From assembly GCF_005049235.1 (NCBI RefSeq), contig NZ_SUMD01000006.1, forward strand, positions 186,001 to 250,000: DNA of 64,000 nt, given 5' to 3'. The notes below the pieces were generated by a model. It was given only the letters and a program-made list of their open reading frames with translations, ran no database searches and was not told the origin of the DNA. Made by a program: the position numbers and the translations under genes. Positions 1 to 64,000 of the stretch are shown in pieces. This DNA is from Rhodococcus oryzae (GTDB lineage Bacteria > Actinomycetota > Actinomycetes > Mycobacteriales > Mycobacteriaceae). Each line of letters starts with the position of its first letter. The stretch's first letter is position 1.

Positions 1-742
1 CGCTGACCACCGGGGTGGTGCACGCGGCGATCGCGCGGCACAGGGTCTCGTCGGAGAACGGCAGCAGGTCCTCGACGCTGCCGCCGCCGCGCGCCAGGAC
101 GATCACCTCCACCGCCGGGTTCGAGTCCAGCTCGGCCAGCGCCGCGACGATCTGCGCGGTTGCCGTCGGACCCTGCACCGCGGTGTTGCGGATCTCGAAC
201 TGGACGGCGGGCCAACGTTTTCCGGCGACGCTGAGCACGTCACGCTCGGCGGCACTGGCCCGGCCGGTGATCAGGCCGACGGTGTGCGGGAGGAACGGCA
301 GCGGCCGCTTGAGCCGCGGATCGAACAGGCCCTCAGCCGCGAGCAGCGCGCGCAGCCGCTCGATCCGGGCGAGCAGTTCGCCGATCCCGACGGCCCGGAT
401 CTCGGTGACGCGCAGGGACACGGTGCCGCGGCCCGTGTAGAAGGACAGCTTGCCGAACATCACGACCCGGCTGCCCTCGGTCAGCGGGACCGGGGAGTCG
501 CGGATCAGCGCGGGGGAGCAGGTCACCGACAGCGACATGTCCACGGAGGCGTCACGCAGCACCAGGAACGCGGTGCGGGTGCCGGGACGGATGTTGATCT
601 GGGTGATCTGGCCCTCGACCCAGATGCTGCCGAGGCGATCGATCCACTGCGAGACCTTGGTCGCGACGGATCGGACCGGCCACGGGTGCTCGGGCGAGTT
701 CGAGGTCGGCGCGCCCGTCTGGCTCGGCTGGACGGAGCTCAC
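1..742 (-). CDS. xseA: Exodeoxyribonuclease VII large subunit, N-terminal part (gene runs off the left edge)
   Basis: The product is the catalytic large subunit of exonuclease VII, which degrades single-stranded DNA in repair together with XseB. Only the first 247 codons are in the window. The protein opens with a short polar tail, then [16 protein letters not shown] and [10 protein letters not shown], the OB-fold start typical of XseA, and later [19 protein letters not shown] and [14 protein letters not shown] from the beginning of the nuclease domain. The start is a GTG at 742 that overlaps the stop of the upstream lipid-droplet gene (GTGA), so the two genes are probably translationally coupled. 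XseB would be expected further left, outside the window. Confidence 0.93.
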
Positions 743-1365
743 TTGGCCTTGGCGCTGGTGATCCGGTTACCGAGCATTGTCTGGAACGGGGCGCGGGCGC
801 GGGCGGCGTTCTCGTAGGCCAGCAGGGCATCGAGCTCCTCGACCGACAACGTCCGCAGCCGCGCCCGGAGCTGGGCGAGCGTGAGGTTGTCGTAGTCCAG
901 GTACTCGGCGATCTCGGGCCGCGCTGCCGCCGGCTTTGCCTTCGTCGACGCGGGCGTGCCGTTGGCGGACTTGTTCGCGGCCGCCATTTCGGGTGCGCCC
1001 GTCGCGGGCGCCGCCGCAGGCGCGTCAGGCTCGGACTCCGGCTGCATCGAGTACAGCGCGAACCGGCCCTGGTTCGCGGGCTTGGCCGCCGCGCCGTCGC
1101 CGCTTGACGGCGCGGGCGCGGCGTCCTCGTCGAAGACCGCCCACTCCGGCTGCTCCTCGTCCTGGTGGAAGAGCATCGAGAACGCCTGATCGCCCTTGAT
1201 CGCCAGCGCAGTCATCGACTGCTGGACGCGCATGGTCGTCTGCAGCATGTGGCTGATGGTGGTCATGGGGAGCGCGACCGCGGTGTTCGGCAGCTTCTGC
1301 ACCTCTTCGACAACCGTGACGGCGATCCCGGCAGCGACCCGCGCAGCGAAAGGGGGACGAATCAT
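739..1365 (-). CDS. Lipid-droplet-associated protein (Rv1109c-like)
   Basis: A 208-residue protein found in lipid-storing mycolic-acid bacteria next to xseA and ispH. Residues 1-70 are hydrophobic/amphipathic ([26 protein letters not shown]); the middle is a Pro/Ala/Ser-rich linker; the C-terminus (about residues 145-208) carries a conserved helical block starting [21 protein letters not shown] longer reading frame exists upstream, but the ATG at 1365 starts the conserved region. It is the first gene of an operon with xseA and is divergent from ispH. The name follows the mycobacterial neighbourhood Rv1108c-Rv1110; the molecular role is not shown by the sequence. Confidence 0.8.
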
Positions 1366-1460
1366 GGCCCTAAGACTGCCTGACGAATGCCCCTTTTGGT
1401 AGCTGGGCGCGCGGTGTGCCTGATCGGGCACCCCGTCATGGCTGCCCGTACCCTGGTGTC

Positions 1461-2492
1461 ATGTCTTCCGCTGTCCCCCTGAACCTGGGCATCGCCCGTT
1501 CCAGCGCCCCTGCTCCGGGCGGCTCCGGCAAGCGCGTCCTGCTCGCCGAACCACGTGGATACTGTGCGGGTGTCGACCGTGCGGTCGAGACGGTCGAGCG
1601 GGCCCTCGAGAAGCACGGCGCGCCGATCTACGTGCGCAAGGAGATCGTGCACAACCGGCACGTGGTCGAGACGCTGTCTGACCGCGGCGTCGTCTTCGTC
1701 GACGAGACCGACGAGGTGCCGGAGGGCTCGCTGTTGGTGTTCTCCGCCCACGGGGTGTCGCCCGCCGTGCACGAGTCGGCGGCCGAGCGCAACCTCAAGA
1801 CCATCGACGCGACCTGCCCGCTGGTGACGAAGGTGCACCAGGAGGCCAAGCGGTTCGCGCGGGACGACTACGACATCCTGCTGATCGGACACGAGGGCCA
1901 CGAGGAAGTCGAGGGCACCGCGGGCGAGGCCCCTGACCACGTCCAGTTGGTGGACGGACCCGAGTCGGTCGACGCCGTCACCGTGCGCGACGAGTCGAAG
2001 GTGATCTGGCTGTCGCAGACCACGCTCAGCGTGGACGAGACGATGGCGACGGTGGCCCGGCTCCGCGAGAAGTTCCCGCTGCTGCAGGACCCGCCGAGCG
2101 ACGACATCTGCTACGCCACCCAGAACCGGCAGGTCGCGGTGAAGGCGATGGCCCCGGAGTGCGATCTGGTGATCGTTGTCGGGTCGCGGAACTCGTCGAA
2201 CTCGGTGCGGCTGGTCGAGGTGGCCCTCGGCGCAGGCGCGCGGGCGAGCTACCTGGTCGACTACGCGCGCGAGATCGACACCGCGTGGCTCGACGGTGTC
2301 ACCACCGTCGGTCTCACCTCGGGTGCCTCGGTACCGGAGATCCTGGTCAGCGGCGTGATCGAGCTGCTCGCCGAGCACGGATTCCACGATGTGCAGCCGG
2401 TGACCACCGCGAACGAGACCCTCGTCTTCTCGCTACCGCGCGAGCTGCGCAAGCCGAGCAACACCGGTTCGCCGAGCAACACCGGTTCCTAG
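1461..2492 (+). CDS. ispH: 4-hydroxy-3-methylbut-2-enyl diphosphate reductase
   Basis: The last enzyme of the non-mevalonate (MEP) isoprenoid pathway, reducing HMBPP to IPP and DMAPP with a 4Fe-4S cluster. The 343-residue protein has the three cluster cysteines at about positions 35 (GYCAGVDRA), 119 (DATCPLV) and 217 (DICYATQNR), and the substrate-site run [13 protein letters not shown]. The ATG at 1461 fits the family N-terminus; 15 extra codons upstream are not conserved-looking. The gene is divergent from the lipid-droplet/xseA operon. Oddity: the last residues are a tandem duplication, [12 protein letters not shown], from an 18-base direct repeat just before the stop. Confidence 0.97.
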
Positions 2493-2543
2493 CACGGGCG
2501 GTGACGCCCCGGTCCCGGCCCATACGGAGCCGGTCCGCGGGCG

Positions 2544-3386
2544 TCAGTACCTGCCGCGCGGCTGATCGTGAGCCGAGTCTTCCCGGTCCCGGTATCGGAC
2601 CTGCGGGATCGGGTGCACGGGGGTGTACGGGTCGGCGGCGCCGCGCGGGGGCTGCACCCGGGCGGTCGCGGCAGTCGGCGTGCGTTCCGGCCTACGGCCG
2701 TTCCCCGGCGCGGGCGGTGGGGGGACCGGACGACGCTGGACCTGGGTCGGCGCCGGGTCCCGGTACACCGCGCGTCCGGGCTGGGTCTGCGGAGCCCCGT
2801 GCGGGCGCGGCGCCGATGCGGTGCGCTGGGCCGCCGTGCGCGGCTGGTCGGTCCGTCGTGCCGCCTGTTGCGGCCGGGTCGCGGGACGATCGGTGCCGCG
2901 GGCGGCACCTGCCTCCGCGGACCTGCTCTTCGTGCGGGCAGGGGTGCGGACCGCCTGCTGGCCGAGGTAGAGCCGGACCCCGCCGATGATGAGCACGGCG
3001 AGGGTGGTGGTCAACATCAGCGGAAAGCGGTTGACCAGCGGGATCGCCACGTTGAACATCAGATCCTTGAGTCCGCCCTTGGATCCGGTGGTCAGGAACT
3101 GGTAGGCCAGCGGCACGGCCGCGAACAGGATCAGCGGCGGCTGGACCATCGCGGCGAACAGGCCGCGGCTGCGGACCGCGAGGACCGCGCCGACACAGCC
3201 GAGGAAGTAGAAGACGGAGAACGCGGACGTCAGTTCGTTGCCACGGACCGCGTCAATGGCGAATCCAACGAAGGTCGTCGCCACCGCGATGAGAACGGCG
3301 GCCGCTGCGGGCACGCCGGGCACAGTGGGGAGAACAGACCGCATCTCGAGCGGCACCCCAGAGCGAGCACGTTGGGTTGCAGACAC
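2544..3386 (-). CDS. DUF6542-type membrane protein (Rv1111c-like)
   Basis: A 280-residue membrane protein of unknown function. The first 150 residues hold about four hydrophobic segments (VPAAAAVLIAVATTFVGFAI, VFYFLGCVGAVLAV, PPLILFAAVPLAYQFLT and LMLTTTLAVLIIGGVRLYLG). The remaining 130 residues are an Arg/Pro/Ala/Gln-rich, probably disordered cytoplasmic tail. It converges on ispH with a 51-base gap, as in mycobacteria (Rv1110/Rv1111c). The start is the GTG at 3386; an ATG at 3344 (MRSVLPTVPG) is the alternative. No catalytic motif is visible. Confidence 0.82.
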   Translation of the reverse strand: MSATQRARSGVPLEMRSVLPTVPGVPAAAAVLIAVATTFVGFAIDAVRGNELTSAFSVFYFLGCVGAVLAVRSRGLFAAMVQPPLILFAAVPLAYQFLTTGSKGGLKDLMFNVAIPLVNRFPLMLTTTLAVLIIGGVRLYLGQQAVRTPARTKSRSAEAGAARGTDRPATRPQQAARRTDQPRTAAQRTASAPRPHGAPQTQPGRAVYRDPAPTQVQRRPVPPPPAPGNGRRPERTPTAATARVQPPRGAADPYTPVHPIPQVRYRDREDSAHDQPRGRY

Positions 3387-3403
3387 CCTTAGACACTAGC
3401 CGT

Positions 3404-4573
3404 TCACGATCCGATCGCCTCGTTGGCGCGACCGTTAGTGGGCAAGTTCTCGCCGAGGCCGACGGCCCTCGGCCACGAGTCGATCCGCCCGATCTCGGCG
3501 ACCTCCCCGTCCCCGACCTCCAGTTCGTGGAGCTTGCGGGCGGTCACGATGACCCGCGACTCCATGGAGGCCGCCGTCAGATTGAACGAGTCGACGGCCT
3601 TGCCCAGTTGGGATCCGAGCCGGTCCAGGTGGCTGCCGACCACCCCGATCCGCGTGTACAGCTCGCGGCCGAGGCGGTGGATGGTCGCGGCCTCACGGGA
3701 GAGCGTCTCCTGCCGCCAGGTGTGCGCGATGGTGCGCAGCAGTGCGACGAGGGTGGTCGGGGTGGCCAGGATCACGTTCTTCGCAAATGCGTGCTCGAGC
3801 AGCTCGGCGTCGGCGGTGAGCGCGGCGTCGAGGAACGGGTCGCCAGGGACGAACAGCACCACGAACTCCGGGCTCGGATCGAACGAGGCCCAGTAGGCCT
3901 TGGCGGAGAGCTGGTCGACGTGTGTGCGCAGCTGTCGGGCGTGCCGGGTGAGGTGGCCGTCCCTGAGACGGGGATCCTCTTCCTGCGCGGCGTCCAGGTA
4001 CGCGGCGAGGGGAACCTTGGCGTCGACCACGATCTGCTTGCCGCCTGCCAGCCGGACCAGCAGGTCCGGCCGCACACCCTCGCCACTGACCTGGGTGTCG
4101 AAGTCGCAGTGCTTGACCATGCCCGCCAGTTCGACCACCCGCTCGAGCTGGATCTCACCCCACCGGCCACGGATCTGCGGGGCGCGCAGCGCGGTGACGA
4201 GCTGGCCGGTCTGGGTGGTGAGCAGCTGGGAGGCGCGATGCATGCCCGCGACCTGCTCGGACAGCCCGGCGTACGCGTGCACCCGGCTGCGTTCGACCTG
4301 CTGGACCTGGTTTGCGAGGGCGTCGACCGCGTCGTGCAGCGGGCCGACCAGGTGGGAGACCTGTTCGCCGACCGCGCCCGACGTGCGGCGGGCCGAGTCC
4401 TCGTTCACCGCGGCGAGGGACTGTCGCAGCGTCTTCTCGTTCTCGCGCAGCGCCGCGAGCTGGGCCTGGGCCCGTGCCGCGTGCTGGCCGGACCGGGAGG
4501 AGTGCCAGAGCCAGCCGACGGCGATGCCGAGGCCGAGCGCGACGAGCAGTCCGAAGGCGGTGACGGGGTCCAT
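3404..4573 (-). CDS. rmuC: DNA recombination protein RmuC
   Basis: A membrane-tethered nuclease-fold protein thought to limit DNA rearrangements. The 389-residue product begins with one transmembrane helix (PVTAFGLLVALGLGIAVGWLW), continues with a coiled-coil region rich in Gln/Glu/Arg (residues about 30-130), and then the RmuC core: QIRGRWGEIQLERVVELAGM, DFDTQ, RPDLLVRLAGGKQIVVDAKVPL and EFVVLFVPGDPFLDAAL. The ATG at 4573 places the membrane anchor at the N-terminus; an upstream in-frame start at 4603 is less likely. It lies 17 bases upstream of the DUF6542 gene, probably in one transcription unit, and is divergent from sbcD. Confidence 0.92.
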   Translation of the reverse strand: MDPVTAFGLLVALGLGIAVGWLWHSSRSGQHAARAQAQLAALRENEKTLRQSLAAVNEDSARRTSGAVGEQVSHLVGPLHDAVDALANQVQQVERSRVHAYAGLSEQVAGMHRASQLLTTQTGQLVTALRAPQIRGRWGEIQLERVVELAGMVKHCDFDTQVSGEGVRPDLLVRLAGGKQIVVDAKVPLAAYLDAAQEEDPRLRDGHLTRHARQLRTHVDQLSAKAYWASFDPSPEFVVLFVPGDPFLDAALTADAELLEHAFAKNVILATPTTLVALLRTIAHTWRQETLSREAATIHRLGRELYTRIGVVGSHLDRLGSQLGKAVDSFNLTAASMESRVIVTARKLHELEVGDGEVAEIGRIDSWPRAVGLGENLPTNGRANEAIGS

Positions 4574-4692
4574 GGGGCAGATGGTGCACGAGGGCACCGA
4601 CAAGCTCCGGCGGGAGTGACCTCGGGCGCCCCTCGTGCCCGTGCCCGGCGCGCGTCACCGATCGTGTCGGCGCCGTGATCTACGGTCGGCGC

Positions 4693-5874
4693 ATGCGAAT
4701 CCTGCACACCTCCGATTGGCACATCGGGCGCACCTTCCACGGCGTGGACCTGCTCGCCGATCAGGCGAGCGCGCTCGAGGCCATCGCCGCCCTTGTCGCG
4801 GAGAACGAGGTGGACGTGGTCGTCGTCCCCGGCGACGTGTACGACCGCGCGATCCCCAGTGCGGACGCTGTGACGGTGTGCAACAAGGGTTTCGAGGCGA
4901 TCCGTGCCGCGGGGGCGGTGATCGTCGCGACCTCCGGCAATCACGACTCCCCGGCGCGGCTCGGTGCGGGCTCGGCGTTCTCGGCCGCGGGCGGACTGCA
5001 CCTGATGACGCGGGTCTCCGAGGTGGACCGCCCGGTGCTGCTCGAGGACGAGCACGGCGAGGTCGCCTTCTACGGCCTGCCGTACCTCGAGCCCGAGACC
5101 ACGAGGGCGGAGCTCGGCGTGCCGACCGCGCGCTCGCACGCCGAGATCCTGGACGCGGCGATGGCGCGCGTCCGTGCGGATCTCGGGGGCCGCGCCGTCG
5201 ACGGCAGCCGGCCGCGCGCGGTCCTGCTCGCGCACGCCTTCGTCGTCGGGGCCGAGGCGACCGGCTCGGAACGATCCATCTCGGTCGGCGGGGTCGAGAC
5301 GGTCTCGGCCTCCGCGTTCGACGGCGTCGACTATGTGGCGCTCGGGCACCTGCACTCGCCGCAGACCCTGACCGATCGGGTGCGCTATTCCGGGTCGCCG
5401 CTGCCGTACTCGTTCGGCGAGCGGACCCACCGCAAGGCGGTGTGGATAGCCGATCTGGACGCCACGGGCCTCGCGGACGTGCGCCGCGTCGACCTGCCGG
5501 TTGTGCGCGGGCTGAGCCAGCTGACCGGCACCGTGGACGAGCTGCTCGACGACGAGCGGTTCACCGCGGACGAGGACAACTACGTCTCGGCGATCCTCAC
5601 CGATCCGGTCCGGCCACAGGACCCGATGCGCACCCTGCAGACCCGGTTCCCGCACATGGTGCACCTCGAATGGCAGCGACCCGAGGGCAGCGCGGACCTG
5701 CACTACGGGGAGCGCGTTCGCGGGCGCAGCGACCTGCAGATCGCCACCAGCTTCCTCACCGACATGCGCGGCGAGCCGACGGTGAGCGAACTGCGCCTGG
5801 TCGAGCGTGCGCTGAGCGCCGCGGTCCGCGAGAACGAGCTCGGCGAACCGGCGGCCATGGAAGAGATCGCGTGA
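4693..5874 (+). CDS. sbcD: Exonuclease subunit SbcD (Mre11-type nuclease)
   Basis: The nuclease subunit of the SbcCD complex, which cleaves hairpins and blocked DNA ends. The 393-residue protein shows the metallophosphatase motifs in order: HTSDWHIG, VVPGDVYDRA, TSGNHDSPARL, LLAHAFV and ALGHLHSPQ (metal-binding Asp, His and Asn). A C-terminal capping domain follows, with QTRFPHMVHLEW. The ATG at 4693 gives the family start MRILHTSDWH; a GTG six codons upstream is possible. The stop overlaps the GTG start of sbcC by the sequence GTGA, indicating coupled translation of the complex. Confidence 0.97.
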   Translation: MRILHTSDWHIGRTFHGVDLLADQASALEAIAALVAENEVDVVVVPGDVYDRAIPSADAVTVCNKGFEAIRAAGAVIVATSGNHDSPARLGAGSAFSAAGGLHLMTRVSEVDRPVLLEDEHGEVAFYGLPYLEPETTRAELGVPTARSHAEILDAAMARVRADLGGRAVDGSRPRAVLLAHAFVVGAEATGSERSISVGGVETVSASAFDGVDYVALGHLHSPQTLTDRVRYSGSPLPYSFGERTHRKAVWIADLDATGLADVRRVDLPVVRGLSQLTGTVDELLDDERFTADEDNYVSAILTDPVRPQDPMRTLQTRFPHMVHLEWQRPEGSADLHYGERVRGRSDLQIATSFLTDMRGEPTVSELRLVERALSAAVRENELGEPAAMEEIA

Positions 5875-8852
5875 GGCTGCACAGTCTGGAGGTCTCGGCG
5901 TTCGGGCCGTTCGGCGACACCGCGACGGTGGACTTCGACGCCCTCGGCTCGGACGGTCTGTTCCTGCTGCACGGCCAGACCGGCGCGGGCAAGACCACCA
6001 TCCTCGACGCGGTGGCCTTCGCGCTGTACGGCACGGTCCCGGGTGCCCGGCAGCAGGGCAAGCGACTGCTCTCCGATCACGCCGCCGCGGGTTCGGTGCC
6101 GAAGGTGGTGCTGGAGGCGACGATCGGCGGCCGCAGGCTCCGCCTGACCCGTAGCCCCGAATACGAACGGGCCAAACTTCGTGGCACCGGCACCACCAGG
6201 GAGAACGCGAAGGCGACGCTCACCTGGCTGGACGGTCACGGTCAGAACCTGACCCGTCTCGACGAGATCGGCGAGGAGATCGGCCGGCTGCTCGGCATGA
6301 GCGCCGACCAGTTCTTCCAGGTGGTGCTGCTCCCGCAGGGGGAGTTCGCGCGATTCCTGCGCGCGGACACCGACGAGCGGGGCGACCTGCTGGAGCGGCT
6401 GTTCGACACCACTCGGTTCGGCACGGTCGAGGACTGGTTCGCCGAGCGCAGGCGCGAGAGCGCGGCGACGCTGGAATCCGGACGCAAGTCCGTTGACCTG
6501 ATGCTCGCGCGTGTCTCCACGGCGGCGGGCATCGAGGCGGGCGCCGACGCCGATCCACTGACGTGGGCGCACAAGTTGCGGGCCGACGCGGAGGAGGCCA
6601 GGGACACCGCCACCGCGGAACTCGTCGCGGCAAGGGCGACCGCGGCGCGGGCCACCGCCACGCTCGCCGAGGTGACCCGGATCCGGGGTCTGCAGCAGCG
6701 CGCCGCCAAGGCCGCGGCGGAGCTGCGCACCCACGCCGAGGGCGCGGACGAGCGGGCGGCGCAGACCGAGGAACTCGCCAGGGCGGTGCGGGCCGCACCG
6801 ATCGCCGGGATCCGCATGGACGCCACCGCGGCGGCGGAAACCGCTGCGCGGGAACTGAAGCTGATGGACACCCTGGCCGGAGGTGTCGGCGCGGTCGCCG
6901 AGGGCAGGGCGCTGCTGGAGCGGCTGTCCTGGCCCGAGGCCGCCGAGGACCGTGGCGTCATCGACTCGACGGTCCGCGGCTGGACCGATGAGGTCGCGCG
7001 GCTCGACGACCTCATCGCCGAATCGCTGGTCGCCGACGCCCTGCAGGAGACCGCGGACCGGCACGGCGAGCTGCGCCGCGAGCTCGCCTCCGCCGCAGCG
7101 GAACTCGAGCTCCGTCGGACCGCGCTGCCCGAACAGCTGCGCGCAGCCGAGGACGATCTCGCCGCGGCGCGGCAGGCGGTCGCGGCGTTGCCCGCCCTCG
7201 ACGAGGCGCGGGTCAGGGCGGCCGACGTGCAGGGCGCCGCCGTCGCCCTCGCGGAACAGCGACAGCTCCGTGCGGACGCCGCGGACCAGCTGTCGGCGGC
7301 GCGTGGCCGGCACCAGGATGCGCGCGGCGAGCTGCTCGACCTTCGCGAACGCCGACTCGCCGGAATGGCGGCCGAGCTCGCGGCCGGACTCTCCGACGGT
7401 CAGCCGTGTGTGGTGTGCGGTTCGGCGGAGCACCCGAACCCGGCCGAGCCGTCGGAGACGATCGTGACCAGGTCCGACGAGGACGCCGCCCGAGTGGCGG
7501 AGCATCGGTTGGCCCAGGAGGTCGATATCGCGGCCGATCGCCTCGCGAAGATCGATCAGGCCATCGAGGTCCTGCTCGAGCGGGGCGGCGACCGCGACCG
7601 GGATCAGGTCGGGGCAGAGCTGTCGGCGGCCACCCAGGCGCACGCGGCCGCGCACGCGTCGGCGGCGGGTGAGCGGGCGCTCTTCGATCGCCTGTCCGGG
7701 CTGCGTGCCGAACAGGAAGGCCTGCAGGAACGCTCACGCGTAGCCGGCGCCGAGCTCGCGACCCTCGACGAGCGGATCGCGGGGGCGGTGCAACAGCTGG
7801 AGACCATCAGGAAGCGGATCGCGGAGGCCTCGGGCGTGGACGAGAGCCCCAAGGCGCGCCGCGACCGGCTCGACGCGCTCGCGGCGGCGGTGTCGCGACT
7901 GCGAGACCTGCGCGCCCAGGTCACCGCCGCGCAGGAGAGCGCGGAGGCGTTGTCCGCGAAGGCCGTCCGGGCGGCGACCGAGGCCGGGTTCGAGTCGGTG
8001 GACGAGGCGGTCGCGGCCACCAGGGACGAGCGTCGGGTGGCGGCCATCGAGGCCGCGCTCGCGCAGGCGCGGGATCAGAGGGTGCGGGCCGAATCGGTCC
8101 TCGCGGAGGCGGAGGTGGCCGCCGTCGCCGGGATGGATCCCGTCGACCCGTCGGTCGCCGAGTCCGAGGTCGAGGGCGCGAACGCGGTGGTGAACTCGGC
8201 GATCGCCGTCGCGTCGGAGGCCGACCGCAGGCTGGCGGATCTCGAGCGGCTGGTCGCGCAGCTGGCGAAGGAGGTCGGCGCGCTGGCCCCGATGCAGGAG
8301 CGGCACGCGGAACTGGCGGGCCTGGCGGAGGTGATCGCCGGGCGGGGACAGAATGCCCGCAAGATGTCGCTGCGGTCCTATGTCCTCGCCGCCAGGCTCG
8401 AGGAGGTCGCGATTGCGGCCTCGACCAGGCTGCGCCGGATGTCCGGTGGCCGTTACGAATTCGTGCACGCGGACGGGGCCGGGCCGCGCGGCAAGCGGGG
8501 CGGACTCGGCCTGGACATCCGCGACGACTACACCGGGGTGGTGCGCTCCGCGAAGACCCTCTCGGGCGGCGAATCGTTCCTGGCGTCGCTGTCGCTGGCG
8601 CTGGGTCTGGCCGACGTCGTCGCCGCGGAGTCGGGCGGCCTGGTGCTCGACACCATGTTCATCGACGAGGGATTCGGCACCCTCGACTCGGACGCGCTCG
8701 AGTCGGTGATGGGAGTCCTCGACGAGCTGCGTGCGGGCGGACGGGTGGTCGGCATCGTCAGCCATGTCGACGAGATGCGGCAGCGGATCCCGAGCCGGCT
8801 GCACGTGATCCGCGGGCGGGCCGGGTCGAGCGTGGAGGTCGTCGCGGGATAG
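5871..8852 (+). CDS. sbcC: Exonuclease subunit SbcC (Rad50-type ATPase)
   Basis: The SMC-like ATPase partner of SbcD. The 993-residue protein has an N-terminal ATPase half with Walker A GQTGAGKTT (about residues 35-43) and the Q-loop run FFQVVLLPQGEFARFLRA. Long Ala/Glu/Arg-rich coiled-coil arms flank a zinc-hook CVVC near residue 512. The C-terminal half carries the ABC signature LSGGESF (near residue 897) and Walker B/D-loop LDTMFIDEGFGTLD. The GTG start at 5871 overlaps the sbcD stop. It converges on the AI-2E permease gene with only 20 bases between stops. Confidence 0.97.
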   Translation: MRLHSLEVSAFGPFGDTATVDFDALGSDGLFLLHGQTGAGKTTILDAVAFALYGTVPGARQQGKRLLSDHAAAGSVPKVVLEATIGGRRLRLTRSPEYERAKLRGTGTTRENAKATLTWLDGHGQNLTRLDEIGEEIGRLLGMSADQFFQVVLLPQGEFARFLRADTDERGDLLERLFDTTRFGTVEDWFAERRRESAATLESGRKSVDLMLARVSTAAGIEAGADADPLTWAHKLRADAEEARDTATAELVAARATAARATATLAEVTRIRGLQQRAAKAAAELRTHAEGADERAAQTEELARAVRAAPIAGIRMDATAAAETAARELKLMDTLAGGVGAVAEGRALLERLSWPEAAEDRGVIDSTVRGWTDEVARLDDLIAESLVADALQETADRHGELRRELASAAAELELRRTALPEQLRAAEDDLAAARQAVAALPALDEARVRAADVQGAAVALAEQRQLRADAADQLSAARGRHQDARGELLDLRERRLAGMAAELAAGLSDGQPCVVCGSAEHPNPAEPSETIVTRSDEDAARVAEHRLAQEVDIAADRLAKIDQAIEVLLERGGDRDRDQVGAELSAATQAHAAAHASAAGERALFDRLSGLRAEQEGLQERSRVAGAELATLDERIAGAVQQLETIRKRIAEASGVDESPKARRDRLDALAAAVSRLRDLRAQVTAAQESAEALSAKAVRAATEAGFESVDEAVAATRDERRVAAIEAALAQARDQRVRAESVLAEAEVAAVAGMDPVDPSVAESEVEGANAVVNSAIAVASEADRRLADLERLVAQLAKEVGALAPMQERHAELAGLAEVIAGRGQNARKMSLRSYVLAARLEEVAIAASTRLRRMSGGRYEFVHADGAGPRGKRGGLGLDIRDDYTGVVRSAKTLSGGESFLASLSLALGLADVVAAESGGLVLDTMFIDEGFGTLDSDALESVMGVLDELRAGGRVVGIVSHVDEMRQRIPSRLHVIRGRAGSSVEVVAG

Positions 8853-8872
8853 TGCGGGCCGGGCGCGCCGCG

Positions 8873-10066
8873 TCAGTCCGCGGTTGCGAGATCGCCGGGC
8901 TCGGTGGCGGGCTCCGCCCCGGCGTCGGCCTCGGTCCCGGCGTCGCGGTCCCGATCGTCCAGCTTCAGGTCCACCTGCTCGCCGATGTAGCGGATCACCA
9001 CGGCCACCACGGCCGCGACCGGGACGGCGAGGAAAGCGCCGACGATTCCGAACATGGAGCCGCCCGCGGTCACCGCGAGCAGCACGATCACCGCGTGCAG
9101 CTTCATGGTGCGGCTCTGCAGCACCGGCTGGAGCACGTTGCCCTCGAGCTGCTGCACCGCGATCACGATGACCAGGACGATGAGCGCGGTCGTCCAGCCC
9201 TTCGCGACGAGCGCGACCAGGACGGCGAGGGCACCCGCCACGAAAGCACCGACGATCGGGATGAAGCCGGCGATGAAGGTGAGCAGGGCGAGCATCGGGG
9301 CCAGCGGCACACCCAGGATGATCAGGCCGAGGCCGATGAAGAAGGCGTCGACGAAGCTGACCAGCGCCTGGGTGCGGATGAAGCCGCCGAGCGTGTCCCA
9401 GATCCGGACAGACACCGCCTCGAAGTGCCGTCCGGCGCGACCCCCGGTGACGCTGTGCAGCCACGGCAGGAAGCGCGGGCCGTCCTTGATGAAGAAGAAC
9501 GCGAGTACCAGCACCAGCGTGAGCGTCACGAGCATGGAGCCGGCCGCGCTGACGCCGCTGAACACTCCGGTCGCGATGGCCTGAGCACTGGTCTGCAATT
9601 TGTGGATGATCGCCTGGACCGCGGAGTCGATCTGATCGTCCTGCAGGTTGATCGGCGGGCCCTTGATCCACTCCTGCACCTGAGTGATGCCCTGGCTGGC
9701 CTTGTTCGCGAGCTCCGGCGCCTGGTCGACCACCGAGGGCACGATCAGCGCGATGATCCCACCGAAGAAGCCGAGGAACGCGATCAGGGTGATGCCGGCG
9801 GCCGCCCCAGGGGGCACGCCGCGAGAGGTCATCGCGCGGGTGGGCGGCCACAACACCGTCGAGACCACGATCGCCAGCAGAACCGGCAGGACCGCGACCC
9901 ACAGGACGCCGAGCAGGGTCCACACCACCCAACCGCCCGCGGCGATGAGCACCAGGCACAGCGACCACTTGGCGAGCCACATGCCGCCCATGCCGAGTAT
10001 CTCGCCGCGGTCGCGGGGGTGGTGCTGACGCAGCTCGGTCGGCGGCGCGGTGGGCTGATCGCTCAC
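8873..10066 (-). CDS. AI-2E family transporter (TqsA/PerM-like membrane protein)
   Basis: A 397-residue integral membrane protein of the AI-2E exporter superfamily. It has seven to eight hydrophobic segments, for example SLCLVLIAAGGWVVWTLLGV, ITLIAFLGFFGGIIALIV, MLVTLTLVLVLAFFFIKDGP and the family hallmark region FIAGFIPIVGAFVAG followed by QQLEGNVLQPVLQSRTMKLHA. An amphipathic extracytoplasmic region lies between segments 3 and 4. The tail is Asp/Glu/Ala-rich and cytosolic. The GTG start at 10066 has AGGAAGG about 7 bases upstream. Substrates of actinobacterial members are mostly unknown; quorum-signal export should not be assumed. Confidence 0.9.
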   Translation of the reverse strand: MSDQPTAPPTELRQHHPRDRGEILGMGGMWLAKWSLCLVLIAAGGWVVWTLLGVLWVAVLPVLLAIVVSTVLWPPTRAMTSRGVPPGAAAGITLIAFLGFFGGIIALIVPSVVDQAPELANKASQGITQVQEWIKGPPINLQDDQIDSAVQAIIHKLQTSAQAIATGVFSGVSAAGSMLVTLTLVLVLAFFFIKDGPRFLPWLHSVTGGRAGRHFEAVSVRIWDTLGGFIRTQALVSFVDAFFIGLGLIILGVPLAPMLALLTFIAGFIPIVGAFVAGALAVLVALVAKGWTTALIVLVIVIAVQQLEGNVLQPVLQSRTMKLHAVIVLLAVTAGGSMFGIVGAFLAVPVAAVVAVVIRYIGEQVDLKLDDRDRDAGTEADAGAEPATEPGDLATAD

Positions 10067-10098
10067 GGTCGGTCCTTCCTGGCGGTGATGGACCGAAT

Positions 10099-10602
10099 CT
10101 ACCGTGCATGCTCCTCGTGCGAGATCAGCCAGCGCTTGGCGGGCAGCCCCCAGCGGAACCCGCCGAGCGTGCCGTCGGTGCGCAGCACCCGGTGACAGGG
10201 CACGAACAGCGCGGCGGCGTTGCGTGCGCAGGCCGACGCCGCACCGCGCACCGCGGCGGGACGTCCCGAGCGGCCGGCAAACTCGGTGTAGGTGATCGGG
10301 TCCCCGGCGGGCACGGTGCGCAGCACATCCCAGGCGTGCACCAGGAATTCGCCCGACTGCTGCCGGACGGTGATCGAATCGATGCTGGTCAGATCGCCGC
10401 GGTGGTAATCGGCGACGGCGCGGGTGACGGCGCCGAGATCGCAGAGCCGGGTGAGTGCGGTGGGACGCAGGCTCGGGTGGATCAGCGCCCGCAGCTCCTC
10501 GGGGTCCTCCGTCCATCCCGACGCCAGGACCGCGCCGTCGTCGTCGACGAGGGCGGTGAACGGGCCGATCGGGGTCGTGGTGGTGGCGTACTTGGCGATC
10601 AT
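10099..10602 (-). CDS. ogt: Methylated-DNA--protein-cysteine methyltransferase
   Basis: A suicide repair protein that removes O6-alkyl groups from guanine. The 167-residue protein has the substrate-binding helix-turn-helix region (GDPITYTEFAGRSGRP, AVRGAASACARN) and the acceptor-site motif PCHRVLRTDG, with the active cysteine in PCHRV. Its ATG at 10602 overlaps the TGA of the upstream adaA-alkA gene (ATGA), so the two are co-transcribed, as in the mycobacterial alkA/ogt (Rv1317c/Rv1316c) operon. Expression is therefore expected to follow the alkylation-sensing Ada domain upstream. Confidence 0.95.
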   Translation of the reverse strand: MIAKYATTTTPIGPFTALVDDDGAVLASGWTEDPEELRALIHPSLRPTALTRLCDLGAVTRAVADYHRGDLTSIDSITVRQQSGEFLVHAWDVLRTVPAGDPITYTEFAGRSGRPAAVRGAASACARNAAALFVPCHRVLRTDGTLGGFRWGLPAKRWLISHEEHAR

Positions 10603-12095
10603 TTCTGGTCCTCCGTATCGGGGGTCGGTGTGGAATCGAGCGCACCGCGCGCGGCAAGTGCGCTGCGCCACAGGTGCATTGATGCGTACGAGCGCCAGGG
10701 TGTCCAGCGCGAGGAGTCGGTCAGGTCGGCGCCCATCGCCTGCGCCCCCTGGCGGACGACGAGGTCCGTGTCGAGCAGCACGTCGGGGTCGGCGAGGGTG
10801 CGCATCACCACGTAGTCGGCCGTCCATGGTCCGATGCCCTTGTACGACAACAGATCCGCGCGCAGGTCCTCGGCGGTGCGGCCTGCGTGCAGGGTCAGGG
10901 TGCCCGTGGCGAGCGCCTCCGCAACCCCGATGACGGCGTCGATCCGGCGGGCGGGACCGGTGAGCACCTCGCGGCCGCGTGCGGCGATGACCTCGGCGCC
11001 GGGGAAGCTGTGGGTCAGGTGTGGGTCGTCGACCCGGGCGCCGAGCGCGGCCACCAGTCGGGCGGTCTGGGTGGACGCCGCGGCCAGTGAGATCTGTTGC
11101 CCGATCATCGTGCGCAGCAGGAGTTCGTCCGCGTCGATGCTGCCCGGCACCCGGATGCCGGGGGCCGCCCGGACGCTCGTCGCCAGCGCGGGATCGGCGG
11201 CGAGGGCGCCGTCCACCGCCTCGGGGTCCGCGTCCAGGTCCAGGAGATGTCGCAGCCGGGCGACGGCGGGCGCGAGGTCGCGCATGTCCCGCAGGGTGAG
11301 CTCGGCCCGCACGTACTCGGGCAGGACGCGCAGCGCGACCACCCCGCAGCCGCGGGGGAGTCGGAGCGTTCGGCGGTACTCGCCGTCGGACCAGCGCTCC
11401 ATGCCCGCGACGGCGTGCCCGGACAGGAACCAGGCCAGCCAGTGGGCGTCGAGGGGTTTGCGGTAGGGCAGCCGCAATGACACCGTGCCCTTGGCGGGTG
11501 GGGCGTCGGCACGCTTGGCGGCCTCGGTGCGCATCGTCGTGGGGGCCACCGCGAACACCTCGCGGACCGTGTCGTTGAACTGCCGGATGCTCGAGAATCC
11601 CGCGGCGAAGGCGATGTCCGACATCGACATCGCCGTGGTCTGGATCAGCAACCGGGCGGTGTGCGCGCGATGTGCCCGGGCGAGGGCGAGCGGTCCGGCG
11701 CCGAGTTCCGCGGTCAACGCCCTGGTGAGGTGCCGCGACGAGTACCCGAGCGAGGCGGACAGCGATTCCACCCCGCCGCGCTCGACGGCGCCGTCGGAGA
11801 TCAGCCGCATGGCACGAGCGGCGAGATCCGAGCGCACGTTCCACAGCGGCGAGCCGGGCGCGGCGTCGGGCAGGCACCGGCGGCAGGCGCGGTACCCGGC
11901 CTGCTGGGCGGCGGCCGCGGTCGGGAGGAAGCTGACGTTCCCCGGCTTCGGCGTGATCGCCGGGCACGAGGGCCTGCAGTAGATGCCCGTGGTCCGCACG
12001 GCGGTGATGAACTGCCCGTCGAAGCGGGCGTCGCGGGAGGACACGGCGCGGTAGCAGCGGTCGAAGTCGAGATGCGGTGCGGTCACAGTCACCAC
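10599..12095 (-). CDS. Fused Ada-type regulator and DNA-3-methyladenine glycosylase
   Basis: A two-part alkylation-response protein of 498 residues. Residues 1-80 are the Ada zinc/methyl-acceptor domain (TTGIYCRPSCP and YRACRRC supply four cysteines). Residues about 85-185 are an AraC-type helix-turn-helix (SASLGYSSRHLTRAL, MSDIAFAAGFSSIRQFN). Residues about 205-490 are an AlkA glycosylase with the HhH-GPD region YKGIGPWTADYVVMR and the catalytic Asp in DVLLDTDL. It senses alkylated phosphates and probably activates its own operon, while the C-terminus excises alkylated bases. The start is one of clustered GTG codons at 12095, 12092 or 12086. It overlaps ogt. Confidence 0.94.
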   Translation of the reverse strand: MVTVTAPHLDFDRCYRAVSSRDARFDGQFITAVRTTGIYCRPSCPAITPKPGNVSFLPTAAAAQQAGYRACRRCLPDAAPGSPLWNVRSDLAARAMRLISDGAVERGGVESLSASLGYSSRHLTRALTAELGAGPLALARAHRAHTARLLIQTTAMSMSDIAFAAGFSSIRQFNDTVREVFAVAPTTMRTEAAKRADAPPAKGTVSLRLPYRKPLDAHWLAWFLSGHAVAGMERWSDGEYRRTLRLPRGCGVVALRVLPEYVRAELTLRDMRDLAPAVARLRHLLDLDADPEAVDGALAADPALATSVRAAPGIRVPGSIDADELLLRTMIGQQISLAAASTQTARLVAALGARVDDPHLTHSFPGAEVIAARGREVLTGPARRIDAVIGVAEALATGTLTLHAGRTAEDLRADLLSYKGIGPWTADYVVMRTLADPDVLLDTDLVVRQGAQAMGADLTDSSRWTPWRSYASMHLWRSALAARGALDSTPTPDTEDQK

Positions 12096-12148
12096 TGTGG
12101 CAGCGCGCCCGCGGCCGCGCTAGCGGAAATCGGACATCACCGTCTGGC

Positions 12149-12209
12149 GTCGAGTGTGCACCTGCGGTTGCATCGCCCGAGAGCGAGCGACCGCAGGTGC
12201 ACACTCGAC
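12149..12209 (-). terminator. Perfect 20-bp inverted repeat after the GH5 gene
   Basis: The arms gtcgagtgtgcacctgcggt (12149-12168) and its exact reverse complement (12190-12209) enclose a 21-base loop. The hairpin starts four bases beyond the GH5 stop and lies before the adaA-alkA start, both genes on the minus strand, so it would end GH5 transcription and insulate the repair operon. No clear T-run follows, which is common in high-GC actinobacteria. Confidence 0.75.
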
Positions 12210-12212
12210 GGC

Positions 12213-14603
12213 TCAGGCGCCGCCGGTACGGACCTCGTAGTCGCCGGCGGCGCACCCGGTCATCAGCGAGCCCTCACCGAGCGGGGTGAACGCGATGTCC
12301 TCGACCCCGACCGTGTCGACGGCCGAGGCGCCGGCGTCGACCCGGCTCGGGAACCAGACCTCGAGCCGGCAGCCGCCGTCGCCCGCGGTACCGGTCAGCT
12401 CCAGCCGGTCACCCTCGGCCGCGAGGTGGGTGATCCGCCCCGGCGCGAATCGCGGGTAGGCGCGGGTGAGCTCGTCGATCAGCGCGGTGTTCCGCGGGGC
12501 GTCCTCCCCGGTGCTGCACAGCACCGGCATCAGCCCGTCGCCCAGTTCCTGGATGCCGTTCTGCGGGTCCCCGCAGGCCTGCTTCCACACCCAGAAGGCG
12601 CCGCCCTGGATGCGCGCGTCCTGCTCGTTTGCGAAGCGGGCGGCCTTGTCGACGCGCCCGTCGCCCCAGTAGCCGTACTCGCCGGTCCAGACCGGGATGC
12701 CGCCGTACTTCTGTGCCACCCGGTCGGCGAGAGTGAAGCCCCGTTCGATGCTGACGATCGTGGGCAGGCCGAGCGAGGCATCCATCGTGATGGACTCGGC
12801 GTAGAGGTGCGGGGAGAAGACGATGTTGGTGTCGTCGGTGAAGCCGGCCGGGGGGCCGCTGTCGAACCCGAGGCCGGACCACAGGATGCTCGGCTCGAAG
12901 TAGACGATCTGCTCGGCGCCCGCCTCGCGGATGGCGTCGATGGTCCGGTCGTAGAAGCGGCCGAGCAGCAGCGACGAGGTCAGCGGCGCGGACTCGCCGA
13001 AGTTCGGCTCGTTCAGCAGGTCGTACCCGGCGACGGCATCCTCGTCCTTGAACTCGCCCGCGAGCATCGCCCAGGCCTGGACGAGTTGCTCCTGCACGCC
13101 GTCGGTGTCGTAGTAGAAGTTGTTGAAGGCGCGGCCGCCCGCGGGCGAGATGTCGCGCCCGGTGAACTGGCAGCGCGGTGCGCCGTCGGTGATCGTGGCC
13201 CACTCGGGCGCGCCGTCGTAGCCCCACATGGGCGAGGTGCCCGGCCGGCAGCTGACGTCATCGGGCGACGGGGCGTTCGACCAGCCGTCCTGATGCATGT
13301 CGAGCACGGTGTAGAGGCCGTGCGCCTTGGCCTGCGCGACGGCGACCCGGATCTGGTCGACATAGGCCTCGTCGTAGCGGCCGCGTTCCGGCTCGAGGGC
13401 CGACCAGGACAACGCGAGCCGGACCACGTTGAATCCGTGATCGGCGATACCGGCGAAATCCGCGTCGGTCAGCGGCAGGGTCGAGGGGACCTCGGGCCGC
13501 GGCGCATAGAAGTCGACGAGCTGGTTGACGTTGACGCCGCGAAGCAGGACCTCGCGGCCGGCCGCGTCGGCGATGACCTCGCCCGAGACACGCAGGGGCA
13601 GCAGGGTTCCCGACTCGGCGGAGTCGAGGGGTGCGGGCGACGCGGGCTGCGCATCGGGGCGGGCCAGGAACGGGACGGCCACCGCGACGGCGGCCAAGGT
13701 CACCGCGCCCGCCCGCAGGGCCGGGCGGGGGATCGGCGACGGCTGGGTCGACTGCCGCCGCGACCAGACCGCCGCGAATCCGACGATCCATCCCGTGCAG
13801 GCGCCGTAGGCGACGCCGTCCGCGAGCCGGATGTACCCGCTCATCAGCGGCCAGAGGTCTCCCGCGAAACCGTCGTCGGAGACCATCCCGACGATCGATG
13901 CGGCGAGGGCGAGCAGCGCGCCCGCACCCATCGCCGCGAACCATCCGGCGAGGAAGGTGGTCGCGGTCCCGCCTGCCACCCGGCGGCCGAGCACCCGCTG
14001 GCAGCCGATGGCGCCGAGGACGAGCACGGCGATCCCGCCGACGGTCGCGAGCACGCCGTTGAGGACGTTGGGCGCAGGCATCCACCGGTCGTAGGGAGCG
14101 CCTGCCCACCACTGTCCCGCCAGGAGCGGGGCGATGGCGCCGAAGATCAGCGCTCCGGCCCACACCGACGGCGCGTCGTCCGGTGCATCGGCCACGCTGC
14201 GGCGGCGGCCCGCGATCGCGACGACGCCCGCGACGATCAGTCCGGCCGGAATCGCCTTGGCGAGGGCGAATCCGCTGCCCCACGCCGCGGTCCCGAGGTC
14301 ACCCGCCGCCACCAAGGACATCGCGAACTTCGCCAGGAGCACGGCGAGCACGACGCTTCCGGTGGTGGCCGCGAACAGCCAGCGGGACCCGGCGATCGAC
14401 CGCACCGCCCACCACGTGACGCCGAGCAGCACCGGCAGGTAGACGACGAACGGCGCGATCTGCCAGGGCGCCCGGATCGGCCACAGATCCGCGCCGGTCC
14501 AGCCGAGCAGGCTCAGCAGGCCGCTCGGATCTGCGGCGGCCTGGACGATCACCAGCAGACCCAGGGCGAGGATCGCGATCCAGGCAAGGCGATTCGAAGA
14601 CAT
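12213..14603 (-). CDS. Membrane-anchored GH5 glycoside hydrolase, endoglycoceramidase-like
   Basis: A 796-residue protein. Residues 1-340 carry about eight to nine hydrophobic segments separated by short loops. Residues about 360-720 form a GH5 (cellulase-superfamily) barrel facing outside, with RGVNVNQLVDFYAP, TVLDMHQDGWSN, acid/base Glu in YDLLNEPNFGE (near residue 531) and nucleophile Glu in WTGEYGYWGDG (near 643). A small beta domain ends the protein. The DMHQDGWS and GEYGYWG patterns resemble rhodococcal endoglycoceramidases, which release glycans from glycosphingolipids; a cellulase role is the less likely alternative. The ATG at 14603 is chosen; six more codons are possible upstream. 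Known enzymes lack such a membrane half. Confidence 0.85.
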   Translation of the reverse strand: MSSNRLAWIAILALGLLVIVQAAADPSGLLSLLGWTGADLWPIRAPWQIAPFVVYLPVLLGVTWWAVRSIAGSRWLFAATTGSVVLAVLLAKFAMSLVAAGDLGTAAWGSGFALAKAIPAGLIVAGVVAIAGRRRSVADAPDDAPSVWAGALIFGAIAPLLAGQWWAGAPYDRWMPAPNVLNGVLATVGGIAVLVLGAIGCQRVLGRRVAGGTATTFLAGWFAAMGAGALLALAASIVGMVSDDGFAGDLWPLMSGYIRLADGVAYGACTGWIVGFAAVWSRRQSTQPSPIPRPALRAGAVTLAAVAVAVPFLARPDAQPASPAPLDSAESGTLLPLRVSGEVIADAAGREVLLRGVNVNQLVDFYAPRPEVPSTLPLTDADFAGIADHGFNVVRLALSWSALEPERGRYDEAYVDQIRVAVAQAKAHGLYTVLDMHQDGWSNAPSPDDVSCRPGTSPMWGYDGAPEWATITDGAPRCQFTGRDISPAGGRAFNNFYYDTDGVQEQLVQAWAMLAGEFKDEDAVAGYDLLNEPNFGESAPLTSSLLLGRFYDRTIDAIREAGAEQIVYFEPSILWSGLGFDSGPPAGFTDDTNIVFSPHLYAESITMDASLGLPTIVSIERGFTLADRVAQKYGGIPVWTGEYGYWGDGRVDKAARFANEQDARIQGGAFWVWKQACGDPQNGIQELGDGLMPVLCSTGEDAPRNTALIDELTRAYPRFAPGRITHLAAEGDRLELTGTAGDGGCRLEVWFPSRVDAGASAVDTVGVEDIAFTPLGEGSLMTGCAAGDYEVRTGGA

Positions 14604-14714
14604 CCGACACATTCCGTTCACTCAGGAGTTCCCGGAATCCTAAGTGCCTGCGCTTCTGCTCGCGCCCGGAACTGGACGATTGTCCGAATCGCGGGACCGT
14701 GCAGCTTGCCAACC

Positions 14715-14748
14715 TGGAAAGTATGAGGCACGCTTTCCATTATGGAAA
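14715..14748 (+). promoter_or_regulatory. TTTCCA/TGGAAA palindromes over the start codon of the next gene
   Basis: TGGAAAG at 14715-14721 and CTTTCCA at 14733-14739 form an inverted repeat with an 11-base gap. TTTCCA-TTA-TGGAAA at 14734-14748 forms a second, tight palindrome that contains the ATG of the membrane-protein gene. Three half-sites within 34 bases look like an operator, most simply for the small winged-helix regulator encoded downstream. A leaderless or very short-leader transcript would fit. Confidence 0.55.
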
Positions 14749-15299
14749 CTCCGGGAGTAGGGCCGAGCGAGGCCGCCGACGCCCTCGAGGCCGCCGAGGC
14801 GTCGCGATCCGGGCTTGCCAGGGGCGTGGTCATTCCGCCGTGGACGCATGTCTGGCTGGGTGCGGCGGTCGCGGTGCAGATCGCGACAGCAGCTGTCGGC
14901 CTGACGTGGGGGCAGGGGTCGGCGCCGTGGTGGATCGCGGCCGGCGTCGTGGTCTACGGCGCCGTGGCCTGGTGGCAGTTGCGCCGGTTCCGGCGCGCCA
15001 ACGGCGTCCGGCTCGAGGGCTTCGCCAGTCGCGTCGTGTTCGGCGCGGCGGCGATGGCCACAGTCGGTTACCTGGCCGGACTGGTGGCGGCGTACGCCGC
15101 GATGACGCACGGCTGGTGGTGGCTGGCCGCACCGGCGGCGGCCGCCGGGGGAGTCGCCTATGCCGTGAGCGGTCGGCACTGGGTCGCCTCGTACCGGCGA
15201 GAGCCTGCGCGTCTGGCCACCGCCGAGAGCGTCGTGTGGCTGGTCGTGCTCGGGGTCCTCGCCCTCGGCGGTCTGGTGCTGTTGGTGATCGGCCACTGA
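14742..15299 (+). CDS. Four-helix membrane protein, partner of a small winged-helix regulator
   Basis: A 185-residue protein of unknown function with four hydrophobic segments after a 30-residue Ala/Glu-rich cytoplasmic start: WTHVWLGAAVAVQIATAAVG, WWIAAGVVVYGAVAWW, VVFGAAAMATVGYLAGLVAAY and a C-terminal VVWLVVLGVLALGGLVLLVI. The ATG is embedded in a TTTCCATTATGGAAA palindrome. Its stop TGA overlaps the ATG of the following regulator gene, so the two form an operon. Membrane protein/HTH_34 regulator pairs of this kind are common in actinobacteria, with the regulator usually repressing the pair; that is inference here. Confidence 0.75.
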   Translation: METPGVGPSEAADALEAAEASRSGLARGVVIPPWTHVWLGAAVAVQIATAAVGLTWGQGSAPWWIAAGVVVYGAVAWWQLRRFRRANGVRLEGFASRVVFGAAAMATVGYLAGLVAAYAAMTHGWWWLAAPAAAAGGVAYAVSGRHWVASYRREPARLATAESVVWLVVLGVLALGGLVLLVIGH

Positions 15300-15586
15300 T
15301 GCCGGAGCTCGACGCACACCTCCAGCAGCCGGCCCGGCTACGGCTGATGTCGATGCTGACGGCGGTCACGGAGGCGGAGTTCGCGACGGTGCGGGATCGG
15401 CTCGAGGTCAGCGACTCGGTGCTCTCCAAGCACGTGTCGGCGCTCGCCGCCGCCGGGTATGTCCGCAGCCGCAAGGGCGTGCACCTCGGCCGCCGGACCA
15501 CCTGGCTCTCGCTGTCCGCGAAGGGCCGCAAGTCGCTGCAGGCGCATGTTGCTGCACTGCGCGAGATCATCGCAGGCGTGGAGTAA
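15299..15586 (+). CDS. Small winged-helix transcriptional regulator (MarR/HTH_34-like)
   Basis: A 95-residue DNA-binding protein. The recognition region is LEVSDSVLSKHVSALAAAGYVRSRKG, followed by the wing GVHLGRRTTWLSLSAKGRKSL and a final dimerisation helix LQAHVAALREII. The length and layout match the HTH_34 family of short winged-helix proteins. The ATG overlaps the stop of the membrane-protein gene (TGATG). It probably binds the TTTCCA/TGGAAA sites at the start of its own operon; no ligand is evident. Confidence 0.85.
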   Translation: MPELDAHLQQPARLRLMSMLTAVTEAEFATVRDRLEVSDSVLSKHVSALAAAGYVRSRKGVHLGRRTTWLSLSAKGRKSLQAHVAALREIIAGVE

Positions 15587-15688
15587 GACGGCCGAGGGCC
15601 TGGTCTGCCCAAAATGCCCAGAGCCTCGCGGAACGTGAACTAGTCTCGGAAAACCTACTTCGCGGTATGTTCCGACACCGGGAGAGCC

Positions 15689-16975
15689 ATGAGTGCTCGC
15701 ATCGCCCGCGCGCCGTCGCGGTCCTCCGTTCTCCGGAGGTGCCTGCCCGCGCTGGCCGCCGTCGTGCTGGGGCTGGCGGTGGCGGGACCGAGCACGCCTG
15801 CGCCCGCCGCCGCGTCCGAGGCGGACACCTACCTGAACCTGCCGCTGGTCAACCGGGACGCCGCGCACGGTCCGGGCGGGGTGAACCCGGCGCTGCCGAC
15901 CGATCGCGGCGCGCTCGCGCGACTGCTAGACCAGGCCAGGGCGTCCGGTGTGGCGCCGAGCTCATATGCGGCGTTGCTCTATCAGTACTGGCTCGTCGAT
16001 GTCACCGCCGAGGCCGGCATCGACCTGGCGCGGTGGGACCCCCGCACCGGGGTGGAGGCGAACCGGGAGAACCTGATCCGGTCGTACCGGTACTACGAGC
16101 ACCTGCAGTTGCAGCACCGCGAGTTGCAGTGGGCGGGCATGGCCGGGCAGGTCGGCGCCGATTTCGGCGGCGGGCTCATCGATTTCGAGCTGATCACGAA
16201 CATCTACGACCTTCCGCAGCTGCAGCAGACCACGCGCGCCATCGTCGCGTCGGCGACCGAGGTCGCAGGACCGCAGATCGTCGACCGGCTCCCGAAGGGG
16301 TTGCGCGCGTTGGCCGGTGCGGGCGCCACGGTCACCGGGGACGACCTGCACCACATCCTGGGCATGATCCTGGTGATGCAGAAGAACATCTTCTCGGATC
16401 TGATGCCGATGCACCGCGCCTACGTCACCGAGGGCCTGCCCGCCCTCGAGGAGATGCGCGCTGCGGGGCTGTTCGGGCGGGACGTGATGGACGCGTGGCG
16501 CGACATCGCCTCGACGGATGCGGACCGGATCGCCCGTGGCAACGTGACCCTGCTGCGTCGCGAACAGGGCGTGATCATCCGGGAACAATGGGACGCCGTG
16601 CGGGCCTACAAGGGCGACGTCGGTGAGGCCGTCAGTTATCTGTCCACGGTCGCCGGGTCACCCTCGGTCGCAGGCGTGCTGCCGCCGCGCTCGTTCCGTC
16701 CCATCGAGATCGCCACCACCCTGCCCGACGGCCGGACCGCCACCCTGACGACGCCGCTGCCGAGCTGGAACTGGTCGGTCTACGAGGAGCGGTGGGACTA
16801 CATCACCACCCAGTTGCTGCCGAGGTACAAGGCGACGGTCGAAAGCGACTGGCCGCGGCTCGAGGCGGAGCTCCGCACCCCGTACGAGATCCAGATCGAA
16901 AGCCACCGGCCGTTGATGAACATTCCGCAGATTCTGCAATCGGCTCTCCAGAACACGAAAGTGACGGTGTCCTGA
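15689..16975 (+). CDS. Secreted protein of unknown function, coupled to a lipase-fold protein
   Basis: A 428-residue exported protein. A signal peptide (arginine-rich start, CLPALAAVVLGLAVAGP, Ala-rich cleavage region APAAASEA) covers about residues 1-43. The mature part is helical, rich in Leu/Ala/Arg with several aromatic clusters (YLNLPLVNRDAAHGPGG, LIRSYRYYEHLQLQHRE, PSWNWSVYEERWDYITT), and has no cysteine or catalytic motif that I recognise. The stop overlaps the ATG of the downstream lipase-like gene (TGATG), so the two exported proteins are made together and may act as a pair. I do not recognise the family. Confidence 0.8.
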   Translation: MSARIARAPSRSSVLRRCLPALAAVVLGLAVAGPSTPAPAAASEADTYLNLPLVNRDAAHGPGGVNPALPTDRGALARLLDQARASGVAPSSYAALLYQYWLVDVTAEAGIDLARWDPRTGVEANRENLIRSYRYYEHLQLQHRELQWAGMAGQVGADFGGGLIDFELITNIYDLPQLQQTTRAIVASATEVAGPQIVDRLPKGLRALAGAGATVTGDDLHHILGMILVMQKNIFSDLMPMHRAYVTEGLPALEEMRAAGLFGRDVMDAWRDIASTDADRIARGNVTLLRREQGVIIREQWDAVRAYKGDVGEAVSYLSTVAGSPSVAGVLPPRSFRPIEIATTLPDGRTATLTTPLPSWNWSVYEERWDYITTQLLPRYKATVESDWPRLEAELRTPYEIQIESHRPLMNIPQILQSALQNTKVTVS

Positions 16976-18360
16976 TGTCGACCGATCCGCGCGACCATCG
17001 TCCCCGCATCGGCGGGGTGCGCTCGCTCTCGGCAGCCGCCGCGGCCGTCGTCCTCGCGATCCTGTCGCCGGGTGTCGGTGCGGCGCAGGCACCCCCGCCG
17101 CCGCCCGTCGCGGTCGACACGCCCGCGCTGCAGGGCGAGGTGTTCAACGAGTTCGTCGAGGGCGCGTTCGAGGGCGGGGAGTTCGGCACCCGCGACGAGA
17201 TCCTCGGCGCGCTGCGGCCGAACGATCCGTTCTATGCCGAGCCGCCGCTCACCGGCGCCGAGAAGCCGGGCACCCTCCTCAAGGCCAAGCGGGTCGACGT
17301 GATGTTCACCGGCTTCAAGCCGGCAAACCTCGAGGCGTACAAGATCATGTACGTCACGACGGGGAACGACGGGGTGACCCCGACGATCAGCACCGGGTTC
17401 GTGATGATCCCGGTCGACGGCGTGCCCGCTTCGGAGAAGAAGGTCATCGGGTATCAGGAGGCCAACGACAGCGTCGGCGCCTACTGTCACCCCAGCACGC
17501 AGTGGACGGGCGGGGACCCCCTCGACGGCGCTTCGTGGTCCGCGCTCGGACCGCTGGCGTTGATGTTCGGCAAGGGGTACGCCGTCGTGATCTCCGATGT
17601 CGGCAACGATGCCGACCCCGATCCACACGGCGTCTTCGCGGCGAAGTTCGCAGGCCATGCCCAGCTCGACGCGTTGCGCGCGGCCACCTCGGGCGGCGGG
17701 ACGGGGCTGAGCCCGCAGGCCCCCATCGCGCTGTTCGGTGTCGCAGGCGGCGGCGTCGGCGCGGCCTCCGCGGCGGAGATGCAGGCCGGCTACGCGCCCG
17801 AGCTGAACATCAAATCCACTGTCCTCGAGGGCATGGTCATCGATCAGCGGAACTTCATGCGGACAGCGGACGGCTCGGTGGGCTCGGGGTTCGCCTTCGC
17901 GACCCTGCTCGGGCTCGAGCCCTGGTACCCGGAGATGCGGATCAACGACAAGCTCAACCCGGTCGGCCGGGCGCTGGCGGACGAGTACCGCGTGCAGTGT
18001 CAGATGCCGTCCTACTTCACGGCGCCCTTCGTGCCGCTCCGGCTGTTGTTCTCCAGCGGTCGGAGTCCGGCCGACATCCCCGAGTTCCAGCACGTCTACG
18101 ACGACAACAGGCTCGGCGGCCAGGCGCCGAGGTCCAAGGTGCTCATCTCCTCCTGCGGCAAGGACGACTCGCCCATGTCCCTTGTGCCCGCACAGGATTC
18201 CCGTGACCTCGCGGCCCGCTACCGGGCCGGTGGCACCGACGTCACCTACGCCCCCAGCGACTGCAACCTGAACCGGTTGTTCGCCGACCCGTACGGGTGG
18301 GGGACCGACCTGTTCGGCATGCAGACCATCGACTGGATCGACCGGAACTTCGCGGAATGA
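16975..18360 (+). CDS. Secreted lipase-family (LIP) protein lacking the catalytic Ser and His
   Basis: A 461-residue exported protein with a signal peptide (LSAAAAAVVLAILSPGVGAAQA) and the secretory-lipase fold: VIGYQEANDSVGAYCHPS, GYAVVISDVGND, and a block AALFGVAGGG-like at the nucleophile elbow. In active members this is GYSGGG; here the sequence is GVAGGG, with Ala at residue 257 in place of Ser. The acid region (SSCGKDD) is kept, but the usual catalytic His near the end is not seen (DCNLNRLFADPY). It is therefore probably a binding or structural protein, not a lipase. Its ATG overlaps the stop of the preceding secreted protein gene. Confidence 0.85.
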   Translation: MSTDPRDHRPRIGGVRSLSAAAAAVVLAILSPGVGAAQAPPPPPVAVDTPALQGEVFNEFVEGAFEGGEFGTRDEILGALRPNDPFYAEPPLTGAEKPGTLLKAKRVDVMFTGFKPANLEAYKIMYVTTGNDGVTPTISTGFVMIPVDGVPASEKKVIGYQEANDSVGAYCHPSTQWTGGDPLDGASWSALGPLALMFGKGYAVVISDVGNDADPDPHGVFAAKFAGHAQLDALRAATSGGGTGLSPQAPIALFGVAGGGVGAASAAEMQAGYAPELNIKSTVLEGMVIDQRNFMRTADGSVGSGFAFATLLGLEPWYPEMRINDKLNPVGRALADEYRVQCQMPSYFTAPFVPLRLLFSSGRSPADIPEFQHVYDDNRLGGQAPRSKVLISSCGKDDSPMSLVPAQDSRDLAARYRAGGTDVTYAPSDCNLNRLFADPYGWGTDLFGMQTIDWIDRNFAE

Positions 18361-18382
18361 CGGCGCGGCACCTGCCGGGCGG

Positions 18383-19972
18383 TCAGAACCGGGCGGCGTC
18401 CGCGTCGATCCAGTCGTTGAGCCAGCCCGCGGGCGGGTCCTCGAGCAACTCGTCCGACTGCAGCCACTCATAAAGATCCGCATAGGTTTTCGTGGTGTAC
18501 GCGTCGACGCGCCGATTGAGCATCGACGGCCGCAACTCGTCGAAGCCGTCCAGGCCCATCGAGGCGATCAACTGCTTCGCACTGGCCACCGTCGACTTCT
18601 GGAACCGGTAGACCCGGGCCGACTTGTCCGGCACATCGATCGACTTCGAGCGGGAGCGATCCTGCGTCGCGACCCCGACCGGGCAGTGGTTGGTGTGGCA
18701 GGCCTGGGCCTGGATGCAGCCGACCGCGAACATCATCGCTCGGGCCGCCATGGTGAAATCGGCGCCCTGGATGATGCGCTTGACGATGTCGCTGCCGCTC
18801 GCGACCTTGCCGGAGGCGCCGATCTTGATCCGGTCCCGTAGGCCCGAGCCGACCAGTGCGTTGTGCACGAGCATCAGGCCCTCGGTCAGGGGCATGCCCA
18901 TGTGATCCTCGAATTCGACGGGGGCGGCGCCGGTTCCGCCCTCCGAGCCGTCCACGATGATGAAGTCCGGCGCGGTCCCGGCCTCCAGCATGGCCTTGCA
19001 GATGCCGAGGAACTCCGCGCGCGAGCCCACGCAGAGCTTGAACCCGACGGGCTTGCCTCCGGAGAGCGCGCGCAGCGTCGTGATGAAATCGATCAGCCCG
19101 GCGGGGGTGTCGAAGGCGTTGTGCGCGGGCGGCGAGATCACGGTGACCCCGACCGGGACGCCGCGGGTGTCGGCGATCTCCTGGCTCACCTTCGCACCCG
19201 GCAGTACGCCGCCCAGTCCGGGCTTGGCGCCCTGGGACAGCTTGATCGAGATCGCCTTGACCTGGGGGTCGACGGCCTTCGCGGCGAAGACCTCCGGATC
19301 GAACCGCCCGTCCGGGGTGCGACATCCGAAGTAGCCGGAGCCGATCTCCCAGATCAGGTCACCGCCGTGCTTGCGGTGGTAGGGGCTGATGCCGCCCTCA
19401 CCGGTGTCGTGGGCGAATCCGCCGCGCGCAGCGCCCGCGTTCATCGCCTCGACCGCGTTGGCGGACAGCGAGCCGAAGCTCATCGCGGAGACGTTGAGCA
19501 GCGCGATGTCGTAGGGCCGGGTGCAGTCGGGCCCGCCGAGCCGGACCGTCGGGGTCGCCTCCGGGGCATGCCGTGCCCGCAGCGAGTGCGCCATGAACTC
19601 GTACCCGGGCGCGTGCACGTCGCGTTCGGTGCCGAAGGGCTCGTCGTCCTTGGTGCCCTTGGCGCGCTCGTACACGAGATCGCGGGTCTCACGGTCGAAC
19701 GGCGTTCCGTCGGTGGATGATTCGATGAAGTACTGCTGGATCTCGGGGCGGATCTTCTCGAGCAGGAATCGGGCGTGCCCGAGGATGGGGTAGTTGCGCA
19801 GGATGCTGTGTCGGCGCTGGAGGAGATCCCAGGTGCCCAGGCCCGCGAGCGCCACGAGGACTGCGGCGAGAATCGCGATGACGACCCGCCATCCGGACTC
19901 CATGCCGAGAGCGAGTGCCAGTGCCGCCAATCCGGCCAGCCACACTCCGGCAACGATCAGCCATCTCACCAC
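18383..19972 (-). CDS. FMN-binding glutamate-synthase-family protein with two N-terminal membrane helices
   Basis: A 529-residue protein. Two hydrophobic segments (WLIVAGVWLAGLAALALALG and WRVVIAILAAVLVALAGLG) precede the glutamate synthase FMN/Fe-S domain: NVSAMSFGSLSANAVEAMNAGA, GEGGISPYH, KAISIKLSQGAKPGLGG, FIIVDGSEGGTGAAP, KIGASGKVASG and the cysteine-rich GCIQAQACHTNHCPVGVATQ. The glutaminase domain is absent, so it is not a complete GOGAT; related stand-alone proteins have unclear substrates. The GTG at 19972 is chosen because AAAAGGA lies 7 bases upstream. It converges on the lipase-like gene. Confidence 0.88.
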   Translation of the reverse strand: MVRWLIVAGVWLAGLAALALALGMESGWRVVIAILAAVLVALAGLGTWDLLQRRHSILRNYPILGHARFLLEKIRPEIQQYFIESSTDGTPFDRETRDLVYERAKGTKDDEPFGTERDVHAPGYEFMAHSLRARHAPEATPTVRLGGPDCTRPYDIALLNVSAMSFGSLSANAVEAMNAGAARGGFAHDTGEGGISPYHRKHGGDLIWEIGSGYFGCRTPDGRFDPEVFAAKAVDPQVKAISIKLSQGAKPGLGGVLPGAKVSQEIADTRGVPVGVTVISPPAHNAFDTPAGLIDFITTLRALSGGKPVGFKLCVGSRAEFLGICKAMLEAGTAPDFIIVDGSEGGTGAAPVEFEDHMGMPLTEGLMLVHNALVGSGLRDRIKIGASGKVASGSDIVKRIIQGADFTMAARAMMFAVGCIQAQACHTNHCPVGVATQDRSRSKSIDVPDKSARVYRFQKSTVASAKQLIASMGLDGFDELRPSMLNRRVDAYTTKTYADLYEWLQSDELLEDPPAGWLNDWIDADAARF

Positions 19973-20050
19973 GGTGCATCCTTTTCGTGTCACGTCCATC
20001 GCCGGTCGGGTCGACCGAGTGTCGCACCCGGCCGTGCGGGGCTCCGAAAA

Positions 20051-20093
20051 CGACACGGCGGCCCCGGAAATGAGATCCGGGACCGCCGTGTCG
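20051..20093 (-). terminator. Rho-independent terminator of the lectin-LysM gene
   Basis: An 18-bp inverted repeat (20051-20068 and 20076-20093, one G-U pair) starts 16 bases beyond the stop of the lectin-LysM gene. Read on the minus strand, the stem is followed directly by TTTT, the classical arrangement. Confidence 0.85.
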
Positions 20094-20108
20094 GGTGGAG
20101 CGGGTGTA

Positions 20109-20675
20109 CTACGCCGGGATGGTCAGAACCTGGCCGACGTTGATGGCGTCCGGGTTCGGGATGCCGTTGGCATCGGCGATGCGCTGGTACTGGTTGCCGT
20201 CGCCGTAGAAGTGGGTGGCGAGGTCCCAGAGGGTGTCGCCGGGGGCGACGGTGTGGGTGCGCGGGGCCGGGGGCGCCGGCGGGGCCTCGGCGGCGGCCGG
20301 GGCGACGGGGGCGGGCTCGGGCTCCGGCTCGGCCACGACCTCGACGGCGGTGTCCGAGGCCCAGACGGCCTTGTCGCCCGCGTACAGCACCACATTGCGG
20401 TCGTCCTGGACGACCAGCTTGACGTCGGAGTTGCCCGAGGTCTCGGAGGCCCACACGGCGTCGTTGCCCTCGGTGTACAGCACGAAGTTGCCGTCGTCCT
20501 GCAGGTCGGCCTTGACCGCGCTCTTGCCGTTGGTCTTGCTGGCCCACACAGCGTTGCCGCCCTCGCTGAGCACGAGGTTGCCGTCGTCCTGCAGCGTCAG
20601 CGCGTACGCGCCGTTGTTGGAGGTGATCGACTGTCCGGCCGTGAGGCTCGAACCGGCCTGCAAGGTGTCCGCCAC
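20109..20675 (-). CDS. Mannose-binding (bulb-type) lectin with C-terminal LysM
   Basis: A 188-residue protein. Residues 1-110 are a B-lectin beta-prism with three repeats holding the sugar-site pattern QxDxNxVxY: LQDDGNLVLS, LQDDGNFVLY and VQDDRNVVLY, each followed by AVWAS. A Pro/Glu/Ala linker (about 112-138) leads to one LysM domain (THTVAPGDTLWDLATHFYGDGNQYQRIADAN, shown in part as VAPGDTLWDLATHFYGDG) that binds peptidoglycan. The first repeat ends LS instead of LY, so only two or three sites may bind. There is no signal peptide. The architecture suggests a cell-wall-attached lectin or lectin-like bacteriocin; which is unknown. Confidence 0.9.
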   Translation of the reverse strand: MADTLQAGSSLTAGQSITSNNGAYALTLQDDGNLVLSEGGNAVWASKTNGKSAVKADLQDDGNFVLYTEGNDAVWASETSGNSDVKLVVQDDRNVVLYAGDKAVWASDTAVEVVAEPEPEPAPVAPAAAEAPPAPPAPRTHTVAPGDTLWDLATHFYGDGNQYQRIADANGIPNPDAINVGQVLTIPA

Positions 20676-20831
20676 GTTGTTCCCCTTTCAGAGGTGATCG
20701 TCGGTGAAGCGCTTGTAGTGCTGATCCACACGGGGACCACATGATCCGGCCCTCGGCGTGCTCACAGAGCGTACGCGGCGCGAATGAGTTTCGCTGGGGC
20801 CGACGGGCCATCTGAACATAGTCTGAACAAT

Positions 20832-21410
20832 GTGACGCGATGGGAAAACGAACGTGACGAAGAGCAATCACGCGCCTATATCCGGCGTTTCGAGGAGTTG
20901 GCGGCGCAGGGCGTAGATCTGCACGGCGAGGCCCGGATGCTCGATGCCGTCATCGCTCCGGGTTCGCGGGTGCTCGATGCCGGATGCGGCACCGGGCGTG
21001 TCGGTGTCGAATTGTCCAGGCGGGGGCACCATGTGACGGCGGTCGACCTGGATCCGGTGCTGGTGGAGGCCGCGCGGGCGCACCCGGAGCTGACCGTCCA
21101 CCAGGCGGACCTCGCCGAGCTGGACCTGCCCGGCGAGACGTTCGATGCGATCATCGCGGCCGGGAATGTGCTGATCTTCCTCGAGCCCGGCACGGAACGG
21201 ACTGTGCTGCAACGGTTTGCCGCGCACCTAGCCGATGGCGGGGTGTTGGTGACGGGGTTCGCCACCGACTACCGGTACACGGTCAGGGACTTCGACGCGG
21301 ACCTGGAGGCGGCCGGGCTGGTGTTCGAGCAGCGTTTCGCGACATGGGACCTGCGGCCCTGGCGGCCGGACGCGACGTGGGCGGTGACGGTCGCGCGCAA
21401 GCGCGGGTAG
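20832..21410 (+). CDS. Class I SAM-dependent methyltransferase
   Basis: A roughly 192-residue methyltransferase with motif I VLDAGCGTGRVGVELSRRGH, the acidic loop TAVDLDPVLVEAA, motif II-like VHQADLAELDLPGETFDAIIAAGNVLIFL and motif III GVLVTGF. The substrate is not predictable. The start is uncertain: the GTG at 20832 begins the conserved VTRWENERDEEQSRAY, while an ATG at 20784 adds 16 residues; neither has a clear ribosome binding site, so a leaderless message is possible. It is divergent from the lectin-LysM gene. Confidence 0.85.
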   Translation: MTRWENERDEEQSRAYIRRFEELAAQGVDLHGEARMLDAVIAPGSRVLDAGCGTGRVGVELSRRGHHVTAVDLDPVLVEAARAHPELTVHQADLAELDLPGETFDAIIAAGNVLIFLEPGTERTVLQRFAAHLADGGVLVTGFATDYRYTVRDFDADLEAAGLVFEQRFATWDLRPWRPDATWAVTVARKRG

Positions 21411-21418
21411 CGGCCGCC

Positions 21419-21643
21419 TCAGACCCAACAGGCTATGGCGAGTGGCCCGGCGAACGGAATGAAGGCCAAGGGCGAGCAGGTCAGTGCGGCACCCAATGGG
21501 CCCTGCTGTGGATTGAGGGTTGCGGGCGAGACGGGTGTGGGGACCGGTGATGCCGGTGTCGCGGTGGTGATCGCCGGGCCGAACGCGATCATCGGAACCG
21601 TAGCCGCGGCCACTATCGCTGCACGGAGTGATCTTCTGGTCAT
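21419..21643 (-). CDS. Small secreted protein (74 residues)
   Basis: The ATG at 21643 is preceded by AGGAGGAACACC, an excellent ribosome binding site. The protein has a signal peptide (MTRRSLRAAIVAAATVPMIAFG, cleavage likely near ITTATPA) and a short Pro/Leu/Ala-rich mature part ending CSPLAFIPFAGPLAIACWV with two cysteines that could form a disulphide. It converges on the methyltransferase gene with an 8-base gap. Function unknown. Confidence 0.75.
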   Translation of the reverse strand: MTRRSLRAAIVAAATVPMIAFGPAITTATPASPVPTPVSPATLNPQQGPLGAALTCSPLAFIPFAGPLAIACWV

Positions 21644-21880
21644 GGTGTTCCTCCTGGTGGCGCGGCGTGGCGCACCGCGCGGTTCCGGGGTGCCCTCGGG
21701 TTGCGCTCTTCTCATTGTGAGCGCCGGGACACCGCATGTCACGGCCGTGGGCTACTCGTTTTGTCCGCCTTCGCCGAGCCGTCGGTGCACGCCCGCAGTC
21801 CTGGCCTGCTCCGACGACCCGGCGACGACTTGCTCGGATAGGGTGCTTGCGCTGTATCCGAATGACTTTCTGGGGGGACC

Positions 21881-22306
21881 ATGTCCGAGACCGACCTCAC
21901 GAGCGCGCCCACGACCTCGGCTGTGCCGTCTTATCCGCAGCCCGCGTACCCGTCCTATCCGCAGCCCGCGCAGGCCCCGCAGCCGATGCAGGCCCCTGTC
22001 CAGTACGGGCCTCCGGTTCCGGGCGCGGTGCCCGCGCCGCCGCCGTCGAACGCCGGCTGGGCGGTGGCCGCGGTCGTCTTCTTCTGGCCGCTGGCATTCG
22101 CCGCGTTCAATCACTCGTCCTCGGTGTACCCGAGGTGGGCGCTCGGTGACTACCAGGGCGCCCAGTACGCCTCCGACCGCGCCAAGCAGCTCGGCAAGAT
22201 CTCGCTGGGGCTGGCGATCGGCCTCGGGGTGCTGTTCTTCATCCTCTACGGGGTGATCATCGCCGCCGCGATCAGCGGCATCGAGGACAGCACCAGCGGG
22301 TACTGA
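21881..22306 (+). CDS. CD225/dispanin-like membrane protein
   Basis: A 141-residue protein. Residues 1-55 are Pro/Gln/Tyr-rich (SYPQPAYPSYPQPAQAP), probably disordered. The C-terminal half matches the CD225/dispanin fold: a first membrane segment WAVAAVVFFWPLAFAAFNH, the linker DYQGAQYASDRAKQLGKISL, and a second segment GLAIGLGVLFFILYGVIIAA. The ATG follows a GGGGGGA ribosome binding site. Eukaryotic members (IFITMs) alter membrane fusion; bacterial roles are not established. A strong hairpin lies just after the stop. Confidence 0.82.
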   Translation: MSETDLTSAPTTSAVPSYPQPAYPSYPQPAQAPQPMQAPVQYGPPVPGAVPAPPPSNAGWAVAAVVFFWPLAFAAFNHSSSVYPRWALGDYQGAQYASDRAKQLGKISLGLAIGLGVLFFILYGVIIAAAISGIEDSTSGY

Positions 22307-22313
22307 TCCGCAG

Positions 22314-22358
22314 GTCTACGGACCGGTGTGTGCAGGGCGCCCACACCGGTCCGTAGAC
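22314..22358 (+). terminator. Perfect 17-bp hairpin between the dispanin-like gene and ychF
   Basis: The arms gtctacggaccggtgtg (22314-22330) and the exact complement (22342-22358) surround an 11-base loop. It begins 7 bases after the dispanin stop and ends 10 bases before the ychF GTG, so it either ends the upstream transcript or would lie in the ychF leader. No T-run is present. Confidence 0.65.
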
Positions 22359-22368
22359 TCTGGAGACC

Positions 22369-23448
22369 GTGAGCCTTACCCTCGGAATCGTCGGACTGCC
22401 CAACGTCGGCAAGTCCACCCTCTTCAACGCGCTGACCAACAACGACGTGCTTGCCGCGAACTACCCGTTCGCGACCATCGAGCCGAACGTCGGCATGGTC
22501 GAGCTGCCCGATCCGCGGCTGGTCAGGCTCGCCGAGATCTTCGGCTCCGAGCGGATCCTGCCCGCGACGGTCTCGTTCGTCGACATCGCCGGGATCGTCA
22601 AGGGCGCGTCCGAGGGCGCCGGCCTTGGCAACAAGTTCCTGGCCAACATTCGCGAGGCCGACGCCATCTGCCAGGTGGTTCGCGTGTTCGCCGACGACGA
22701 CGTGGTGCACGTCGACGGCCGCGTCGACCCCGCATCGGACATCGAGGTGATCGAGACCGAGCTGGTCATCGCCGACATGCAGACCCTCGAGAAGGCGCTT
22801 CCGCGGCTGGACAAGGAAGCGCGCAAGAACAAGGAGCTCAAGCCGCTGCACGACGAGGCGGTCAAGGCCCAGGCGTTCCTCGACGAGGGCAAGACCCTCT
22901 TCAGCATCAAGGACAAGCTGGACTTCGGGCTGCTGCGTGAGCTGAGCCTGCTCACCACCAAGCCGTTCCTGTACGTCTTCAACGCGGATGAGGCGGTGCT
23001 CACCGACGAGGCGAAGGTTGCCGAGCTGCGGGCGTCGGTCGCCCCCGCGGACGCGGTGTTCCTCGACGCGAAGGTCGAGCAGGAGCTGCTCGAGCTGGAC
23101 GAGGAGGACCGCCAGGAGATGCTCGACTCGATCGGTCAGTCCGAGCCCGGCCTGCACGCGCTCGCCCGGACGGGCTTCCACACCCTCGGGCTGCAGACCT
23201 ACCTGACCGCGGGTCCCAAGGAGTCGCGCGCCTGGACCATCCACAAGGGCGACACCGCCCCGCAGGCGGCAGGCGTCATCCACACCGACTTCGAGCGTGG
23301 CTTCATCAAGGCCGAGATCGTGTCCTTCGCGGACCTGGACGAGGCGGGTTCGATGGCCGCGGCCAAGGCCGCAGGCAAGGTGCGCATGGAGGGCAAGGAG
23401 TACGTGATGGCTGACGGTGACGTGGTGGAGTTCCGCTTCAACGTCTAA
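22369..23448 (+). CDS. ychF: Redox-regulated ribosome-binding ATPase YchF
   Basis: An Obg-family P-loop NTPase that binds ribosomes and prefers ATP. The 359-residue protein has G1 GLPNVGKSTLFN, the switch region NYPFATIEPNVGMV, FVDIAGIVKGASEGAGLGNKFL (G3), a helical coiled-coil insert (about residues 130-200), YVFNADE in place of the GTP-specific NKxD, and the C-terminal TGS-like domain (AWTIHKGDTAPQAAGVIHTDFERGF) ending VVEFRFNV. The start is GTG. The last 17 bases are repeated 5 kb downstream, and a mobile element is inserted directly after the stop, leaving the coding sequence intact. Confidence 0.97.
   Translation: MSLTLGIVGLPNVGKSTLFNALTNNDVLAANYPFATIEPNVGMVELPDPRLVRLAEIFGSERILPATVSFVDIAGIVKGASEGAGLGNKFLANIREADAICQVVRVFADDDVVHVDGRVDPASDIEVIETELVIADMQTLEKALPRLDKEARKNKELKPLHDEAVKAQAFLDEGKTLFSIKDKLDFGLLRELSLLTTKPFLYVFNADEAVLTDEAKVAELRASVAPADAVFLDAKVEQELLELDEEDRQEMLDSIGQSEPGLHALARTGFHTLGLQTYLTAGPKESRAWTIHKGDTAPQAAGVIHTDFERGFIKAEIVSFADLDEAGSMAAAKAAGKVRMEGKEYVMADGDVVEFRFNV
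23431..23447. repeat. Left attachment site (attL) at the 3' end of ychF
   Basis: The sequence ttccgcttcaacgtcta covers the last ychF codons FRFNV and the first two stop-codon bases. It recurs exactly at 28430-28446. Allowing one synonymous change (GAG/GAA) three bases further left, the match extends to 20 bases. It marks the left boundary of the inserted element. Confidence 0.8.
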
Positions 23449-23465
23449 AACTGCTGTTCATCGGC

Positions 23466-23705
23466 CTATTTCTGGTCGAGAGTACGCAGAGAGTACGCAA
23501 CAGAACCCGCAGAGGCTCGGAACAGTTCGTCCGCAGCGCTGCGGGTTTTGTCGTTCGCGTCCGGCCACAAATGCGAGTAGGTGTTCAGCGTGGCGCTGGG
23601 GGAGCTGTGCCCAAGCGCCCGCTGCCCTGTCACAACATCGCAGCCGGCCGCGATGAGCCCGGACGCGCAGAAGGGCCGCAGGTCGTGGAGCTTGATCCCC
23701 GACAT
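23466..23705 (-). pseudogene. Tyrosine recombinase (phage integrase), C-terminal remnant
   Basis: The last 80 codons of a tyrosine recombinase: GIKLHDLRPFCASGLIAAG with the second catalytic Arg, ALGHSSPSATLNTY with the GH pair and the Tyr nucleophile, then SHLWPDANDKTR. The segment HDLRHxxAS expected in active enzymes reads HDLRPFCAS. The N-terminal DNA-binding and core domains are missing; the 238 bases upstream (23706-23943) show no recognisable coding content. It is the integrase of the element inserted at ychF. Confidence 0.8.
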
Positions 23706-23943
23706 GTCAGCATGTTGGCAGTGATCGATTGGTAGAGAAGGGGTTTCGGCGGGGAAGGTTGAAGGGGTGGATGCGACGCCTGATCGCCCTTCCGGCAAGT
23801 GACGTGCGTCGGGAATTGCGTCCGGCAGTCGCCAAGCCGATGACCACGTCCTATCACCGCCAATGCCGCTCTCGTCGATCCCACGGGACTGTCGGTGCCT
23901 TTTTTGATGTGTCGGCACCGATCGGCTGGTAGGCAGGGCTGGC

Positions 23944-24804
23944 TCAGCCGGCGAGGAACTCGGCGGCGATCGGGGCGAAATTCTCGTGGAATTGGAAGAT
24001 CCCGCCGTGGCCGGAGTCGGGGTAGATGATCAGTTCGCTGCCCTTGATGCGGCGGTGCAGGTCCTCGGAGAGGACTGAGGGCACCATGCGGTCGTTGTCG
24101 CCGTTGGCGATCAGGGTCGGCTGGGTGAACGTCGAGAGGTCCGAAGGGGCGGAGCGGCCGAACTTCTGGATCGCTTTCAGCTGGGTTCGGAGTGCCATGA
24201 TGCTGATCGGCTTGTCACGGTCGACGATGCGCTCCTCGAGCCGCTTCACGAACGCCTTCGCGGCGCGCTTGCCGATCGCGTCGCGTTTGAAGAACAGGAA
24301 CTCCTTCGGGTCAGACCGGGTCAGGGTCGCGCGGAGGATGTCCCAGTAGGTGAGGGCGACGACCTTGTCGATGTCCGTGCCGCCACGCGGTCCGGTCCCG
24401 GTCAGCACGAGCTTGCGGACCAGGTCGGGGTGCTTGACGATCAGGTCCTGGGCGATGAAGCCGCCCATCGAGAAGGAGAAGATGTCGATCTTCTCGAACC
24501 CCAGCGCGGTGATGAATTCGTAGGCGTGATCGGCCGCTTCCTCGAGGGTGGCGGGCACCTTTCCTGTCGAGGCGCCGACGCCGCGCTGGTCGAAGGTGAT
24601 GACGTGCCGGTTCTGGGCGATGGGGTCGACGATGCGGGGGTCCCAGTTGTCCAAGGTCGCGGCGAGGTGCACGAAGAAGACGACGGGGATATCGCCCTTC
24701 GGTCCGAGTTCACGGTAGGCGTACGTCGCGCCGCCGGCCGTGATGGCGCGAGTCGGCGCCTCGGCGTACGACGTGATGACAGGTTCGTTGCTGGTGGTGC
24801 TCAT
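23944..24804 (-). CDS. Alpha/beta hydrolase, element cargo
   Basis: A 286-residue alpha/beta hydrolase of the haloperoxidase/esterase type: VVFFVHLAATLDNWDPR near the oxyanion region, DQRGVGAST, nucleophile elbow FSFSMGGFIAQ, acid ANGDNDRMVP and catalytic His in DSGHGGIFQ. Its ATG overlaps the stop of the upstream oxidoreductase gene (ATGA), so both are translated from one message that starts at the TetR gene or its promoter. It closely resembles the second hydrolase at 26680-27513 (shared GTGPRGG and SGHGGxFQ), so the two are paralogues flanking the cassette. Confidence 0.88.
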   Translation of the reverse strand: MSTTSNEPVITSYAEAPTRAITAGGATYAYRELGPKGDIPVVFFVHLAATLDNWDPRIVDPIAQNRHVITFDQRGVGASTGKVPATLEEAADHAYEFITALGFEKIDIFSFSMGGFIAQDLIVKHPDLVRKLVLTGTGPRGGTDIDKVVALTYWDILRATLTRSDPKEFLFFKRDAIGKRAAKAFVKRLEERIVDRDKPISIMALRTQLKAIQKFGRSAPSDLSTFTQPTLIANGDNDRMVPSVLSEDLHRRIKGSELIIYPDSGHGGIFQFHENFAPIAAEFLAG

Positions 24805-25793
24805 CGCGTCACCACGATCTTTCCGTTGGCCTTGCCCTGTTCGACATACGTCATCGCTTCCAGGGTCTGGGTGAAGTCGAAGGTCCGATCCAGCACAGGA
24901 CGCAGGGTGCCGTCGTCGTACAGGGCGGCGAGGGTCTTGAGTTGTGCGCCGCTGGCGCGCATGAAGAAGAACTCGTAGTGGACCCCGAGCTTCTTGGCTT
25001 GCTTGCGGACCTTGCGGCCGAGGAACGCCATGACAGGTGCCAGCATCGGTTGACCGAGTTGCTTGGCGAAGGCTGGGTCGGGTGGGCCGACGACGCTGAT
25101 GGCCAGTCCGCCGGGCTTGAGTACGGTCAGCGACTTCTCCAGGTTGGGGCCGCCGAGGGAGTCGAGTACGACATCGTAGCCGCTCAGGACGTCGGCGAAG
25201 TCCTGCTTCGTGAAGTCGATGACTTCGTCGGCGCCGAGCTCGCGCACCTTGTCCTCGTCGTTGGTGCGTGCGGTGGTGGCGACGTAGGCGCCGAGGTGCT
25301 TGGCCACCTGGATGACGGTTGACCCGAGCCCGCCCGCACCAGCGTGGACGAGGACCTTCTGGCCGGGTTTCAGCTGAGCGACGTCAACGAGGGATTGCCA
25401 GGCGGCCAGCGCCACGAGGGGGACGGCGCCGGCTTCCTCGAACGACAGGGAACGTGGCTTCAGAGCCACGTCGTCGGTATCGATGGCGATGAACTCGGCG
25501 AAGGTCCCGATCCGCAGGTCACGCGGCCGGGAGTACACCTCGTCACCCACCTTGAAGTTGCGTACGTCGGCACCGACCTGGGTGATGACGCCGGAGACGT
25601 CGTGACCCAAGACGAACGGTCGCTTGTACTTCAGGAGCTGCTTGAACTCTCCGTTGCGGACCATCTTGTCCAATGGGTTGATGCTGGCCGCTCGGACGTC
25701 GACGAGCACGTCGTGTGCGCCGACGGAGGGGACCGGTACGTCGCTCAGCTGAAGTGCGTCGGGACCGTAGCGGCTGACAGTGAAGGCTTTCAT
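24801..25793 (-). CDS. NADPH:quinone oxidoreductase-type zinc-free dehydrogenase (MDR family)
   Basis: A 330-residue medium-chain dehydrogenase/reductase without zinc-binding cysteines. The GroES-like N-terminal half has INPLDKMVRNGEF and VLGHDVSGVITQVGADV. The Rossmann half has VLVHAGAGGLGSTVIQVAKHLGA, followed by ADEVIDFTKQDF and VVLDSLGGPNLEKSL. Such enzymes reduce quinones or enones with NADPH, often in detoxification. The ATG at 25793 lies 16 bases after the stop of the TetR gene and is followed by an overlapping hydrolase gene. A longer reading frame upstream is a shadow of the TetR gene. Confidence 0.9.
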   Translation of the reverse strand: MKAFTVSRYGPDALQLSDVPVPSVGAHDVLVDVRAASINPLDKMVRNGEFKQLLKYKRPFVLGHDVSGVITQVGADVRNFKVGDEVYSRPRDLRIGTFAEFIAIDTDDVALKPRSLSFEEAGAVPLVALAAWQSLVDVAQLKPGQKVLVHAGAGGLGSTVIQVAKHLGAYVATTARTNDEDKVRELGADEVIDFTKQDFADVLSGYDVVLDSLGGPNLEKSLTVLKPGGLAISVVGPPDPAFAKQLGQPMLAPVMAFLGRKVRKQAKKLGVHYEFFFMRASGAQLKTLAALYDDGTLRPVLDRTFDFTQTLEAMTYVEQGKANGKIVVTR

Positions 25794-25809
25794 TCGGTCT
25801 CCTGCGTGC

Positions 25810-26403
25810 TCATGAAGGACTTGGGGTGGAGTTGTCGGCGATCCGCATCGCGTTCTGGTATGCGGAAGTGAGGATCTGATCGGACAGCTCCGGATCGGTG
25901 ACGGCACGGGCGAGCTGGAGCGACGAGACCAGGAGCGTGAAGAGCCCGATCGCGCGGTCCCGGGCGCCCCCGGAATCGCCGACAGCGAGGTGTCGCGCGA
26001 TCGCGTCGATGAGCGCCCGTGCACCGTCGGTGTAGGCCTGCCGGGTCGAATGGTCTTGGCGGGTGATCTCGTCGAGCAAAGCTGCCGAGGGGCAGCCGTT
26101 TCCTGGGTCGTCGCGGTGCCCTGGGGAGAGGTATTCGCGGACGAAGGTCTCCACCGAGGCGAGGCCGGGGGGCAGGGCATCGACCCGCGCGACCTGGACG
26201 GCGAGCTGCTCGGAGACGACGGTGGCGATCAGGTCATCCTTCGACGCGAAGTGTCCGTAGAAGGCGCCATTGGTCAGCCCCGCGTCAGCTACCAGCGCGG
26301 AGATGCCGGCCCCGTCGAAGCCGTCGCGCTTGAATCGAACCCCGGAGGTTTCGATCATTCGGCGTCGCGTCGCGTCCTTGTGCTCCGGTGCGTATCTGGC
26401 CAT
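25810..26403 (-). CDS. TetR-family repressor of the element cassette
   Basis: A 197-residue regulator with an N-terminal helix-turn-helix (RRRMIETSGVRFKRDGFDGA, ISALVADAGLTNGAFYGHFASKDDL) and a ligand-binding domain of the TetR_C type found in the YxaF/LmrA group (SPGHRDDPGNGCPSAALLDEI). The ATG at 26403 follows AAAGGG at a suitable distance; an upstream extension in frame lacks such a signal and covers the operator. It is the first gene of the leftward cassette. A perfect palindrome 42 bases upstream is its likely operator, controlling both directions. Confidence 0.9.
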   Translation of the reverse strand: MARYAPEHKDATRRRMIETSGVRFKRDGFDGAGISALVADAGLTNGAFYGHFASKDDLIATVVSEQLAVQVARVDALPPGLASVETFVREYLSPGHRDDPGNGCPSAALLDEITRQDHSTRQAYTDGARALIDAIARHLAVGDSGGARDRAIGLFTLLVSSLQLARAVTDPELSDQILTSAYQNAMRIADNSTPSPS

Positions 26404-26444
26404 CGACAGATCCCTTTCGTCGTCGTACTTGTGCCAGCATAGCA

Positions 26445-26470
26445 GTATGGTCATACTAGTATGACCATAC
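26445..26470. promoter_or_regulatory. Perfect 26-bp palindromic operator between divergent cassette genes
   Basis: The half-site gtatggtcatact (26445-26457) is followed without a gap by its exact reverse complement (26458-26470). It lies between the TetR gene (start 26403, leftward) and the hydrolase gene (start 26680, rightward). The length and position are those of a TetR operator that controls both transcripts. Confidence 0.8.
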
Positions 26471-26679
26471 TTCAATCTCTGACCCAGGAGCCTCGATGCC
26501 CTCACTCAGCGACCCGCACGCGTCATCCGCCCCAGGGTGTGGCGCCCTGTCTCGGCGTTGCGGGGCCTCCTCGGACCGAGTCTGGACGCCAGATTCGCCA
26601 GCGATCCTCGACGTCCTCGCACGCCTCGACGCACGCCCGATCCCCAATTCCTGATCCACCACCAACGAAAGAAGCTGCC

Positions 26680-27513
26680 ATGACGACCTGGCGAGACACC
26701 CCGACCAAGACCATCGCGATCGACGGCACTCCGTTCGCGTACCGCGAGCTCGGAGACACCTCCGGTGTGCCAGTGGTCTTCCTCCATCACTTCACCGCCG
26801 TCCTGGACGACTGGGACCCACGGGTCATCGACGGCATCGCGGCGCAGCATCACGTGATCGCCTTCGACAACCGCGGCGTGGGTGCGACCGGCTCCAGCGT
26901 CCCCAACAACCTGGAACACATGGGCGCCGATGCGATCGCGTTCATCAGTGCGCTCGGCTACGAGCAAGTCGACCTCTTCGGCTTCTCGCTCGGTGGAGCA
27001 GTCGCGCAGATGATCGCGCTGCAAGCGCCCGACCTGGTACGCCGGATGGTGCTCGCCGGCACCGGGCCACGGGGTGGCGGCGGCATCTGGAAGATGCCGT
27101 TCATCGTGGGCGGTGCGTACGCCAAGGCCCTCGCGACCCGGAAGGACCCGCGTCACTTCCTCTTCTTCCCGCGCAATGCCGAGGGAAAGAGGGCAGCGAA
27201 GGAGTACTTCGCTCGCCTCGCCGAACGTACTCAGGACCTCGACCGGCCCATCTCGCGACAAGCGGGCCTCGCTCAACTGCGTGCGATCACGTCCGGCGGG
27301 CTGCACGCCCCCGACGACTTGGCGACCATCAAGGTCCCCGTCCTGGTCGCCAACGGCGATCACGACCTGATGGTCGCCAGCGAGCACTCCGCCGACATGG
27401 CCCGACGCCTCCCTGACGCCAGGCTGATCGTCTACCCCAACTCAGGCCACGGCGGCGTCTTCCAGCACCACCAGGAGTTCGTTCCTGAGGTCCTTGCCTT
27501 CCTGGCCGGCTGA
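26680..27513 (+). CDS. Alpha/beta hydrolase, divergent element cargo
   Basis: A 277-residue hydrolase paralogous to the one at 23944-24804: VVFLHHFTAVLDDWDPR, DNRGVGATGSS, elbow FGFSLGGAVAQM with the Ser nucleophile, acid NGDHDLMV, and His in SGHGGVFQHH. The ATG at 26680 follows GAAAGAAG. The 210-base leader contains no other recognisable gene. It is divergent from the TetR gene and shares the palindromic operator. The pair of hydrolases, the quinone reductase and the following SDR suggest detoxification or modification of a small hydrophobic compound; the compound is unknown. Confidence 0.88.
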   Translation: MTTWRDTPTKTIAIDGTPFAYRELGDTSGVPVVFLHHFTAVLDDWDPRVIDGIAAQHHVIAFDNRGVGATGSSVPNNLEHMGADAIAFISALGYEQVDLFGFSLGGAVAQMIALQAPDLVRRMVLAGTGPRGGGGIWKMPFIVGGAYAKALATRKDPRHFLFFPRNAEGKRAAKEYFARLAERTQDLDRPISRQAGLAQLRAITSGGLHAPDDLATIKVPVLVANGDHDLMVASEHSADMARRLPDARLIVYPNSGHGGVFQHHQEFVPEVLAFLAG

Positions 27514-27554
27514 CCTTTCATGACCAACCCATCACGCGAGCTTGGAGCAATCAC

Positions 27555-28110
27555 ATGCCAGCTGTACTGGTGACCGGTGCCAGCCGAGGGATCGGCCTGG
27601 CGAATCATCGTGCAGGGCCCCGTCGAGGCGACGTCGCTCGATGACCTGACTCGGCAGTTGGACGTCAACGTCACGTCCCAGATCGCGGTGGTCCAGGCCG
27701 TGCTTCCCCAGTTGCGGGAGGCTCGCGGCCGGGTGGTGTTCATTTCCTCGGTCAGCGGCTTGATCACCCTGCCGGGCACCGGTGCCTACAGCGCATCGAA
27801 GTACGCCCTCGAGTCACTGGCTGATGCCCTCCGGATGGAGCTGCGCCCGTGGCGGATCCCGGTGTCACTCATCGAGCCCGGACCCACGCGCACCGACATG
27901 TGGGGTGACGTTCTCGAGGACTACGACCGCATGACCGAGCAGCTGAGCCCGGCGCATCGTGAGCTGTACGCATCGCACCTGGCGGGCAACCGCAAACTGC
28001 TGGGTCGCATGCAGAGACTCGCGGGCGATCCCGAGAAGGTCGTGGCGGCTGTCGACCGCGCCCCGCAGGTCAAAGAGAAGGCTCGCATCCGTTTGGAGAT
28101 GGCCTGCGAC
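27555..28110 (+). pseudogene. Short-chain dehydrogenase with internal deletion and frameshift
   Basis: The gene starts well (MPAVLVTGASRGIGL, the TGxxxGIG cofactor motif, at 27555) but then jumps, in a different frame, to IIVQGPVEATSLDDLTRQLDVNVTS, the region that normally follows the NNAG motif. About 70 codons, including NNAG and the second cofactor strand, are missing at 27597-27605. The rest is sound: VVFISSVSGLITLPGTGAYSASKYALE with the Ser, Tyr and Lys of the active site, and EPGPTRTDMW. It cannot make a working SDR. It is the second gene of the rightward cassette transcript. Confidence 0.82.
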
Positions 28111-28112
28111 AA

Positions 28113-28382
28113 GCTGCAAAGGAGCTGCTGCGTATCGCGATTGATGACCCCGATGTCCCCGACACGGTGAAGCCGGCCGTGATCCGCGATGCCCCTTCTC
28201 GCGGATTGGCATCACCGAGAAGACCGCCGTGGAGCTTCACGTCGGCCCGACGAAGGCGTACGAGGCGATCCTGACGGACGTGCTGACGGGCGGCAGTCGC
28301 GCCGAGTCCCGCGTCCGTCCGCAGCAGAACCCGTCGAGGCTTGGTCTGGCCAACGTTTCCAACGGTCATATATGCAGGTAGA
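28113..28382 (+). pseudogene. Phage-like gene debris near the right end of the element
   Basis: Two reading-frame pieces join into one protein-like stretch: AKELLRIAIDDPDVPDTVKP + AVIRDA (28115-28191), then after a frame change IGITEKTAVELHVGPTKAYE and AILTDVLTGGSRAESRVRPQ (about 28205-28320). The pattern (a helical leader ending in a RDALxRxG-like turn, then KTAVELxV and a SRAE tail) recalls small proteins near the packaging genes of actinophages. Family recognition is from memory only. The fragment is fused directly behind the broken SDR. Confidence 0.4.
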
Positions 28383-28429
28383 GGCGTCTTCTCCACTGGT
28401 GTCAACTCTTGCAAACGCCCAGGATCGAA

Positions 28430-28446
28430 TTCCGCTTCAACGTCTA
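28430..28446. repeat. Right attachment site (attR), copy of the ychF 3' end
   Basis: An exact copy of ttccgcttcaacgtcta at 23431-23447. With three more bases to the left it reads GAA TTC CGC TTC AAC GTC TAG, again encoding EFRFNV and a stop. It ends 8 bases before the hairpin that probably was the original ychF terminator. Confidence 0.8.
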
Positions 28447-28453
28447 GACGCCC

Positions 28454-28510
28454 CGAACGGGCGGTTACCGGGACTAACGCCGAGTGCGTGTCCTGGTGAC
28501 CGCCCGTTCG
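28454..28510 (+). terminator. Displaced ychF terminator, member of a dispersed palindrome family
   Basis: Arms at 28454-28474 and 28490-28510 pair over 21 bases with two imperfections; the outer part is cgaacgggcggt. It lies between attR and the convergent small secreted-protein gene and would have followed the ychF stop before the element inserted. The same palindrome type recurs at 31235-31289 and 58789-58845. Confidence 0.7.
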
Positions 28511-28534
28511 TCGTCGGTCCCGCTCCCACTCGTC

Positions 28535-28759
28535 CTACGACAGCCACAGCGGGAGTTCGAATGTATGACCGAACACGTCGCAGGTCATGGGCGGTCGCGG
28601 GTCCACCATGACCCTGCCGCAGACGAACCCATCAGCGAGCGACCCGTCAGAGGACGTGTCGGCTGCGGAGGCGGTACCGGCCCCGGTGACAAGGCCTGCG
28701 GCCACCGGGGCAGTGGCCGCGATGGTGGATGCGATACGACGATTCGAGACACGAGGCAC
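28535..28759 (-). CDS. Small secreted protein (74 residues)
   Basis: The GTG at 28759 is preceded by GAGAGGGATCAACC, a good ribosome binding site. The signal peptide is VSNRRIASTIAATAPVAAG plus LVTGAGTASA with an AxA cleavage site. The mature part is about 40 residues with two cysteines (FVCGRVMV, MTCDVFGHTFELPLWLS) that could form a disulphide. It converges on the hairpin after attR. Function unknown. Confidence 0.72.
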   Translation of the reverse strand: MPRVSNRRIASTIAATAPVAAGLVTGAGTASAADTSSDGSLADGFVCGRVMVDPRPPMTCDVFGHTFELPLWLS

Positions 28760-28975
28760 GGTTGATCCCTCTCAATTCTGTGACGCCCGGCGACGCTTCC
28801 GATTCGTCTGCCGGGAGGGCGATTTCTGCGGACACCGTAGCGTGGTGGCGCGAACGCGGAGGCGGATTCGGGTTCATCTGTGGCACTTGATGATTCGTAT
28901 GACGCTACACATATCTTGTGGGCGCCGAGCAATGCCACGGGACTCGGCGCTTCTCGCCGTCGCGACGATCCTCTG

Positions 28976-29105
28976 TCAGTGCCCCGACGCGGGCCCCTCG
29001 GCCAACGTCCGACAGGTAGTGAGCGCCGAGACATCACCAGGCCGGCGGTTGTGCGGTCGAGTCGGCGGATCGGCGTCAGATCCGGGTTGTCGAGGCGCGT
29101 ATAGC
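28976..29105 (-). pseudogene. Fragment of an RluA-type pseudouridine synthase gene
   Basis: Two blocks are nearly identical to parts of the intact gene at 30171-31142. Bases 28976-29019 match its 3' end (stop codon and the codons for RRTLGEAP), and 29045-29100 match the active-site region (RLDNPDLTPIRRLDRTTAG, where the intact gene has RLDNPDLAPIHRLDRGTAG). Roughly 480 bases between them are deleted. The region 28760-29193 holds only this fragment and no other convincing gene. Confidence 0.75.
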
Positions 29106-29193
29106 GTCACCACACCGAAGTCGGTAACGATCAGCTGCGCCTGCGGCCAAAGCTACGCATTGTGCGCCTGCTGCCAGAGATACTGCACCGGTG

Positions 29194-30162
29194 ATGCCGA
29201 CCAAACGAAACGGCTTTTCCGCCATATCGATGGTGCTGCTCGCAGTCGCGGGCTTGCTGGTCGCGGCCCCGGGGAGCAGTGGCGCCGCACCGCCCGCCTG
29301 GCGATACACGATGGTGGCGTTCAGCAACACCAGCGACCGCGACCTGGATGTCTACGAGTCGGGGGACGCCACTCAATTCCAGCCCCTCCGACTGTCGGCG
29401 TATCGGCCTCCGTCAGGGGTGGTGCGTGACCCGAGCATCTTCCGGCACACGGACGGGTTGTACTACCTCACCTACACGACGGTCGACGGGGCGAACATCG
29501 GCTTCGCGCGCAGCAGCGACCGCATCAACTGGACGTTCCTGGGGGCCTGGCCGGTCCCGTTCTGCTGCGCGTTCCTGCCGGGCACGGGAGACGGAACGGG
29601 CTCGGCGAGCCCGCCGGGCTCCTCGGGGTCGGCCGGGTTCAGCGACGGACCGTCGCTGTCGCCGTTCACCACGAAGGCCTGGGCACCCGAATGGTTCGTG
29701 GACGGCGACCGCGTCAGCGTCATCCTGTCGATGTCGACCGGCGGCGGATTCGTGCCGTATCTGATGACCGCGCTGGATCCGTCGCTCCGAATCTGGGGCC
29801 CGCCCACTCCGCTCGACGGGATCGGCGCGGACCACATCGACACCACCGTGGTCAAGGTGGGTTCGACGTACCACGCGTTCACCAAGAACGAGACGAAGAA
29901 GGTCGTCGAGCATGCGGTCGCGCCGTCGGTGACGGGGCCCTATTCATTTGTCCCGCCTGGAAATTGGGGCTCGCTGGTGGAGGGTCCGGCCGTGGTTCAG
30001 TTGCCGAACGGCAACTGGCGGATATATCTCGACGCCTATACCGAAGGAAAGTATCTCTATTCCGACAGTACGGATGGGCTGAACACCTGGTCGCCCGTGC
30101 AAGAGCTTCCAGGCCTTTCCGGGGCGGTGCGCCATGTCGGCGTGATGAGAGAGCCTGCGTAA
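29194..30162 (+). CDS. Secreted GH43-like (five-bladed beta-propeller) protein
   Basis: A 322-residue exported protein with signal peptide (AISMVLLAVAGLLVAAPGSS, cleavage near GAAPPA). The mature part shows GH43/arabinanase-like elements: VVRDPSIFRHTDGLYYLTYT with the general-base Asp, KAWAPEWFVDGDRVSVILSM, and LVEGPAVVQLPNGNWRIYLD with a Glu in the position of the general acid. A Gly/Ser-rich loop (GDGTGSASPPGSSGSAG) interrupts the second blade. Substrate unknown, presumably an arabinose-containing wall polysaccharide or plant glycan. The ATG at 29194 or the GTG before it may be the start. It converges on the pseudouridine synthase gene with an 8-base gap. Confidence 0.8.
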   Translation: MPTKRNGFSAISMVLLAVAGLLVAAPGSSGAAPPAWRYTMVAFSNTSDRDLDVYESGDATQFQPLRLSAYRPPSGVVRDPSIFRHTDGLYYLTYTTVDGANIGFARSSDRINWTFLGAWPVPFCCAFLPGTGDGTGSASPPGSSGSAGFSDGPSLSPFTTKAWAPEWFVDGDRVSVILSMSTGGGFVPYLMTALDPSLRIWGPPTPLDGIGADHIDTTVVKVGSTYHAFTKNETKKVVEHAVAPSVTGPYSFVPPGNWGSLVEGPAVVQLPNGNWRIYLDAYTEGKYLYSDSTDGLNTWSPVQELPGLSGAVRHVGVMREPA

Positions 30163-30170
30163 CGGCCCGC

Positions 30171-31142
30171 TCAGTGCTCCGACATGGGCGCCTCGCCCAA
30201 CGTCCGGCGGGTGACGAACCGCCGCGGCATCCCCGACAGCGGATCGGTGAATTCCAGTTCCCGCGCGAGCAATTGGAGTGGGAGGCAATGATCGTCCGGC
30301 GCCTCGGGCAGCAGGTCGGGGTACAAGCGGTCGCCCAGGATCCCGACGCCGAGCGCTGCCAGATGGATCCGCAACTGGTGCATCCGCCCGGTGTGCGGAC
30401 GCAGGACCGTGTGCAGCACAGCACGTCCGGAGGAGCTGACGCCGGTGTCACGGACCTCGACCGCCGTCTCGGCGTTGGGCTCGCGTGAGTCGTCGACGAC
30501 GGCCCGCAACTCGCCGCGCCGAGCCTCGATGTGGTTGCGGTAGGTGACGGGAACGGCGCGACCGGCAAGCGTCGGTGCGTGCGGGTCCCACCCGTGCGGT
30601 CGCGCCGACACCGCCTCGTAGACCTTCGTGACCAGCCGCTTCTCGAACAGCGACTGGTATGCGCCGCGCGTCGCGGGACGGGCCGAGAACATCACCAGGC
30701 CTGCGGTCCCGCGGTCGAGTCGATGGATCGGCGCCAGATCCGGGTTGTCGAGGCGGACGCGCAATCGGACGAGCGCCGACTCGCGCAGGTAGCGCCCGCT
30801 CGGGGTGGTCGGGAGGAAGTGCGGCTTGTCGATCACGACGAGGTGGTCGTCGACGTGCAGGATCTCCTCGTGGAACGGCACCGGGTTCTCCGCCGGCAGG
30901 TCGCGGTAGTACCAGACGAACGGGTGCGCGCCCAGCGCCGTGCCGCGACCGATCGGACTGCCGTCGGTGCCCACGATCTCGCCGGCGTCGAACCGTCGGT
31001 GCAGGTCGTCCGCGTCCAGGTGGTCGAACCTCGCGATGACGTACTCGGCGACCGTCGCCCACGGCCCGGACGTCGGGACGCGCAGCCGCGTCGGTCCGAC
31101 CCCGTTCTTGACGGGTAGCGGGGAGGGCATCGGCACGAGCAT
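30171..31142 (-). CDS. RluA-family pseudouridine synthase
   Basis: A roughly 323-residue enzyme that isomerises uridine in structured RNA. It has an S4-like N-terminal region, then ILHVDDHLVVIDKPHFLPTT, the catalytic motif IHRLDRGTAGLVMFSA with the active Asp, FEKRLVTKVYEAV, and the C-terminal HTVLRPHTGRMHQLRIHLAALG. The target (23S rRNA or tRNA) cannot be named. Three consecutive ATG codons lie at 31148-31142; the third is 6 bases from a GGTGGG and is chosen. A broken paralogue lies 1 kb away. Confidence 0.9.
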   Translation of the reverse strand: MLVPMPSPLPVKNGVGPTRLRVPTSGPWATVAEYVIARFDHLDADDLHRRFDAGEIVGTDGSPIGRGTALGAHPFVWYYRDLPAENPVPFHEEILHVDDHLVVIDKPHFLPTTPSGRYLRESALVRLRVRLDNPDLAPIHRLDRGTAGLVMFSARPATRGAYQSLFEKRLVTKVYEAVSARPHGWDPHAPTLAGRAVPVTYRNHIEARRGELRAVVDDSREPNAETAVEVRDTGVSSSGRAVLHTVLRPHTGRMHQLRIHLAALGVGILGDRLYPDLLPEAPDDHCLPLQLLARELEFTDPLSGMPRRFVTRRTLGEAPMSEH

Positions 31143-31227
31143 CATCATCCCACCGACTGTTGACGCGGACGTGCCGCGGGGGTTTCGCGAGGTCAGGCGC
31201 GCGCGAACAGGCGCATGACAGAAAAGC

Positions 31228-31301
31228 CACTGCAGAACGGGCGGTTTCCGGGACAAACGTCGAGTACGTATCCCGGAAACCGCCCGTTCGTCGTCGCAGT
31301 G
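31228..31301. repeat. Long palindrome between divergent genes
   Basis: A perfect 19-bp inverted repeat gaacgggcggtttccggga (31235-31253) / complement (31271-31289), with an outer cactgc/gcagtg pair (31228, 31301). The loop contains acgtcgagtacgta, similar to the loops of the copies at 28454 and 58789. It lies between two divergent genes (starts at 31142 and 31423), where a terminator has no obvious purpose, so it behaves like a dispersed REP-type element. Confidence 0.8.
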
Positions 31302-31422
31302 GAAGGAAGGAAGAGAATCCTCGGTCAGATGTAGATCAACTGTGTAGCATCGGCCCGACCCAGAACCCGACCGGTTGGTTTTGTGATGCAAGGTCGGGAT
31401 TCGCTGAAACAGGAAGGTCACC

Positions 31423-31947
31423 ATGAAGCCGATCGTCTCGCGATCCCTGCTCGCCACCGCTCTGATCCCTGTCGCATTGCTTACGGCTCCTCCCGCCAGT
31501 GCTGCCGCCCCCGATGACGTCACCGCGACGGTGGCCGTGAGCGGGCACACGGTGTATGTCACCATCGACAACCGACTTCCGATCACCTTGGGGTGCAGCG
31601 CCTATCCACGTCATGGAACGGGCAGCTACAGCGGATTCGACTATGTGGAGCCGGGTGGGACCAAGACCTTTCGCCTGTACGAGTACGCCGAGGTCCAGGG
31701 CGGTGTGAAGGTTGTCGGAACCCGCCTCGCTGATGGCGCGTACGACATTCAGTGGCGCTGCCAGGACGCCCGCGACATCGGTCTGCCGTCGGGAACGCCT
31801 CCCGCGAGTGGCGAGTGGGGAACGATTCCCGTCGCCGAGTACCCGGCGCAGCCGATCGCTGTATCCGTGCCCGCGGCGGGGCCGGACGGTCCCGACTTGC
31901 CTGGTACGGGCGCGACCGGTTCGCTCGACAATCTGTTCGGGTCGTAG
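31423..31947 (+). CDS. Secreted protein of unknown function (174 residues)
   Basis: The ATG has AGGAAGG at the right distance. The signal peptide is MKPIVSRSLLATALIPVALL with cleavage after PASA. The mature part looks like a small beta-sandwich (VTATVAVSGHTVYVTIDNRL, GGTKTFRLYEYAEVQGGVKV) with two cysteines (LGCSAYP, WRCQDA) probably bridged, then a Pro/Gly-rich tail. No enzyme motif is seen. A strong terminator follows. Confidence 0.78.
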   Translation: MKPIVSRSLLATALIPVALLTAPPASAAAPDDVTATVAVSGHTVYVTIDNRLPITLGCSAYPRHGTGSYSGFDYVEPGGTKTFRLYEYAEVQGGVKVVGTRLADGAYDIQWRCQDARDIGLPSGTPPASGEWGTIPVAEYPAQPIAVSVPAAGPDGPDLPGTGATGSLDNLFGS

Positions 31948-31986
31948 CGCGACGTCATACCGCCATCTCGACGGCCTTTTCGGCCT

Positions 31987-32037
31987 AGAACCCGCAGGTC
32001 TCTCGGAACGATACGTTCCGAGAGACCTGCGGGTTCT
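31987..32037 (+). terminator. 24-bp perfect hairpin terminator
   Basis: Arms 31987-32010 and 32014-32037 are exact complements around a 3-base loop, 40 bases after the stop of the secreted-protein gene. The centre is tctcggaacgatacgttccg. This is one of the strongest hairpins in the window; only a weak T-rich run follows. Confidence 0.85.
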
Positions 32038-32179
32038 GTCGTTCGTGGGTGGTTACCCGTACCCCTCTCCGACGGATTGGACCTGGCCGGTTGGTGAATA
32101 GAAGGGAAACAACCGCAGAACAGATCGTTCACGTCTAGGGTCGTCACGAACTTTGTCCCTACCGCACCTGAGGTGGCTT

Positions 32180-33877
32180 GTGGCTTTTCCGCCCACCAAC
32201 GTTTCCCGCCGCGCCTTCCTGGCCGGCCTGTCCGTGCTCGGCGGCGCGACCCTGCTGCCCGCCGCGGCGAACGCCACTCCCGTCCTCCGCCAGGCCCCCG
32301 ATGCCGGAGCTGGACTGATACGCAACCCCGAGTTCGGCAACGGGGTCATGGCCGGGGTGCCGCGCACCGACGGCGCGACGTTGTGGACGCGCGTCGGCGC
32401 GGCGGGGGGTACGGGCAGCCTCGAGACCGGCAGTCTCGGCGGCGGCAGCGTCGGTGGCAGTGCCAGCGGCAGTGCCGGTAGCAGCGGCGCGGGCGGTGAA
32501 TTGGCGTTGGTCGTCTCGAGGCGGGAGGACCTGTCGAGCCCGGTACTCGCCGAACGGGTTCAGGTACGTGAAGATGCCGACGGCACAGTGCATTTCGATA
32601 TAAACGGACTGGCTCCGGGGGAGACCTACTACTACCAGTTCCGGGGTAACGGGGGCGAGTCGCCGGTCGGTCGGTTCCGGACGCTGCGGCCAGCCGATTC
32701 CAACGAGCCGGTCCGCATCGGCTGGTTCACCTGCCAGGGCTTCGAGGAGGGCTACTACGCGGCGCACCGGCATCTCGCCGAGGAGGACCTCGACTTCGTC
32801 GTGTGCCTCGGTGACTACGTGTACGAGTTCACCAAGCCGGGCGTCCGGGGCGTCACGACCAACCCGTTCCCGCAGACCATCGACGCCATGCGGGACAAGT
32901 ACCGCCAGTACCGCACCGACGCGAACCTGCGGCAGATGCACAGCCAGCACGCGTTCATCCCGATCTGGGACGACCACGAGTTCCGCAACAACTACAGCAA
33001 GGACGGCTGGACGTTCCCGGTGATCTCACCCATCGAGGGCGCGGTCGGGTTCCAGCAGAAGAAGCAGTGGGCGTGGCAGTCGTGGTTCGAGCACATGCCG
33101 GTTCCCCGTTTCGCCAACGACCCGACGCGCACGTACCGCTCGTTGCGGGTGGGCAAGACGGTGGAACTGTTCGCGCCCGATACCCGGCAGTACCGGGACC
33201 GGCAGGCCTGCGGCGACTCCCTTGACCACATCGTGTGCGCCGAGGCCGACGCGGCGGGCCGGACCATGCTGGGCGCGGCGCAGAAGCAATGGCTGCTCGA
33301 CGGCATGACCAGGTCGGACGCCCACTGGAAGGTGGTGGCGAACGCCAACATGATGATGGGCATGGTGGTGGCGGACAACGGCACCCGGGCCTACATGGAC
33401 ACCTGGGACGGCTACGGCGCCGAGCGAGCGGAGATCCTGTCGACCGCGGCCCAGTCGGTGGACAACCTGGTCCTGGTCACCGGCGACGACCACGACGGCT
33501 GGGCAGGCGAGCTGTGGGACACCGGGTTCGCGCCTGGCACGCCGAGCGGTGCCCAGGCCAACGCGCCTGGCACCCGGCGCGCGGGTGTCGAGTTCGTCGT
33601 CCCGTCCGTCACCTCCGCCAACACAGCGGACGGCGGCTACACCAGCAGCAGCGACAACACCGGCGGGGCGCGCGCTGAGGAGGTCAACCGGCGGGACAAG
33701 AACCCGCACGTCAAGCACGCCGACATGGTCAGTCACGGGTACGGCGTCCTCGAGGTCGACGCGAGCGAGGCGCGCTTCCAGTTCCGGACGGTGGACAAGC
33801 TGAACCCGAACTCGGGCGTGGAGACGACGAAGGCGCTGCGCACCCCGGCCGGGCAGTCGGTGATCGAGACCGTGTGA
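32180..33877 (+). CDS. phoD: Tat-exported alkaline phosphatase PhoD
   Basis: A phosphodiesterase/phosphatase exported folded by the Tat system. The 565-residue protein has the twin-arginine signal SRRAFLAGLSVLGGATLLPA, an N-terminal fibronectin-like domain, and the PhoD catalytic domain: WFTCQGFEEGYYAAHRH, LDFVVCLGDYVYEF (metal-binding Asp), FIPIWDDHEFRNNY, NANMMMGM and LVTGDDHDGWAGEL. The start is the GTG at 32180 with GAGGTGG 5 bases upstream. Oddity: a Gly/Ser-rich insertion (GSLETGSLGGGSVGGSASGS, about residues 76-105) in the N-terminal domain. Confidence 0.92.
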   Translation: MAFPPTNVSRRAFLAGLSVLGGATLLPAAANATPVLRQAPDAGAGLIRNPEFGNGVMAGVPRTDGATLWTRVGAAGGTGSLETGSLGGGSVGGSASGSAGSSGAGGELALVVSRREDLSSPVLAERVQVREDADGTVHFDINGLAPGETYYYQFRGNGGESPVGRFRTLRPADSNEPVRIGWFTCQGFEEGYYAAHRHLAEEDLDFVVCLGDYVYEFTKPGVRGVTTNPFPQTIDAMRDKYRQYRTDANLRQMHSQHAFIPIWDDHEFRNNYSKDGWTFPVISPIEGAVGFQQKKQWAWQSWFEHMPVPRFANDPTRTYRSLRVGKTVELFAPDTRQYRDRQACGDSLDHIVCAEADAAGRTMLGAAQKQWLLDGMTRSDAHWKVVANANMMMGMVVADNGTRAYMDTWDGYGAERAEILSTAAQSVDNLVLVTGDDHDGWAGELWDTGFAPGTPSGAQANAPGTRRAGVEFVVPSVTSANTADGGYTSSSDNTGGARAEEVNRRDKNPHVKHADMVSHGYGVLEVDASEARFQFRTVDKLNPNSGVETTKALRTPAGQSVIETV

Positions 33878-33982
33878 TATCCCTCGGCGGTGCCCGGCCG
33901 GCTGTTCACTCGCAGGCGACCCCGTAGCCGACCGGGTCGAGCCGATGTGACCGCTGATGTGGTATGGATCACATCGGCGGGG

Positions 33983-34009
33983 TGTCACGTTTCGCTGTCG
34001 TTGCTTGTC
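33983..34009 (+). promoter_or_regulatory. Candidate ECF41-type promoter for the oxidoreductase/hydrolase genes
   Basis: TGTCACG, a 16-base spacer and TGTC. The ECF41 consensus is TGTCACA-N16-CGTC. The element lies 61 bases before the start of the FAD oxidoreductase gene and has a partner of identical spacing before the sigma factor gene (36838-36864). Confidence 0.5.
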
Positions 34010-34069
34010 CCATGGACGTCACCAACCAACGAACCCCGTACCGGTGACGCCGACTATGGGAGCAACGCC

Positions 34070-35245
34070 ATGAACAACCCGCATCGGATCGTCGTCCTCG
34101 GCGCCGGCTACACCGGCATGCTGGCCGCAGTGCGGTTGGCGAGGCGGACTCGCAAGCTCGATGTCGCCATCACCCTGGTTAACCCATCCGCCCGGTTCAC
34201 CGAGCGGCTGCGGATGCACCAGATCGCGGCGGGCCAGGAACTGGCCGACCATCGGATTCCCGAACTGTTGGCAGGCACCGGCGTCGAATTCGTCCAGGGC
34301 TGGGCCACGTCCATCGACACGGCCGGCAGGCAGGTCCTCGTCGACTGCACCACGGCCATGCACTACGACACCCTCGTCTATGCGCTCGGCAGCAGCACCG
34401 ACACCGACACTGTGCCCGGCGCCGCCGACCACGCCTGGACCTTGAACGATCCGCGCGCCGCGCACCGTTTCTCCGAGCGGCTCGCGGTGGTCGAAGCCGA
34501 TGGCGGCAACGTCGCGGTCTGCGGCGGCGGCCTGACCGGCATCGAGGCCGCGGCCGAGATCGCCGAGAACCACCCGGGATTGACGGTCACCCTGGTCAGC
34601 GGCAGCGAGCCTGGCGCGATGATGGGCGACAAGGCGCGGGCCTACCTGAACAGGACACTGGACCGGCTCGGTGTGGCGCGCGAGATTGGTCAGGCCGTCA
34701 CCAAGGTGCTTCCGGACGCGGTCGAGCTGGCCAACGGTGACGTGGTTCCCACGGACCTGATCCTGTGGACCACCGGTGTCCGGGTCTCTCCTCTAGCCGC
34801 CCAGGCGGGCATCGAAACCGACGCACGCGGGCTGATCGTCGTCGACTCGACCCTGCATTCGGTGTCGCACCCGAACATCCACGCCATCGGCGATGCCGCC
34901 GCGGTGCGCCAGGCCTGGGGCCAGATCCACGGCACCTGCCAGTCCGGCCTGCCGACCGCCGCCCACACCGCCGACACCATCGCGCGGGAACTGCGCGGCA
35001 AGAAGGCGAAGCCGTTCCGGTTCGGCTATGTCCATCAGCCGGTCAGCCTCGGACGCAAGGATGCGGTCATCCAGTTCACCAAGGCCAATGACACCGCGGG
35101 ACGGTTCCACCTGGCGGGTCGTGCCGCGGTGATGTACAAGGAGGCGGTCAGCAGCAGCCCGGTGCCGACCTTCAGGATGAGCACGAAGATGACGATGTCG
35201 GTCCAGCTGTCCAAGGGCGGCAAAGCCACTCGCGCGACCGCATGA
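34070..35245 (+). CDS. FAD-dependent NAD(P)H oxidoreductase (NDH-2/pyridine nucleotide-disulphide type)
   Basis: A 391-residue two-dinucleotide-fold flavoprotein. FAD site: RIVVLGAGYTGMLAAVRLAR. Second nucleotide site: NVAVCGGGLTGIEAAAEIAE. Third FAD motif: HPNIHAIGDAAAVRQAWG. The middle TLVYALGSSTD matches the ATG-like motif. It resembles membrane-peripheral NADH dehydrogenases and carotenoid/quinone reductases; no redox cysteine pair is present. The ATG at 34070 follows GGGAG. It is first in a likely operon with the hydrolase and reductase genes and is preceded by a candidate ECF41 promoter. Confidence 0.88.
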   Translation: MNNPHRIVVLGAGYTGMLAAVRLARRTRKLDVAITLVNPSARFTERLRMHQIAAGQELADHRIPELLAGTGVEFVQGWATSIDTAGRQVLVDCTTAMHYDTLVYALGSSTDTDTVPGAADHAWTLNDPRAAHRFSERLAVVEADGGNVAVCGGGLTGIEAAAEIAENHPGLTVTLVSGSEPGAMMGDKARAYLNRTLDRLGVAREIGQAVTKVLPDAVELANGDVVPTDLILWTTGVRVSPLAAQAGIETDARGLIVVDSTLHSVSHPNIHAIGDAAAVRQAWGQIHGTCQSGLPTAAHTADTIARELRGKKAKPFRFGYVHQPVSLGRKDAVIQFTKANDTAGRFHLAGRAAVMYKEAVSSSPVPTFRMSTKMTMSVQLSKGGKATRATA

Positions 35246-35292
35246 CGCCACCACTCCCAATCGATATCGAAGCAATGAAAGAGGCATCGGAC

Positions 35293-36133
35293 ATGGAGAT
35301 CCCCCGGATCACTCACGGATATGTCGACGTCGATGACGTTCGGATCTTCTACCGCGAAACCCGGTCCCAGTGACGGGCTTCCGCTGCTGTTGCTGCACGG
35401 CTTCCCCACAGCCTCACATCAATTCAGTCGGCTCATGGACGCGCTCGGCTCGCGCTACCGGCTGATCGCACCCGACTACCCGGGATTCGGCCACACCGAA
35501 GCGCCCGCCGATTTCGTCTATTCCTTCGAGCACCTCGCCGAGCTGGTCGAGGGGTTTGTCGCGAAGCTGGGGTTGCACCGGTTCGTCTTGTACACCTTCG
35601 ACTTCGGCGGCCCGATCGGGTTGCGCTTGGCAACGCGCAACCCGGGGGCGATTGCCGGACTGATCGTGCAGAATGCCAACGCGTATGAAGAAGGACTGTC
35701 CCCGCTGGCACTGGACACCATCGCCGCGCCCGCCGAGGCGTTCGACGGCCTGTTCACCCTGCCGGTCACCCGCAGCCAGTACGAGGGCGGCACCACCAGG
35801 CCCGAACTGATCGCCCCCGACGGATGGACCCTCGACCAGCATTTCCTCGATCTCCCCGGGCGCAAGGACGCCCAGCGCGCTCTGGCGTTGGACTACAAGA
35901 ACAACGTCACTCTCTACCCGGAGTGGCAGGCGTGGCTGCGGGAATACCAGCCGCCGACGCTGATCATCTGGGGCCGAGGTGACGCCTTCTTCACGGAGAC
36001 GGGTGCCCGTGCCTACCTGCGCGATCTGCCACACGCACAACTGCACATCTTCGACACCGGGCATTTCGCGCTGGAGGAGAACCTCCCAGAGATCGCACCA
36101 CTCATCGCCGAATTCCTCGAAAGGTATACCCGC
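35293..36133 (+). pseudogene. Alpha/beta hydrolase (haloalkane dehalogenase/epoxide hydrolase type) with N-terminal frameshift
   Basis: The gene starts at 35293 after GAAAGAGG and reads MEIPRITHGYVDVDDVRIFY, then runs into a stop at 35371. Dropping one C from the CCC at 35360-35362 restores ETGPSDGLPLLLLHGFPTAS and the rest of a normal hydrolase: YPGFGHTEAP, VLYTFDFGGPIGLRLA with an Asp in the nucleophile position, WGRGDAFF and FDTGHFALEEN. One base insertion (or a sequencing error) therefore breaks it. The in-frame part has lost its stop as well and reads straight into the next gene. It is probably co-transcribed with the FAD oxidoreductase. Confidence 0.8.
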
Positions 36134-36733
36134 ATGAAGGTCGCGATCATCGGGGCCACCGGCAACCTCGGCGGCGCTGTGGCACGTGAGGCCGCTGCAC
36201 GCGGCCATGACATCACCCCGCTGGGCAGCGGCAACATCGACGTCACCGACCCGGACTCGATCAAAGCCGCTGTCACCGGCCACGACGCAGTAGTTGTGTC
36301 GGTCAAGGGCTCTGACCGTCTGGTGCCGCGCGCGGCCGAGGCCCTGCTCGAGGCGCTGCCATCTGCCGGTGTGAACCGCGTGATCTTCCTGGGCGGTGGA
36401 GGAAGCCTCCAATCGGAGTCGGGCCGGCCCTTCGTTGAATCCCCAGACTTTCCTGCGCAATACCTGGAAACCGCGCTCGACCAGTCCGAGGCCCTGCGGA
36501 TCTTCCGTTCCTCCGAAACCCCGGTCGAGTGGTCCTACGCCAGCCCGCCCCCGGTCTACCTGGTCCCCGGCGACAAGACCGGCGCCTACCTGGTCGAGGC
36601 CCGCGACACACCTCTGGCCAACGAGAACGGCGAAAGCCGAATCACCATCGGTGACTATGCCTCCGCAATCGTCGACACCCTCGAAACCGGAGCCTTTGTC
36701 CGCGAACGGTTCACCGCCGCCGCCACAGACTGA
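36134..36733 (+). CDS. NAD(P)H-binding reductase (NmrA/atypical SDR type)
   Basis: A 199-residue atypical short-chain reductase with the cofactor motif VAIIGATGNLGGAVAREAAA, then HDAVVVSVKGSD, NRVIFLGGGGSLQSESGRPF and the C-terminal ITIGDYASAIVDTLETGA. The ATG at 36134 has its own GAAAGG ribosome binding site. No stop codon separates it from the upstream hydrolase frame, so a 470-residue hydrolase-reductase fusion could also be read. Reductases of this type are frequent neighbours of ECF41 sigma factors. Confidence 0.85.
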   Translation: MKVAIIGATGNLGGAVAREAAARGHDITPLGSGNIDVTDPDSIKAAVTGHDAVVVSVKGSDRLVPRAAEALLEALPSAGVNRVIFLGGGGSLQSESGRPFVESPDFPAQYLETALDQSEALRIFRSSETPVEWSYASPPPVYLVPGDKTGAYLVEARDTPLANENGESRITIGDYASAIVDTLETGAFVRERFTAAATD

Positions 36734-36837
36734 AGGGCTACCGTGCCTGCCGCGCCATCGAGGCGGGCCGGTAGGTTCTTGCCGGGCTGCTCAGATCCAG
36801 GCCGGGCACCCGACGCACGACCTTGCCGCGCCGTGTG

Positions 36838-36864
36838 TGGCACCTGACTTGTACGGCCTGAGTC
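36838..36864 (+). promoter_or_regulatory. Candidate ECF41-type promoter of the sigma factor gene
   Basis: TGGCACC, 16 bases, AGTC, ending 21 bases before the start codon. It has the same spacing as the element at 33983-34009 and resembles the ECF41 consensus, suggesting autoregulation. Two mismatches to the consensus keep confidence low. Confidence 0.45.
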
Positions 36865-36885
36865 TTCGGGAAGGTCCAAGAGTTG

Positions 36886-37776
36886 ATGGATGACACTGTG
36901 GCTGTTCGAGATCCCTTCATCGAGCACCGGCGGCTGCTGTTCTCGACTGCCTACCGGATGCTCGGCACCGTCACAGATGCGGAGGACGTCCTGCAGGACA
37001 CCTGGTTGAAGTGGAACGACACCGATCAGTCGACGGTCATCCACCCCAAGTCCTATCTGGTCCGCACGGTCACCAACCTGTCCTTGAACCGACTCACCTC
37101 CGCCAAGGCTACTCGCGAAACCTACATCGGCCCTTGGCTTCCCGAGCCACTGCTGACCTCGCCGAACGTCGCAGAGGGCACCGAATTGGCCGACACCGTC
37201 TCCACCGCGATGTTGGTTGTGCTGGAAACCCTGAGCCCCGTCGAACGCGCAGTGTTCCTCCTGCGCGAGGTCTTCGGCTACTCGCACGCCGAGATCGCCG
37301 ACACCCTCGACAGGCCCGAGGCCACGGTCCGTCAGATCGCGCACCGAGCCAAGGGGCACGTGCAGTCCCGCCGCCCGCGCTTCGATACCGACAAGGCCGA
37401 GCGGGCGCACGTCACCGAGCAGTTCATGGCCGCCTGCTCGGGTGGTGATCTCAAAGCGTTGATGGACCTGCTCGCGCCCGATGTCACCGCGTGGTCCGAC
37501 GGTGGCGGCGTGGTGACTGCGGCGCGCCGTCCGTTGCACGGCCCTGACCATGTGGCCCGTTGGATCCTCGGCGTGCTTGCCAAACCCGTCTCGGCGGGCT
37601 TCACGCTCGAATCCGCCCATATCAATGGTGAACTCGGCGCGCTCGCCGGCATAGGTGGCAACCCGGGTGCTGCCTTCACCTACGACATCGTCGATGGCCG
37701 CATCCAGAACCTTCGCTTCCAGATCAATCCGAACAAGCTCAAGGGGTTGTATATCGGGACCGACACTCTCGGATGA
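36886..37776 (+). CDS. ECF41-family RNA polymerase sigma factor (SigJ-like)
   Basis: A 296-residue sigma factor. Region 2: FIEHRRLLFSTAYRMLGTVT, then DAEDVLQDTWLKWN. Region 4: LSPVERAVFLLREVFGYSHA and EIADTLDRPEATVRQIAHRA. A C-terminal SnoaL-like domain (about 180-296) carries the ECF41 signature DGGG (WSDGGGVVTAARRPLHG) and ends NPNKLKGL. In ECF41 proteins the SnoaL extension acts as a built-in regulator instead of an anti-sigma factor. The ATG at 36886 is used; a TTG precedes it. The neighbouring oxidoreductase/hydrolase/reductase genes are its probable targets. Confidence 0.93.
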   Translation: MDDTVAVRDPFIEHRRLLFSTAYRMLGTVTDAEDVLQDTWLKWNDTDQSTVIHPKSYLVRTVTNLSLNRLTSAKATRETYIGPWLPEPLLTSPNVAEGTELADTVSTAMLVVLETLSPVERAVFLLREVFGYSHAEIADTLDRPEATVRQIAHRAKGHVQSRRPRFDTDKAERAHVTEQFMAACSGGDLKALMDLLAPDVTAWSDGGGVVTAARRPLHGPDHVARWILGVLAKPVSAGFTLESAHINGELGALAGIGGNPGAAFTYDIVDGRIQNLRFQINPNKLKGLYIGTDTLG

Positions 37777-37889
37777 CGGTCCCGTCCCGCGGGGCCGATC
37801 GGGCGTGGGTCATCTCGGTCACGGCGCAGGGCACCGCGCCGACGCCTACCGTTTTCGGGTGGTGTCGGGCGGTGCCCGGTGTTAGTGCT

Positions 37890-38090
37890 TTAGGTGGCGA
37901 AGGGGAGTTGGCCTTCGGTCCAGGCGGCGGGTCGTCCGCAGCCGGGGAAGTGCCAGCCGCAGTCGCGGGCATTGAGGGCGCGGCGGAGTTTGCGGGGGAT
38001 GAGGCGAGTGGTGCGTCCGACGTCGATGGGGTTGTCGTCGGTGTCCATGGTGATGGGGCATTGGCCTGATTTGACCCGGTGTGGCCCTGT
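37890..38090 (-). pseudogene. Fragment of a DUF222/HNH (13E12 repeat family) protein
   Basis: The reverse strand encodes NPIDVGRTTRLIPRKLRRAL followed by NARDCGWHFPGCGRP and then, after a short divergent tail, a stop at 37890. This is the region just before the HNH nuclease motif in the DUF222/13E12 family. The HNH His-Asn-His residues and the whole N-terminal part are absent; upstream sequence continues the similarity weakly in another frame. The rest of the 37777-38138 interval holds nothing else recognisable. Confidence 0.7.
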
Positions 38091-38138
38091 CGGAGCGGAT
38101 CCATGCCAGGTGCGTCGCGGCCGTAGTGGGCGATGGGG

Positions 38139-38606
38139 TCAATCGGCGCTCCGGTCGTGTTCGGCGATTTCGTCGACCGATTGCTGGAATGCCTCGGACG
38201 CGCGGGCGAAGTAGTCGAAGAGTAGTTCGCGCTGTTGCGGGGTGTAACTCGCGATGATGTCGCCGATCCTGCGCCGGGCCGGGGTCAGCACCTTGTCGAG
38301 GTCGGCGGGTGAGTCGATCGGTTCGACGATGACCTTGCGTCGGTCGCCGGGGTCGGCGGCCCGGCGCACGTAGCCCGCCTGTTCGAGGCGGTCGATGAGC
38401 CGGGTTGTGGGTCCGGTGGTCAGGCCTGTGCGCGCGCCGAGTTCGCCGGGCGTCATGGCGCCGTTCAGTTCGAGGATGTTCAGCGCGTACAGGTCGGTCG
38501 CGCCCAGGTCGACGGCCTTCGCGCCCGCTTGGGCGTGCAGCACAACAGAACTCAGGTACCGACGGAAGATGGCGCTCGGATCGCTTGCGTGCCGAGGTGT
38601 TGACAA
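38139..38606 (-). CDS. MarR-family transcriptional regulator
   Basis: A 155-residue winged-helix regulator: LYALNILELNGAMTPGELGA, RTGLTTGPTTRLIDRLEQAG, and the wing YVRRAADPGDRRKVIVEPID, then a dimerisation helix. The start is a TTG at 38606 preceded by GAGAGGG. It is divergent from the SnoaL/SDR operon and probably represses it through inverted repeats in the shared 94-base region. Ligand unknown. Confidence 0.9.
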   Translation of the reverse strand: MSTPRHASDPSAIFRRYLSSVVLHAQAGAKAVDLGATDLYALNILELNGAMTPGELGARTGLTTGPTTRLIDRLEQAGYVRRAADPGDRRKVIVEPIDSPADLDKVLTPARRRIGDIIASYTPQQRELLFDYFARASEAFQQSVDEIAEHDRSAD

Positions 38607-38623
38607 GGGTGACCCTCTCTCGT

Positions 38624-38670
38624 AATCTCTTCCTCAACGAAGAAACATCGCCAGGGAAGAGAAATCTTCT
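38624..38670. promoter_or_regulatory. Inverted repeats in the MarR/operon intergenic region
   Basis: TCTCTTCC (38626-38633) and GGAAGAGA (38655-38662) are inverted with a 21-base gap, and GAAGA-GAAA-TCTTC (38656-38669) forms a second, tight palindrome. The region is much richer in A/T than its surroundings. These are plausible MarR sites and promoter elements for both directions. Confidence 0.4.
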
Positions 38671-38700
38671 AAGCAGAGAATAACACGGAGGGCTCCTGCT

Positions 38701-39333
38701 ATGACTGTTGTCGATACGAAACCGACCACATCGGGCAAGTCGCGCCGCCGCACCATTGTTCGGGTGCTCGGCGCGACCACCCTCGCGCTCGGAATGACCG
38801 CCGCCGGCGGCTACCTGTGGCTGAACCAGACCTCCGAGGTCCGAAACACCGGCGTCGCCGAGTGCACGACGGTCACCCCCGACGGCGGTTCAGACGCCGA
38901 CCTGCGGGGGGTGTGCGCGACCTTGAGTGCGATGACCGAGGCATGGGGCCGCAATGATGCCGACGCCTACGGCGCGGTATTCACCGAGAACGCGAGCTAC
39001 ACCACCTTCATCGGCACCCACTACCAGGGGCGCAGCGATCTGACCGCGGCGCATCGCGCTCTGTTCACCGGATTCCTGAAGGACACCAAGCTTGCGGACT
39101 CCTATCTCGGCGCCCGCTTCTATGGCGGCAACGTGGCCATCGTCACCAGCCGTGGCGACCGCTATGAGAACGACCGTCCGGCCGAGCTGTCCAAGACCCA
39201 GACCTACACGCTGGTTCGCGAACAGGACGGACAGTGGCGGATTGCCAGCTTCCACAACACTCAGCGACAGCGGGCGATGGAACGGATCTCCTACCTCCTC
39301 GACTCGGAGACCAAGCCGCAGGCGGAGCGATGA
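38701..39333 (+). CDS. Membrane-anchored SnoaL-like (NTF2-fold) protein
   Basis: A 210-residue protein with a basic N-terminus, one membrane helix (VRVLGATTLALGMTAAGGYLWL) and an exported SnoaL/SgcJ-type domain (LSAMTEAWGRNDADAYGAVF, YTTFIGTHYQGRSDL, TYTLVREQDGQWRIASFHNT). NTF2-fold domains of this kind bind small hydrophobic ligands; catalysis is not evident. GGAGGG precedes the ATG. The stop overlaps the ATG of the SDR gene (ATGA). Related to the cytosolic protein encoded at 40089-40529. Confidence 0.82.
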   Translation: MTVVDTKPTTSGKSRRRTIVRVLGATTLALGMTAAGGYLWLNQTSEVRNTGVAECTTVTPDGGSDADLRGVCATLSAMTEAWGRNDADAYGAVFTENASYTTFIGTHYQGRSDLTAAHRALFTGFLKDTKLADSYLGARFYGGNVAIVTSRGDRYENDRPAELSKTQTYTLVREQDGQWRIASFHNTQRQRAMERISYLLDSETKPQAER

Positions 39334-40052
39334 AGGCGCTGGTGACCGGCGCGAGCGCGGGCATCGGCCGAGCCTTCGCGAAATCTCTCGCGGCAGCGGG
39401 TTACTCGGTGACGGCCGTGGCGCGGGGCGGCGAGACGCTCGAAGCGCTGATCGTCGAACTCGGTGACGGGCACCAATACCTCGTCGCGGACCTCGCGACC
39501 GAGGACGGTCTCCGTGTCACGGCGGAGATGATTCGCGGCGGCGGATACTCACTGCTGGTGAACAATGCCGGTGCTGCCGCGCATGGCGACTTCGCCGACC
39601 TTCCGCTCGAATCCGCGCTCACCGCACTGGATCTCAACTGCCGGGCCGTGGTGGTGCTGGCGCATGCTTTCCTCGCCGCAGCCGTTCCCGGCAGTGCGCT
39701 GGTGAACGTGTCCTCCACGCTCGGGCTCACACCGAAACCTGGCATGAGCGTCTACAGTGCCTCGAAGGCCTTCGTCACCACGTTCTCCGAAGCGCTGTGG
39801 CACGAACAGAAGCCACGTGGCGTCCAGGTTCTGGCCGTGTGTCCGGGCGTCACCGCCACCTCCTCGCAGGCGGCCGCTGACGTGCCGTCCTGGCTGATCC
39901 AGTCGCCGCAGCAGGTGGTGCAGAGTGCCCGGAAAGCCCTGTCCGACAGCGCCGGTCCGGTCGTGCTCACCAGTCGTGCCAACCGCCTGTTCACCGCCGC
40001 GCTGCGGCTGCTGCCTCGGCGCACTGCGTTGTCGTTCCTTGCCTCGACCTGA
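39330..40052 (+). CDS. Short-chain dehydrogenase/reductase
   Basis: A 240-residue classical SDR: cofactor motif LVTGASAGIGRAFAKSLAAA, LLVNNAGAAAHGDFADLPLE, active-site Ser in LVNVSSTLGL, and the YxxxK motif SVYSASKAFVTTFSEALW, then CPGVTAT. It is coupled to the preceding gene by ATGA. The C-terminal LLPRRTALSFLAST tail may be membrane-associated. The substrate is unknown; the neighbours suggest a lipophilic metabolite handled by the two SnoaL-like proteins. Confidence 0.9.
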   Translation: MKALVTGASAGIGRAFAKSLAAAGYSVTAVARGGETLEALIVELGDGHQYLVADLATEDGLRVTAEMIRGGGYSLLVNNAGAAAHGDFADLPLESALTALDLNCRAVVVLAHAFLAAAVPGSALVNVSSTLGLTPKPGMSVYSASKAFVTTFSEALWHEQKPRGVQVLAVCPGVTATSSQAAADVPSWLIQSPQQVVQSARKALSDSAGPVVLTSRANRLFTAALRLLPRRTALSFLAST

Positions 40053-40088
40053 AATCTACTCCGCGCCAACGATTGAAAGGGCCACACG

Positions 40089-40529
40089 ATGAACATGACT
40101 GATGCCACCGCCATCCGTGCGCTGATCGAGCTCAGCCAGGAAGTCTGGAACCGTGGCGACGGGGCCGCTTATGGCGCCTGCTTCACCGCCGATGCCACCG
40201 ATGTGACCTATGTCGGCACCGTCTACCACGGCGGCGAAGAGATCGGCCGGGCCCATCAGGCGCTGTTCGACAGCTTCCTGAAGGGCACCCGTCTCATCGT
40301 CGATATCCTGGAAATCCGCTGCTACGGCAACGATACAGCTGTCGTCGTGACCCGCGGCGAAGCCTCGAAGGGCGAACCGAAGAAGCTGGGAAAGCTCGCG
40401 ACCTACACCGTCATCCGTGACGTCGATGGCCAGTGGCGTATCGCGGCCGTGCAGAAGACCCAGCACAAGCCGCTGATGGAGGCGGTGTCTTTCAAGTTCC
40501 AGCCCGCCACCCGGCCGGCCGCGTACTGA
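40089..40529 (+). CDS. SgcJ/SnoaL-like (NTF2-fold) protein
   Basis: A 146-residue cytosolic NTF2-fold protein: LIELSQEVWNRGDGAAYGAC, DVTYVGTVYHGGEEIGRAHQ, and YTVIRDVDGQWRIAAVQKTQ. This pattern is shared with the SgcJ/EcaC oxidoreductase group and with the membrane-anchored protein two genes upstream. The ATG follows GAAAGGG. Last gene of the MarR-flanked operon. Confidence 0.85.
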   Translation: MNMTDATAIRALIELSQEVWNRGDGAAYGACFTADATDVTYVGTVYHGGEEIGRAHQALFDSFLKGTRLIVDILEIRCYGNDTAVVVTRGEASKGEPKKLGKLATYTVIRDVDGQWRIAAVQKTQHKPLMEAVSFKFQPATRPAAY

Positions 40530-40565
40530 CGGCCGGAATCGCAGCGGGATCTGCACCGGCGACCG

Positions 40566-40988
40566 TCACGGCACGTAGAACGTGGCGAAGCCCGGAGTGA
40601 CGATCCCGGCCACCGGATTGACGACGGCGACGACCTGCCCGATCCCGGTGTTCACCGTTGCCGCTGCCGGGATCCCGTTCAACCCGTCCGACAGGTGGGT
40701 GGTGCCGGTCGCGCCAGTCGACAGGTTCATCCACTGCACCTGCGAGGTGAGCGGGCAGCCCCAGCCTCCGGGATTCCCGCCGGTGATCACCACAGCTCCG
40801 GGCTGAGCGCCGACCACCGCCGCGCACCGAGGCGCGGGAGCGTCGAAACTCCCGTTGGGATTCCCGTATGGGGCCGGGTTCACCTGAAACGGAACGGTCA
40901 CCGGAGCGGCCACGGCAGTCCCCGCGGTCGACAACCCCAACGCGGCGACGGAGATGGCACACATTCCGAGCTTGCGAGCGAGCTTCAC
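40566..40988 (-). CDS. Secreted protein of unknown function (140 residues)
   Basis: The signal peptide is MKLARKLGMCAISVAALGLS plus TAGTAVAA with an AxA site. The mature protein looks like a small beta-sandwich with two cysteines (PRCAAVVG, GWGCPLTS) that probably pair, many Gly/Asn/Val, and the end IVTPGFATFYVP. No catalytic motif. It converges on the SnoaL operon. Confidence 0.75.
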   Translation of the reverse strand: MKLARKLGMCAISVAALGLSTAGTAVAAPVTVPFQVNPAPYGNPNGSFDAPAPRCAAVVGAQPGAVVITGGNPGGWGCPLTSQVQWMNLSTGATGTTHLSDGLNGIPAAATVNTGIGQVVAVVNPVAGIVTPGFATFYVP

Positions 40989-41139
40989 AACAGAACTCCT
41001 GCAACGCTAGAGGACCCGACCCTGAACACCCACCGTAACGCGCGCGTACTGGACGGTCCGCATGTTGACGGGGCCGGAGTGTCCGGAGACACTGCCGTAA
41101 GGCCGGAGTGGGCCGCCAGCACGAGGGAGGTCCCGATCG

Positions 41140-41394
41140 ATGCCGATGCAACAAGCGCAGGCTCGGATGTTCCTGGCCATGCTCCGTCGGGAGGTCGACG
41201 ACCTGGCGTCAGGCATCGAATCGGCCGAGGCGGACGCGGTCCACGCCCGAAGCGACGGCAACCTCACCCGTCATGCCGAACTACTCGTCAGGGCAGGGGC
41301 GCTGGATCGGCGCATGTACGAGGTACACCGAATGATCGCCAGGCTGCAGATGCGGTTCCCCGACGCCGACGATCTCGCGCCCGAGCCCGCCTGA
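41140..41394 (+). CDS. Small helical protein of unknown function (84 residues)
   Basis: An Ala/Arg/Glu-rich, almost wholly helical protein (MFLAMLRREVDDLASGIESA, LLVRAGALDRRMYEVHRMIA) that could form a helical hairpin or coiled coil. GAGGGAGG lies upstream of the ATG within a workable distance. It resembles no domain that I recognise. It converges on the cutinase-like gene. Confidence 0.6.
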   Translation: MPMQQAQARMFLAMLRREVDDLASGIESAEADAVHARSDGNLTRHAELLVRAGALDRRMYEVHRMIARLQMRFPDADDLAPEPA

Positions 41395-41429
41395 GCCGGA
41401 TCCTCGACCGCGGCGAGCGCTCGTCGTGG

Positions 41430-42302
41430 TCAGGCGGCCCGGGTCAGCGTCCGAGGCGTATGTCGAGCCCCGAACGTCGCCTGCACCTGGATCCACTGCG
41501 CCAACACCTGGCACCCGGTCAGCCCACCCGCGTCGAGTGGTTCGGTGGCGTATGCGACGTGCCGACCGCCTCGCGGATTGCTCATCCGCACGCGGCCCCA
41601 GGTCAGGCGTGCGGGCAGGTAGCCGAGCACCTCCACCGCGGCGGTGCGCAGTCGCCGCAGGTCCGTGCGCCACTGCCGGACGCTCAGTCGGGTCTTGGTC
41701 GCGTTCTGGAAGCTGTTGTCTCGGAGCAGTTCCCAGAGTTTGCCCAGCCAGGTGCGGGGTTCCCGGAGTGACATCCAGCGCGTGAGGTCCGCGATGTCGC
41801 GCACGTAGCTGTCGTCGCTGGCGTTGCAGATCATGTCCTCGGGGTGCCCGACCCACAGGACCGGGATCGAGTCCGGTATCTCGGGCCCAGGCCCGGCGAC
41901 GCCGTGTCCGCGGCAGCCCGGCACGGCGCCGTCCGGCTGCTCGGGGTCGGAGATCAGCCCGACCGCGGCGATACCGCCCGCGGCCAGGTCTCCGGCGGCG
42001 ATGTGCCCCAGCACCTCGCGGATCACCGTGCAGCCCTGCGAGTAGCCGATCAGCATCACCGGACCGTCGGTCTCCGCGACCGCCTCGATCACCCGGCGCA
42101 CACCGACCTCGGTGCTCTGCCGGTAGCTGAGCCCGCCGACGGCGACGGGGCCGTAGGAGGCGGGGTAGCCGACCCAGCGGGCGACGAAGCGGTCGTCGAG
42201 CGTGTCGGTGACCTCGCGCAGCAGCCCGGACACCTCGGTGCGGCGGTCGTCGGGGTGCGACTCCCCGGTGCCACCGACGGCGAGCACGGTTATCTGCGAC
42301 AT
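41430..42302 (-). CDS. Cutinase-like alpha/beta hydrolase (lysin B/PE-PPE type)
   Basis: A 290-residue hydrolase without a signal peptide: ITVLAVGGTGES at the start, then ARWVGYPASYGP, and the nucleophile elbow VMLIGYSQGCTVIREVLGHI (GYSQG). SIPVLWVGHPEDMICNASDD supplies a possible acid, and the C-terminal GGRHVAYATEPLDAGG a possible His. The pattern matches cutinase/lysin-B-type esterases that act on mycolyl or polyester bonds; the substrate is unproven. The ATG is at 42302. Confidence 0.82.
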   Translation of the reverse strand: MSQITVLAVGGTGESHPDDRRTEVSGLLREVTDTLDDRFVARWVGYPASYGPVAVGGLSYRQSTEVGVRRVIEAVAETDGPVMLIGYSQGCTVIREVLGHIAAGDLAAGGIAAVGLISDPEQPDGAVPGCRGHGVAGPGPEIPDSIPVLWVGHPEDMICNASDDSYVRDIADLTRWMSLREPRTWLGKLWELLRDNSFQNATKTRLSVRQWRTDLRRLRTAAVEVLGYLPARLTWGRVRMSNPRGGRHVAYATEPLDAGGLTGCQVLAQWIQVQATFGARHTPRTLTRAA

Positions 42303-42395
42303 GAGTCCACGATGCCCGCGCCAGGTAAGGATCCGTTCAGGGACGCCTGAGAAGATCCTGGCAATCGGGGTCCGGCGCGGCTTAGGGTCGAGGCC

Positions 42396-42761
42396 ATGAC
42401 CCGTCCCGCCATCGGTATGGAGTACACCGTCCTTGACTGTCCCGACCCGGGCGCCCTGGCCGCCTTCTACGGCGCGGTGCTCGGCTGGGAGGTCGCCCGG
42501 TCGGACGACCACTGGGTGGTCCTGCAGGGTCCGGGCGCGCTCCGGCTGGCGTTCCAGCTCGCGCCCGACTTCGTCCCCGCCGACTGGCCGGCGAAGGGGG
42601 TGCGGGTGCACCTCGACCTGCGAATCGACGACATGGATGCGTCGACGAGGTGGGTGCTCGGGCTGGGCGCGGAGCTCGTCGAGGGACCGGCGGACCACCA
42701 GGACTTCGCGGTGTTCCGGGATCCGGCCGGTCACCTCTTCTGCCTGTGCCTGAACGAATGA
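42396..42761 (+). CDS. VOC (glyoxalase/bleomycin-resistance) family protein
   Basis: A 121-residue protein with the paired beta-alpha-beta-beta-beta units of the vicinal oxygen chelate fold: YTVLDCPDPGALAAFYGAVL, GWEVARSDDHW, VRVHLDLRIDDMDASTRW and DFAVFRDPAGHLFCLCLN. These are usual for small stand-alone VOC proteins in actinobacteria, whose reactions are mostly unknown. It converges on the AHSA1 gene. Confidence 0.9.
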   Translation: MTRPAIGMEYTVLDCPDPGALAAFYGAVLGWEVARSDDHWVVLQGPGALRLAFQLAPDFVPADWPAKGVRVHLDLRIDDMDASTRWVLGLGAELVEGPADHQDFAVFRDPAGHLFCLCLNE

Positions 42762-42771
42762 GCGGCGGCGA

Positions 42772-43257
42772 TCACGCGGCCTTCGCGAGCAGCGCGTCGA
42801 GCGCCGCGTAGCTCTCGTTCATGCCGCCCTCCATGCCGGACTGCAGCATGCCGTCGCGTTCGGCGGCGGTGAAGTATTGGCTGTCGATGACGACCTTGGT
42901 GCGGCCGTCGCCCAAATCGACGAATTCGACGGAATCGATGCACGGGTGCGCGGGCATGCCGTCCCACTCGAAGGAGTAGACGAGCCGCTCCTTCGGGGTG
43001 ATCTCCCGGAAGCGTCCCTCGAAGCCGTCGGTTCCGCCCTCGTGGTGCTCGACGAACCGCCAGTGGCCGCCTCGCTCGAAATCCCAGCGCTCGACGTCGA
43101 GCGGGTTTCCGCGACCCCACCACTGGGCGAGTTGCTCGGGCTCGGTGTACGCGGCCCAGACCCGGTCGCGGGTGGCGTTGAAGACACGTTCGACGTGGAT
43201 GTCCCGGTCGCCGGGGGTGGATACGGTCGCGGCGGCGGGGGTGTGTTGTGTGGTCAT
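42772..43257 (-). CDS. AHSA1/SRPBCC-domain protein
   Basis: A 161-residue START-like protein: IHVERVFNATRDRVWAAYTE, QLAQWWGRG, and FEGRFREITPKERLVYSFEW, ending with GMEGGMNESYAALDALLAKA. The family binds hydrophobic ligands. It starts at 43257, two bases after the ArsR gene stop, so the two are one operon; ArsR/AHSA1 pairs like this are common and the ArsR protein normally represses both. Confidence 0.9.
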   Translation of the reverse strand: MTTQHTPAAATVSTPGDRDIHVERVFNATRDRVWAAYTEPEQLAQWWGRGNPLDVERWDFERGGHWRFVEHHEGGTDGFEGRFREITPKERLVYSFEWDGMPAHPCIDSVEFVDLGDGRTKVVIDSQYFTAAERDGMLQSGMEGGMNESYAALDALLAKAA

Positions 43258-43259
43258 CG

Positions 43260-43586
43260 TTACTCCTCCATGCGGTTGAGGAACTGTCCGAGACGGTCCA
43301 GGCGGCCCTCGATCTCGAGTTGGTGACTCCGGATCCAGGCGAGCTCGCGGTCGAACGGGTTCGTGCCGAGTCGGCAGTGCCGCACGCGGCCCCGCTTCTC
43401 GGTCACGACCATGCCGGAGTCCTCGAGGAGGCGGAGGTGCTTCGTGATGCCGGTGAGGGTCATCTCGAAGCGCTCCGCCAGCTCGCTGACCGTGGCGTCC
43501 GTCCGGCCGAGGTGTTCGAGGATCCCGCGTCGAGTGGGATCCGAGAGCGCCGCGAACGAGGCGTCGAGCCGTGAATGCTGAACCAT
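43260..43586 (-). CDS. ArsR-family transcriptional regulator
   Basis: A 108-residue winged-helix repressor: FAALSDPTRRGILEHLGRTD, VSELAERFEMTLTGITKHLR, LLEDSGMVVTEKRGRVRHCR. The metal-binding ELCVCD motif is absent, so it responds to something other than arsenite-type metals. First gene of the ArsR/AHSA1 operon. Confidence 0.92.
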   Translation of the reverse strand: MVQHSRLDASFAALSDPTRRGILEHLGRTDATVSELAERFEMTLTGITKHLRLLEDSGMVVTEKRGRVRHCRLGTNPFDRELAWIRSHQLEIEGRLDRLGQFLNRMEE

Positions 43587-43662
43587 CTAGTTCAGTATTG
43601 ACCGCAGGTCTGGCGGTGTCAATGGCGGGAATGGCAGGACCCTTGGCGGTAACGTCCCATTC

Positions 43663-43875
43663 ATGACTGAGGCAGTGAAGGGTCCGGCGTCCTACTTTCC
43701 GTCGATCGAGAAGAAGTACGGCCGGCCGATCGCGGAGTGGCAGAACAAGATCCGGTCCTCGGACCTGACCAAGCACAAGGAGCTCGTCGACTGGCTCAAG
43801 GCCGAGCATGAGATGGGCCACGGGCACGCCAACGCCCTGGTCAAGTACACCCTCGACGAGGACGCGGCCGGCTAG
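43663..43875 (+). CDS. DUF4287 protein
   Basis: A 70-residue protein matching DUF4287 over nearly its whole length: GPASYFPSIEKKYGRPIAEW, HKELVDWLKAEHEMGHGHAN, ALVKYTLDE. Small basic proteins of this family are widespread; function unknown. It precedes the methyltransferase-like gene by 34 bases. Confidence 0.9.
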   Translation: MTEAVKGPASYFPSIEKKYGRPIAEWQNKIRSSDLTKHKELVDWLKAEHEMGHGHANALVKYTLDEDAAG

Positions 43876-43909
43876 ATCGGCACCGGGCCCACGAACGAGG
43901 AGGGTTGCC

Positions 43910-44497
43910 GTGCTCCCGCTGTTCGCGTCCGACCCCGCCGCCGGAGCGATCCTCGCGACGGCGTTCACGGCATTTGTGTTCTCGGAGTTCTGGATCGGGC
44001 GTACCCGGCCAGGTAGCGCAGAGCGGGACCAGGACGCGCGCAGCGGGCTCGCGGTCGGGCTTGGGCTGCTGTCCGCCTACGCCGGTGGGCCGGCGATCAG
44101 CCTGCTCGTCACGTCGACGGTGATCACCACGGGCGCGGTCTGGTATTTCGTTGCGGGCCTGGCGATCGCGGCTGCGGGCCAGGGCATGCGCCTGCGGGCG
44201 GTGTACGAACTCGGGGTCGCCTTCACGTTCAGGGTCCAGGTCGCGCCCGGTCAGACGGTGGTGGACACCGGCCTGTACCGGCGGATCCGGCACCCGTCGT
44301 ACACCGGCGCGCTGATCTGCGCCCTGGGGTTCACCATCGCGTACACCAATTGGCTCGCACCCCTCGCGGTGCTCGGGCTGGTCCTCGGCTACGTGGTGCG
44401 GATCCCGCATGAGGAGCAGACGCTGGCCGAGGGTCTCGGCGAGCCGTACCGGCAGTACATGCGCCGGACCAAGCGGCTGATCCCGTTCGTGTTCTAG
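43910..44497 (+). CDS. Isoprenylcysteine carboxyl methyltransferase-family membrane protein
   Basis: A 195-residue membrane protein with four to five hydrophobic segments and the C-terminal ICMT/PEMT signature: TGLYRRIRHPSYTGALICAL (RHPxYxG SAM-site motif) and RIPHEEQTLAEGLGEPYRQY (HEE, the second SAM contact). The acceptor in bacteria is usually unknown. The GTG at 43910 has GAGGAGGG 5 bases upstream. Confidence 0.88.
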   Translation: MLPLFASDPAAGAILATAFTAFVFSEFWIGRTRPGSAERDQDARSGLAVGLGLLSAYAGGPAISLLVTSTVITTGAVWYFVAGLAIAAAGQGMRLRAVYELGVAFTFRVQVAPGQTVVDTGLYRRIRHPSYTGALICALGFTIAYTNWLAPLAVLGLVLGYVVRIPHEEQTLAEGLGEPYRQYMRRTKRLIPFVF

Positions 44498-44512
44498 GCT
44501 CCGACCGGATCC

Positions 44513-44529
44513 GTCTGCCCTCGGCAGAC
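44513..44529 (+). promoter_or_regulatory. PopR-type operator upstream of the clpP pair
   Basis: GTCTGCC-CTC-GGCAGAC is a perfect palindrome. It contains TCTGCC-N3-GGCAGA, the sequence reported for PopR control of Streptomyces clpP3-clpP4. It lies 41 bases before the first clpP start, and a PopR-like regulator is encoded just after the pair. Only one copy is seen here; Streptomyces has two. Confidence 0.75.
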
Positions 44530-44570
44530 AAATCGATTCGCCACCGCGCCAAGCGGATACAACGGAATAC

Positions 44571-45173
44571 ATGACCACGACACCAGCCCTGACCTACCGA
44601 GACCAACTCACCGACCGACTGTTCCGGCAGCGCACCGTGATGCTGACAGGTGAGGTGAACGACGAGATGGCCGAGCGGGCCTGCGCCGAGATGGTGCTGC
44701 TCGCCACGGCCGACGCCGAGCGTGACGTCGTCGTCTACATCAATTCGCCCGGCGGCTCCGTGCTGGCCGGGCTCGCCATCTACGACACCATGAAGCTGAT
44801 CCCCAACGACGTGGTGACCGTCGCGCTCGGGTTCGCCGCGAGCATGGGCCAGGTGCTGCTCGCCTCCGGCACCCACGGAAAGCGGATAAGCCTGGCGCAC
44901 AGCAGGATCATGATGCACCAGCCGTCGGCAGGCATCGGCGGCACGGCGATGGACATCGCCATCCAGGCCGACAACTGGGAGTACATGAAGCGGCAGTCGG
45001 AGGAGATCCTGGCGGCCGAGACCGGCCGCACGGTCGAGGAGATCGCCGCCGACAGCGACAGGGACCGCTGGTTCACCCCCGAGCAGGCACGCGAGTACGG
45101 GATGGTCGATCACGTGGTCGGATCGTTCGCGCAGATCGCGCCGTTCGCGACCGCAGGACGGATGGGGCTGTAG
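44571..45173 (+). CDS. clpP: ATP-dependent Clp protease proteolytic subunit, first of an accessory pair
   Basis: A 200-residue serine protease subunit that forms a ring chamber fed by ClpX/ClpC. The triad is visible: Ser91 in [11 protein letters not shown], His116 in [10 protein letters not shown], and Asp in [40 protein letters not shown] is the handle region. It is followed after 2 bases by a second clpP. With its convergent regulator and upstream palindrome the locus resembles Streptomyces clpP3P4-popR, not the main clpP1P2-clpX operon. Confidence 0.95.
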
Positions 45174-45175
45174 TC

Positions 45176-45772
45176 ATGGCGCAGTACGCGATTCCCAGTG
45201 TCATCGAGCGGACCCCGGCGGGCGAACGATCCTTCGACGTGTTCAGCCGACTGCTCAACGAACGGATCATCTTCCTGGGTACCGAGATCGATGACGGTGT
45301 GGCGAATGTGGTGATGGCGCAGCTGCTGCACCTCGAGGCGGATGCGCCGGATCGGGAGATAGGCCTGTACATCAACTCGCCGGGCGGGTCGACCACCGCG
45401 ATGCTCGCCATCTACGACACCATGCAGTTCCTGCGGCCCACGGTCGCCACCTATTGCATGGGTCAGGCCGCCTCCGCCTCGGCGGTGCTGCTCGCTGCGG
45501 GCGCGCCGGGGCGCAGGCACGTGCTCGCGCATTCACGGGTGCTGCTGCATCAACCGTCCGCGCAGGGCCAGGGCACCATTTCCGATCTCGCCCTGCAGGC
45601 CGCGGAGGTGCTGCGGGTCCGGTCGCAGACCGAGGAGATCCTCAGCGCGCACACCGGCCAGGACGTGGCACGACTGCGCAGGGACACCGACAGGGATCGG
45701 ATCTTCACCGCCCAGGAGGCGCTCGACTACGGCCTCGCGGACCAGATGATCGTCTCCAGGGACGCGGCGTAG
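45176..45772 (+). CDS. clpP: ATP-dependent Clp protease proteolytic subunit, second of an accessory pair
   Basis: A 198-residue ClpP of the ClpP2 type. The catalytic Ser100 lies in [12 protein letters not shown] (SAS where ClpP1-type proteins have SMG), His125 in [11 protein letters not shown], and Asp in [20 protein letters not shown]. The N-terminal [20 protein letters not shown] is the standard processing-prone start. It presumably forms a mixed double ring with the preceding subunit. Convergent with the PopR-like gene, 17 bases between stops. Confidence 0.95.
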
Positions 45773-45789
45773 CGGACGGCGCCCGCCGA

Positions 45790-46164
45790 TCAGGCGGCCA
45801 TCAGCTCCACCCGCGGCGGACCGGTCACCGTGTGCTGACCGGTCGGTCGCGGGGCCGACAGTCGCCGCACGCCCCTGGCCAGCAGGTTCTCCAGCGGCAT
45901 GCCGAGCGCGTCACACACCGAGCGCAGCATCTCCGACGACGGCTCCTTGCGTCCGCGCTCCATCTCGGAGAGGTACTGCTTGGACATGCCCACCGTGCGC
46001 GCCACATCGTCGAGGGTGCGGTCCTGATCGCGGCGTTCATCGCGCAGTATCTCGCCGTAGATCTTGCGCAGCAGGGGAGCGGGTCGGTCGTCGCGGTCCG
46101 GGCGTCGGCCCTCGCGTCGCCTGCTGGCGATGTCGACGACGACCGGCCGGTCCGCAGCTGTCAT
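45790..46164 (-). CDS. PopR/ClgR-like XRE regulator of the clpP pair
   Basis: A 124-residue protein with one XRE helix-turn-helix (TLDDVARTVGMSKQYLSEME, RGRKEPSSEMLRSVCDALGM). It ends VELMAA; ClgR and PopR carry C-terminal hydrophobic-Ala-Ala tails that make them substrates of the Clp protease. Convergent with the clpP pair, whose promoter region holds the PopR palindrome. A feedback loop is therefore likely: regulator activates clpP expression and is then degraded by it. Assignment to PopR over ClgR rests on position and the operator. Confidence 0.82.
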   Translation of the reverse strand: MTAADRPVVVDIASRRREGRRPDRDDRPAPLLRKIYGEILRDERRDQDRTLDDVARTVGMSKQYLSEMERGRKEPSSEMLRSVCDALGMPLENLLARGVRRLSAPRPTGQHTVTGPPRVELMAA

Positions 46165-46331
46165 GACCGCAAGCCTGCCACCGGGCCGCGGCGACAGGCG
46201 CGGTTGTTCGCTGAGGGCTGACCGGGCTATGCGTGCGGCCGCACCGCGCGTGGTTCGGTGGCGACCGTCGGTTCGGGGTGGACAATTCGCCGGGAGCCCG
46301 GCCGTCGGGCGCAACGGAAACGGAGACCGCA

Positions 46332-46808
46332 ATGGCACCCGAGAGCACGGACAGCTTCCTCGTGGAACGCTCCATCGACGTCGCCGCGAGCCCGGCCACC
46401 CTGCACGGCCTGATCGACGATTTCCGCCGCTGGCCCGAGTGGTCGCCATGGGAGGAGCTCGACCCCACCATGACCCGGACCTACGGCGGGGCCGACCGCG
46501 GGGTCGGCGCCACCTACTCCTGGTCGGGCAACCGCAAAGCCGGTTCGGGGTCGATGGTCATCACCGAGTCGGTCCCCGGGCAGAAGGTGGTGCTGGACCT
46601 GGCGTTCCTCAAGCCGTTCAACGCCGAGAACGTGACCACCTTCCTGCTGGAGCCCAGCGGTGCGGGCACCACGGTCCGCTGGCAGATGACCGGCAAGAAG
46701 AACTGGTTCTTCAAGGTCTTCGGGTTCGTCTTCAGCATGGACAAGATGGTGGGCAAGGACTTCGAGAACGGCCTGGCCAAGCTGAAGGCCCTCGCCGAGG
46801 CCGGATAG
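46332..46808 (+). CDS. SRPBCC (polyketide cyclase-like) family protein
   Basis: A 158-residue START-like protein: FLVERSIDVAASPATLHGLI, DDFRRWPEWSPWEELDPTMT, TYSWSGNRKAGSGSMVITES, and the closing helix MDKMVGKDFENGLAKLKALA. It belongs to the group with WxxWSPWE that binds hydrophobic ligands; no enzymatic role can be read. The ATG at 46332 begins the domain; the longer upstream frame is not supported. Confidence 0.88.
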   Translation: MAPESTDSFLVERSIDVAASPATLHGLIDDFRRWPEWSPWEELDPTMTRTYGGADRGVGATYSWSGNRKAGSGSMVITESVPGQKVVLDLAFLKPFNAENVTTFLLEPSGAGTTVRWQMTGKKNWFFKVFGFVFSMDKMVGKDFENGLAKLKALAEAG

Positions 46809-46867
46809 CTCCCGATCCGGCCACGGCGGGCGCATCGGCGGCGATCGGTCGGTGATACCTTCCGTCG

Positions 46868-48277
46868 GTGCCGCGGATGAGTCCCCCTGATGCGCAGACG
46901 TACTGGATCTCCACCAAGATCCACAGCGACCAGTTCCTGCTCTACTGCTTCGAGGACCCGGCAGACTCGACGGCCGCGATGCGCCGCTCGCTCCTCGCGC
47001 GCGCCGCGCTCGTCCCGGACCTGCGGCTCAAGGTCCGGGAGGTCCCGTTCCACGCCGACTACCCGCACTGGGTCCCGATGGACGTCGGCTCCGACCACGT
47101 GGTGGCCCACGAGCCGCTCGAGAGCTGGCCGGACTGCCTGCTGGCGGTCGGGGAGCTGCTGACCGAACGCCTGGACTCGCGCGAATCGCCATGGCGGCTG
47201 CATCTTTTCGCGGTCGCGCACGGGTCGCCGCGGTGCGGAGACGCACCCGCGGTGGTGGCGGTGCTGCAGGTCGCGCACGCCCTGGCCGACGGGCGAGGCG
47301 CCTCGACGCTGGCCCGAGCCCTGTTCGGTGGGCAGGACGCTGCCGTGCGGCGGGCGCCGAGCCCCGCGCCGTGGCGACCGGCCTTGGCGCTCGCGTTGGC
47401 CGCTGCCCGACTCCCGGCGCAGCTCGCCGCCCTCCTTGCCGCCGCGGTGCCCGCCCACCGGACCCATCGTGACCTCGAGCGCGAGACCGCCGCGGGAGCG
47501 CTGCCGGCGCAGCCGCCGAGCCTCTCCAAGGGTCCGACCAACGCCCGGCCGGACGAGCGCCGGTCGGTGCGGATGGTGGTTCGTGACGCCGCGGACCTGC
47601 GTGGGCCCGGGGTCACCGTCACGGTCGGGGCGATGACCGCGATCTCGTTGGCGCTGACCCGGTACCTGCGGGCGCAGGGGAGCGCAGTGCCTGCAGACCT
47701 CGCCGCGGAGGTGACGGTCGCCAAACCCGGGCAGGCGCGGTCGCGGAACCACTTCCGCAACGTCGCGGTCGACCTGTATCCCGGCGTCGCCGATCTGCGA
47801 GACCGTGCCGCGGCGATCGCCGCGTCGATGGCAACCCGCCGGACCCGCGGCGAGCATCCGGCCGCGGCGGCCGCGGACCGCGCGCTGCGCTCGGTTCCTG
47901 GACCCCTGGTGCGGTGGGGCGTCGAGCAGTTCGATTTCGGAGCGATCCCCGACACCGTCACCGGCAACACCGTGGTCTCCAGCGTCGACCGCGGTCCGGC
48001 CGATCTGTCCCTCGGCGGCGGACCGGTGAGATTCACGGCCGGATTCCCGGCGTTGTCCCAGTTCATGGGCCTGACCCACGGGGTGCACGGCATCGGTGAC
48101 ACCGTCACGATCGGTGTCAGCACCAGTCCGTCGGTACTGGCCGACCTCGACGCCTACGAGACCATGCTGCATGAGGCGATAGACGAGGTCAGCGCCGCAT
48201 TCGGGTCAATCGGGTGGCGAGCCGCGCCGTCCCCGGATACCCTGCATTCGGTGTCGGAAGCTCCGGCAGAGCAGTGA
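46868..48277 (+). CDS. Wax ester synthase/diacylglycerol acyltransferase-like protein
   Basis: A 469-residue CoA-dependent acyltransferase-fold protein. The N-terminal part has STKIHSDQFLLYCFEDPADS and SPWRLHLFAVAHGS. The active-site region reads LQVAHALADGRGASTLARAL; the WS/DGAT motif HHxxxDG is thus AHALADG, keeping the catalytic second His and the Asp-Gly but not the first His. The C-terminal half has ARSRNHFRNVAVDLYPGVAD, NTVVSSVDRGP and GFPALSQFMGLTHGVHGIGD, matching the DUF1298 domain. It may make storage or wall lipids; activity is uncertain. GTG at 46868 or ATG at 46877. Confidence 0.75.
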   Translation: MPRMSPPDAQTYWISTKIHSDQFLLYCFEDPADSTAAMRRSLLARAALVPDLRLKVREVPFHADYPHWVPMDVGSDHVVAHEPLESWPDCLLAVGELLTERLDSRESPWRLHLFAVAHGSPRCGDAPAVVAVLQVAHALADGRGASTLARALFGGQDAAVRRAPSPAPWRPALALALAAARLPAQLAALLAAAVPAHRTHRDLERETAAGALPAQPPSLSKGPTNARPDERRSVRMVVRDAADLRGPGVTVTVGAMTAISLALTRYLRAQGSAVPADLAAEVTVAKPGQARSRNHFRNVAVDLYPGVADLRDRAAAIAASMATRRTRGEHPAAAAADRALRSVPGPLVRWGVEQFDFGAIPDTVTGNTVVSSVDRGPADLSLGGGPVRFTAGFPALSQFMGLTHGVHGIGDTVTIGVSTSPSVLADLDAYETMLHEAIDEVSAAFGSIGWRAAPSPDTLHSVSEAPAEQ

Positions 48278-48308
48278 CGACTCGACGAGTCATCGAAGGA
48301 GTCCCCAG

Positions 48309-48398
48309 ATGTCGACCTACATTTATGATGCGCTGGTTCCCTACGTCGGACCGGCCGAGGCCGCGAACCTGGCCACCCTGCTGGCCGTCGGACCGTAA
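48309..48398 (+). CDS. Microprotein (29 residues)
   Basis: The ATG is preceded by GAAGGAG at 8-base spacing, an optimal ribosome binding site, and the stop is followed within 20 bases by a strong terminator. The peptide starts MSTYIYDALVPYVG and ends LATLLAVGP, giving a short amphipathic/hydrophobic helix. It follows the wax-synthase-like gene by 31 bases, so it may belong to that transcript. Unknown function. Confidence 0.65.
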   Translation: MSTYIYDALVPYVGPAEAANLATLLAVGP

Positions 48399-48416
48399 GG
48401 ACCACCCACAACCTCA

Positions 48417-48456
48417 CGTGAGGCCCGGTGGAGCATGCGCTCCGCCGGGCCTCACG
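48417..48456 (+). terminator. 18-bp hairpin terminator
   Basis: Arms 48417-48434 and 48439-48456 (one G-U pair) around a 4-base loop, 19 bases after the microprotein stop and before htpG. The core ggcccggYggagc is shared with the hairpin after the fumarase gene (53113-53144). Confidence 0.8.
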
Positions 48457-48584
48457 CATGTCCGGCCTCGGATGGCACGTTGCTGATGCCCGGACGGGCC
48501 CCCTCGCCGTCGGCGTAATATTCCGACGACGAATCTGGTGTCGAGGCCCCGACGTCGAGGCCTCGGCTGTCGAAGGGAATCGGA

Positions 48585-50531
48585 TTGAACGCGCACATCG
48601 AGCAGCTCGAATTCCAGGCGGAAACCCGTCAGCTGCTGGATCTGATGGTCCACTCGGTCTACTCGAACAAAGACTCCTTCCTCCGCGAGCTGGTCTCCAA
48701 CGCCTCGGATGCGCTGGACAAGCTGCGCCTCGAGGCGTTCCGCGACAAGGACCTCGACGTGGACACCTCGGATCTGCACATCGAGATCGAGGTGGACAAG
48801 CAGGCCCGCACGCTGACCGTCCGCGACAACGGCATCGGCATGTCCCGCGAGGAGGTCGTCGACCTGATCGGCACGCTGGCCCGCTCCGGGACGGCGGATC
48901 TGCGTCGGAAGCTGCGCGAGGCCAAGGACGCAGCCGCGGCCGGGGCTTTGGGTGCTTCCGAGGAGCTGATCGGGCAGTTCGGCATCGGCTTCTACTCGAC
49001 CTTCATGGTGGCGGACAAGGTCACCCTGCTGACCCGCCGCGCCGGCGAGAGCCAGGCGACTCGCTGGGAGTCGAGCGGCGAGGGTACGTACACGATCGAG
49101 ACGGTCGAGGACGCGCCGCAGGGCAGCTCCGTGACCCTGCACCTCAAGCCCGAGGACACCGAGGATCACCTGCACGACTACACCTCCGAGTACAAGATCA
49201 AGGAACTGGTCAAGCGCTACTCCGACTTCATCGCGTGGCCGATCCGGATGGACGTCGCGCGCAGCGTGCCGGGCGAGGACGGCGCCGAGGCGACGGTGAC
49301 CGTCGAGTCCGAGACGATCAACTCGATGAAGGCGCTGTGGGCGCGCTCGAAGGACGAGGTCTCCGACGAGGAGTACCAGGAGTTCTACCGGCACATCGCG
49401 CACGCATGGGACGAGCCGCTCGAGACCATCGCGATGAAGGCGGAGGGCACCTTCGAGTACCAGGCGCTGCTGTTCATCCCCACCCACGCGCCGTTCGACC
49501 TCTTCCAGCGCGACGCCAAGACCGGCGTGCAGCTCTACGTCAAGCGCGTGTTCATCATGGACGACTGCGACCAGCTGATCCCCGAGTACCTGCGCTTCGT
49601 CAAGGGCGTGGTGGACGCACAGGACCTCTCGCTCAACGTCTCGCGCGAGATCTTGCAGCAGGACCGCCAGATCCGGGCCATCCGGCGCAGGCTCACCAAG
49701 AAGGTGCTGTCCACCATCAAGGACATCCAGACCGAACGCCCCGAGGACTATCGCACCCTGTGGACCCAGTTCGGCCGCGTGCTCAAGGAGGGCCTGCTGT
49801 CCGACACGGACAATCGCGATGCGCTGCTGGGCATCTCGTCGTTCGCGTCCACCCACAGCGAGGACGAGCCGACCACCCTGGACGACTACCTGGCGCGCAT
49901 GAAGGACGGGCAGGAGCAGATCTACTACGCGACGGGCGAGACGCGGCAGCTGCTCGAGAGCTCGCCGCACATGGAGGCGTTCCGCGCCCGCGGCCTCGAG
50001 GTGCTTCTGCTGACCGATCCCGTTGACGAGTTGTGGGTCGGCGCGGTGCCCGAATACGAGGGCAAGGTCTTCCAGTCCATCGCCAAGGGCGAGGTCGACC
50101 TCGACACCGAGGAAGACAAGAAGGCCAGCGAGTCCGAGCGCGAGGAAAAGGAGAAGGACTTCGCGGGCCTGCTCACCTGGATGACCGAGGCGCTCAGCGA
50201 GCAGGTCAAGCAGGTGCGGCTGTCCACCCGGTTGACCACCTCCCCGGCGTGCATCGTCGGTGACGCGTTCAGCATGTCGCCGACCCTGGAGAAGATGTAC
50301 CGCGCCTCGGGACAGGTGCTCCCGCCCACCAAGCGGATCCTCGAGCTCAACCCGGAACACCCGCTCGTGGCGGCGCTGCGGACGGCCCAGGCCGACCGCG
50401 ACGACGATCCGGCGCTCGCGGAGACCGCCGAATTGCTCTACGGGATGGCGCTGCTCGCGGAGGGCGGCGAGCTCGACGATCCAGCGCGGTTCACCGGCAT
50501 GCTCGCCGACCGACTGGCCCGCACGGTCTAG
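48585..50531 (+). CDS. htpG: Chaperone HtpG (Hsp90)
   Basis: A 648-residue ATP-dependent chaperone. GHKL ATPase domain: [20 protein letters not shown] (catalytic Glu and nucleotide Asn), [37 protein letters not shown], and GSSVTLHLK. The middle and C-terminal parts follow, with [40 protein letters not shown] and the dimerisation region. The start is TTG at 48585 with GAAGGGA upstream. It has its own terminator. Confidence 0.97.
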
Positions 50532-50547
50532 ACCCGCGGTAGCCGAC

Positions 50548-50588
50548 GCGCCGCGCCGATCTCGTGGGATAGCGAATCGGCGCGGCGC
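50548..50588 (+). terminator. 13-bp hairpin terminator of htpG
   Basis: Arms gcgccgcgccgat (50548-50560) and exact complement (50576-50588) with a 15-base loop, 17 bases after the htpG stop; a short T-containing run follows. Confidence 0.75.
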
Positions 50589-50617
50589 TCCTTCGTTCCG
50601 GCGGATACAGTGCGGGT

Positions 50618-50968
50618 ATGTCTGTCGTATACAACGTCTTCGTCGCCATCCACCTGCTCGGTATGGCCGCCATCGTCGGTGGCTACTTCGCCGTGCTGGC
50701 GGAGCCGCGGGTGTCCGAGGTCATGGTGTGGGGCGCCCGGGTCCAGTTCCTGACCGGACTGATCATCGTCGGGATCGGCGAGGGTGCGCTGGACAAGGAG
50801 TACATCACCGCCAAGATCGCGACCAAGCTGGTGCTCTCGCTCGTGATCGTCGCGCTCGCCGAGATCGGTCGCGCCAAGCAGAAGCGGGGCGAGGCGAACC
50901 CGAACCTGGCGCACGCGGCCGGGGTGCTCGCGATCATCACCGCTCTGATCGCCGCGCTCTGGACGTAG
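50618..50968 (+). CDS. Small integral membrane protein (116 residues)
   Basis: Four hydrophobic segments: VYNVFVAIHLLGMAAIVGGY, ARVQFLTGLIIVGIGEGALD, ATKLVLSLVIVALAEIG and AHAAGVLAIITALIAALWT. The HLLGMAAIVG start resembles small heme-binding/CopD-like membrane proteins, but no second His ligand is clear. The family is widespread in rhodococci and mycobacteria; function unknown. Confidence 0.8.
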   Translation: MSVVYNVFVAIHLLGMAAIVGGYFAVLAEPRVSEVMVWGARVQFLTGLIIVGIGEGALDKEYITAKIATKLVLSLVIVALAEIGRAKQKRGEANPNLAHAAGVLAIITALIAALWT

Positions 50969-51002
50969 CCGGGGCAGGCACGGCTCCAGGTAGGTCATCT
51001 CG

Positions 51003-52361
51003 GTGAGACCCGAAACCAGAACCCGCACAGAGCGACTCGACGAGCTACCGTTCACCCGTCGGCACGGCAGGTTGCTGGTCGGTTCCGGGATCGGCTGGGC
51101 GCTCGACGCGATGGACGTCGGCCTCATCTCGTTCGTGATGGCCGCGTTGGCTGTGCACTGGGACCTGAGCAAGACACAGCTGTCCTGGGTCGGTTCGATC
51201 GGCTTCGTCGGGATGGCCATCGGGGCCAGCGTCGGTGGGCTGCTCGCGGACCGGATCGGCCGCAGGCAGGTGTTCGCGGCGACCCTGCTCGTCTACGGTC
51301 TCGCCACCGGTGCCACTGCGCTCGCGGGGTCGCTGGCGGTGCTCATCGCGCTCCGGTTCGTGGTCGGGCTCGGGCTGGGCGCCGAGCTGCCGGTCGCATC
51401 GACCCTGGTCAGCGAGTACGCGCCGCGAAATCAGCGGGGCCGCATGGTGGTTGCGCTCGAGGCGTTCTGGGCGGTGGGCTGGATCCTGGCCGCCTTGATC
51501 GGTTACTTCGTGATCCCGCTCTCCGACGACGGCTGGCGCTGGGCGCTCGCGGTCGGCATCGTGCCGACCGCCTACGCGGTGGTGGTTCGGATGGGCCTGC
51601 CCGAATCGGTGCGCTTCCTCGAGGGCCGCGGCAGGTATGCCGAGGCCGAGGCGGCCGTGCGGTCCTTCGAGGAGTCGGCGCCGATCCGCCGGACGCAGGG
51701 GACCGCGACCGACACCGCGACCGAGCCCGAGCCCGAGTCGGGGCGACCGGATCCGCCTGCCGACGACACGGTCGTCGAGTCGATCTGGTCGCCGCGGCTG
51801 CGCAGGCGGACGGGCGCGCTGTGGGCGATCTGGTTCTGCATCAACCTCTCCTACTACGGCGCCTTCATCTGGCTGCCGAGCCTGTTGCTCGCGCAGGGCT
51901 TCGACCTGGTGAAGTCCTTCCAGTACACGCTGGTCATCACCCTCGCCCAGCTGCCCGGGTACGCCGTGGCGGCCTGGCTGATCGAGGCGTGGGGCCGCCG
52001 CGGCACCCTGGCGACCTTCCTCCTCGGATCCGCGGTCGCCGCCGGCCTGTTCGGGTTGGCGGACTCACCGACGCAGATCGTCGCGGCGGGTATGGCGTTG
52101 TCGTTCTTCAATCTCGGCGCGTGGGGCGCGCTGTACGCGATCGGTCCGGAGCTCTACCCCACGACGGTGCGGGGAGCGGGCACCGGCGCGGCTGCTGCCT
52201 TCGGACGGATCGCGTCCATCATCGCGCCGCTGATCGTGCCGTGGCTGCTGACCGGCGGCAACGGACTGGTGTTCGGGGTGTTCGCGGTGTCCTTCGGGTT
52301 CGCCGCGGCCGCGACCCTCGCGCTGCCCGAACTCAAGGGTCAGGCGCTGGCCGAGCGCTGA
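51003..52361 (+). CDS. MFS transporter, sugar-porter/aromatic-acid-porter type
   Basis: A 452-residue twelve-helix transporter: GIGWALDAMDVGLISFVMAA (helix 1 with the conserved Asp), GGLLADRIGRRQVFAATLLV (signature loop 2-3), LPVASTLVSEYAPRNQRGRM (loop 4-5) and LPESVRFLEGRGRYAEAEA before the central loop. That loop has a 40-residue acidic stretch (TATDTATEPEPESGRPDPPA). The second half has PELYPTTVRGAGTGAAAAFG. These are features of the sugar and aromatic-acid porter families; substrate undetermined. GTG start. Confidence 0.9.
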   Translation: MRPETRTRTERLDELPFTRRHGRLLVGSGIGWALDAMDVGLISFVMAALAVHWDLSKTQLSWVGSIGFVGMAIGASVGGLLADRIGRRQVFAATLLVYGLATGATALAGSLAVLIALRFVVGLGLGAELPVASTLVSEYAPRNQRGRMVVALEAFWAVGWILAALIGYFVIPLSDDGWRWALAVGIVPTAYAVVVRMGLPESVRFLEGRGRYAEAEAAVRSFEESAPIRRTQGTATDTATEPEPESGRPDPPADDTVVESIWSPRLRRRTGALWAIWFCINLSYYGAFIWLPSLLLAQGFDLVKSFQYTLVITLAQLPGYAVAAWLIEAWGRRGTLATFLLGSAVAAGLFGLADSPTQIVAAGMALSFFNLGAWGALYAIGPELYPTTVRGAGTGAAAAFGRIASIIAPLIVPWLLTGGNGLVFGVFAVSFGFAAAATLALPELKGQALAER

Positions 52362-52377
52362 CGAACCCGGCCTCCTC

Positions 52378-52998
52378 TCAGGCCATCTCCGGTACGTGCA
52401 GGTGGGCGATGGCCAGTTCGAACTCGCACACCTCGAGGATCTCGCTGCCCATCTCGCGGACCGCTGCTGCTCGGATTTCCTGGGCCAGCTCGCGATTGTT
52501 GTCCATCGCCTCGTGGCTGTCGAAGGTCACCGAGGACACCGCACGTCCCGCCGAGTGGTCGACGAGCAGGCTGGCGCTGCAGAACCCCTCGAGGTCCTCC
52601 ATCGCGGGCATGGACACCATCTTGTAGACGTCGATGGCGTGGTCCATCCGGCCAGGCTCGAGCTTGAGCCACACTGCCCGCACACACGCGCCGTGGCCAG
52701 AATGGTGGTCGCGGTGCAGGATCGCGATGTCCCAGCGTTCGACCGTGGTGGTGCCGTTGAAGGCCTTGGCGGCCTCGTCGCGAAGCTGCAGGACGGGCCC
52801 CTCGCTCCTGCGCAGCGATTCCTCGTCCATCCAGGAGCTGGTGGCGATGCACCTCCCGCTGTCGTGGTCGACCAGCAGGGACAGTCCCGCGCAGCCCTCG
52901 AGTTCGGCGAGTGCAGGCATCACCGTGTCGCGAATATGTTTGATTCCCGCGTCGATGAACGACGGGTGGGCCTGGATAGTGGTTGAGCGTGCAAACAC
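52378..52998 (-). CDS. Tandem dimeric alpha/beta-barrel (ABM-like) protein
   Basis: A 206-residue protein made of two similar halves: HIRDTVMPALAELEGCAGLS with LLVDHDSGRCIATSSWMDEE, and DVYKMVSMPAMEDLEGFCSA with SLLVDHSAGRAVSSVTFDSH. Each is a ferredoxin-like ABM/EthD fold, giving a pseudo-dimer in one chain. Cofactor-free monooxygenation is known for some relatives; here catalytic residues are not evident. The GTG at 52998 has the perfect AAGGAGGT ribosome binding site. Minus strand, same direction as the fumarase gene. Confidence 0.82.
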   Translation of the reverse strand: MFARSTTIQAHPSFIDAGIKHIRDTVMPALAELEGCAGLSLLVDHDSGRCIATSSWMDEESLRRSEGPVLQLRDEAAKAFNGTTTVERWDIAILHRDHHSGHGACVRAVWLKLEPGRMDHAIDVYKMVSMPAMEDLEGFCSASLLVDHSAGRAVSSVTFDSHEAMDNNRELAQEIRAAAVREMGSEILEVCEFELAIAHLHVPEMA

Positions 52999-53112
52999 GA
53001 TCCACCTCCTTGTTCTCGAGGCAGCACCCGGCGGGCGCCACCGGTCAACCCCCCTCCATGCCTCACCCTCCTCCCACCGGGTGCGCATGGCAATGGTGGA
53101 TCGGAACGACAA

Positions 53113-53144
53113 AGGCCCGGCGGAGCGTGAGCTCCGCCGGGCCT
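53113..53144 (-). terminator. 14-bp hairpin terminator of the fumarase gene
   Basis: Arms aggcccggcggagc (53113-53126) and exact complement (53131-53144) with a 4-base loop, 20 bases past the fumarase stop; on the minus strand TTT follows. It shares its core with the hairpin at 48417. Confidence 0.85.
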
Positions 53145-53163
53145 CGGGTCGTGTCGTCTCAGC

Positions 53164-54861
53164 TCACAGGCCGGGACGCTTGCCCACCGTCAGGGTGACC
53201 TCACCGGTGTGCGCGAAGAAGTCGTTGCCCTTGTCGTCGACCACGATGAAGGCAGGGAAGTCCTCGACGTCGATCTTCCAGACCGCCTCCATGCCGAGCT
53301 CCTCGTACTCGATGACCTCGACCTTCTTGATGCAGTCGAGCGCCAGCCGCGCGGCGGGCCCGCCGATGGAACCGAGGTAGAAGCCGCCGTGCGTGTCGCA
53401 GGCGTCGGTGACCTGCTTGGACCGGTTGCCCTTGGCCAGCATCACCATCGAGCCGCCCGCCGCCTGGAACTGCTCGACGTACGAGTCCATCCGGCCGGCC
53501 GTGGTGGGGCCGAACGAGCCGGACGCGAGACCCTCGGGGGTCTTGGCCGGACCGGCGTAGTACACCGGGTGGTCCTTGAGGTACTGCGGCATCTCCTCGC
53601 CGGCGTCGAGGCGTTCCTTGATCTTCGCGTGCGCGATGTCGCGCGCGACGACCAGCGGGCCGGTCAGCGACAGCCGGGTCTTGACCGGGTGCTTGGACAG
53701 CTCCGCGAGGATCTCGGGCATCGGCTTGGTGAGGTCGATCTTGACCGCGGCGCCCTTGCCGGTACCCGAGATGCCGTCGGTCTCGGCGTCGAGCTGGGTG
53801 TCGGTGACCTCGGGCAGGAAACGGCCCGGGTTGAACTCGAGCTGCTCGAGGAAGATGCCCTCGGGGGTGATCTTCGCCTTCGCCTGGCGGTCCGCCGAGC
53901 AGGAGACGGCGATCGCGACGGGCAGCGACGCACCGTGGCGGGGGAGCCGGACGACGCGGACGTCGTGGCAGAAGTACTTGCCGCCGAACTGCGCGCCGAT
54001 ACCGATCTTCTGGGTGAGCTCGAAGACCTTCTTCTCGAGCTCGTGGTCACGGAAACCGCGGCCGGTGATCGCGCCCTCGGAGGGCAGCTCGTCGAGGTAG
54101 TGCGCGGACGCGTACTTGGCCGTCTTGAGTGCGAACTCGGCGGACGTGCCGCCGACGACGATCGCGAGGTGGTAGGGCGGGCAGGCCGCGGTACCGATCG
54201 AGCGGATCTTGGCCTCGAGGAACTGCATCATCGAGTCCGGGTTCAGGATCGCCTTCGTCTCCTGGAACAGGTAGGACTTGTTGGCGCTGCCGCCGCCCTT
54301 GGCCATGAACAGGAACTTGTACGAGTTCTCGTGGCCCTTGGCCGTGTCCGCGTACAGCTCGACCTGCGCGGGCAGGTTGCTGCCGGTGTTCTTCTCGTCC
54401 CACATGGTCACCGGGGCCATCTGCGAGTACCGCAGGTTCAGCTTGGTGAACGCGTCGTAGACACCGCGCGAGATGGCCTGCTCGTCGTCCCCGGGCGTGA
54501 GCACCTGCTGGCCGCGCTTGCCCATGACGATGGCGGTGCCGGTGTCCTGGCACATCGGCAGTACGCCCGCCGCGGCGATGTTCGCGTTCTTGAGCAGGTC
54601 GAGCGCCACGAACTTGTCGTTGTTCGAGGCCTCCGGGTCGTCGAGGATGCTCGCGAGCTGCGTCAGGTGATCGGTGCGCAGGTAGTGCGAGATGTCGTGC
54701 AGCGCGGTCTCGGTGAGCAGCCGCAGCGCCTCGGGCTCGACGTTCAGGAAGGTGCGCCCGTCCGGTCCCAGGGCGGTGGACACCCCCTCGGTGGTCAGCA
54801 GCCGGTACTCGGTGTTGTCGTCACCGATCGGCAGCAGGTCCTCATAGAGGAAGTCGGCCAT
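53164..54861 (-). CDS. fumA: Fumarate hydratase, class I (4Fe-4S)
   Basis: The TCA-cycle hydration of fumarate to malate by an oxygen-sensitive iron-sulphur enzyme. The 565-residue protein has the alpha domain with cluster cysteines in [38 protein letters not shown] and [16 protein letters not shown]. The C-terminal beta domain has [50 protein letters not shown] and [20 protein letters not shown]. Of two adjacent ATG codons the second (54861) is 5 bases from AGGAG. Monocistronic, with its own terminator. Confidence 0.95.
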
Positions 54862-54981
54862 CATCTCTCCTGTACACGGGGCGTGCGATGCACGTTCAGG
54901 CTAGCGGCGCTGCTCCCGCGCCCCGATCCGGGGGCGGGAACGAGCCCGTCGCCCGCGCGGGCGGTCCGTACACTTGACGAG

Positions 54982-55698
54982 ATGCACACCCACCCCAGGC
55001 TCCACGCCTACCTCGACGTCGCCGTCGTGGTGCTGGTCCTGGTGGGAACCAACCTGGTCGCGCATTTCACCAACGCCTGGGCGAGCATCGCCACCGTGCC
55101 GATCGCCGCGATCGCGCTGGTCGCCCTGATCCGCGGTCGGGGTCTGGGCTGGTCGGAGCTGGGCCTGTCGCGGCGGCATTGGCGTACGGGGTCGCTCTAC
55201 GCGCTCGCCGCGGTCGGGGTGGTCGTCGCGGTCGTCGCGATCGGAGCCCTGCTCCCGATCACCCGGCCGTTCTTCATGGCCGATCGCTACGCCACCATCT
55301 CGGGCGCCCTGATCGCGTCGATGATCGTCATCCCGTTGCAGACCGTGATCCCGGAGGAGCTCGCGTTCCGGGGGGTGCTGCACGGCACCCTGGATCGCGC
55401 CTGGGGTGCGCGCGGGGTGTTCGCCGCTGGGTCCCTGCTGTTCGGCCTGTGGCACATCGCGTCGTCGCTCGGACTGACGAGCGGGAACCGCGGGCTCACC
55501 GGGATCCTCGGCGGTGGGGTGTGGGGGCAGGTGCTCGGTATCGCGGGCGCGGTGCTCGCAACCGCCGCGGCGGGATTCGTCTTCACCTGGCTGCGTAGCC
55601 GCAGCGGCAGCCTCATCGCACCGATCGCGCTGCACTGGTCGCTGAACGGGGCAGGCGCGCTCGCCGCCGCCGTGGTGTGGCAGATGTCCGTGGCCTGA
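54982..55698 (+). CDS. CPBP-family intramembrane protease
   Basis: A 238-residue protein with seven or so membrane segments. The CPBP (Abi/CAAX protease) motifs are present: EELAFRGVLHGTLDRAW with the EExxxR pair, SSLLFGLWHIAS-type FGLWH motif (LLFGLWHIASSL) and IALHWSLNGAGAL with the third His/Asn site. Members cleave membrane peptides; in bacteria some process signalling peptides or give self-immunity. The ATG is at 54982. The very long reading frame upstream is antisense to the fumarase gene and not real. Confidence 0.9.
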   Translation: MHTHPRLHAYLDVAVVVLVLVGTNLVAHFTNAWASIATVPIAAIALVALIRGRGLGWSELGLSRRHWRTGSLYALAAVGVVVAVVAIGALLPITRPFFMADRYATISGALIASMIVIPLQTVIPEELAFRGVLHGTLDRAWGARGVFAAGSLLFGLWHIASSLGLTSGNRGLTGILGGGVWGQVLGIAGAVLATAAAGFVFTWLRSRSGSLIAPIALHWSLNGAGALAAAVVWQMSVA

Positions 55699-55763
55699 CC
55701 TCGGGCCGACACCCAGGTCAAACAGCCGTCGGCGCGCGTCGACGCTGACTACGCTTGCAGAGT

Positions 55764-57836
55764 ATGACGGCCGGCGATCGCCGGCTTCTCGCGGCGACAG
55801 GGCTGCGCTCGGCCGGGACCGCCGCGGGTCGCTGGGTGAAGCACGCGAGCTACCTGAAGAAATGGCTGGTGCTCGGCACCGCCATCGGCATCATCGCGGG
55901 GCTCGGTGCCGTGGTCTTCTCTCTCGCGCTCTCCGAGGCCACCCACCTGCTGCTCGGCGTGCTCGGCGGCTACACGCCGCCGGAGGCTGCGGGGGACGGC
56001 GGCGGCGCAGGCAGCGGCGACTCGACCCGCCCGTGGGCCATCCCGATCGTCGTCTGCCTGGGCGGGCTGGCCTCCGGGATCATCGTGTTCACCTTCGCCC
56101 CCGAGGCGCAGGGACACGGGACCGACGCGGCCATCGAGGCGATCCACCGGAACCCGCGGATGATCCGCATGCGAGCGGTGCTGGTGAAGCTCGTCGCCTC
56201 GGCGATCATGATCGGCTCGGGCGGCTCCGGTGGCCGCGAGGGCCCGACCGCCCAGATCTCCGCCGGGTTCGGCTCCCTGCTCGCGCGCACCCTCGACCTG
56301 TCGCCGAAGGACGGCCGGGTCGCCGTCGCGGTCGGCATCGGATCCGGCATCGGCGCGATCTTCGGGGCTCCGCTCGGCGGCGCCCTGCTCGCCGGGTCGA
56401 TCGCCTACCGGGACGACTTCGAGTTCGACGCGGTGATCCCGGGGCTGATCACCTCGATCGTCGGTTACACCGTCTACGGGTCCCTGCTGGGCTTCGCGCC
56501 GCTGTTCGGCTACGCCGCGTCCGGCTACCGATTCGACGACCCCCTGCAGCTGGTGTGGTTCGCGGCCATCGGCGTGCTCGGGGGGCTCGTCGGGCTGCTC
56601 TACAGCAGGACGTTCTACGGCACCGTCGCGATATCGGGCCGGGTGCGCTGCAGCCGGATCCTCAAGCCCGCAATCGGCGGACTCCTGGTCGGCCTGATGG
56701 CCCTGGCGTTGCCCGAGGTGCTCGGGAGCGGATACGGCTGGGTGCAGCAGTCGCTGGACCGGACGGGTCTGCTGGCGATCCCGCTCTGGGTGGTGCTGGT
56801 GCTGCCGTTCGCGAAGATCCTGGCCACCTCGCTCTCGATCGGGACCGGAGGATCGGGGGGCATCTTCGGGCCCGGCATGGTGATCGGCGCCTTCACCGGC
56901 GCGGCGGTGTGGCGGCTCCTCGAACCGATCGCGCCCGCGGTCCCGGACTCGCCCGCGCCGTTCGTCATCGTCGGGATGATGGCCTGCTTCGGCAGCATCG
57001 CCCGCGCACCGATCGCGGTGATGCTGATGGTCGCCGAGATGACCGGCAGTCTCACCATCCTCACGCCCGCGATGGTCGCGGTCGGGCTGGCCTACCTCAT
57101 CGTGCGTCACTCCGGCGAGACGATCTACCGGGCCCAGTTGGGCACCCGCGAGGACGCCCGTGCGGCACGGCTGATGGCGGGGATGCCGCTGCTGGGCCGG
57201 GTCGGCGTCGGCGAGGCGATGTCGCCCCCGCGGCTGGTCCTCGACGGCGGCACCGACGTCGCCGACGCGCTGGCGCGATTGCGGGAGGCGGGAGTGCCGG
57301 GAGCACCCGTCGTCGACGGCGAGGGGCGTTTCATCGGCGCGGTCTCGCCGTCGGAACTCGCGGCCGCGGCACCGGATGCGACCCTCGCGCGGCGCGCCGA
57401 TGCGGGGGCGCCGACGGTCGATGTCACCGCGACCCTCGACGAGGCGTTGGAGGCGCTGCCGGACGAGGCCCGATGGCTGACCGTGCTCGACGGGCACAGG
57501 CGGGTGTGCGGCATCGTCGGGGTGCCGGACGTCGTCCACGGCTATCGGATCGAGGTCCTGGCCGAGCAGCGGCGAGTGGAGCGGGTCGGGACGCACGTCG
57601 AGGTGCTGGACGTGCGCGCCGCCGAAGACTCGCCCGTGTTGGGAAAACGGCTGGCGGACAGGGCCCTTCCCGCGGGGTCGCTGGTGGTCTCGGTGCGGCG
57701 CGGCGATGCGGTGCTCCCCGGCACCGCCGCGACCAGGCTGCGCGCAGGCGATCTCGTCACCGTCCTGGTTCCGCCCGAACAGAGCGAGTCGGTCCGCCTG
57801 CTGGTCGAGGGTGAATCCGCGGGAGGAGACCGATGA
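55764..57836 (+). CDS. ClC-type chloride channel/transporter with CBS pair and TrkA-C domain
   Basis: A 690-residue membrane protein. The ClC core (about residues 30-430) shows SGGSGGREGPTAQISAGFGS (GREGP with the gating Glu), GSGIGAIFGAPLGGALLAGS, STGTGGSGGIFGP-type GIGTGGSGGIFGPGMVIGAF, and SIARAPIAVMLMVAEMTGS. A CBS pair follows (GVGEAMSPPRLVLDGGTDVA onwards), then an RCK-C/TrkA-C domain (LADRALPAGSLVVSVRRGDA). The ligand-binding tail suggests gating by nucleotides or other small molecules. The ATG at 55764 is used; a TTG lies 9 bases earlier. Its stop overlaps the start of the next gene (ATGA). Confidence 0.93.
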   Translation: MTAGDRRLLAATGLRSAGTAAGRWVKHASYLKKWLVLGTAIGIIAGLGAVVFSLALSEATHLLLGVLGGYTPPEAAGDGGGAGSGDSTRPWAIPIVVCLGGLASGIIVFTFAPEAQGHGTDAAIEAIHRNPRMIRMRAVLVKLVASAIMIGSGGSGGREGPTAQISAGFGSLLARTLDLSPKDGRVAVAVGIGSGIGAIFGAPLGGALLAGSIAYRDDFEFDAVIPGLITSIVGYTVYGSLLGFAPLFGYAASGYRFDDPLQLVWFAAIGVLGGLVGLLYSRTFYGTVAISGRVRCSRILKPAIGGLLVGLMALALPEVLGSGYGWVQQSLDRTGLLAIPLWVVLVLPFAKILATSLSIGTGGSGGIFGPGMVIGAFTGAAVWRLLEPIAPAVPDSPAPFVIVGMMACFGSIARAPIAVMLMVAEMTGSLTILTPAMVAVGLAYLIVRHSGETIYRAQLGTREDARAARLMAGMPLLGRVGVGEAMSPPRLVLDGGTDVADALARLREAGVPGAPVVDGEGRFIGAVSPSELAAAAPDATLARRADAGAPTVDVTATLDEALEALPDEARWLTVLDGHRRVCGIVGVPDVVHGYRIEVLAEQRRVERVGTHVEVLDVRAAEDSPVLGKRLADRALPAGSLVVSVRRGDAVLPGTAATRLRAGDLVTVLVPPEQSESVRLLVEGESAGGDR

Positions 57837-58780
57837 GCGCCGCGACCGCAGTCACGGTGTTCCACCGGGCGCCCGACGCCGCCCGTTTCGCCGGGTGGGC
57901 CGATGGCATGGGGGCCGCAGCACGGGACGCGGACGGCTTCGTCGACGCCAGGGTCGCCGCGTACGAGGCGCCCGAACTGGACTGGGCGGTGTCGGTGACG
58001 TTCGATTCCGAGGAACACCTGCACCGCTGGCTGGACTCGGCCGGGCGGGCGGGGCTGATCGCGGCGGGGGAGAGCCTGGGATTCCGGCGCGCGAGCTCGG
58101 ACCTGATCCTGCTCGAGGGTTGTCTGCCACCCGGAACCGCGGTCTTCGAGCACCCGGTGGCGCCGGGGCGTGAACGGGCCTTCGAGGCGACTCAGGTGCG
58201 GCTGTCCGCGCTGATCGCCACCTTCTCGGGGTTCGAGGGCACCACGGTGCTGCGGCCGGGGGGTTCGGGCACCTGGATGTCGGTGCTCCGGTTCCGCACC
58301 GACCGCCAGCTGGCGGCCTGGATGCGCTCGAAGGAGCGCGCCGAGGCGCTACCGGAGCTCCGCTCGCAGCTGTCGGAGGACTTCTCGGTGGTCGCCCGCA
58401 GCACACCGTTCGGGTCGATCCTGCGGGTGCAGGACGGCACGACGCGGATCACGCCGCAGTGGCGCACGGCGATGCTGATCCTGCTCGTGCTCTACCCGAC
58501 GGTGATGACGCTCTCGCGCTTCCTCGGCCCGGTGCTCAACGCGTGGGGCCTGCCGCCCTGGCTGTCGATGTGGCTCAGCCAGATCGTCAGTGTCGGGTTG
58601 ATGACCTGGCTGCTCATGCCCACGGTCACCCGGTGGTTCCGGCGCTGGCTCGATCCCGTGGACGGCGCGGGGCCGCGTGTGGGGCTGATCGGCGCGGTCG
58701 CGGTCGCGGTGGTGTACACGGCGACGCTGACCACCTTCGCGACGGTGCACTGGTTGCAGTTCTGGGACTACATGGACTGA
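57833..58780 (+). CDS. Antibiotic-biosynthesis-monooxygenase-like protein with C-terminal membrane domain
   Basis: A 315-residue protein. Two ABM-like ferredoxin folds occupy residues 1-200 (AVTVFHRAPDAARFAGWADG; PPGTAVFEHPVAPGRERAFE; SVLRFRTDRQLAAWMRSKER). Three membrane segments follow: TAMLILLVLYPTVMTLSRFL, IVSVGLMTWLLMPTV and VGLIGAVAVAVVYTATLTTF. The same layout occurs in membrane proteins with unassigned roles in other bacteria. Its ATG overlaps the ClC stop, so the two are coupled; it may serve as a partner or sensor of the channel (inference). Confidence 0.85.
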   Translation: MSAATAVTVFHRAPDAARFAGWADGMGAAARDADGFVDARVAAYEAPELDWAVSVTFDSEEHLHRWLDSAGRAGLIAAGESLGFRRASSDLILLEGCLPPGTAVFEHPVAPGRERAFEATQVRLSALIATFSGFEGTTVLRPGGSGTWMSVLRFRTDRQLAAWMRSKERAEALPELRSQLSEDFSVVARSTPFGSILRVQDGTTRITPQWRTAMLILLVLYPTVMTLSRFLGPVLNAWGLPPWLSMWLSQIVSVGLMTWLLMPTVTRWFRRWLDPVDGAGPRVGLIGAVAVAVVYTATLTTFATVHWLQFWDYMD

Positions 58781-58788
58781 GCCTCCGA

Positions 58789-58845
58789 CGAACGGGCGGT
58801 TTCCCTGTCATCCGTCGAGTGACGGAGCGGGAAACCGCCCGTTCG
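58789..58845. terminator. Bidirectional hairpin terminator, dispersed palindrome family
   Basis: Perfect 17-bp arms cgaacgggcggtttccc (58789-58805) and complement (58829-58845), with an inner ccgtc-gagt-gacgg stem in the loop. It lies between the convergent ABM-membrane and old-yellow-enzyme genes, ending both. The sequence is homologous to the palindromes at 28454 and 31235. Confidence 0.85.
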
Positions 58846-58857
58846 TGGCTTCTCAGC

Positions 58858-59994
58858 TCAGCGCAGCACCTCGCGGTGCTCGTTGGCGTACGGCACGTGC
58901 TCGTCGACGCGCCCGTCCTGCAGCTTGTTCACCCACTCCGGGTCGGCGAGCAGCGCCCGTCCGACGGCGACGAGGTCGAACTCCTGATTCTCGTACTGCT
59001 CGAGCACGCGGTCGATGCCGACGGTGTTCGAGGCGGCGTCGGCGGAGAACGCCGTGGTGAACACCTTGTCGAGTCCGACCGAGCCGACCGTGATCGTCGG
59101 CAGCCCGGACAGCTTCTTCGTCCACCCGGCCAGGCCGAGCTTCCCGTCGGAGCCGTCGAGCTCGGCGAACGCGGGTTCCCAGTGCCTGCGGGTGGACGCG
59201 TGCAGCACGTCGACACCGGCGGCGACCAGCGGGTCGAGGACCTGCTCGAGCTCCGCGGGTGACTGCGCGATCCGCGCGTCGTAGTGGTTCGACTTCCACT
59301 GGGAGAAGCGGTAGACGATCGGGAAGTCCTCGCCGACCGCCGCGCGGATGGCCGCCACCACCTCGGCGGGGAACCGGGTCCGCGACTGCAGCGAGCCCCC
59401 GTAACCGTCCGAGCGCCGGTTGGTGCCCGCCCAGAGGAACTCGTCGAGCAGGTAGCCGTGCGCACCGTGCAGCTCGATGCCGTCGAACCCGACGTCCTTC
59501 GCGTTGACCGCGGCCGCGACCCAGGCCTCGCGGAGGTCGTCGAGGTCGCCGGCAGTCAGCGCCCGACCGCTCGGGGAGCCGTCGAGCGCGAGGCCGGACG
59601 GGCTGACGGTGGTCGCCTCCGGGTTGAGGCGGGGGGACTCACCTCGCTCGACCCCGAGGTGCCAGAGCTGCGGGATGATCGCGCCGCCCTCTGCGTGCAC
59701 GGCGTCGACGACGCCGCGCCAGCCCGCCAAGCTCTCGGTGCCATAGAGGTGCGGCACCCGGGTGTGCGGGCCCGCGGCCGGGTCAGGGATGTAGGTCCCC
59801 TCGGTGATGATGAGGCCGACCCCACCCGCGGCGCGGCGACGGTAGTACTCCGCCACGTCCGCGCCCGGGATCCCGTCCGGCGAGAATCCCCGCGTCATCG
59901 GAGCCATCGCGAAACGGTTCTTCAGGGTCAGGGACTTGACCGCGAACGGTTCGAAGAGTCCGTCGACGGGCAGGGGGACGTGTGATTCGGTCAT
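58858..59994 (-). CDS. Old yellow enzyme-type NADH:flavin oxidoreductase
   Basis: A 378-residue FMN enzyme of the OYE family, which reduces activated C=C bonds or nitro groups: LFEPFAVKSLTLKNRFAMAP, TRGFSP, GVGLIITEGTYI, IIPQLWHLGVERG, FDGIELHGAHGYLLDEFLWA (HxxH/G substrate His pair region HGAH), RRSDGYGGSLQSRTRFPAEV and LVAVGRALLADPEWVNKL. Physiological substrate unknown. Convergent with the ABM-membrane gene across a bidirectional terminator. Confidence 0.95.
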   Translation of the reverse strand: MTESHVPLPVDGLFEPFAVKSLTLKNRFAMAPMTRGFSPDGIPGADVAEYYRRRAAGGVGLIITEGTYIPDPAAGPHTRVPHLYGTESLAGWRGVVDAVHAEGGAIIPQLWHLGVERGESPRLNPEATTVSPSGLALDGSPSGRALTAGDLDDLREAWVAAAVNAKDVGFDGIELHGAHGYLLDEFLWAGTNRRSDGYGGSLQSRTRFPAEVVAAIRAAVGEDFPIVYRFSQWKSNHYDARIAQSPAELEQVLDPLVAAGVDVLHASTRRHWEPAFAELDGSDGKLGLAGWTKKLSGLPTITVGSVGLDKVFTTAFSADAASNTVGIDRVLEQYENQEFDLVAVGRALLADPEWVNKLQDGRVDEHVPYANEHREVLR

Positions 59995-60049
59995 GACCCT
60001 GGGTAACTACGTGCAGGCGCAACTTATTCCAGGGGTGGTCGACGCCCGG

Positions 60050-60421
60050 CTAGTCGAGGTCGCGCTCGCGGCTCTCGCGTTCGATCCGCTGCTGCTTGCC
60101 GATCCGGCGCTGTTCCTCGGCCCGCTCTCGGCACTGCCGCAGGAAGGCCTCGTCGTCGTCGGGATTCTGCGGGAGCTGCCTGCCGGGGCGGTCGTACTCG
60201 CCGTAGGCGGAGGGGTGCGGTCGCCCGCGTTGCGGTCGCGCGCCCTGCGGGCGGCCGAGGATCAGCCACAGCAGGGAGCCGACCGTCGGGATCAACAGCA
60301 CGATCAGGATCCAGCCGATCCGGGGAAGGTGGCGTACTTCGTGGTCTTCGCAGGTGAGCACGTCGACGATGCAGAAGATCCACAGCGCCATCATCACGAG
60401 TCCGAAAGCCGCGTACGGCAT
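60050..60421 (-). CDS. PLDc_N-domain membrane protein
   Basis: A 123-residue protein with two membrane helices (YAAFGLVMMALWIFCIVDVL and GWILIVLLIPTVGSLLWLIL) that match the phospholipase D N-terminal (PLDc_N) domain, ending in GRP. A charged, Arg/Glu-rich cytoplasmic tail follows (DDDEAFLRQCRERAEEQRRI). No nuclease domain is attached. Such short PLDc_N proteins are common in actinobacteria; role unknown. Confidence 0.88.
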   Translation of the reverse strand: MPYAAFGLVMMALWIFCIVDVLTCEDHEVRHLPRIGWILIVLLIPTVGSLLWLILGRPQGARPQRGRPHPSAYGEYDRPGRQLPQNPDDDEAFLRQCRERAEEQRRIGKQQRIERESRERDLD

Positions 60422-60570
60422 GAAAAATATCCTCCCCAGTCCAGCACGGCGCCCTGTTGCGCCGCGTCACCCGGCCGCGCGCGCATGGCTACGGTGCCGG
60501 GATGACCCCCGCGGGGAGAATATGTGTTGAGGGCGCCAATTCGTGAGCTTTGCTCAGATTGTGATCCCGG

Positions 60571-60813
60571 TCATCCCTCGTCGAGGACGATCCACTTACC
60601 AAAGGGCGGCGGGCCCTCACCGTGCACCTTGATTTGCTGCTCGGTGGCATCGGGGTGTTTGACGTGCATCCACTCATAGCCGTGCAGGACGTGTTCCTCG
60701 GCCGCGGATTCGTCGACCACCACCATGTCGCCGTTGACGCGCTGCTCGAACGCGAATCCACTCTCGGGCGCGATGACCCACCACGTCTGATTGCCCATGA
60801 CCTCGAGTCCCAT
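60571..60813 (-). CDS. Small protein of unknown function (80 residues)
   Basis: A compact, acidic, Trp/Val/His-rich protein (NQTWWVIAPESGFAFEQRVN, EEHVLHGYEWMHVKHPDATE, PPPFGKWIVLDEG). Composition and length suggest a small beta-rich fold. It may begin at 60813 or at the ATG at 60798 (MGNQTWWV). No relative recognised. The 150 bases to the next leftward gene and the 244 bases to the right hold no other convincing gene. Confidence 0.62.
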   Translation of the reverse strand: MGLEVMGNQTWWVIAPESGFAFEQRVNGDMVVVDESAAEEHVLHGYEWMHVKHPDATEQQIKVHGEGPPPFGKWIVLDEG

Positions 60814-61057
60814 CCGGGAGAAGTTGTGCGGACAGGTCAGACGTTACCGCCGATCGACACCGGGCGGGCGTCCCGATTCGGCGTCGAAGGGCCGATACGC
60901 TGCGGCGACGCCGCAACAGGTGTTGCTAGAGATACTAATGTGACTGGCGACACCAGAGTGATTGTGATGGAATGGCCGAACCACCCAGGTCACCGTGGCC
61001 CCTCGTCGGCAGTCGGGGCGTGCCGGTGACGACAGCAATCAGTGATGTGAGGGCGTC

Positions 61058-61783
61058 GTGCAGGTTTCCCGTCGAGAACTCTTCAAGTACGTGGCCGCCG
61101 GATCCGCCGCTCTTGGCGTCACGGCGCTCGGATCCAATTCCCTGCTCGCGCAGGCCTCCCCGAACCTCGGCACCCTGATCGACTACGCGGGTGGGGTTCC
61201 GTCCGCGGAGGCCATCCTCGCCGCCGGACACGTCGGCGCCATCCGCTACGTCTCGGACCGTCGGCCAGGGGCGGAGTGGATGGAGGGCAAGCCGATGCTG
61301 GAGGCGGAGGCGACAGCACTCGCCGAGTCCGGGCTGGAGGTCGTCTCCTGCTACCAGTTCGGCAAGGCGGACACCGCGGACTGGCGTGGCGGATTCGAGG
61401 CGGGCGTGGAGCATGCCGAGCGCGGACTCGAGCTGCACCTGGCTGCAGGCGGCCCGGAGAACCGGCCGATCTACGCGTCCATCGACGACAACCCGAGCGA
61501 GGACGAGTTCACCGAGCTGATCGCCCCGTACATCCAGGGTTGGGAATCGGTTGTCGGGCACGAGAACACGGGGGTCTACGCGAACTCCCCGACCCTCGAC
61601 CTGCTGGTGGCCGAGGCCCTGGGCGCGTTCTACTGGCAGCACAACTGGGGCACGCCGTCGGGTTTCGTGCACCCCGAGGCGCATCTACATCAGTACGAGA
61701 TCGACAAGCGGGCCGTCGACGGTGTCGGCATCGACCTCAACGCGATCCTCAAGGCCGACTACGGCCAGTGGTCGCTGGCCTGA
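61058..61783 (+). CDS. Tat-exported glycoside-hydrolase-like protein (DUF1906, Rv2525c-like)
   Basis: A 241-residue exported protein with a twin-arginine signal (SRRELFKYVAAGSAALGVTA). The mature DUF1906 TIM-barrel shows TLIDYAGGVPSAEAILAAGH, AIRYVSDRRP, LEVVSCYQFGKADTADW, PIYASIDDNPSEDE and FYWQHNWGTPSGFVHPEAHL, similar to GH25-like barrels. The tuberculous homologue Rv2525c is a Tat substrate linked to the cell envelope. The GTG at 61058 has GAGGG 5 bases upstream. Confidence 0.88.
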   Translation: MQVSRRELFKYVAAGSAALGVTALGSNSLLAQASPNLGTLIDYAGGVPSAEAILAAGHVGAIRYVSDRRPGAEWMEGKPMLEAEATALAESGLEVVSCYQFGKADTADWRGGFEAGVEHAERGLELHLAAGGPENRPIYASIDDNPSEDEFTELIAPYIQGWESVVGHENTGVYANSPTLDLLVAEALGAFYWQHNWGTPSGFVHPEAHLHQYEIDKRAVDGVGIDLNAILKADYGQWSLA

Positions 61784-61788
61784 CCGAA

Positions 61789-61818
61789 CGCCGCGCCCCG
61801 GCGATGCGGGGCGCGGCG
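61789..61818. terminator. 11-bp GC hairpin between convergent genes
   Basis: Arms cgccgcgcccc (61789-61799) and ggggcgcggcg (61808-61818) around an 8-base loop. It lies between the convergent DUF1906 and lipoprotein genes and can serve both. Confidence 0.75.
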
Positions 61819-61832
61819 GAGTGCTGGGACGG

Positions 61833-62318
61833 TCAGCAGGCAGGCTTGGCGATGTTGTAGATCTGCTGCGCCTCGTCCGGGGTGGCCTTGACGCCGTTGT
61901 TCTCGGCCCTGGACTCGAGACCGGCGACGATCTCCTGCTCAGACTGGCCTGCATCGATGTCGGCGCAGGTCTGCGCGAGGATGTCTTCGATGGCGTCGTC
62001 GTCTCGGCCCTCGGCCAGATCGGGATTCGCGACCTTGAACGCCGCGGTGAACGTCGCCACCTTTGCGCTGTCGAGGGCGCCCTTGGCCTTCGAGGCCGCG
62101 GTGCTGGCCGCGGCGTTCGCCGAGGACATGGCGCCCTCCGCGGCGTTGGCGGCGGACGACATCGCGCCCTCCGCCGCGCCTGCGGCGGACGACATCGCGG
62201 CCGACGCCTTGTCCTTGGCGGTCTGGGCGTTGTCGGTGGCCTCGTCGGAACTACAGCCGGTGAGGGCGAGCGCGAGGGCGGCGGTGGAGGCGGCGAGCAC
62301 TGCTGCTGCTTTTCTCAT
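61833..62318 (-). CDS. Lipoprotein with Ala-rich repeats and C-terminal DUF732-like domain
   Basis: A 161-residue lipoprotein: signal MRKAAAVLAASTAALALALT with lipobox LTGC. Residues about 30-80 are Ala/Ser repeats (AAMSSAAGAAEGAMSSAANA and a near copy), probably a flexible helix. The C-terminal 80 residues (KVANPDLAEGRDDDAIEDIL, AQTCADIDAGQSEQEIVAGL, VKATPDEAQQIYNIAKPAC) form a small helical domain with two cysteines, resembling DUF732. It would be anchored in the outer face of the plasma membrane. Function unknown. Confidence 0.82.
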   Translation of the reverse strand: MRKAAAVLAASTAALALALTGCSSDEATDNAQTAKDKASAAMSSAAGAAEGAMSSAANAAEGAMSSANAAASTAASKAKGALDSAKVATFTAAFKVANPDLAEGRDDDAIEDILAQTCADIDAGQSEQEIVAGLESRAENNGVKATPDEAQQIYNIAKPAC

Positions 62319-62400
62319 GCGGTCGAGCCTAGCCGCGACGGCGGGGGATTCGGCGCAAGACGAGCGCAGTCCGATCACGACTCGATGACAGACTTCTCGC

Positions 62401-63642
62401 ATGGGTATCGGTCGCTACGCCGCACTGCTGGCACGCAGGCCGGTCCGCAGGCTGATCCTGGTCGGGATGATCGCGCGGCTGCCGCACTCCGCGGCCGGGC
62501 TGATCCTCACCCTGCACGTCGTGCAGACCCTCGGCAGGGGATACGCCGCCGCGGGACTCGCGGCGGCGGCGCTGACCATCGGCATCGCGGTCGGCTCGCC
62601 CTGGCGCGGCAGGCTGATCGACCGGATCGGGCTGCGGAGAACCTTGCTGCCCTCCGTGATCGCCGAGGGCGTGCTGTGGCCCATCGCCGCCTTCGTGCCC
62701 TATGAGGCGCTGATCCCGGTCGCCTTCGTCTGCGGGGCCTTCGCGCTGCCGATCTTCACGGTGGTCCGCCAGAGCATCAGCGTGCTCGTCCGCGAGGCGG
62801 ATCGGCGGACCGCGTACGCCCTCGACTCGATCGGCACCGAGCTGGTGTTCATCGTCGGCCCGGCGACCGGGGTCTTCCTCGGCACCCACTTCAGCACCCG
62901 GTACACCCTCATCGCGATCGGCGTGTCCGTCGTGGTGGCCGGGCTGTTCCTGATGTGGTTCAACCCACCGACCCGCAGCGAGACCGCCGCCGTCGCGGCC
63001 GGAGCCGAGGCGGCGGTCGCACCCGCCGTCGACGACGCGACGGCCGCCACCCTCAGCGCCGCGACGCGCCCCGGCTGGCTCACCGCTGCCGCCGTCGGGG
63101 TGTTCGCCGCCTCGGCGGGTGCCACCCTGATCCTGGCGGGCACGGACGTCGGCATCCTGGCCGCGCTGCGGGCGAGCGGGGAGGTGCAGTCCCTCGGTGT
63201 CGTGTTCTTCTTCTGGTGCGCGTCGTCGATCGTGGGCGGTCTGATCTACGGCGCGATGCACCGCCCCGTGAGCCCGGCGCTGCTGCTGTTCCTACTCGGC
63301 CTGTTCACGCTCCCGATGGCCTTCGCCACCTCGACCTTCACGCTGGCGGCCCTCGCCATCCCGGCCGGGCTGTTCTGCGCGCCGGTGATGGCGGCGACGG
63401 GCGAGGCGATCGCGGACCTGGTTCCGGAGGACCGGAGGGGCGAGGCGATGGGTTGGCAGGGGACCTCGTTCACCCTCGGCGGCGCGGTCGGTTCGCCCCT
63501 CGCCGGTGCGATGGTCGACCGTGCCGGACCGGCGGCCGGGTTCACCGCCGTCGCGGTGGTGGGCATGGCGATCGGCTTGGCGGGGTACGTGGCCAGGCTC
63601 TGGGTCGCGGCCGCGCGGGCCGGCCGACACGACCGCGTGTGA
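62401..63642 (+). CDS. MFS transporter
   Basis: A 413-residue transporter with eleven to twelve hydrophobic segments: RRLILVGMIARLPHSAAGLI, GSPWRGRLIDRIGLRRTLLP (loop 2-3 signature), ALDSIGTELVFIVGPATGVF, and EAMGWQGTSFTLGGAVGSPL in the second half. An Ala-rich central loop carries TAAVAAGAEAAVAPAVDDAT. The pattern is that of the drug-exporter-like MFS proteins of actinobacteria; substrate unknown. The start lies 82 bases from the divergent lipoprotein start. Confidence 0.9.
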   Translation: MGIGRYAALLARRPVRRLILVGMIARLPHSAAGLILTLHVVQTLGRGYAAAGLAAAALTIGIAVGSPWRGRLIDRIGLRRTLLPSVIAEGVLWPIAAFVPYEALIPVAFVCGAFALPIFTVVRQSISVLVREADRRTAYALDSIGTELVFIVGPATGVFLGTHFSTRYTLIAIGVSVVVAGLFLMWFNPPTRSETAAVAAGAEAAVAPAVDDATAATLSAATRPGWLTAAAVGVFAASAGATLILAGTDVGILAALRASGEVQSLGVVFFFWCASSIVGGLIYGAMHRPVSPALLLFLLGLFTLPMAFATSTFTLAALAIPAGLFCAPVMAATGEAIADLVPEDRRGEAMGWQGTSFTLGGAVGSPLAGAMVDRAGPAAGFTAVAVVGMAIGLAGYVARLWVAAARAGRHDRV

Positions 63643-63702
63643 GCACCGCAGGTCGGGCCTGCTGCAGGTAGCGTCAGCGGAACCATTCGAGAGAGGACAG
63701 AC

Positions 63703-63801
63703 GTGGAACAACTCATCAACATCGTGTACGCCCTCGCGGCGAACATCTACGACCGCGTGTCGAGCGGATCCGTGGCCCCGCAGGAACCGCAGAACCCCTA
63801 G
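63703..63801 (+). CDS. Microprotein (32 residues)
   Basis: GTG start with GAGAGGA 5 bases upstream. The peptide opens with an amphipathic/hydrophobic helix (VEQLINIVYALAANIYDRVS) followed by a Pro/Gln/Ser tail and a TAG stop. It lies alone 60 bases after the MFS gene and converges on the next gene. Too short for database recognition; real coding is inferred from the ribosome binding site and amphipathic pattern. Confidence 0.55.
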   Translation: MEQLINIVYALAANIYDRVSSGSVAPQEPQNP

Positions 63802-63814
63802 TGCGCGACGCGCC

Positions 63815-64000
63815 CTAGGCGCCGCCAACCGCGGAGAGCCACTGGCGGGCCTCGTCCGGAAGTCCTCCGGACGACTCCGCGGCGCGGCACCATTTCTTGG
63901 CCATCTTCAGGAACTTCATCGGGTTGTAGACGTCCTCCTCGCAGGACCACAGCCCGTCGCCCGCGTAGTGCAGGATCGTCAGGTTCGACGCCTCGTGGAG
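63815..64000 (-). CDS. SnoaL-like/nuclear transport factor 2 family protein, C-terminal part
   Basis: The last 61 codons of a gene that runs off the right edge. The reverse strand reads LHEASNLTILHYAGDGLWSC, then EEDVYNPMKFLKMAKKWCRA and the end WLSAVGGA. The first block is typical of the last strands of actinobacterial NTF2-like proteins (substrate-type polyketide cyclase fold). The rest of the gene is outside the window. Confidence 0.7.
   Translation of the reverse strand, partial: LHEASNLTILHYAGDGLWSCEEDVYNPMKFLKMAKKWCRAAESSGGLPDEARQWLSAVGGA

Follow-up and report, generated by a model that had tools for sequence, protein, structure and literature searches.

A pair of neighbouring genes in Rhodococcus oryzae encodes two exported proteins, here A and B, and B is, as judged by its residues, a conserved pseudo-lipase in which the canonical triad has been lost. 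The two-protein unit of the original prediction is real and conserved, with A adjoining B in 74 of the 79 loci surveyed. We lean modestly towards the view that in mycolic-acid bacteria A and B make up a dedicated exported unit of two proteins, where B would be a binding subunit of A that has no catalytic function. The task of the pair is probably to bind something and not to digest it, since B has lost its cutting residues and the partner gene is nearly always adjacent.

The window, a stretch of 64,000 nucleotides from a genome of 5.37 Mb, carries A and B as two open reading frames of the same strand (Table 1). Both frames of the predicted secreted pair stand as called, and both N-termini look by eye like Sec signal peptides. 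The nearest named relative of both proteins is Rhodococcus maanshanensis, with 94–95% identity for B and 92% for A. A scan for promoters and terminators found none. The predicted translational coupling is plausible here with the TGATG overlap but is not general, because the relatives mostly have gaps of about 10–200 bases and some have the B-A or divergent arrangement.

Table 1. Features of the A and B genes, in positions of the window
Feature	Position	Strand	Basis
Probable ribosome-binding site of A, GGGAGAG or near	15681..15687	+	Read directly, just 5′ of the A start
Gene A: exported all-helical protein, 428 aa, distant DUF2515 relative	15689..16975	+	Open reading frame; Pfam DUF2515 2.7e-5; AF2 pLDDT 92
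Probable Sec signal peptide of A	15689..15817	+	By eye, hydrophobic N-terminus ending APAAASEA; hydrophobic N-termini in relatives too
Invariant D237...H242 of A, in a long central helix	16397..16414	+	Conserved in B-partnered and lone A
G284 N285 ... L288 L289 of A (B-partnered A only), then invariant R291-E292-Q293	16538..16567	+	Residue comparison of B-partnered and lone A
Overlap TGATG of A stop and B start	16973..16977	+	Read directly; A stop 16973-16975, B start 16975-16977
Gene B: exported, predicted catalytically dead CALA-type (Pfam LIP) protein, 461 aa	16975..18360	+	Pfam LIP 9.4e-27; AF2 match to CALA-type lipases, Z 38-43
N-terminal extension specific to B (residues 48-80 or so), preceding the lipase fold; candidate A contact	17116..17214	+	Kept by the B orthologues, lacking in the Ser paralogues
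Invariant Asp165 of B	17467..17469	+	83/83; aligns (3guu) with Asp of the YED segment near the CALA oxyanion site
Former nucleophile elbow G-V-A257-G-G-G-V of B	17737..17757	+	A257, G258, G259 and V261 each 83/83
Cys394 and Asp397 of B, acid position kept with a new Cys beside it	18154..18165	+	D397 81/83, aligned with CALA Asp334
Cys430 of B, where the catalytic-His loop used to be; found together with Cys394	18262..18264	+	Both Cys in 80/83

B is a clear member of the Pfam LIP family (PF03583), matching it with a score of 94.5 bits where the cut-off is 23, and the match recurs in all 64 B members tested. Its elbow reads L-F-G-V-A257-G-G-G, the A257 codon being 17743-17745, and near the C-terminus PSDCNLNRLFADPYGW stands where active LIPs have EH. 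To avoid bias, the 79 loci were fetched by motifs far from the elbow, and they gave 83 sequences from about 13 genera. Every one of the 83 has Ala257 and none has Ser, whereas the aligned paralogous LIPs have both the Ser nucleophile and the His at the EH site in 22 of 22, a contrast well beyond what chance would give. The ten other LIP elbows of the same genome read GYS, GHS or GLS. The Ala-for-Ser exchange and the missing terminal His, both predicted originally, are thus borne out across the subfamily, and the idea that orthologues carry Ser is rejected.

A displaced Ser-His pair was also sought in B. No His is invariant among the 83 sequences, the commonest being His172 (76/83), His218 (74/83) and His228 (59/83), and class II members have Met at 172 and Asn or others at 218. 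Hence, no displaced Ser-His(-Asp) site is conserved. The catalytic-Asp position is kept by D397, and Asp208 and Ser174 are invariant in the survey as is Asp165. That B could still be a hydrolase or transferase with an unusual nucleophile or alternative site would draw on these residues, with Asp397 near-invariant, but we regard it as very improbable, because Ala is at the nucleophile in every member, no His is invariant, and His172 and His218 are not kept in class II. The secretory-lipase label that B receives from its Pfam match is, on this reading of the residues, almost certainly wrong.

The lipase fold itself is retained, as had been proposed. The AlphaFold model of B (pLDDT 94, pTM 0.94) superposes on Candida antarctica lipase A (CALA) and its relatives with Z of 38–43 and rmsd of 2.4. 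The alignment ends near CALA residue 387 of 431, and in the model the C-terminal lid strands 9–10 of CALA appear to be missing from B. Cys394 is absent from all 22 Ser paralogues, and at the Cys430 position those have the EH loop. A disulfide between these two Cys is probable and would staple the former active-site loops together.

On the B tree, the Ala-type proteins form one clade against the Ser paralogues, with support of 100 and a long stem. The tree shows the loss of Ser and His as a single ancestral event, with no reversion in the 83 sequences. Against R. maanshanensis, B has a dN/dS of about 0.11 and A one of about 0.18 by NG86, with lower values by YN00. Such strong purifying selection on B speaks against decay. 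A decaying gene or an assembly artefact might be suspected from the loss of two catalytic residues, but B is full-length in nearly all genomes with low dN/dS and a motif invariant in 83 sequences, so we give this practically no credence. As a pseudogene, B is ruled out by the dN/dS and the full-length conservation.

Protein A had been described as of unknown family, and this stands only in part. It scores 24.1 at full length and 24.7 as the mature part against DUF2515 (PF10720) with a cut-off of 24.3, which makes it a distant relative with a weak match at the cut-off. It also has B-less paralogues. The match spans the first third of the profile, was not recovered in the genome-wide scan at 0.01, and occurs, likewise weakly, in A and 32 of 61 relatives. 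The AlphaFold model of A (pLDDT 92, pTM 0.91) is nearly all-helical with one hairpin. Foldseek gave no match to it in the PDB at 0.001, and the sequence has no credible match among solved structures. The best VIA-align Z of 4.8 reflects helical arrangement only, which means little for a helical protein, and the structural no-match is not proof of a new fold.

A genes without B occur in the same genera and others, and no LIP match is found around these lone A genes within the stretches read. The B-partnered A and the B-less paralogues share 16 polar residues, including D165, D219, D237, H242, E255 and R291-E292-Q293. Specific to the B-partnered A are G284, N285, L288 and L289 just before REQ, and also R305 and R334; these six are candidate contact sites by residue comparison. 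In the host genome, a B-less A copy with 39% identity (G000:C28:180506-181708, -) lies about 4.3–5.5 kb left of window base 1 (L077:5971-7254). This lone copy adjoins glpX-like and fumC-like genes, and has the same neighbours in another species (L075).

The A and B adjacency takes three forms, A-B in 60 loci, B-A in 10 and divergent in 4. By parsimony on the B tree, the arrangement has changed at least 4 times, and with A beside B each time, the adjacency has been kept through rearrangement. In neighbour clustering, the pair is the only gene cluster common to many genera, the next having 4, and no third conserved gene of the unit is found across many genera. The five loci without adjacent A come from four genomes, of which three hold another complete pair and all four hold an A; in Gordonia sp. 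ABSL49_1, A and B lie on different contigs.

The A and B distances correlate with r of 0.87 over 57 pairs and 0.94 without Rhodococcus rhodnii, a correlation that is partly ordinary shared ancestry. In R. rhodnii (L119), a class I B stands divergent to a class II A, an apparent swap by which partners would be exchangeable. Elsewhere in the window, a 188-aa protein (20109-20675, -) has bulb-type mannose-binding lectin and LysM domains. In an 802-aa protein (12213-14621, -), the N-terminal half is hydrophobic and probably forms several helices, and a GH5 glycosidase domain is present as well; the protein recurs, among the 79 loci, in two Aldersonia loci only.

B occurs in 90 of 401 genomes of the host's family, the hosts being Rhodococcus, Prescottella, Nocardia, Gordonia, Tsukamurella, Dietzia, Tomitella, Aldersonia, Speluncibacter and Corynebacterium variabile. 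Beyond the family, the sampled genomes of the phylum yielded A in a single case, weakly, and the class sample yielded no strong B. Nocardioides sp. GY 10113 (L143, 6010-10440) carries B-A-B with the A match in pieces. Nocardioides is a genus without mycolic acids, so its carrying these genes weakens a strict link to the mycomembrane unless they arrived by transfer or contamination. On a contig labelled as an Acidobacteriaceae MAG (L139), A and B lie divergently and group with Tsukamurella, and the contig is probably mis-binned. Altogether, bacteria with a mycolic-acid envelope account for nearly all occurrences of the pair, and many exported proteins of such bacteria await assignment.

These observations can be assembled as follows. 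Of the two partners A would be the older, a helical protein which has an invariant set of polar residues and which is also found by itself. B would be a CALA fold that gave up Ser and His once in the common ancestor, has since been held under strong selection, and was added to A as a subunit, either at the cell envelope or beyond it. We read B as the accessory non-catalytic subunit, given that A also occurs on its own and B scarcely ever does so. Its pocket may bind an acyl, ester or similar ligand, or A itself, without hydrolysis; with the elbow glycines, the acid position of Asp397, Asp165 and the lipase core all kept, the pocket most likely still binds. We infer the physical A-B complex, the ligand and a role and location in the envelope from the fact that the proteins are exported, from the mycolic acids of their hosts and from the lipase fold that B has kept; any activity of A is likewise conjectural. 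More speculatively, and doubtful as it is, the pair may be an exported two-component system in which the pseudo-lipase carries a lipid, or a ligand linked to one, and passes it on to A, whose helical fold would be one absent from solved structures, for example in building or remodelling the outer lipid layer.

The roles may instead be weighted towards A, as an unrecognised helical enzyme or a metal or ligand protein with B as a pseudo-subunit that acts on it allosterically or presents its substrate. Regulation of an active partner is common among pseudoenzymes, A is found without B, and even the lone paralogues at about 34–40% identity keep D165, D219, D237, H242, E255, R291, E292, Q293, R368 and R407, while the residues G284, N285, L288 and L289 of the B-partnered A sit directly before the REQ motif. 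Yet A matches no enzyme in fold or sequence and its invariant residues may simply be a structural core, so we take this as possible but a minority view. Less likely again, A and B would be co-inherited neighbours that act separately in one exported process with no contact. The divergent and reversed arrangements and the R. rhodnii swap are what such neighbours could show, but their adjacency survives at least 4 order changes where the other neighbours all differ, and B is very rarely apart from A.

B may also face outwards as a surface or secreted binder for adhesion, or for a host or substrate surface, in the manner of MPT51. It is exported, and a dead hydrolase fold is indicated in the same order for MPT51, as far as a title listed in PMC8875947 tells. 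Against this, the hosts include many environmental species and the dedicated partner A is absent from the MPT51 picture, which leaves it distinctly unlikely. B itself is a clean pseudoenzyme with one ancestral loss, no reversion and a conserved partner gene, so that the purpose of a dead lipase becomes testable.

Neither A nor B has a PADLOC match for anti-phage defence. A is exported, is about 430 aa long and matches DUF2515 at the curated cut-off, as compared with one control match of DUF2515 in Bacillus subtilis; the literature search found no papers on DUF2515. MPT51 is an exported protein that belongs to the antigen 85 group, not to CALA, and we know of no A-type partner for it. Going by the title under which PMC8875947 cites Wilson 2004, MPT51 (FbpC1) of Mycobacterium is a non-catalytic α/β hydrolase, and B resembles it, to the extent that this title conveys, as an exported dead hydrolase fold in mycolic-acid bacteria. 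B, for its part, falls in LIP.

By descent B belongs with CALA, whose catalytic triad is Ser184, Asp334 and His366 (PMC2841678). B is like CALA and Pfam LIP in the fold over about 358 residues (Z 38, rmsd 2.4), the acid position, the elbow glycines and the export. It is unlike CALA in having no equivalents of Ser184 and His366, and in having the N-terminal extension, the extra Cys pair and the dedicated partner gene. The literature search found no CALA-type pseudoenzyme, with or without a helical partner. Pseudoenzymes as such are already known, and so, on the title cited above, are exported dead α/β hydrolases in mycolic-acid bacteria. What is new relative to the literature searched is the combination of a pseudo-lipase of the CALA type and a helical partner dedicated to it.
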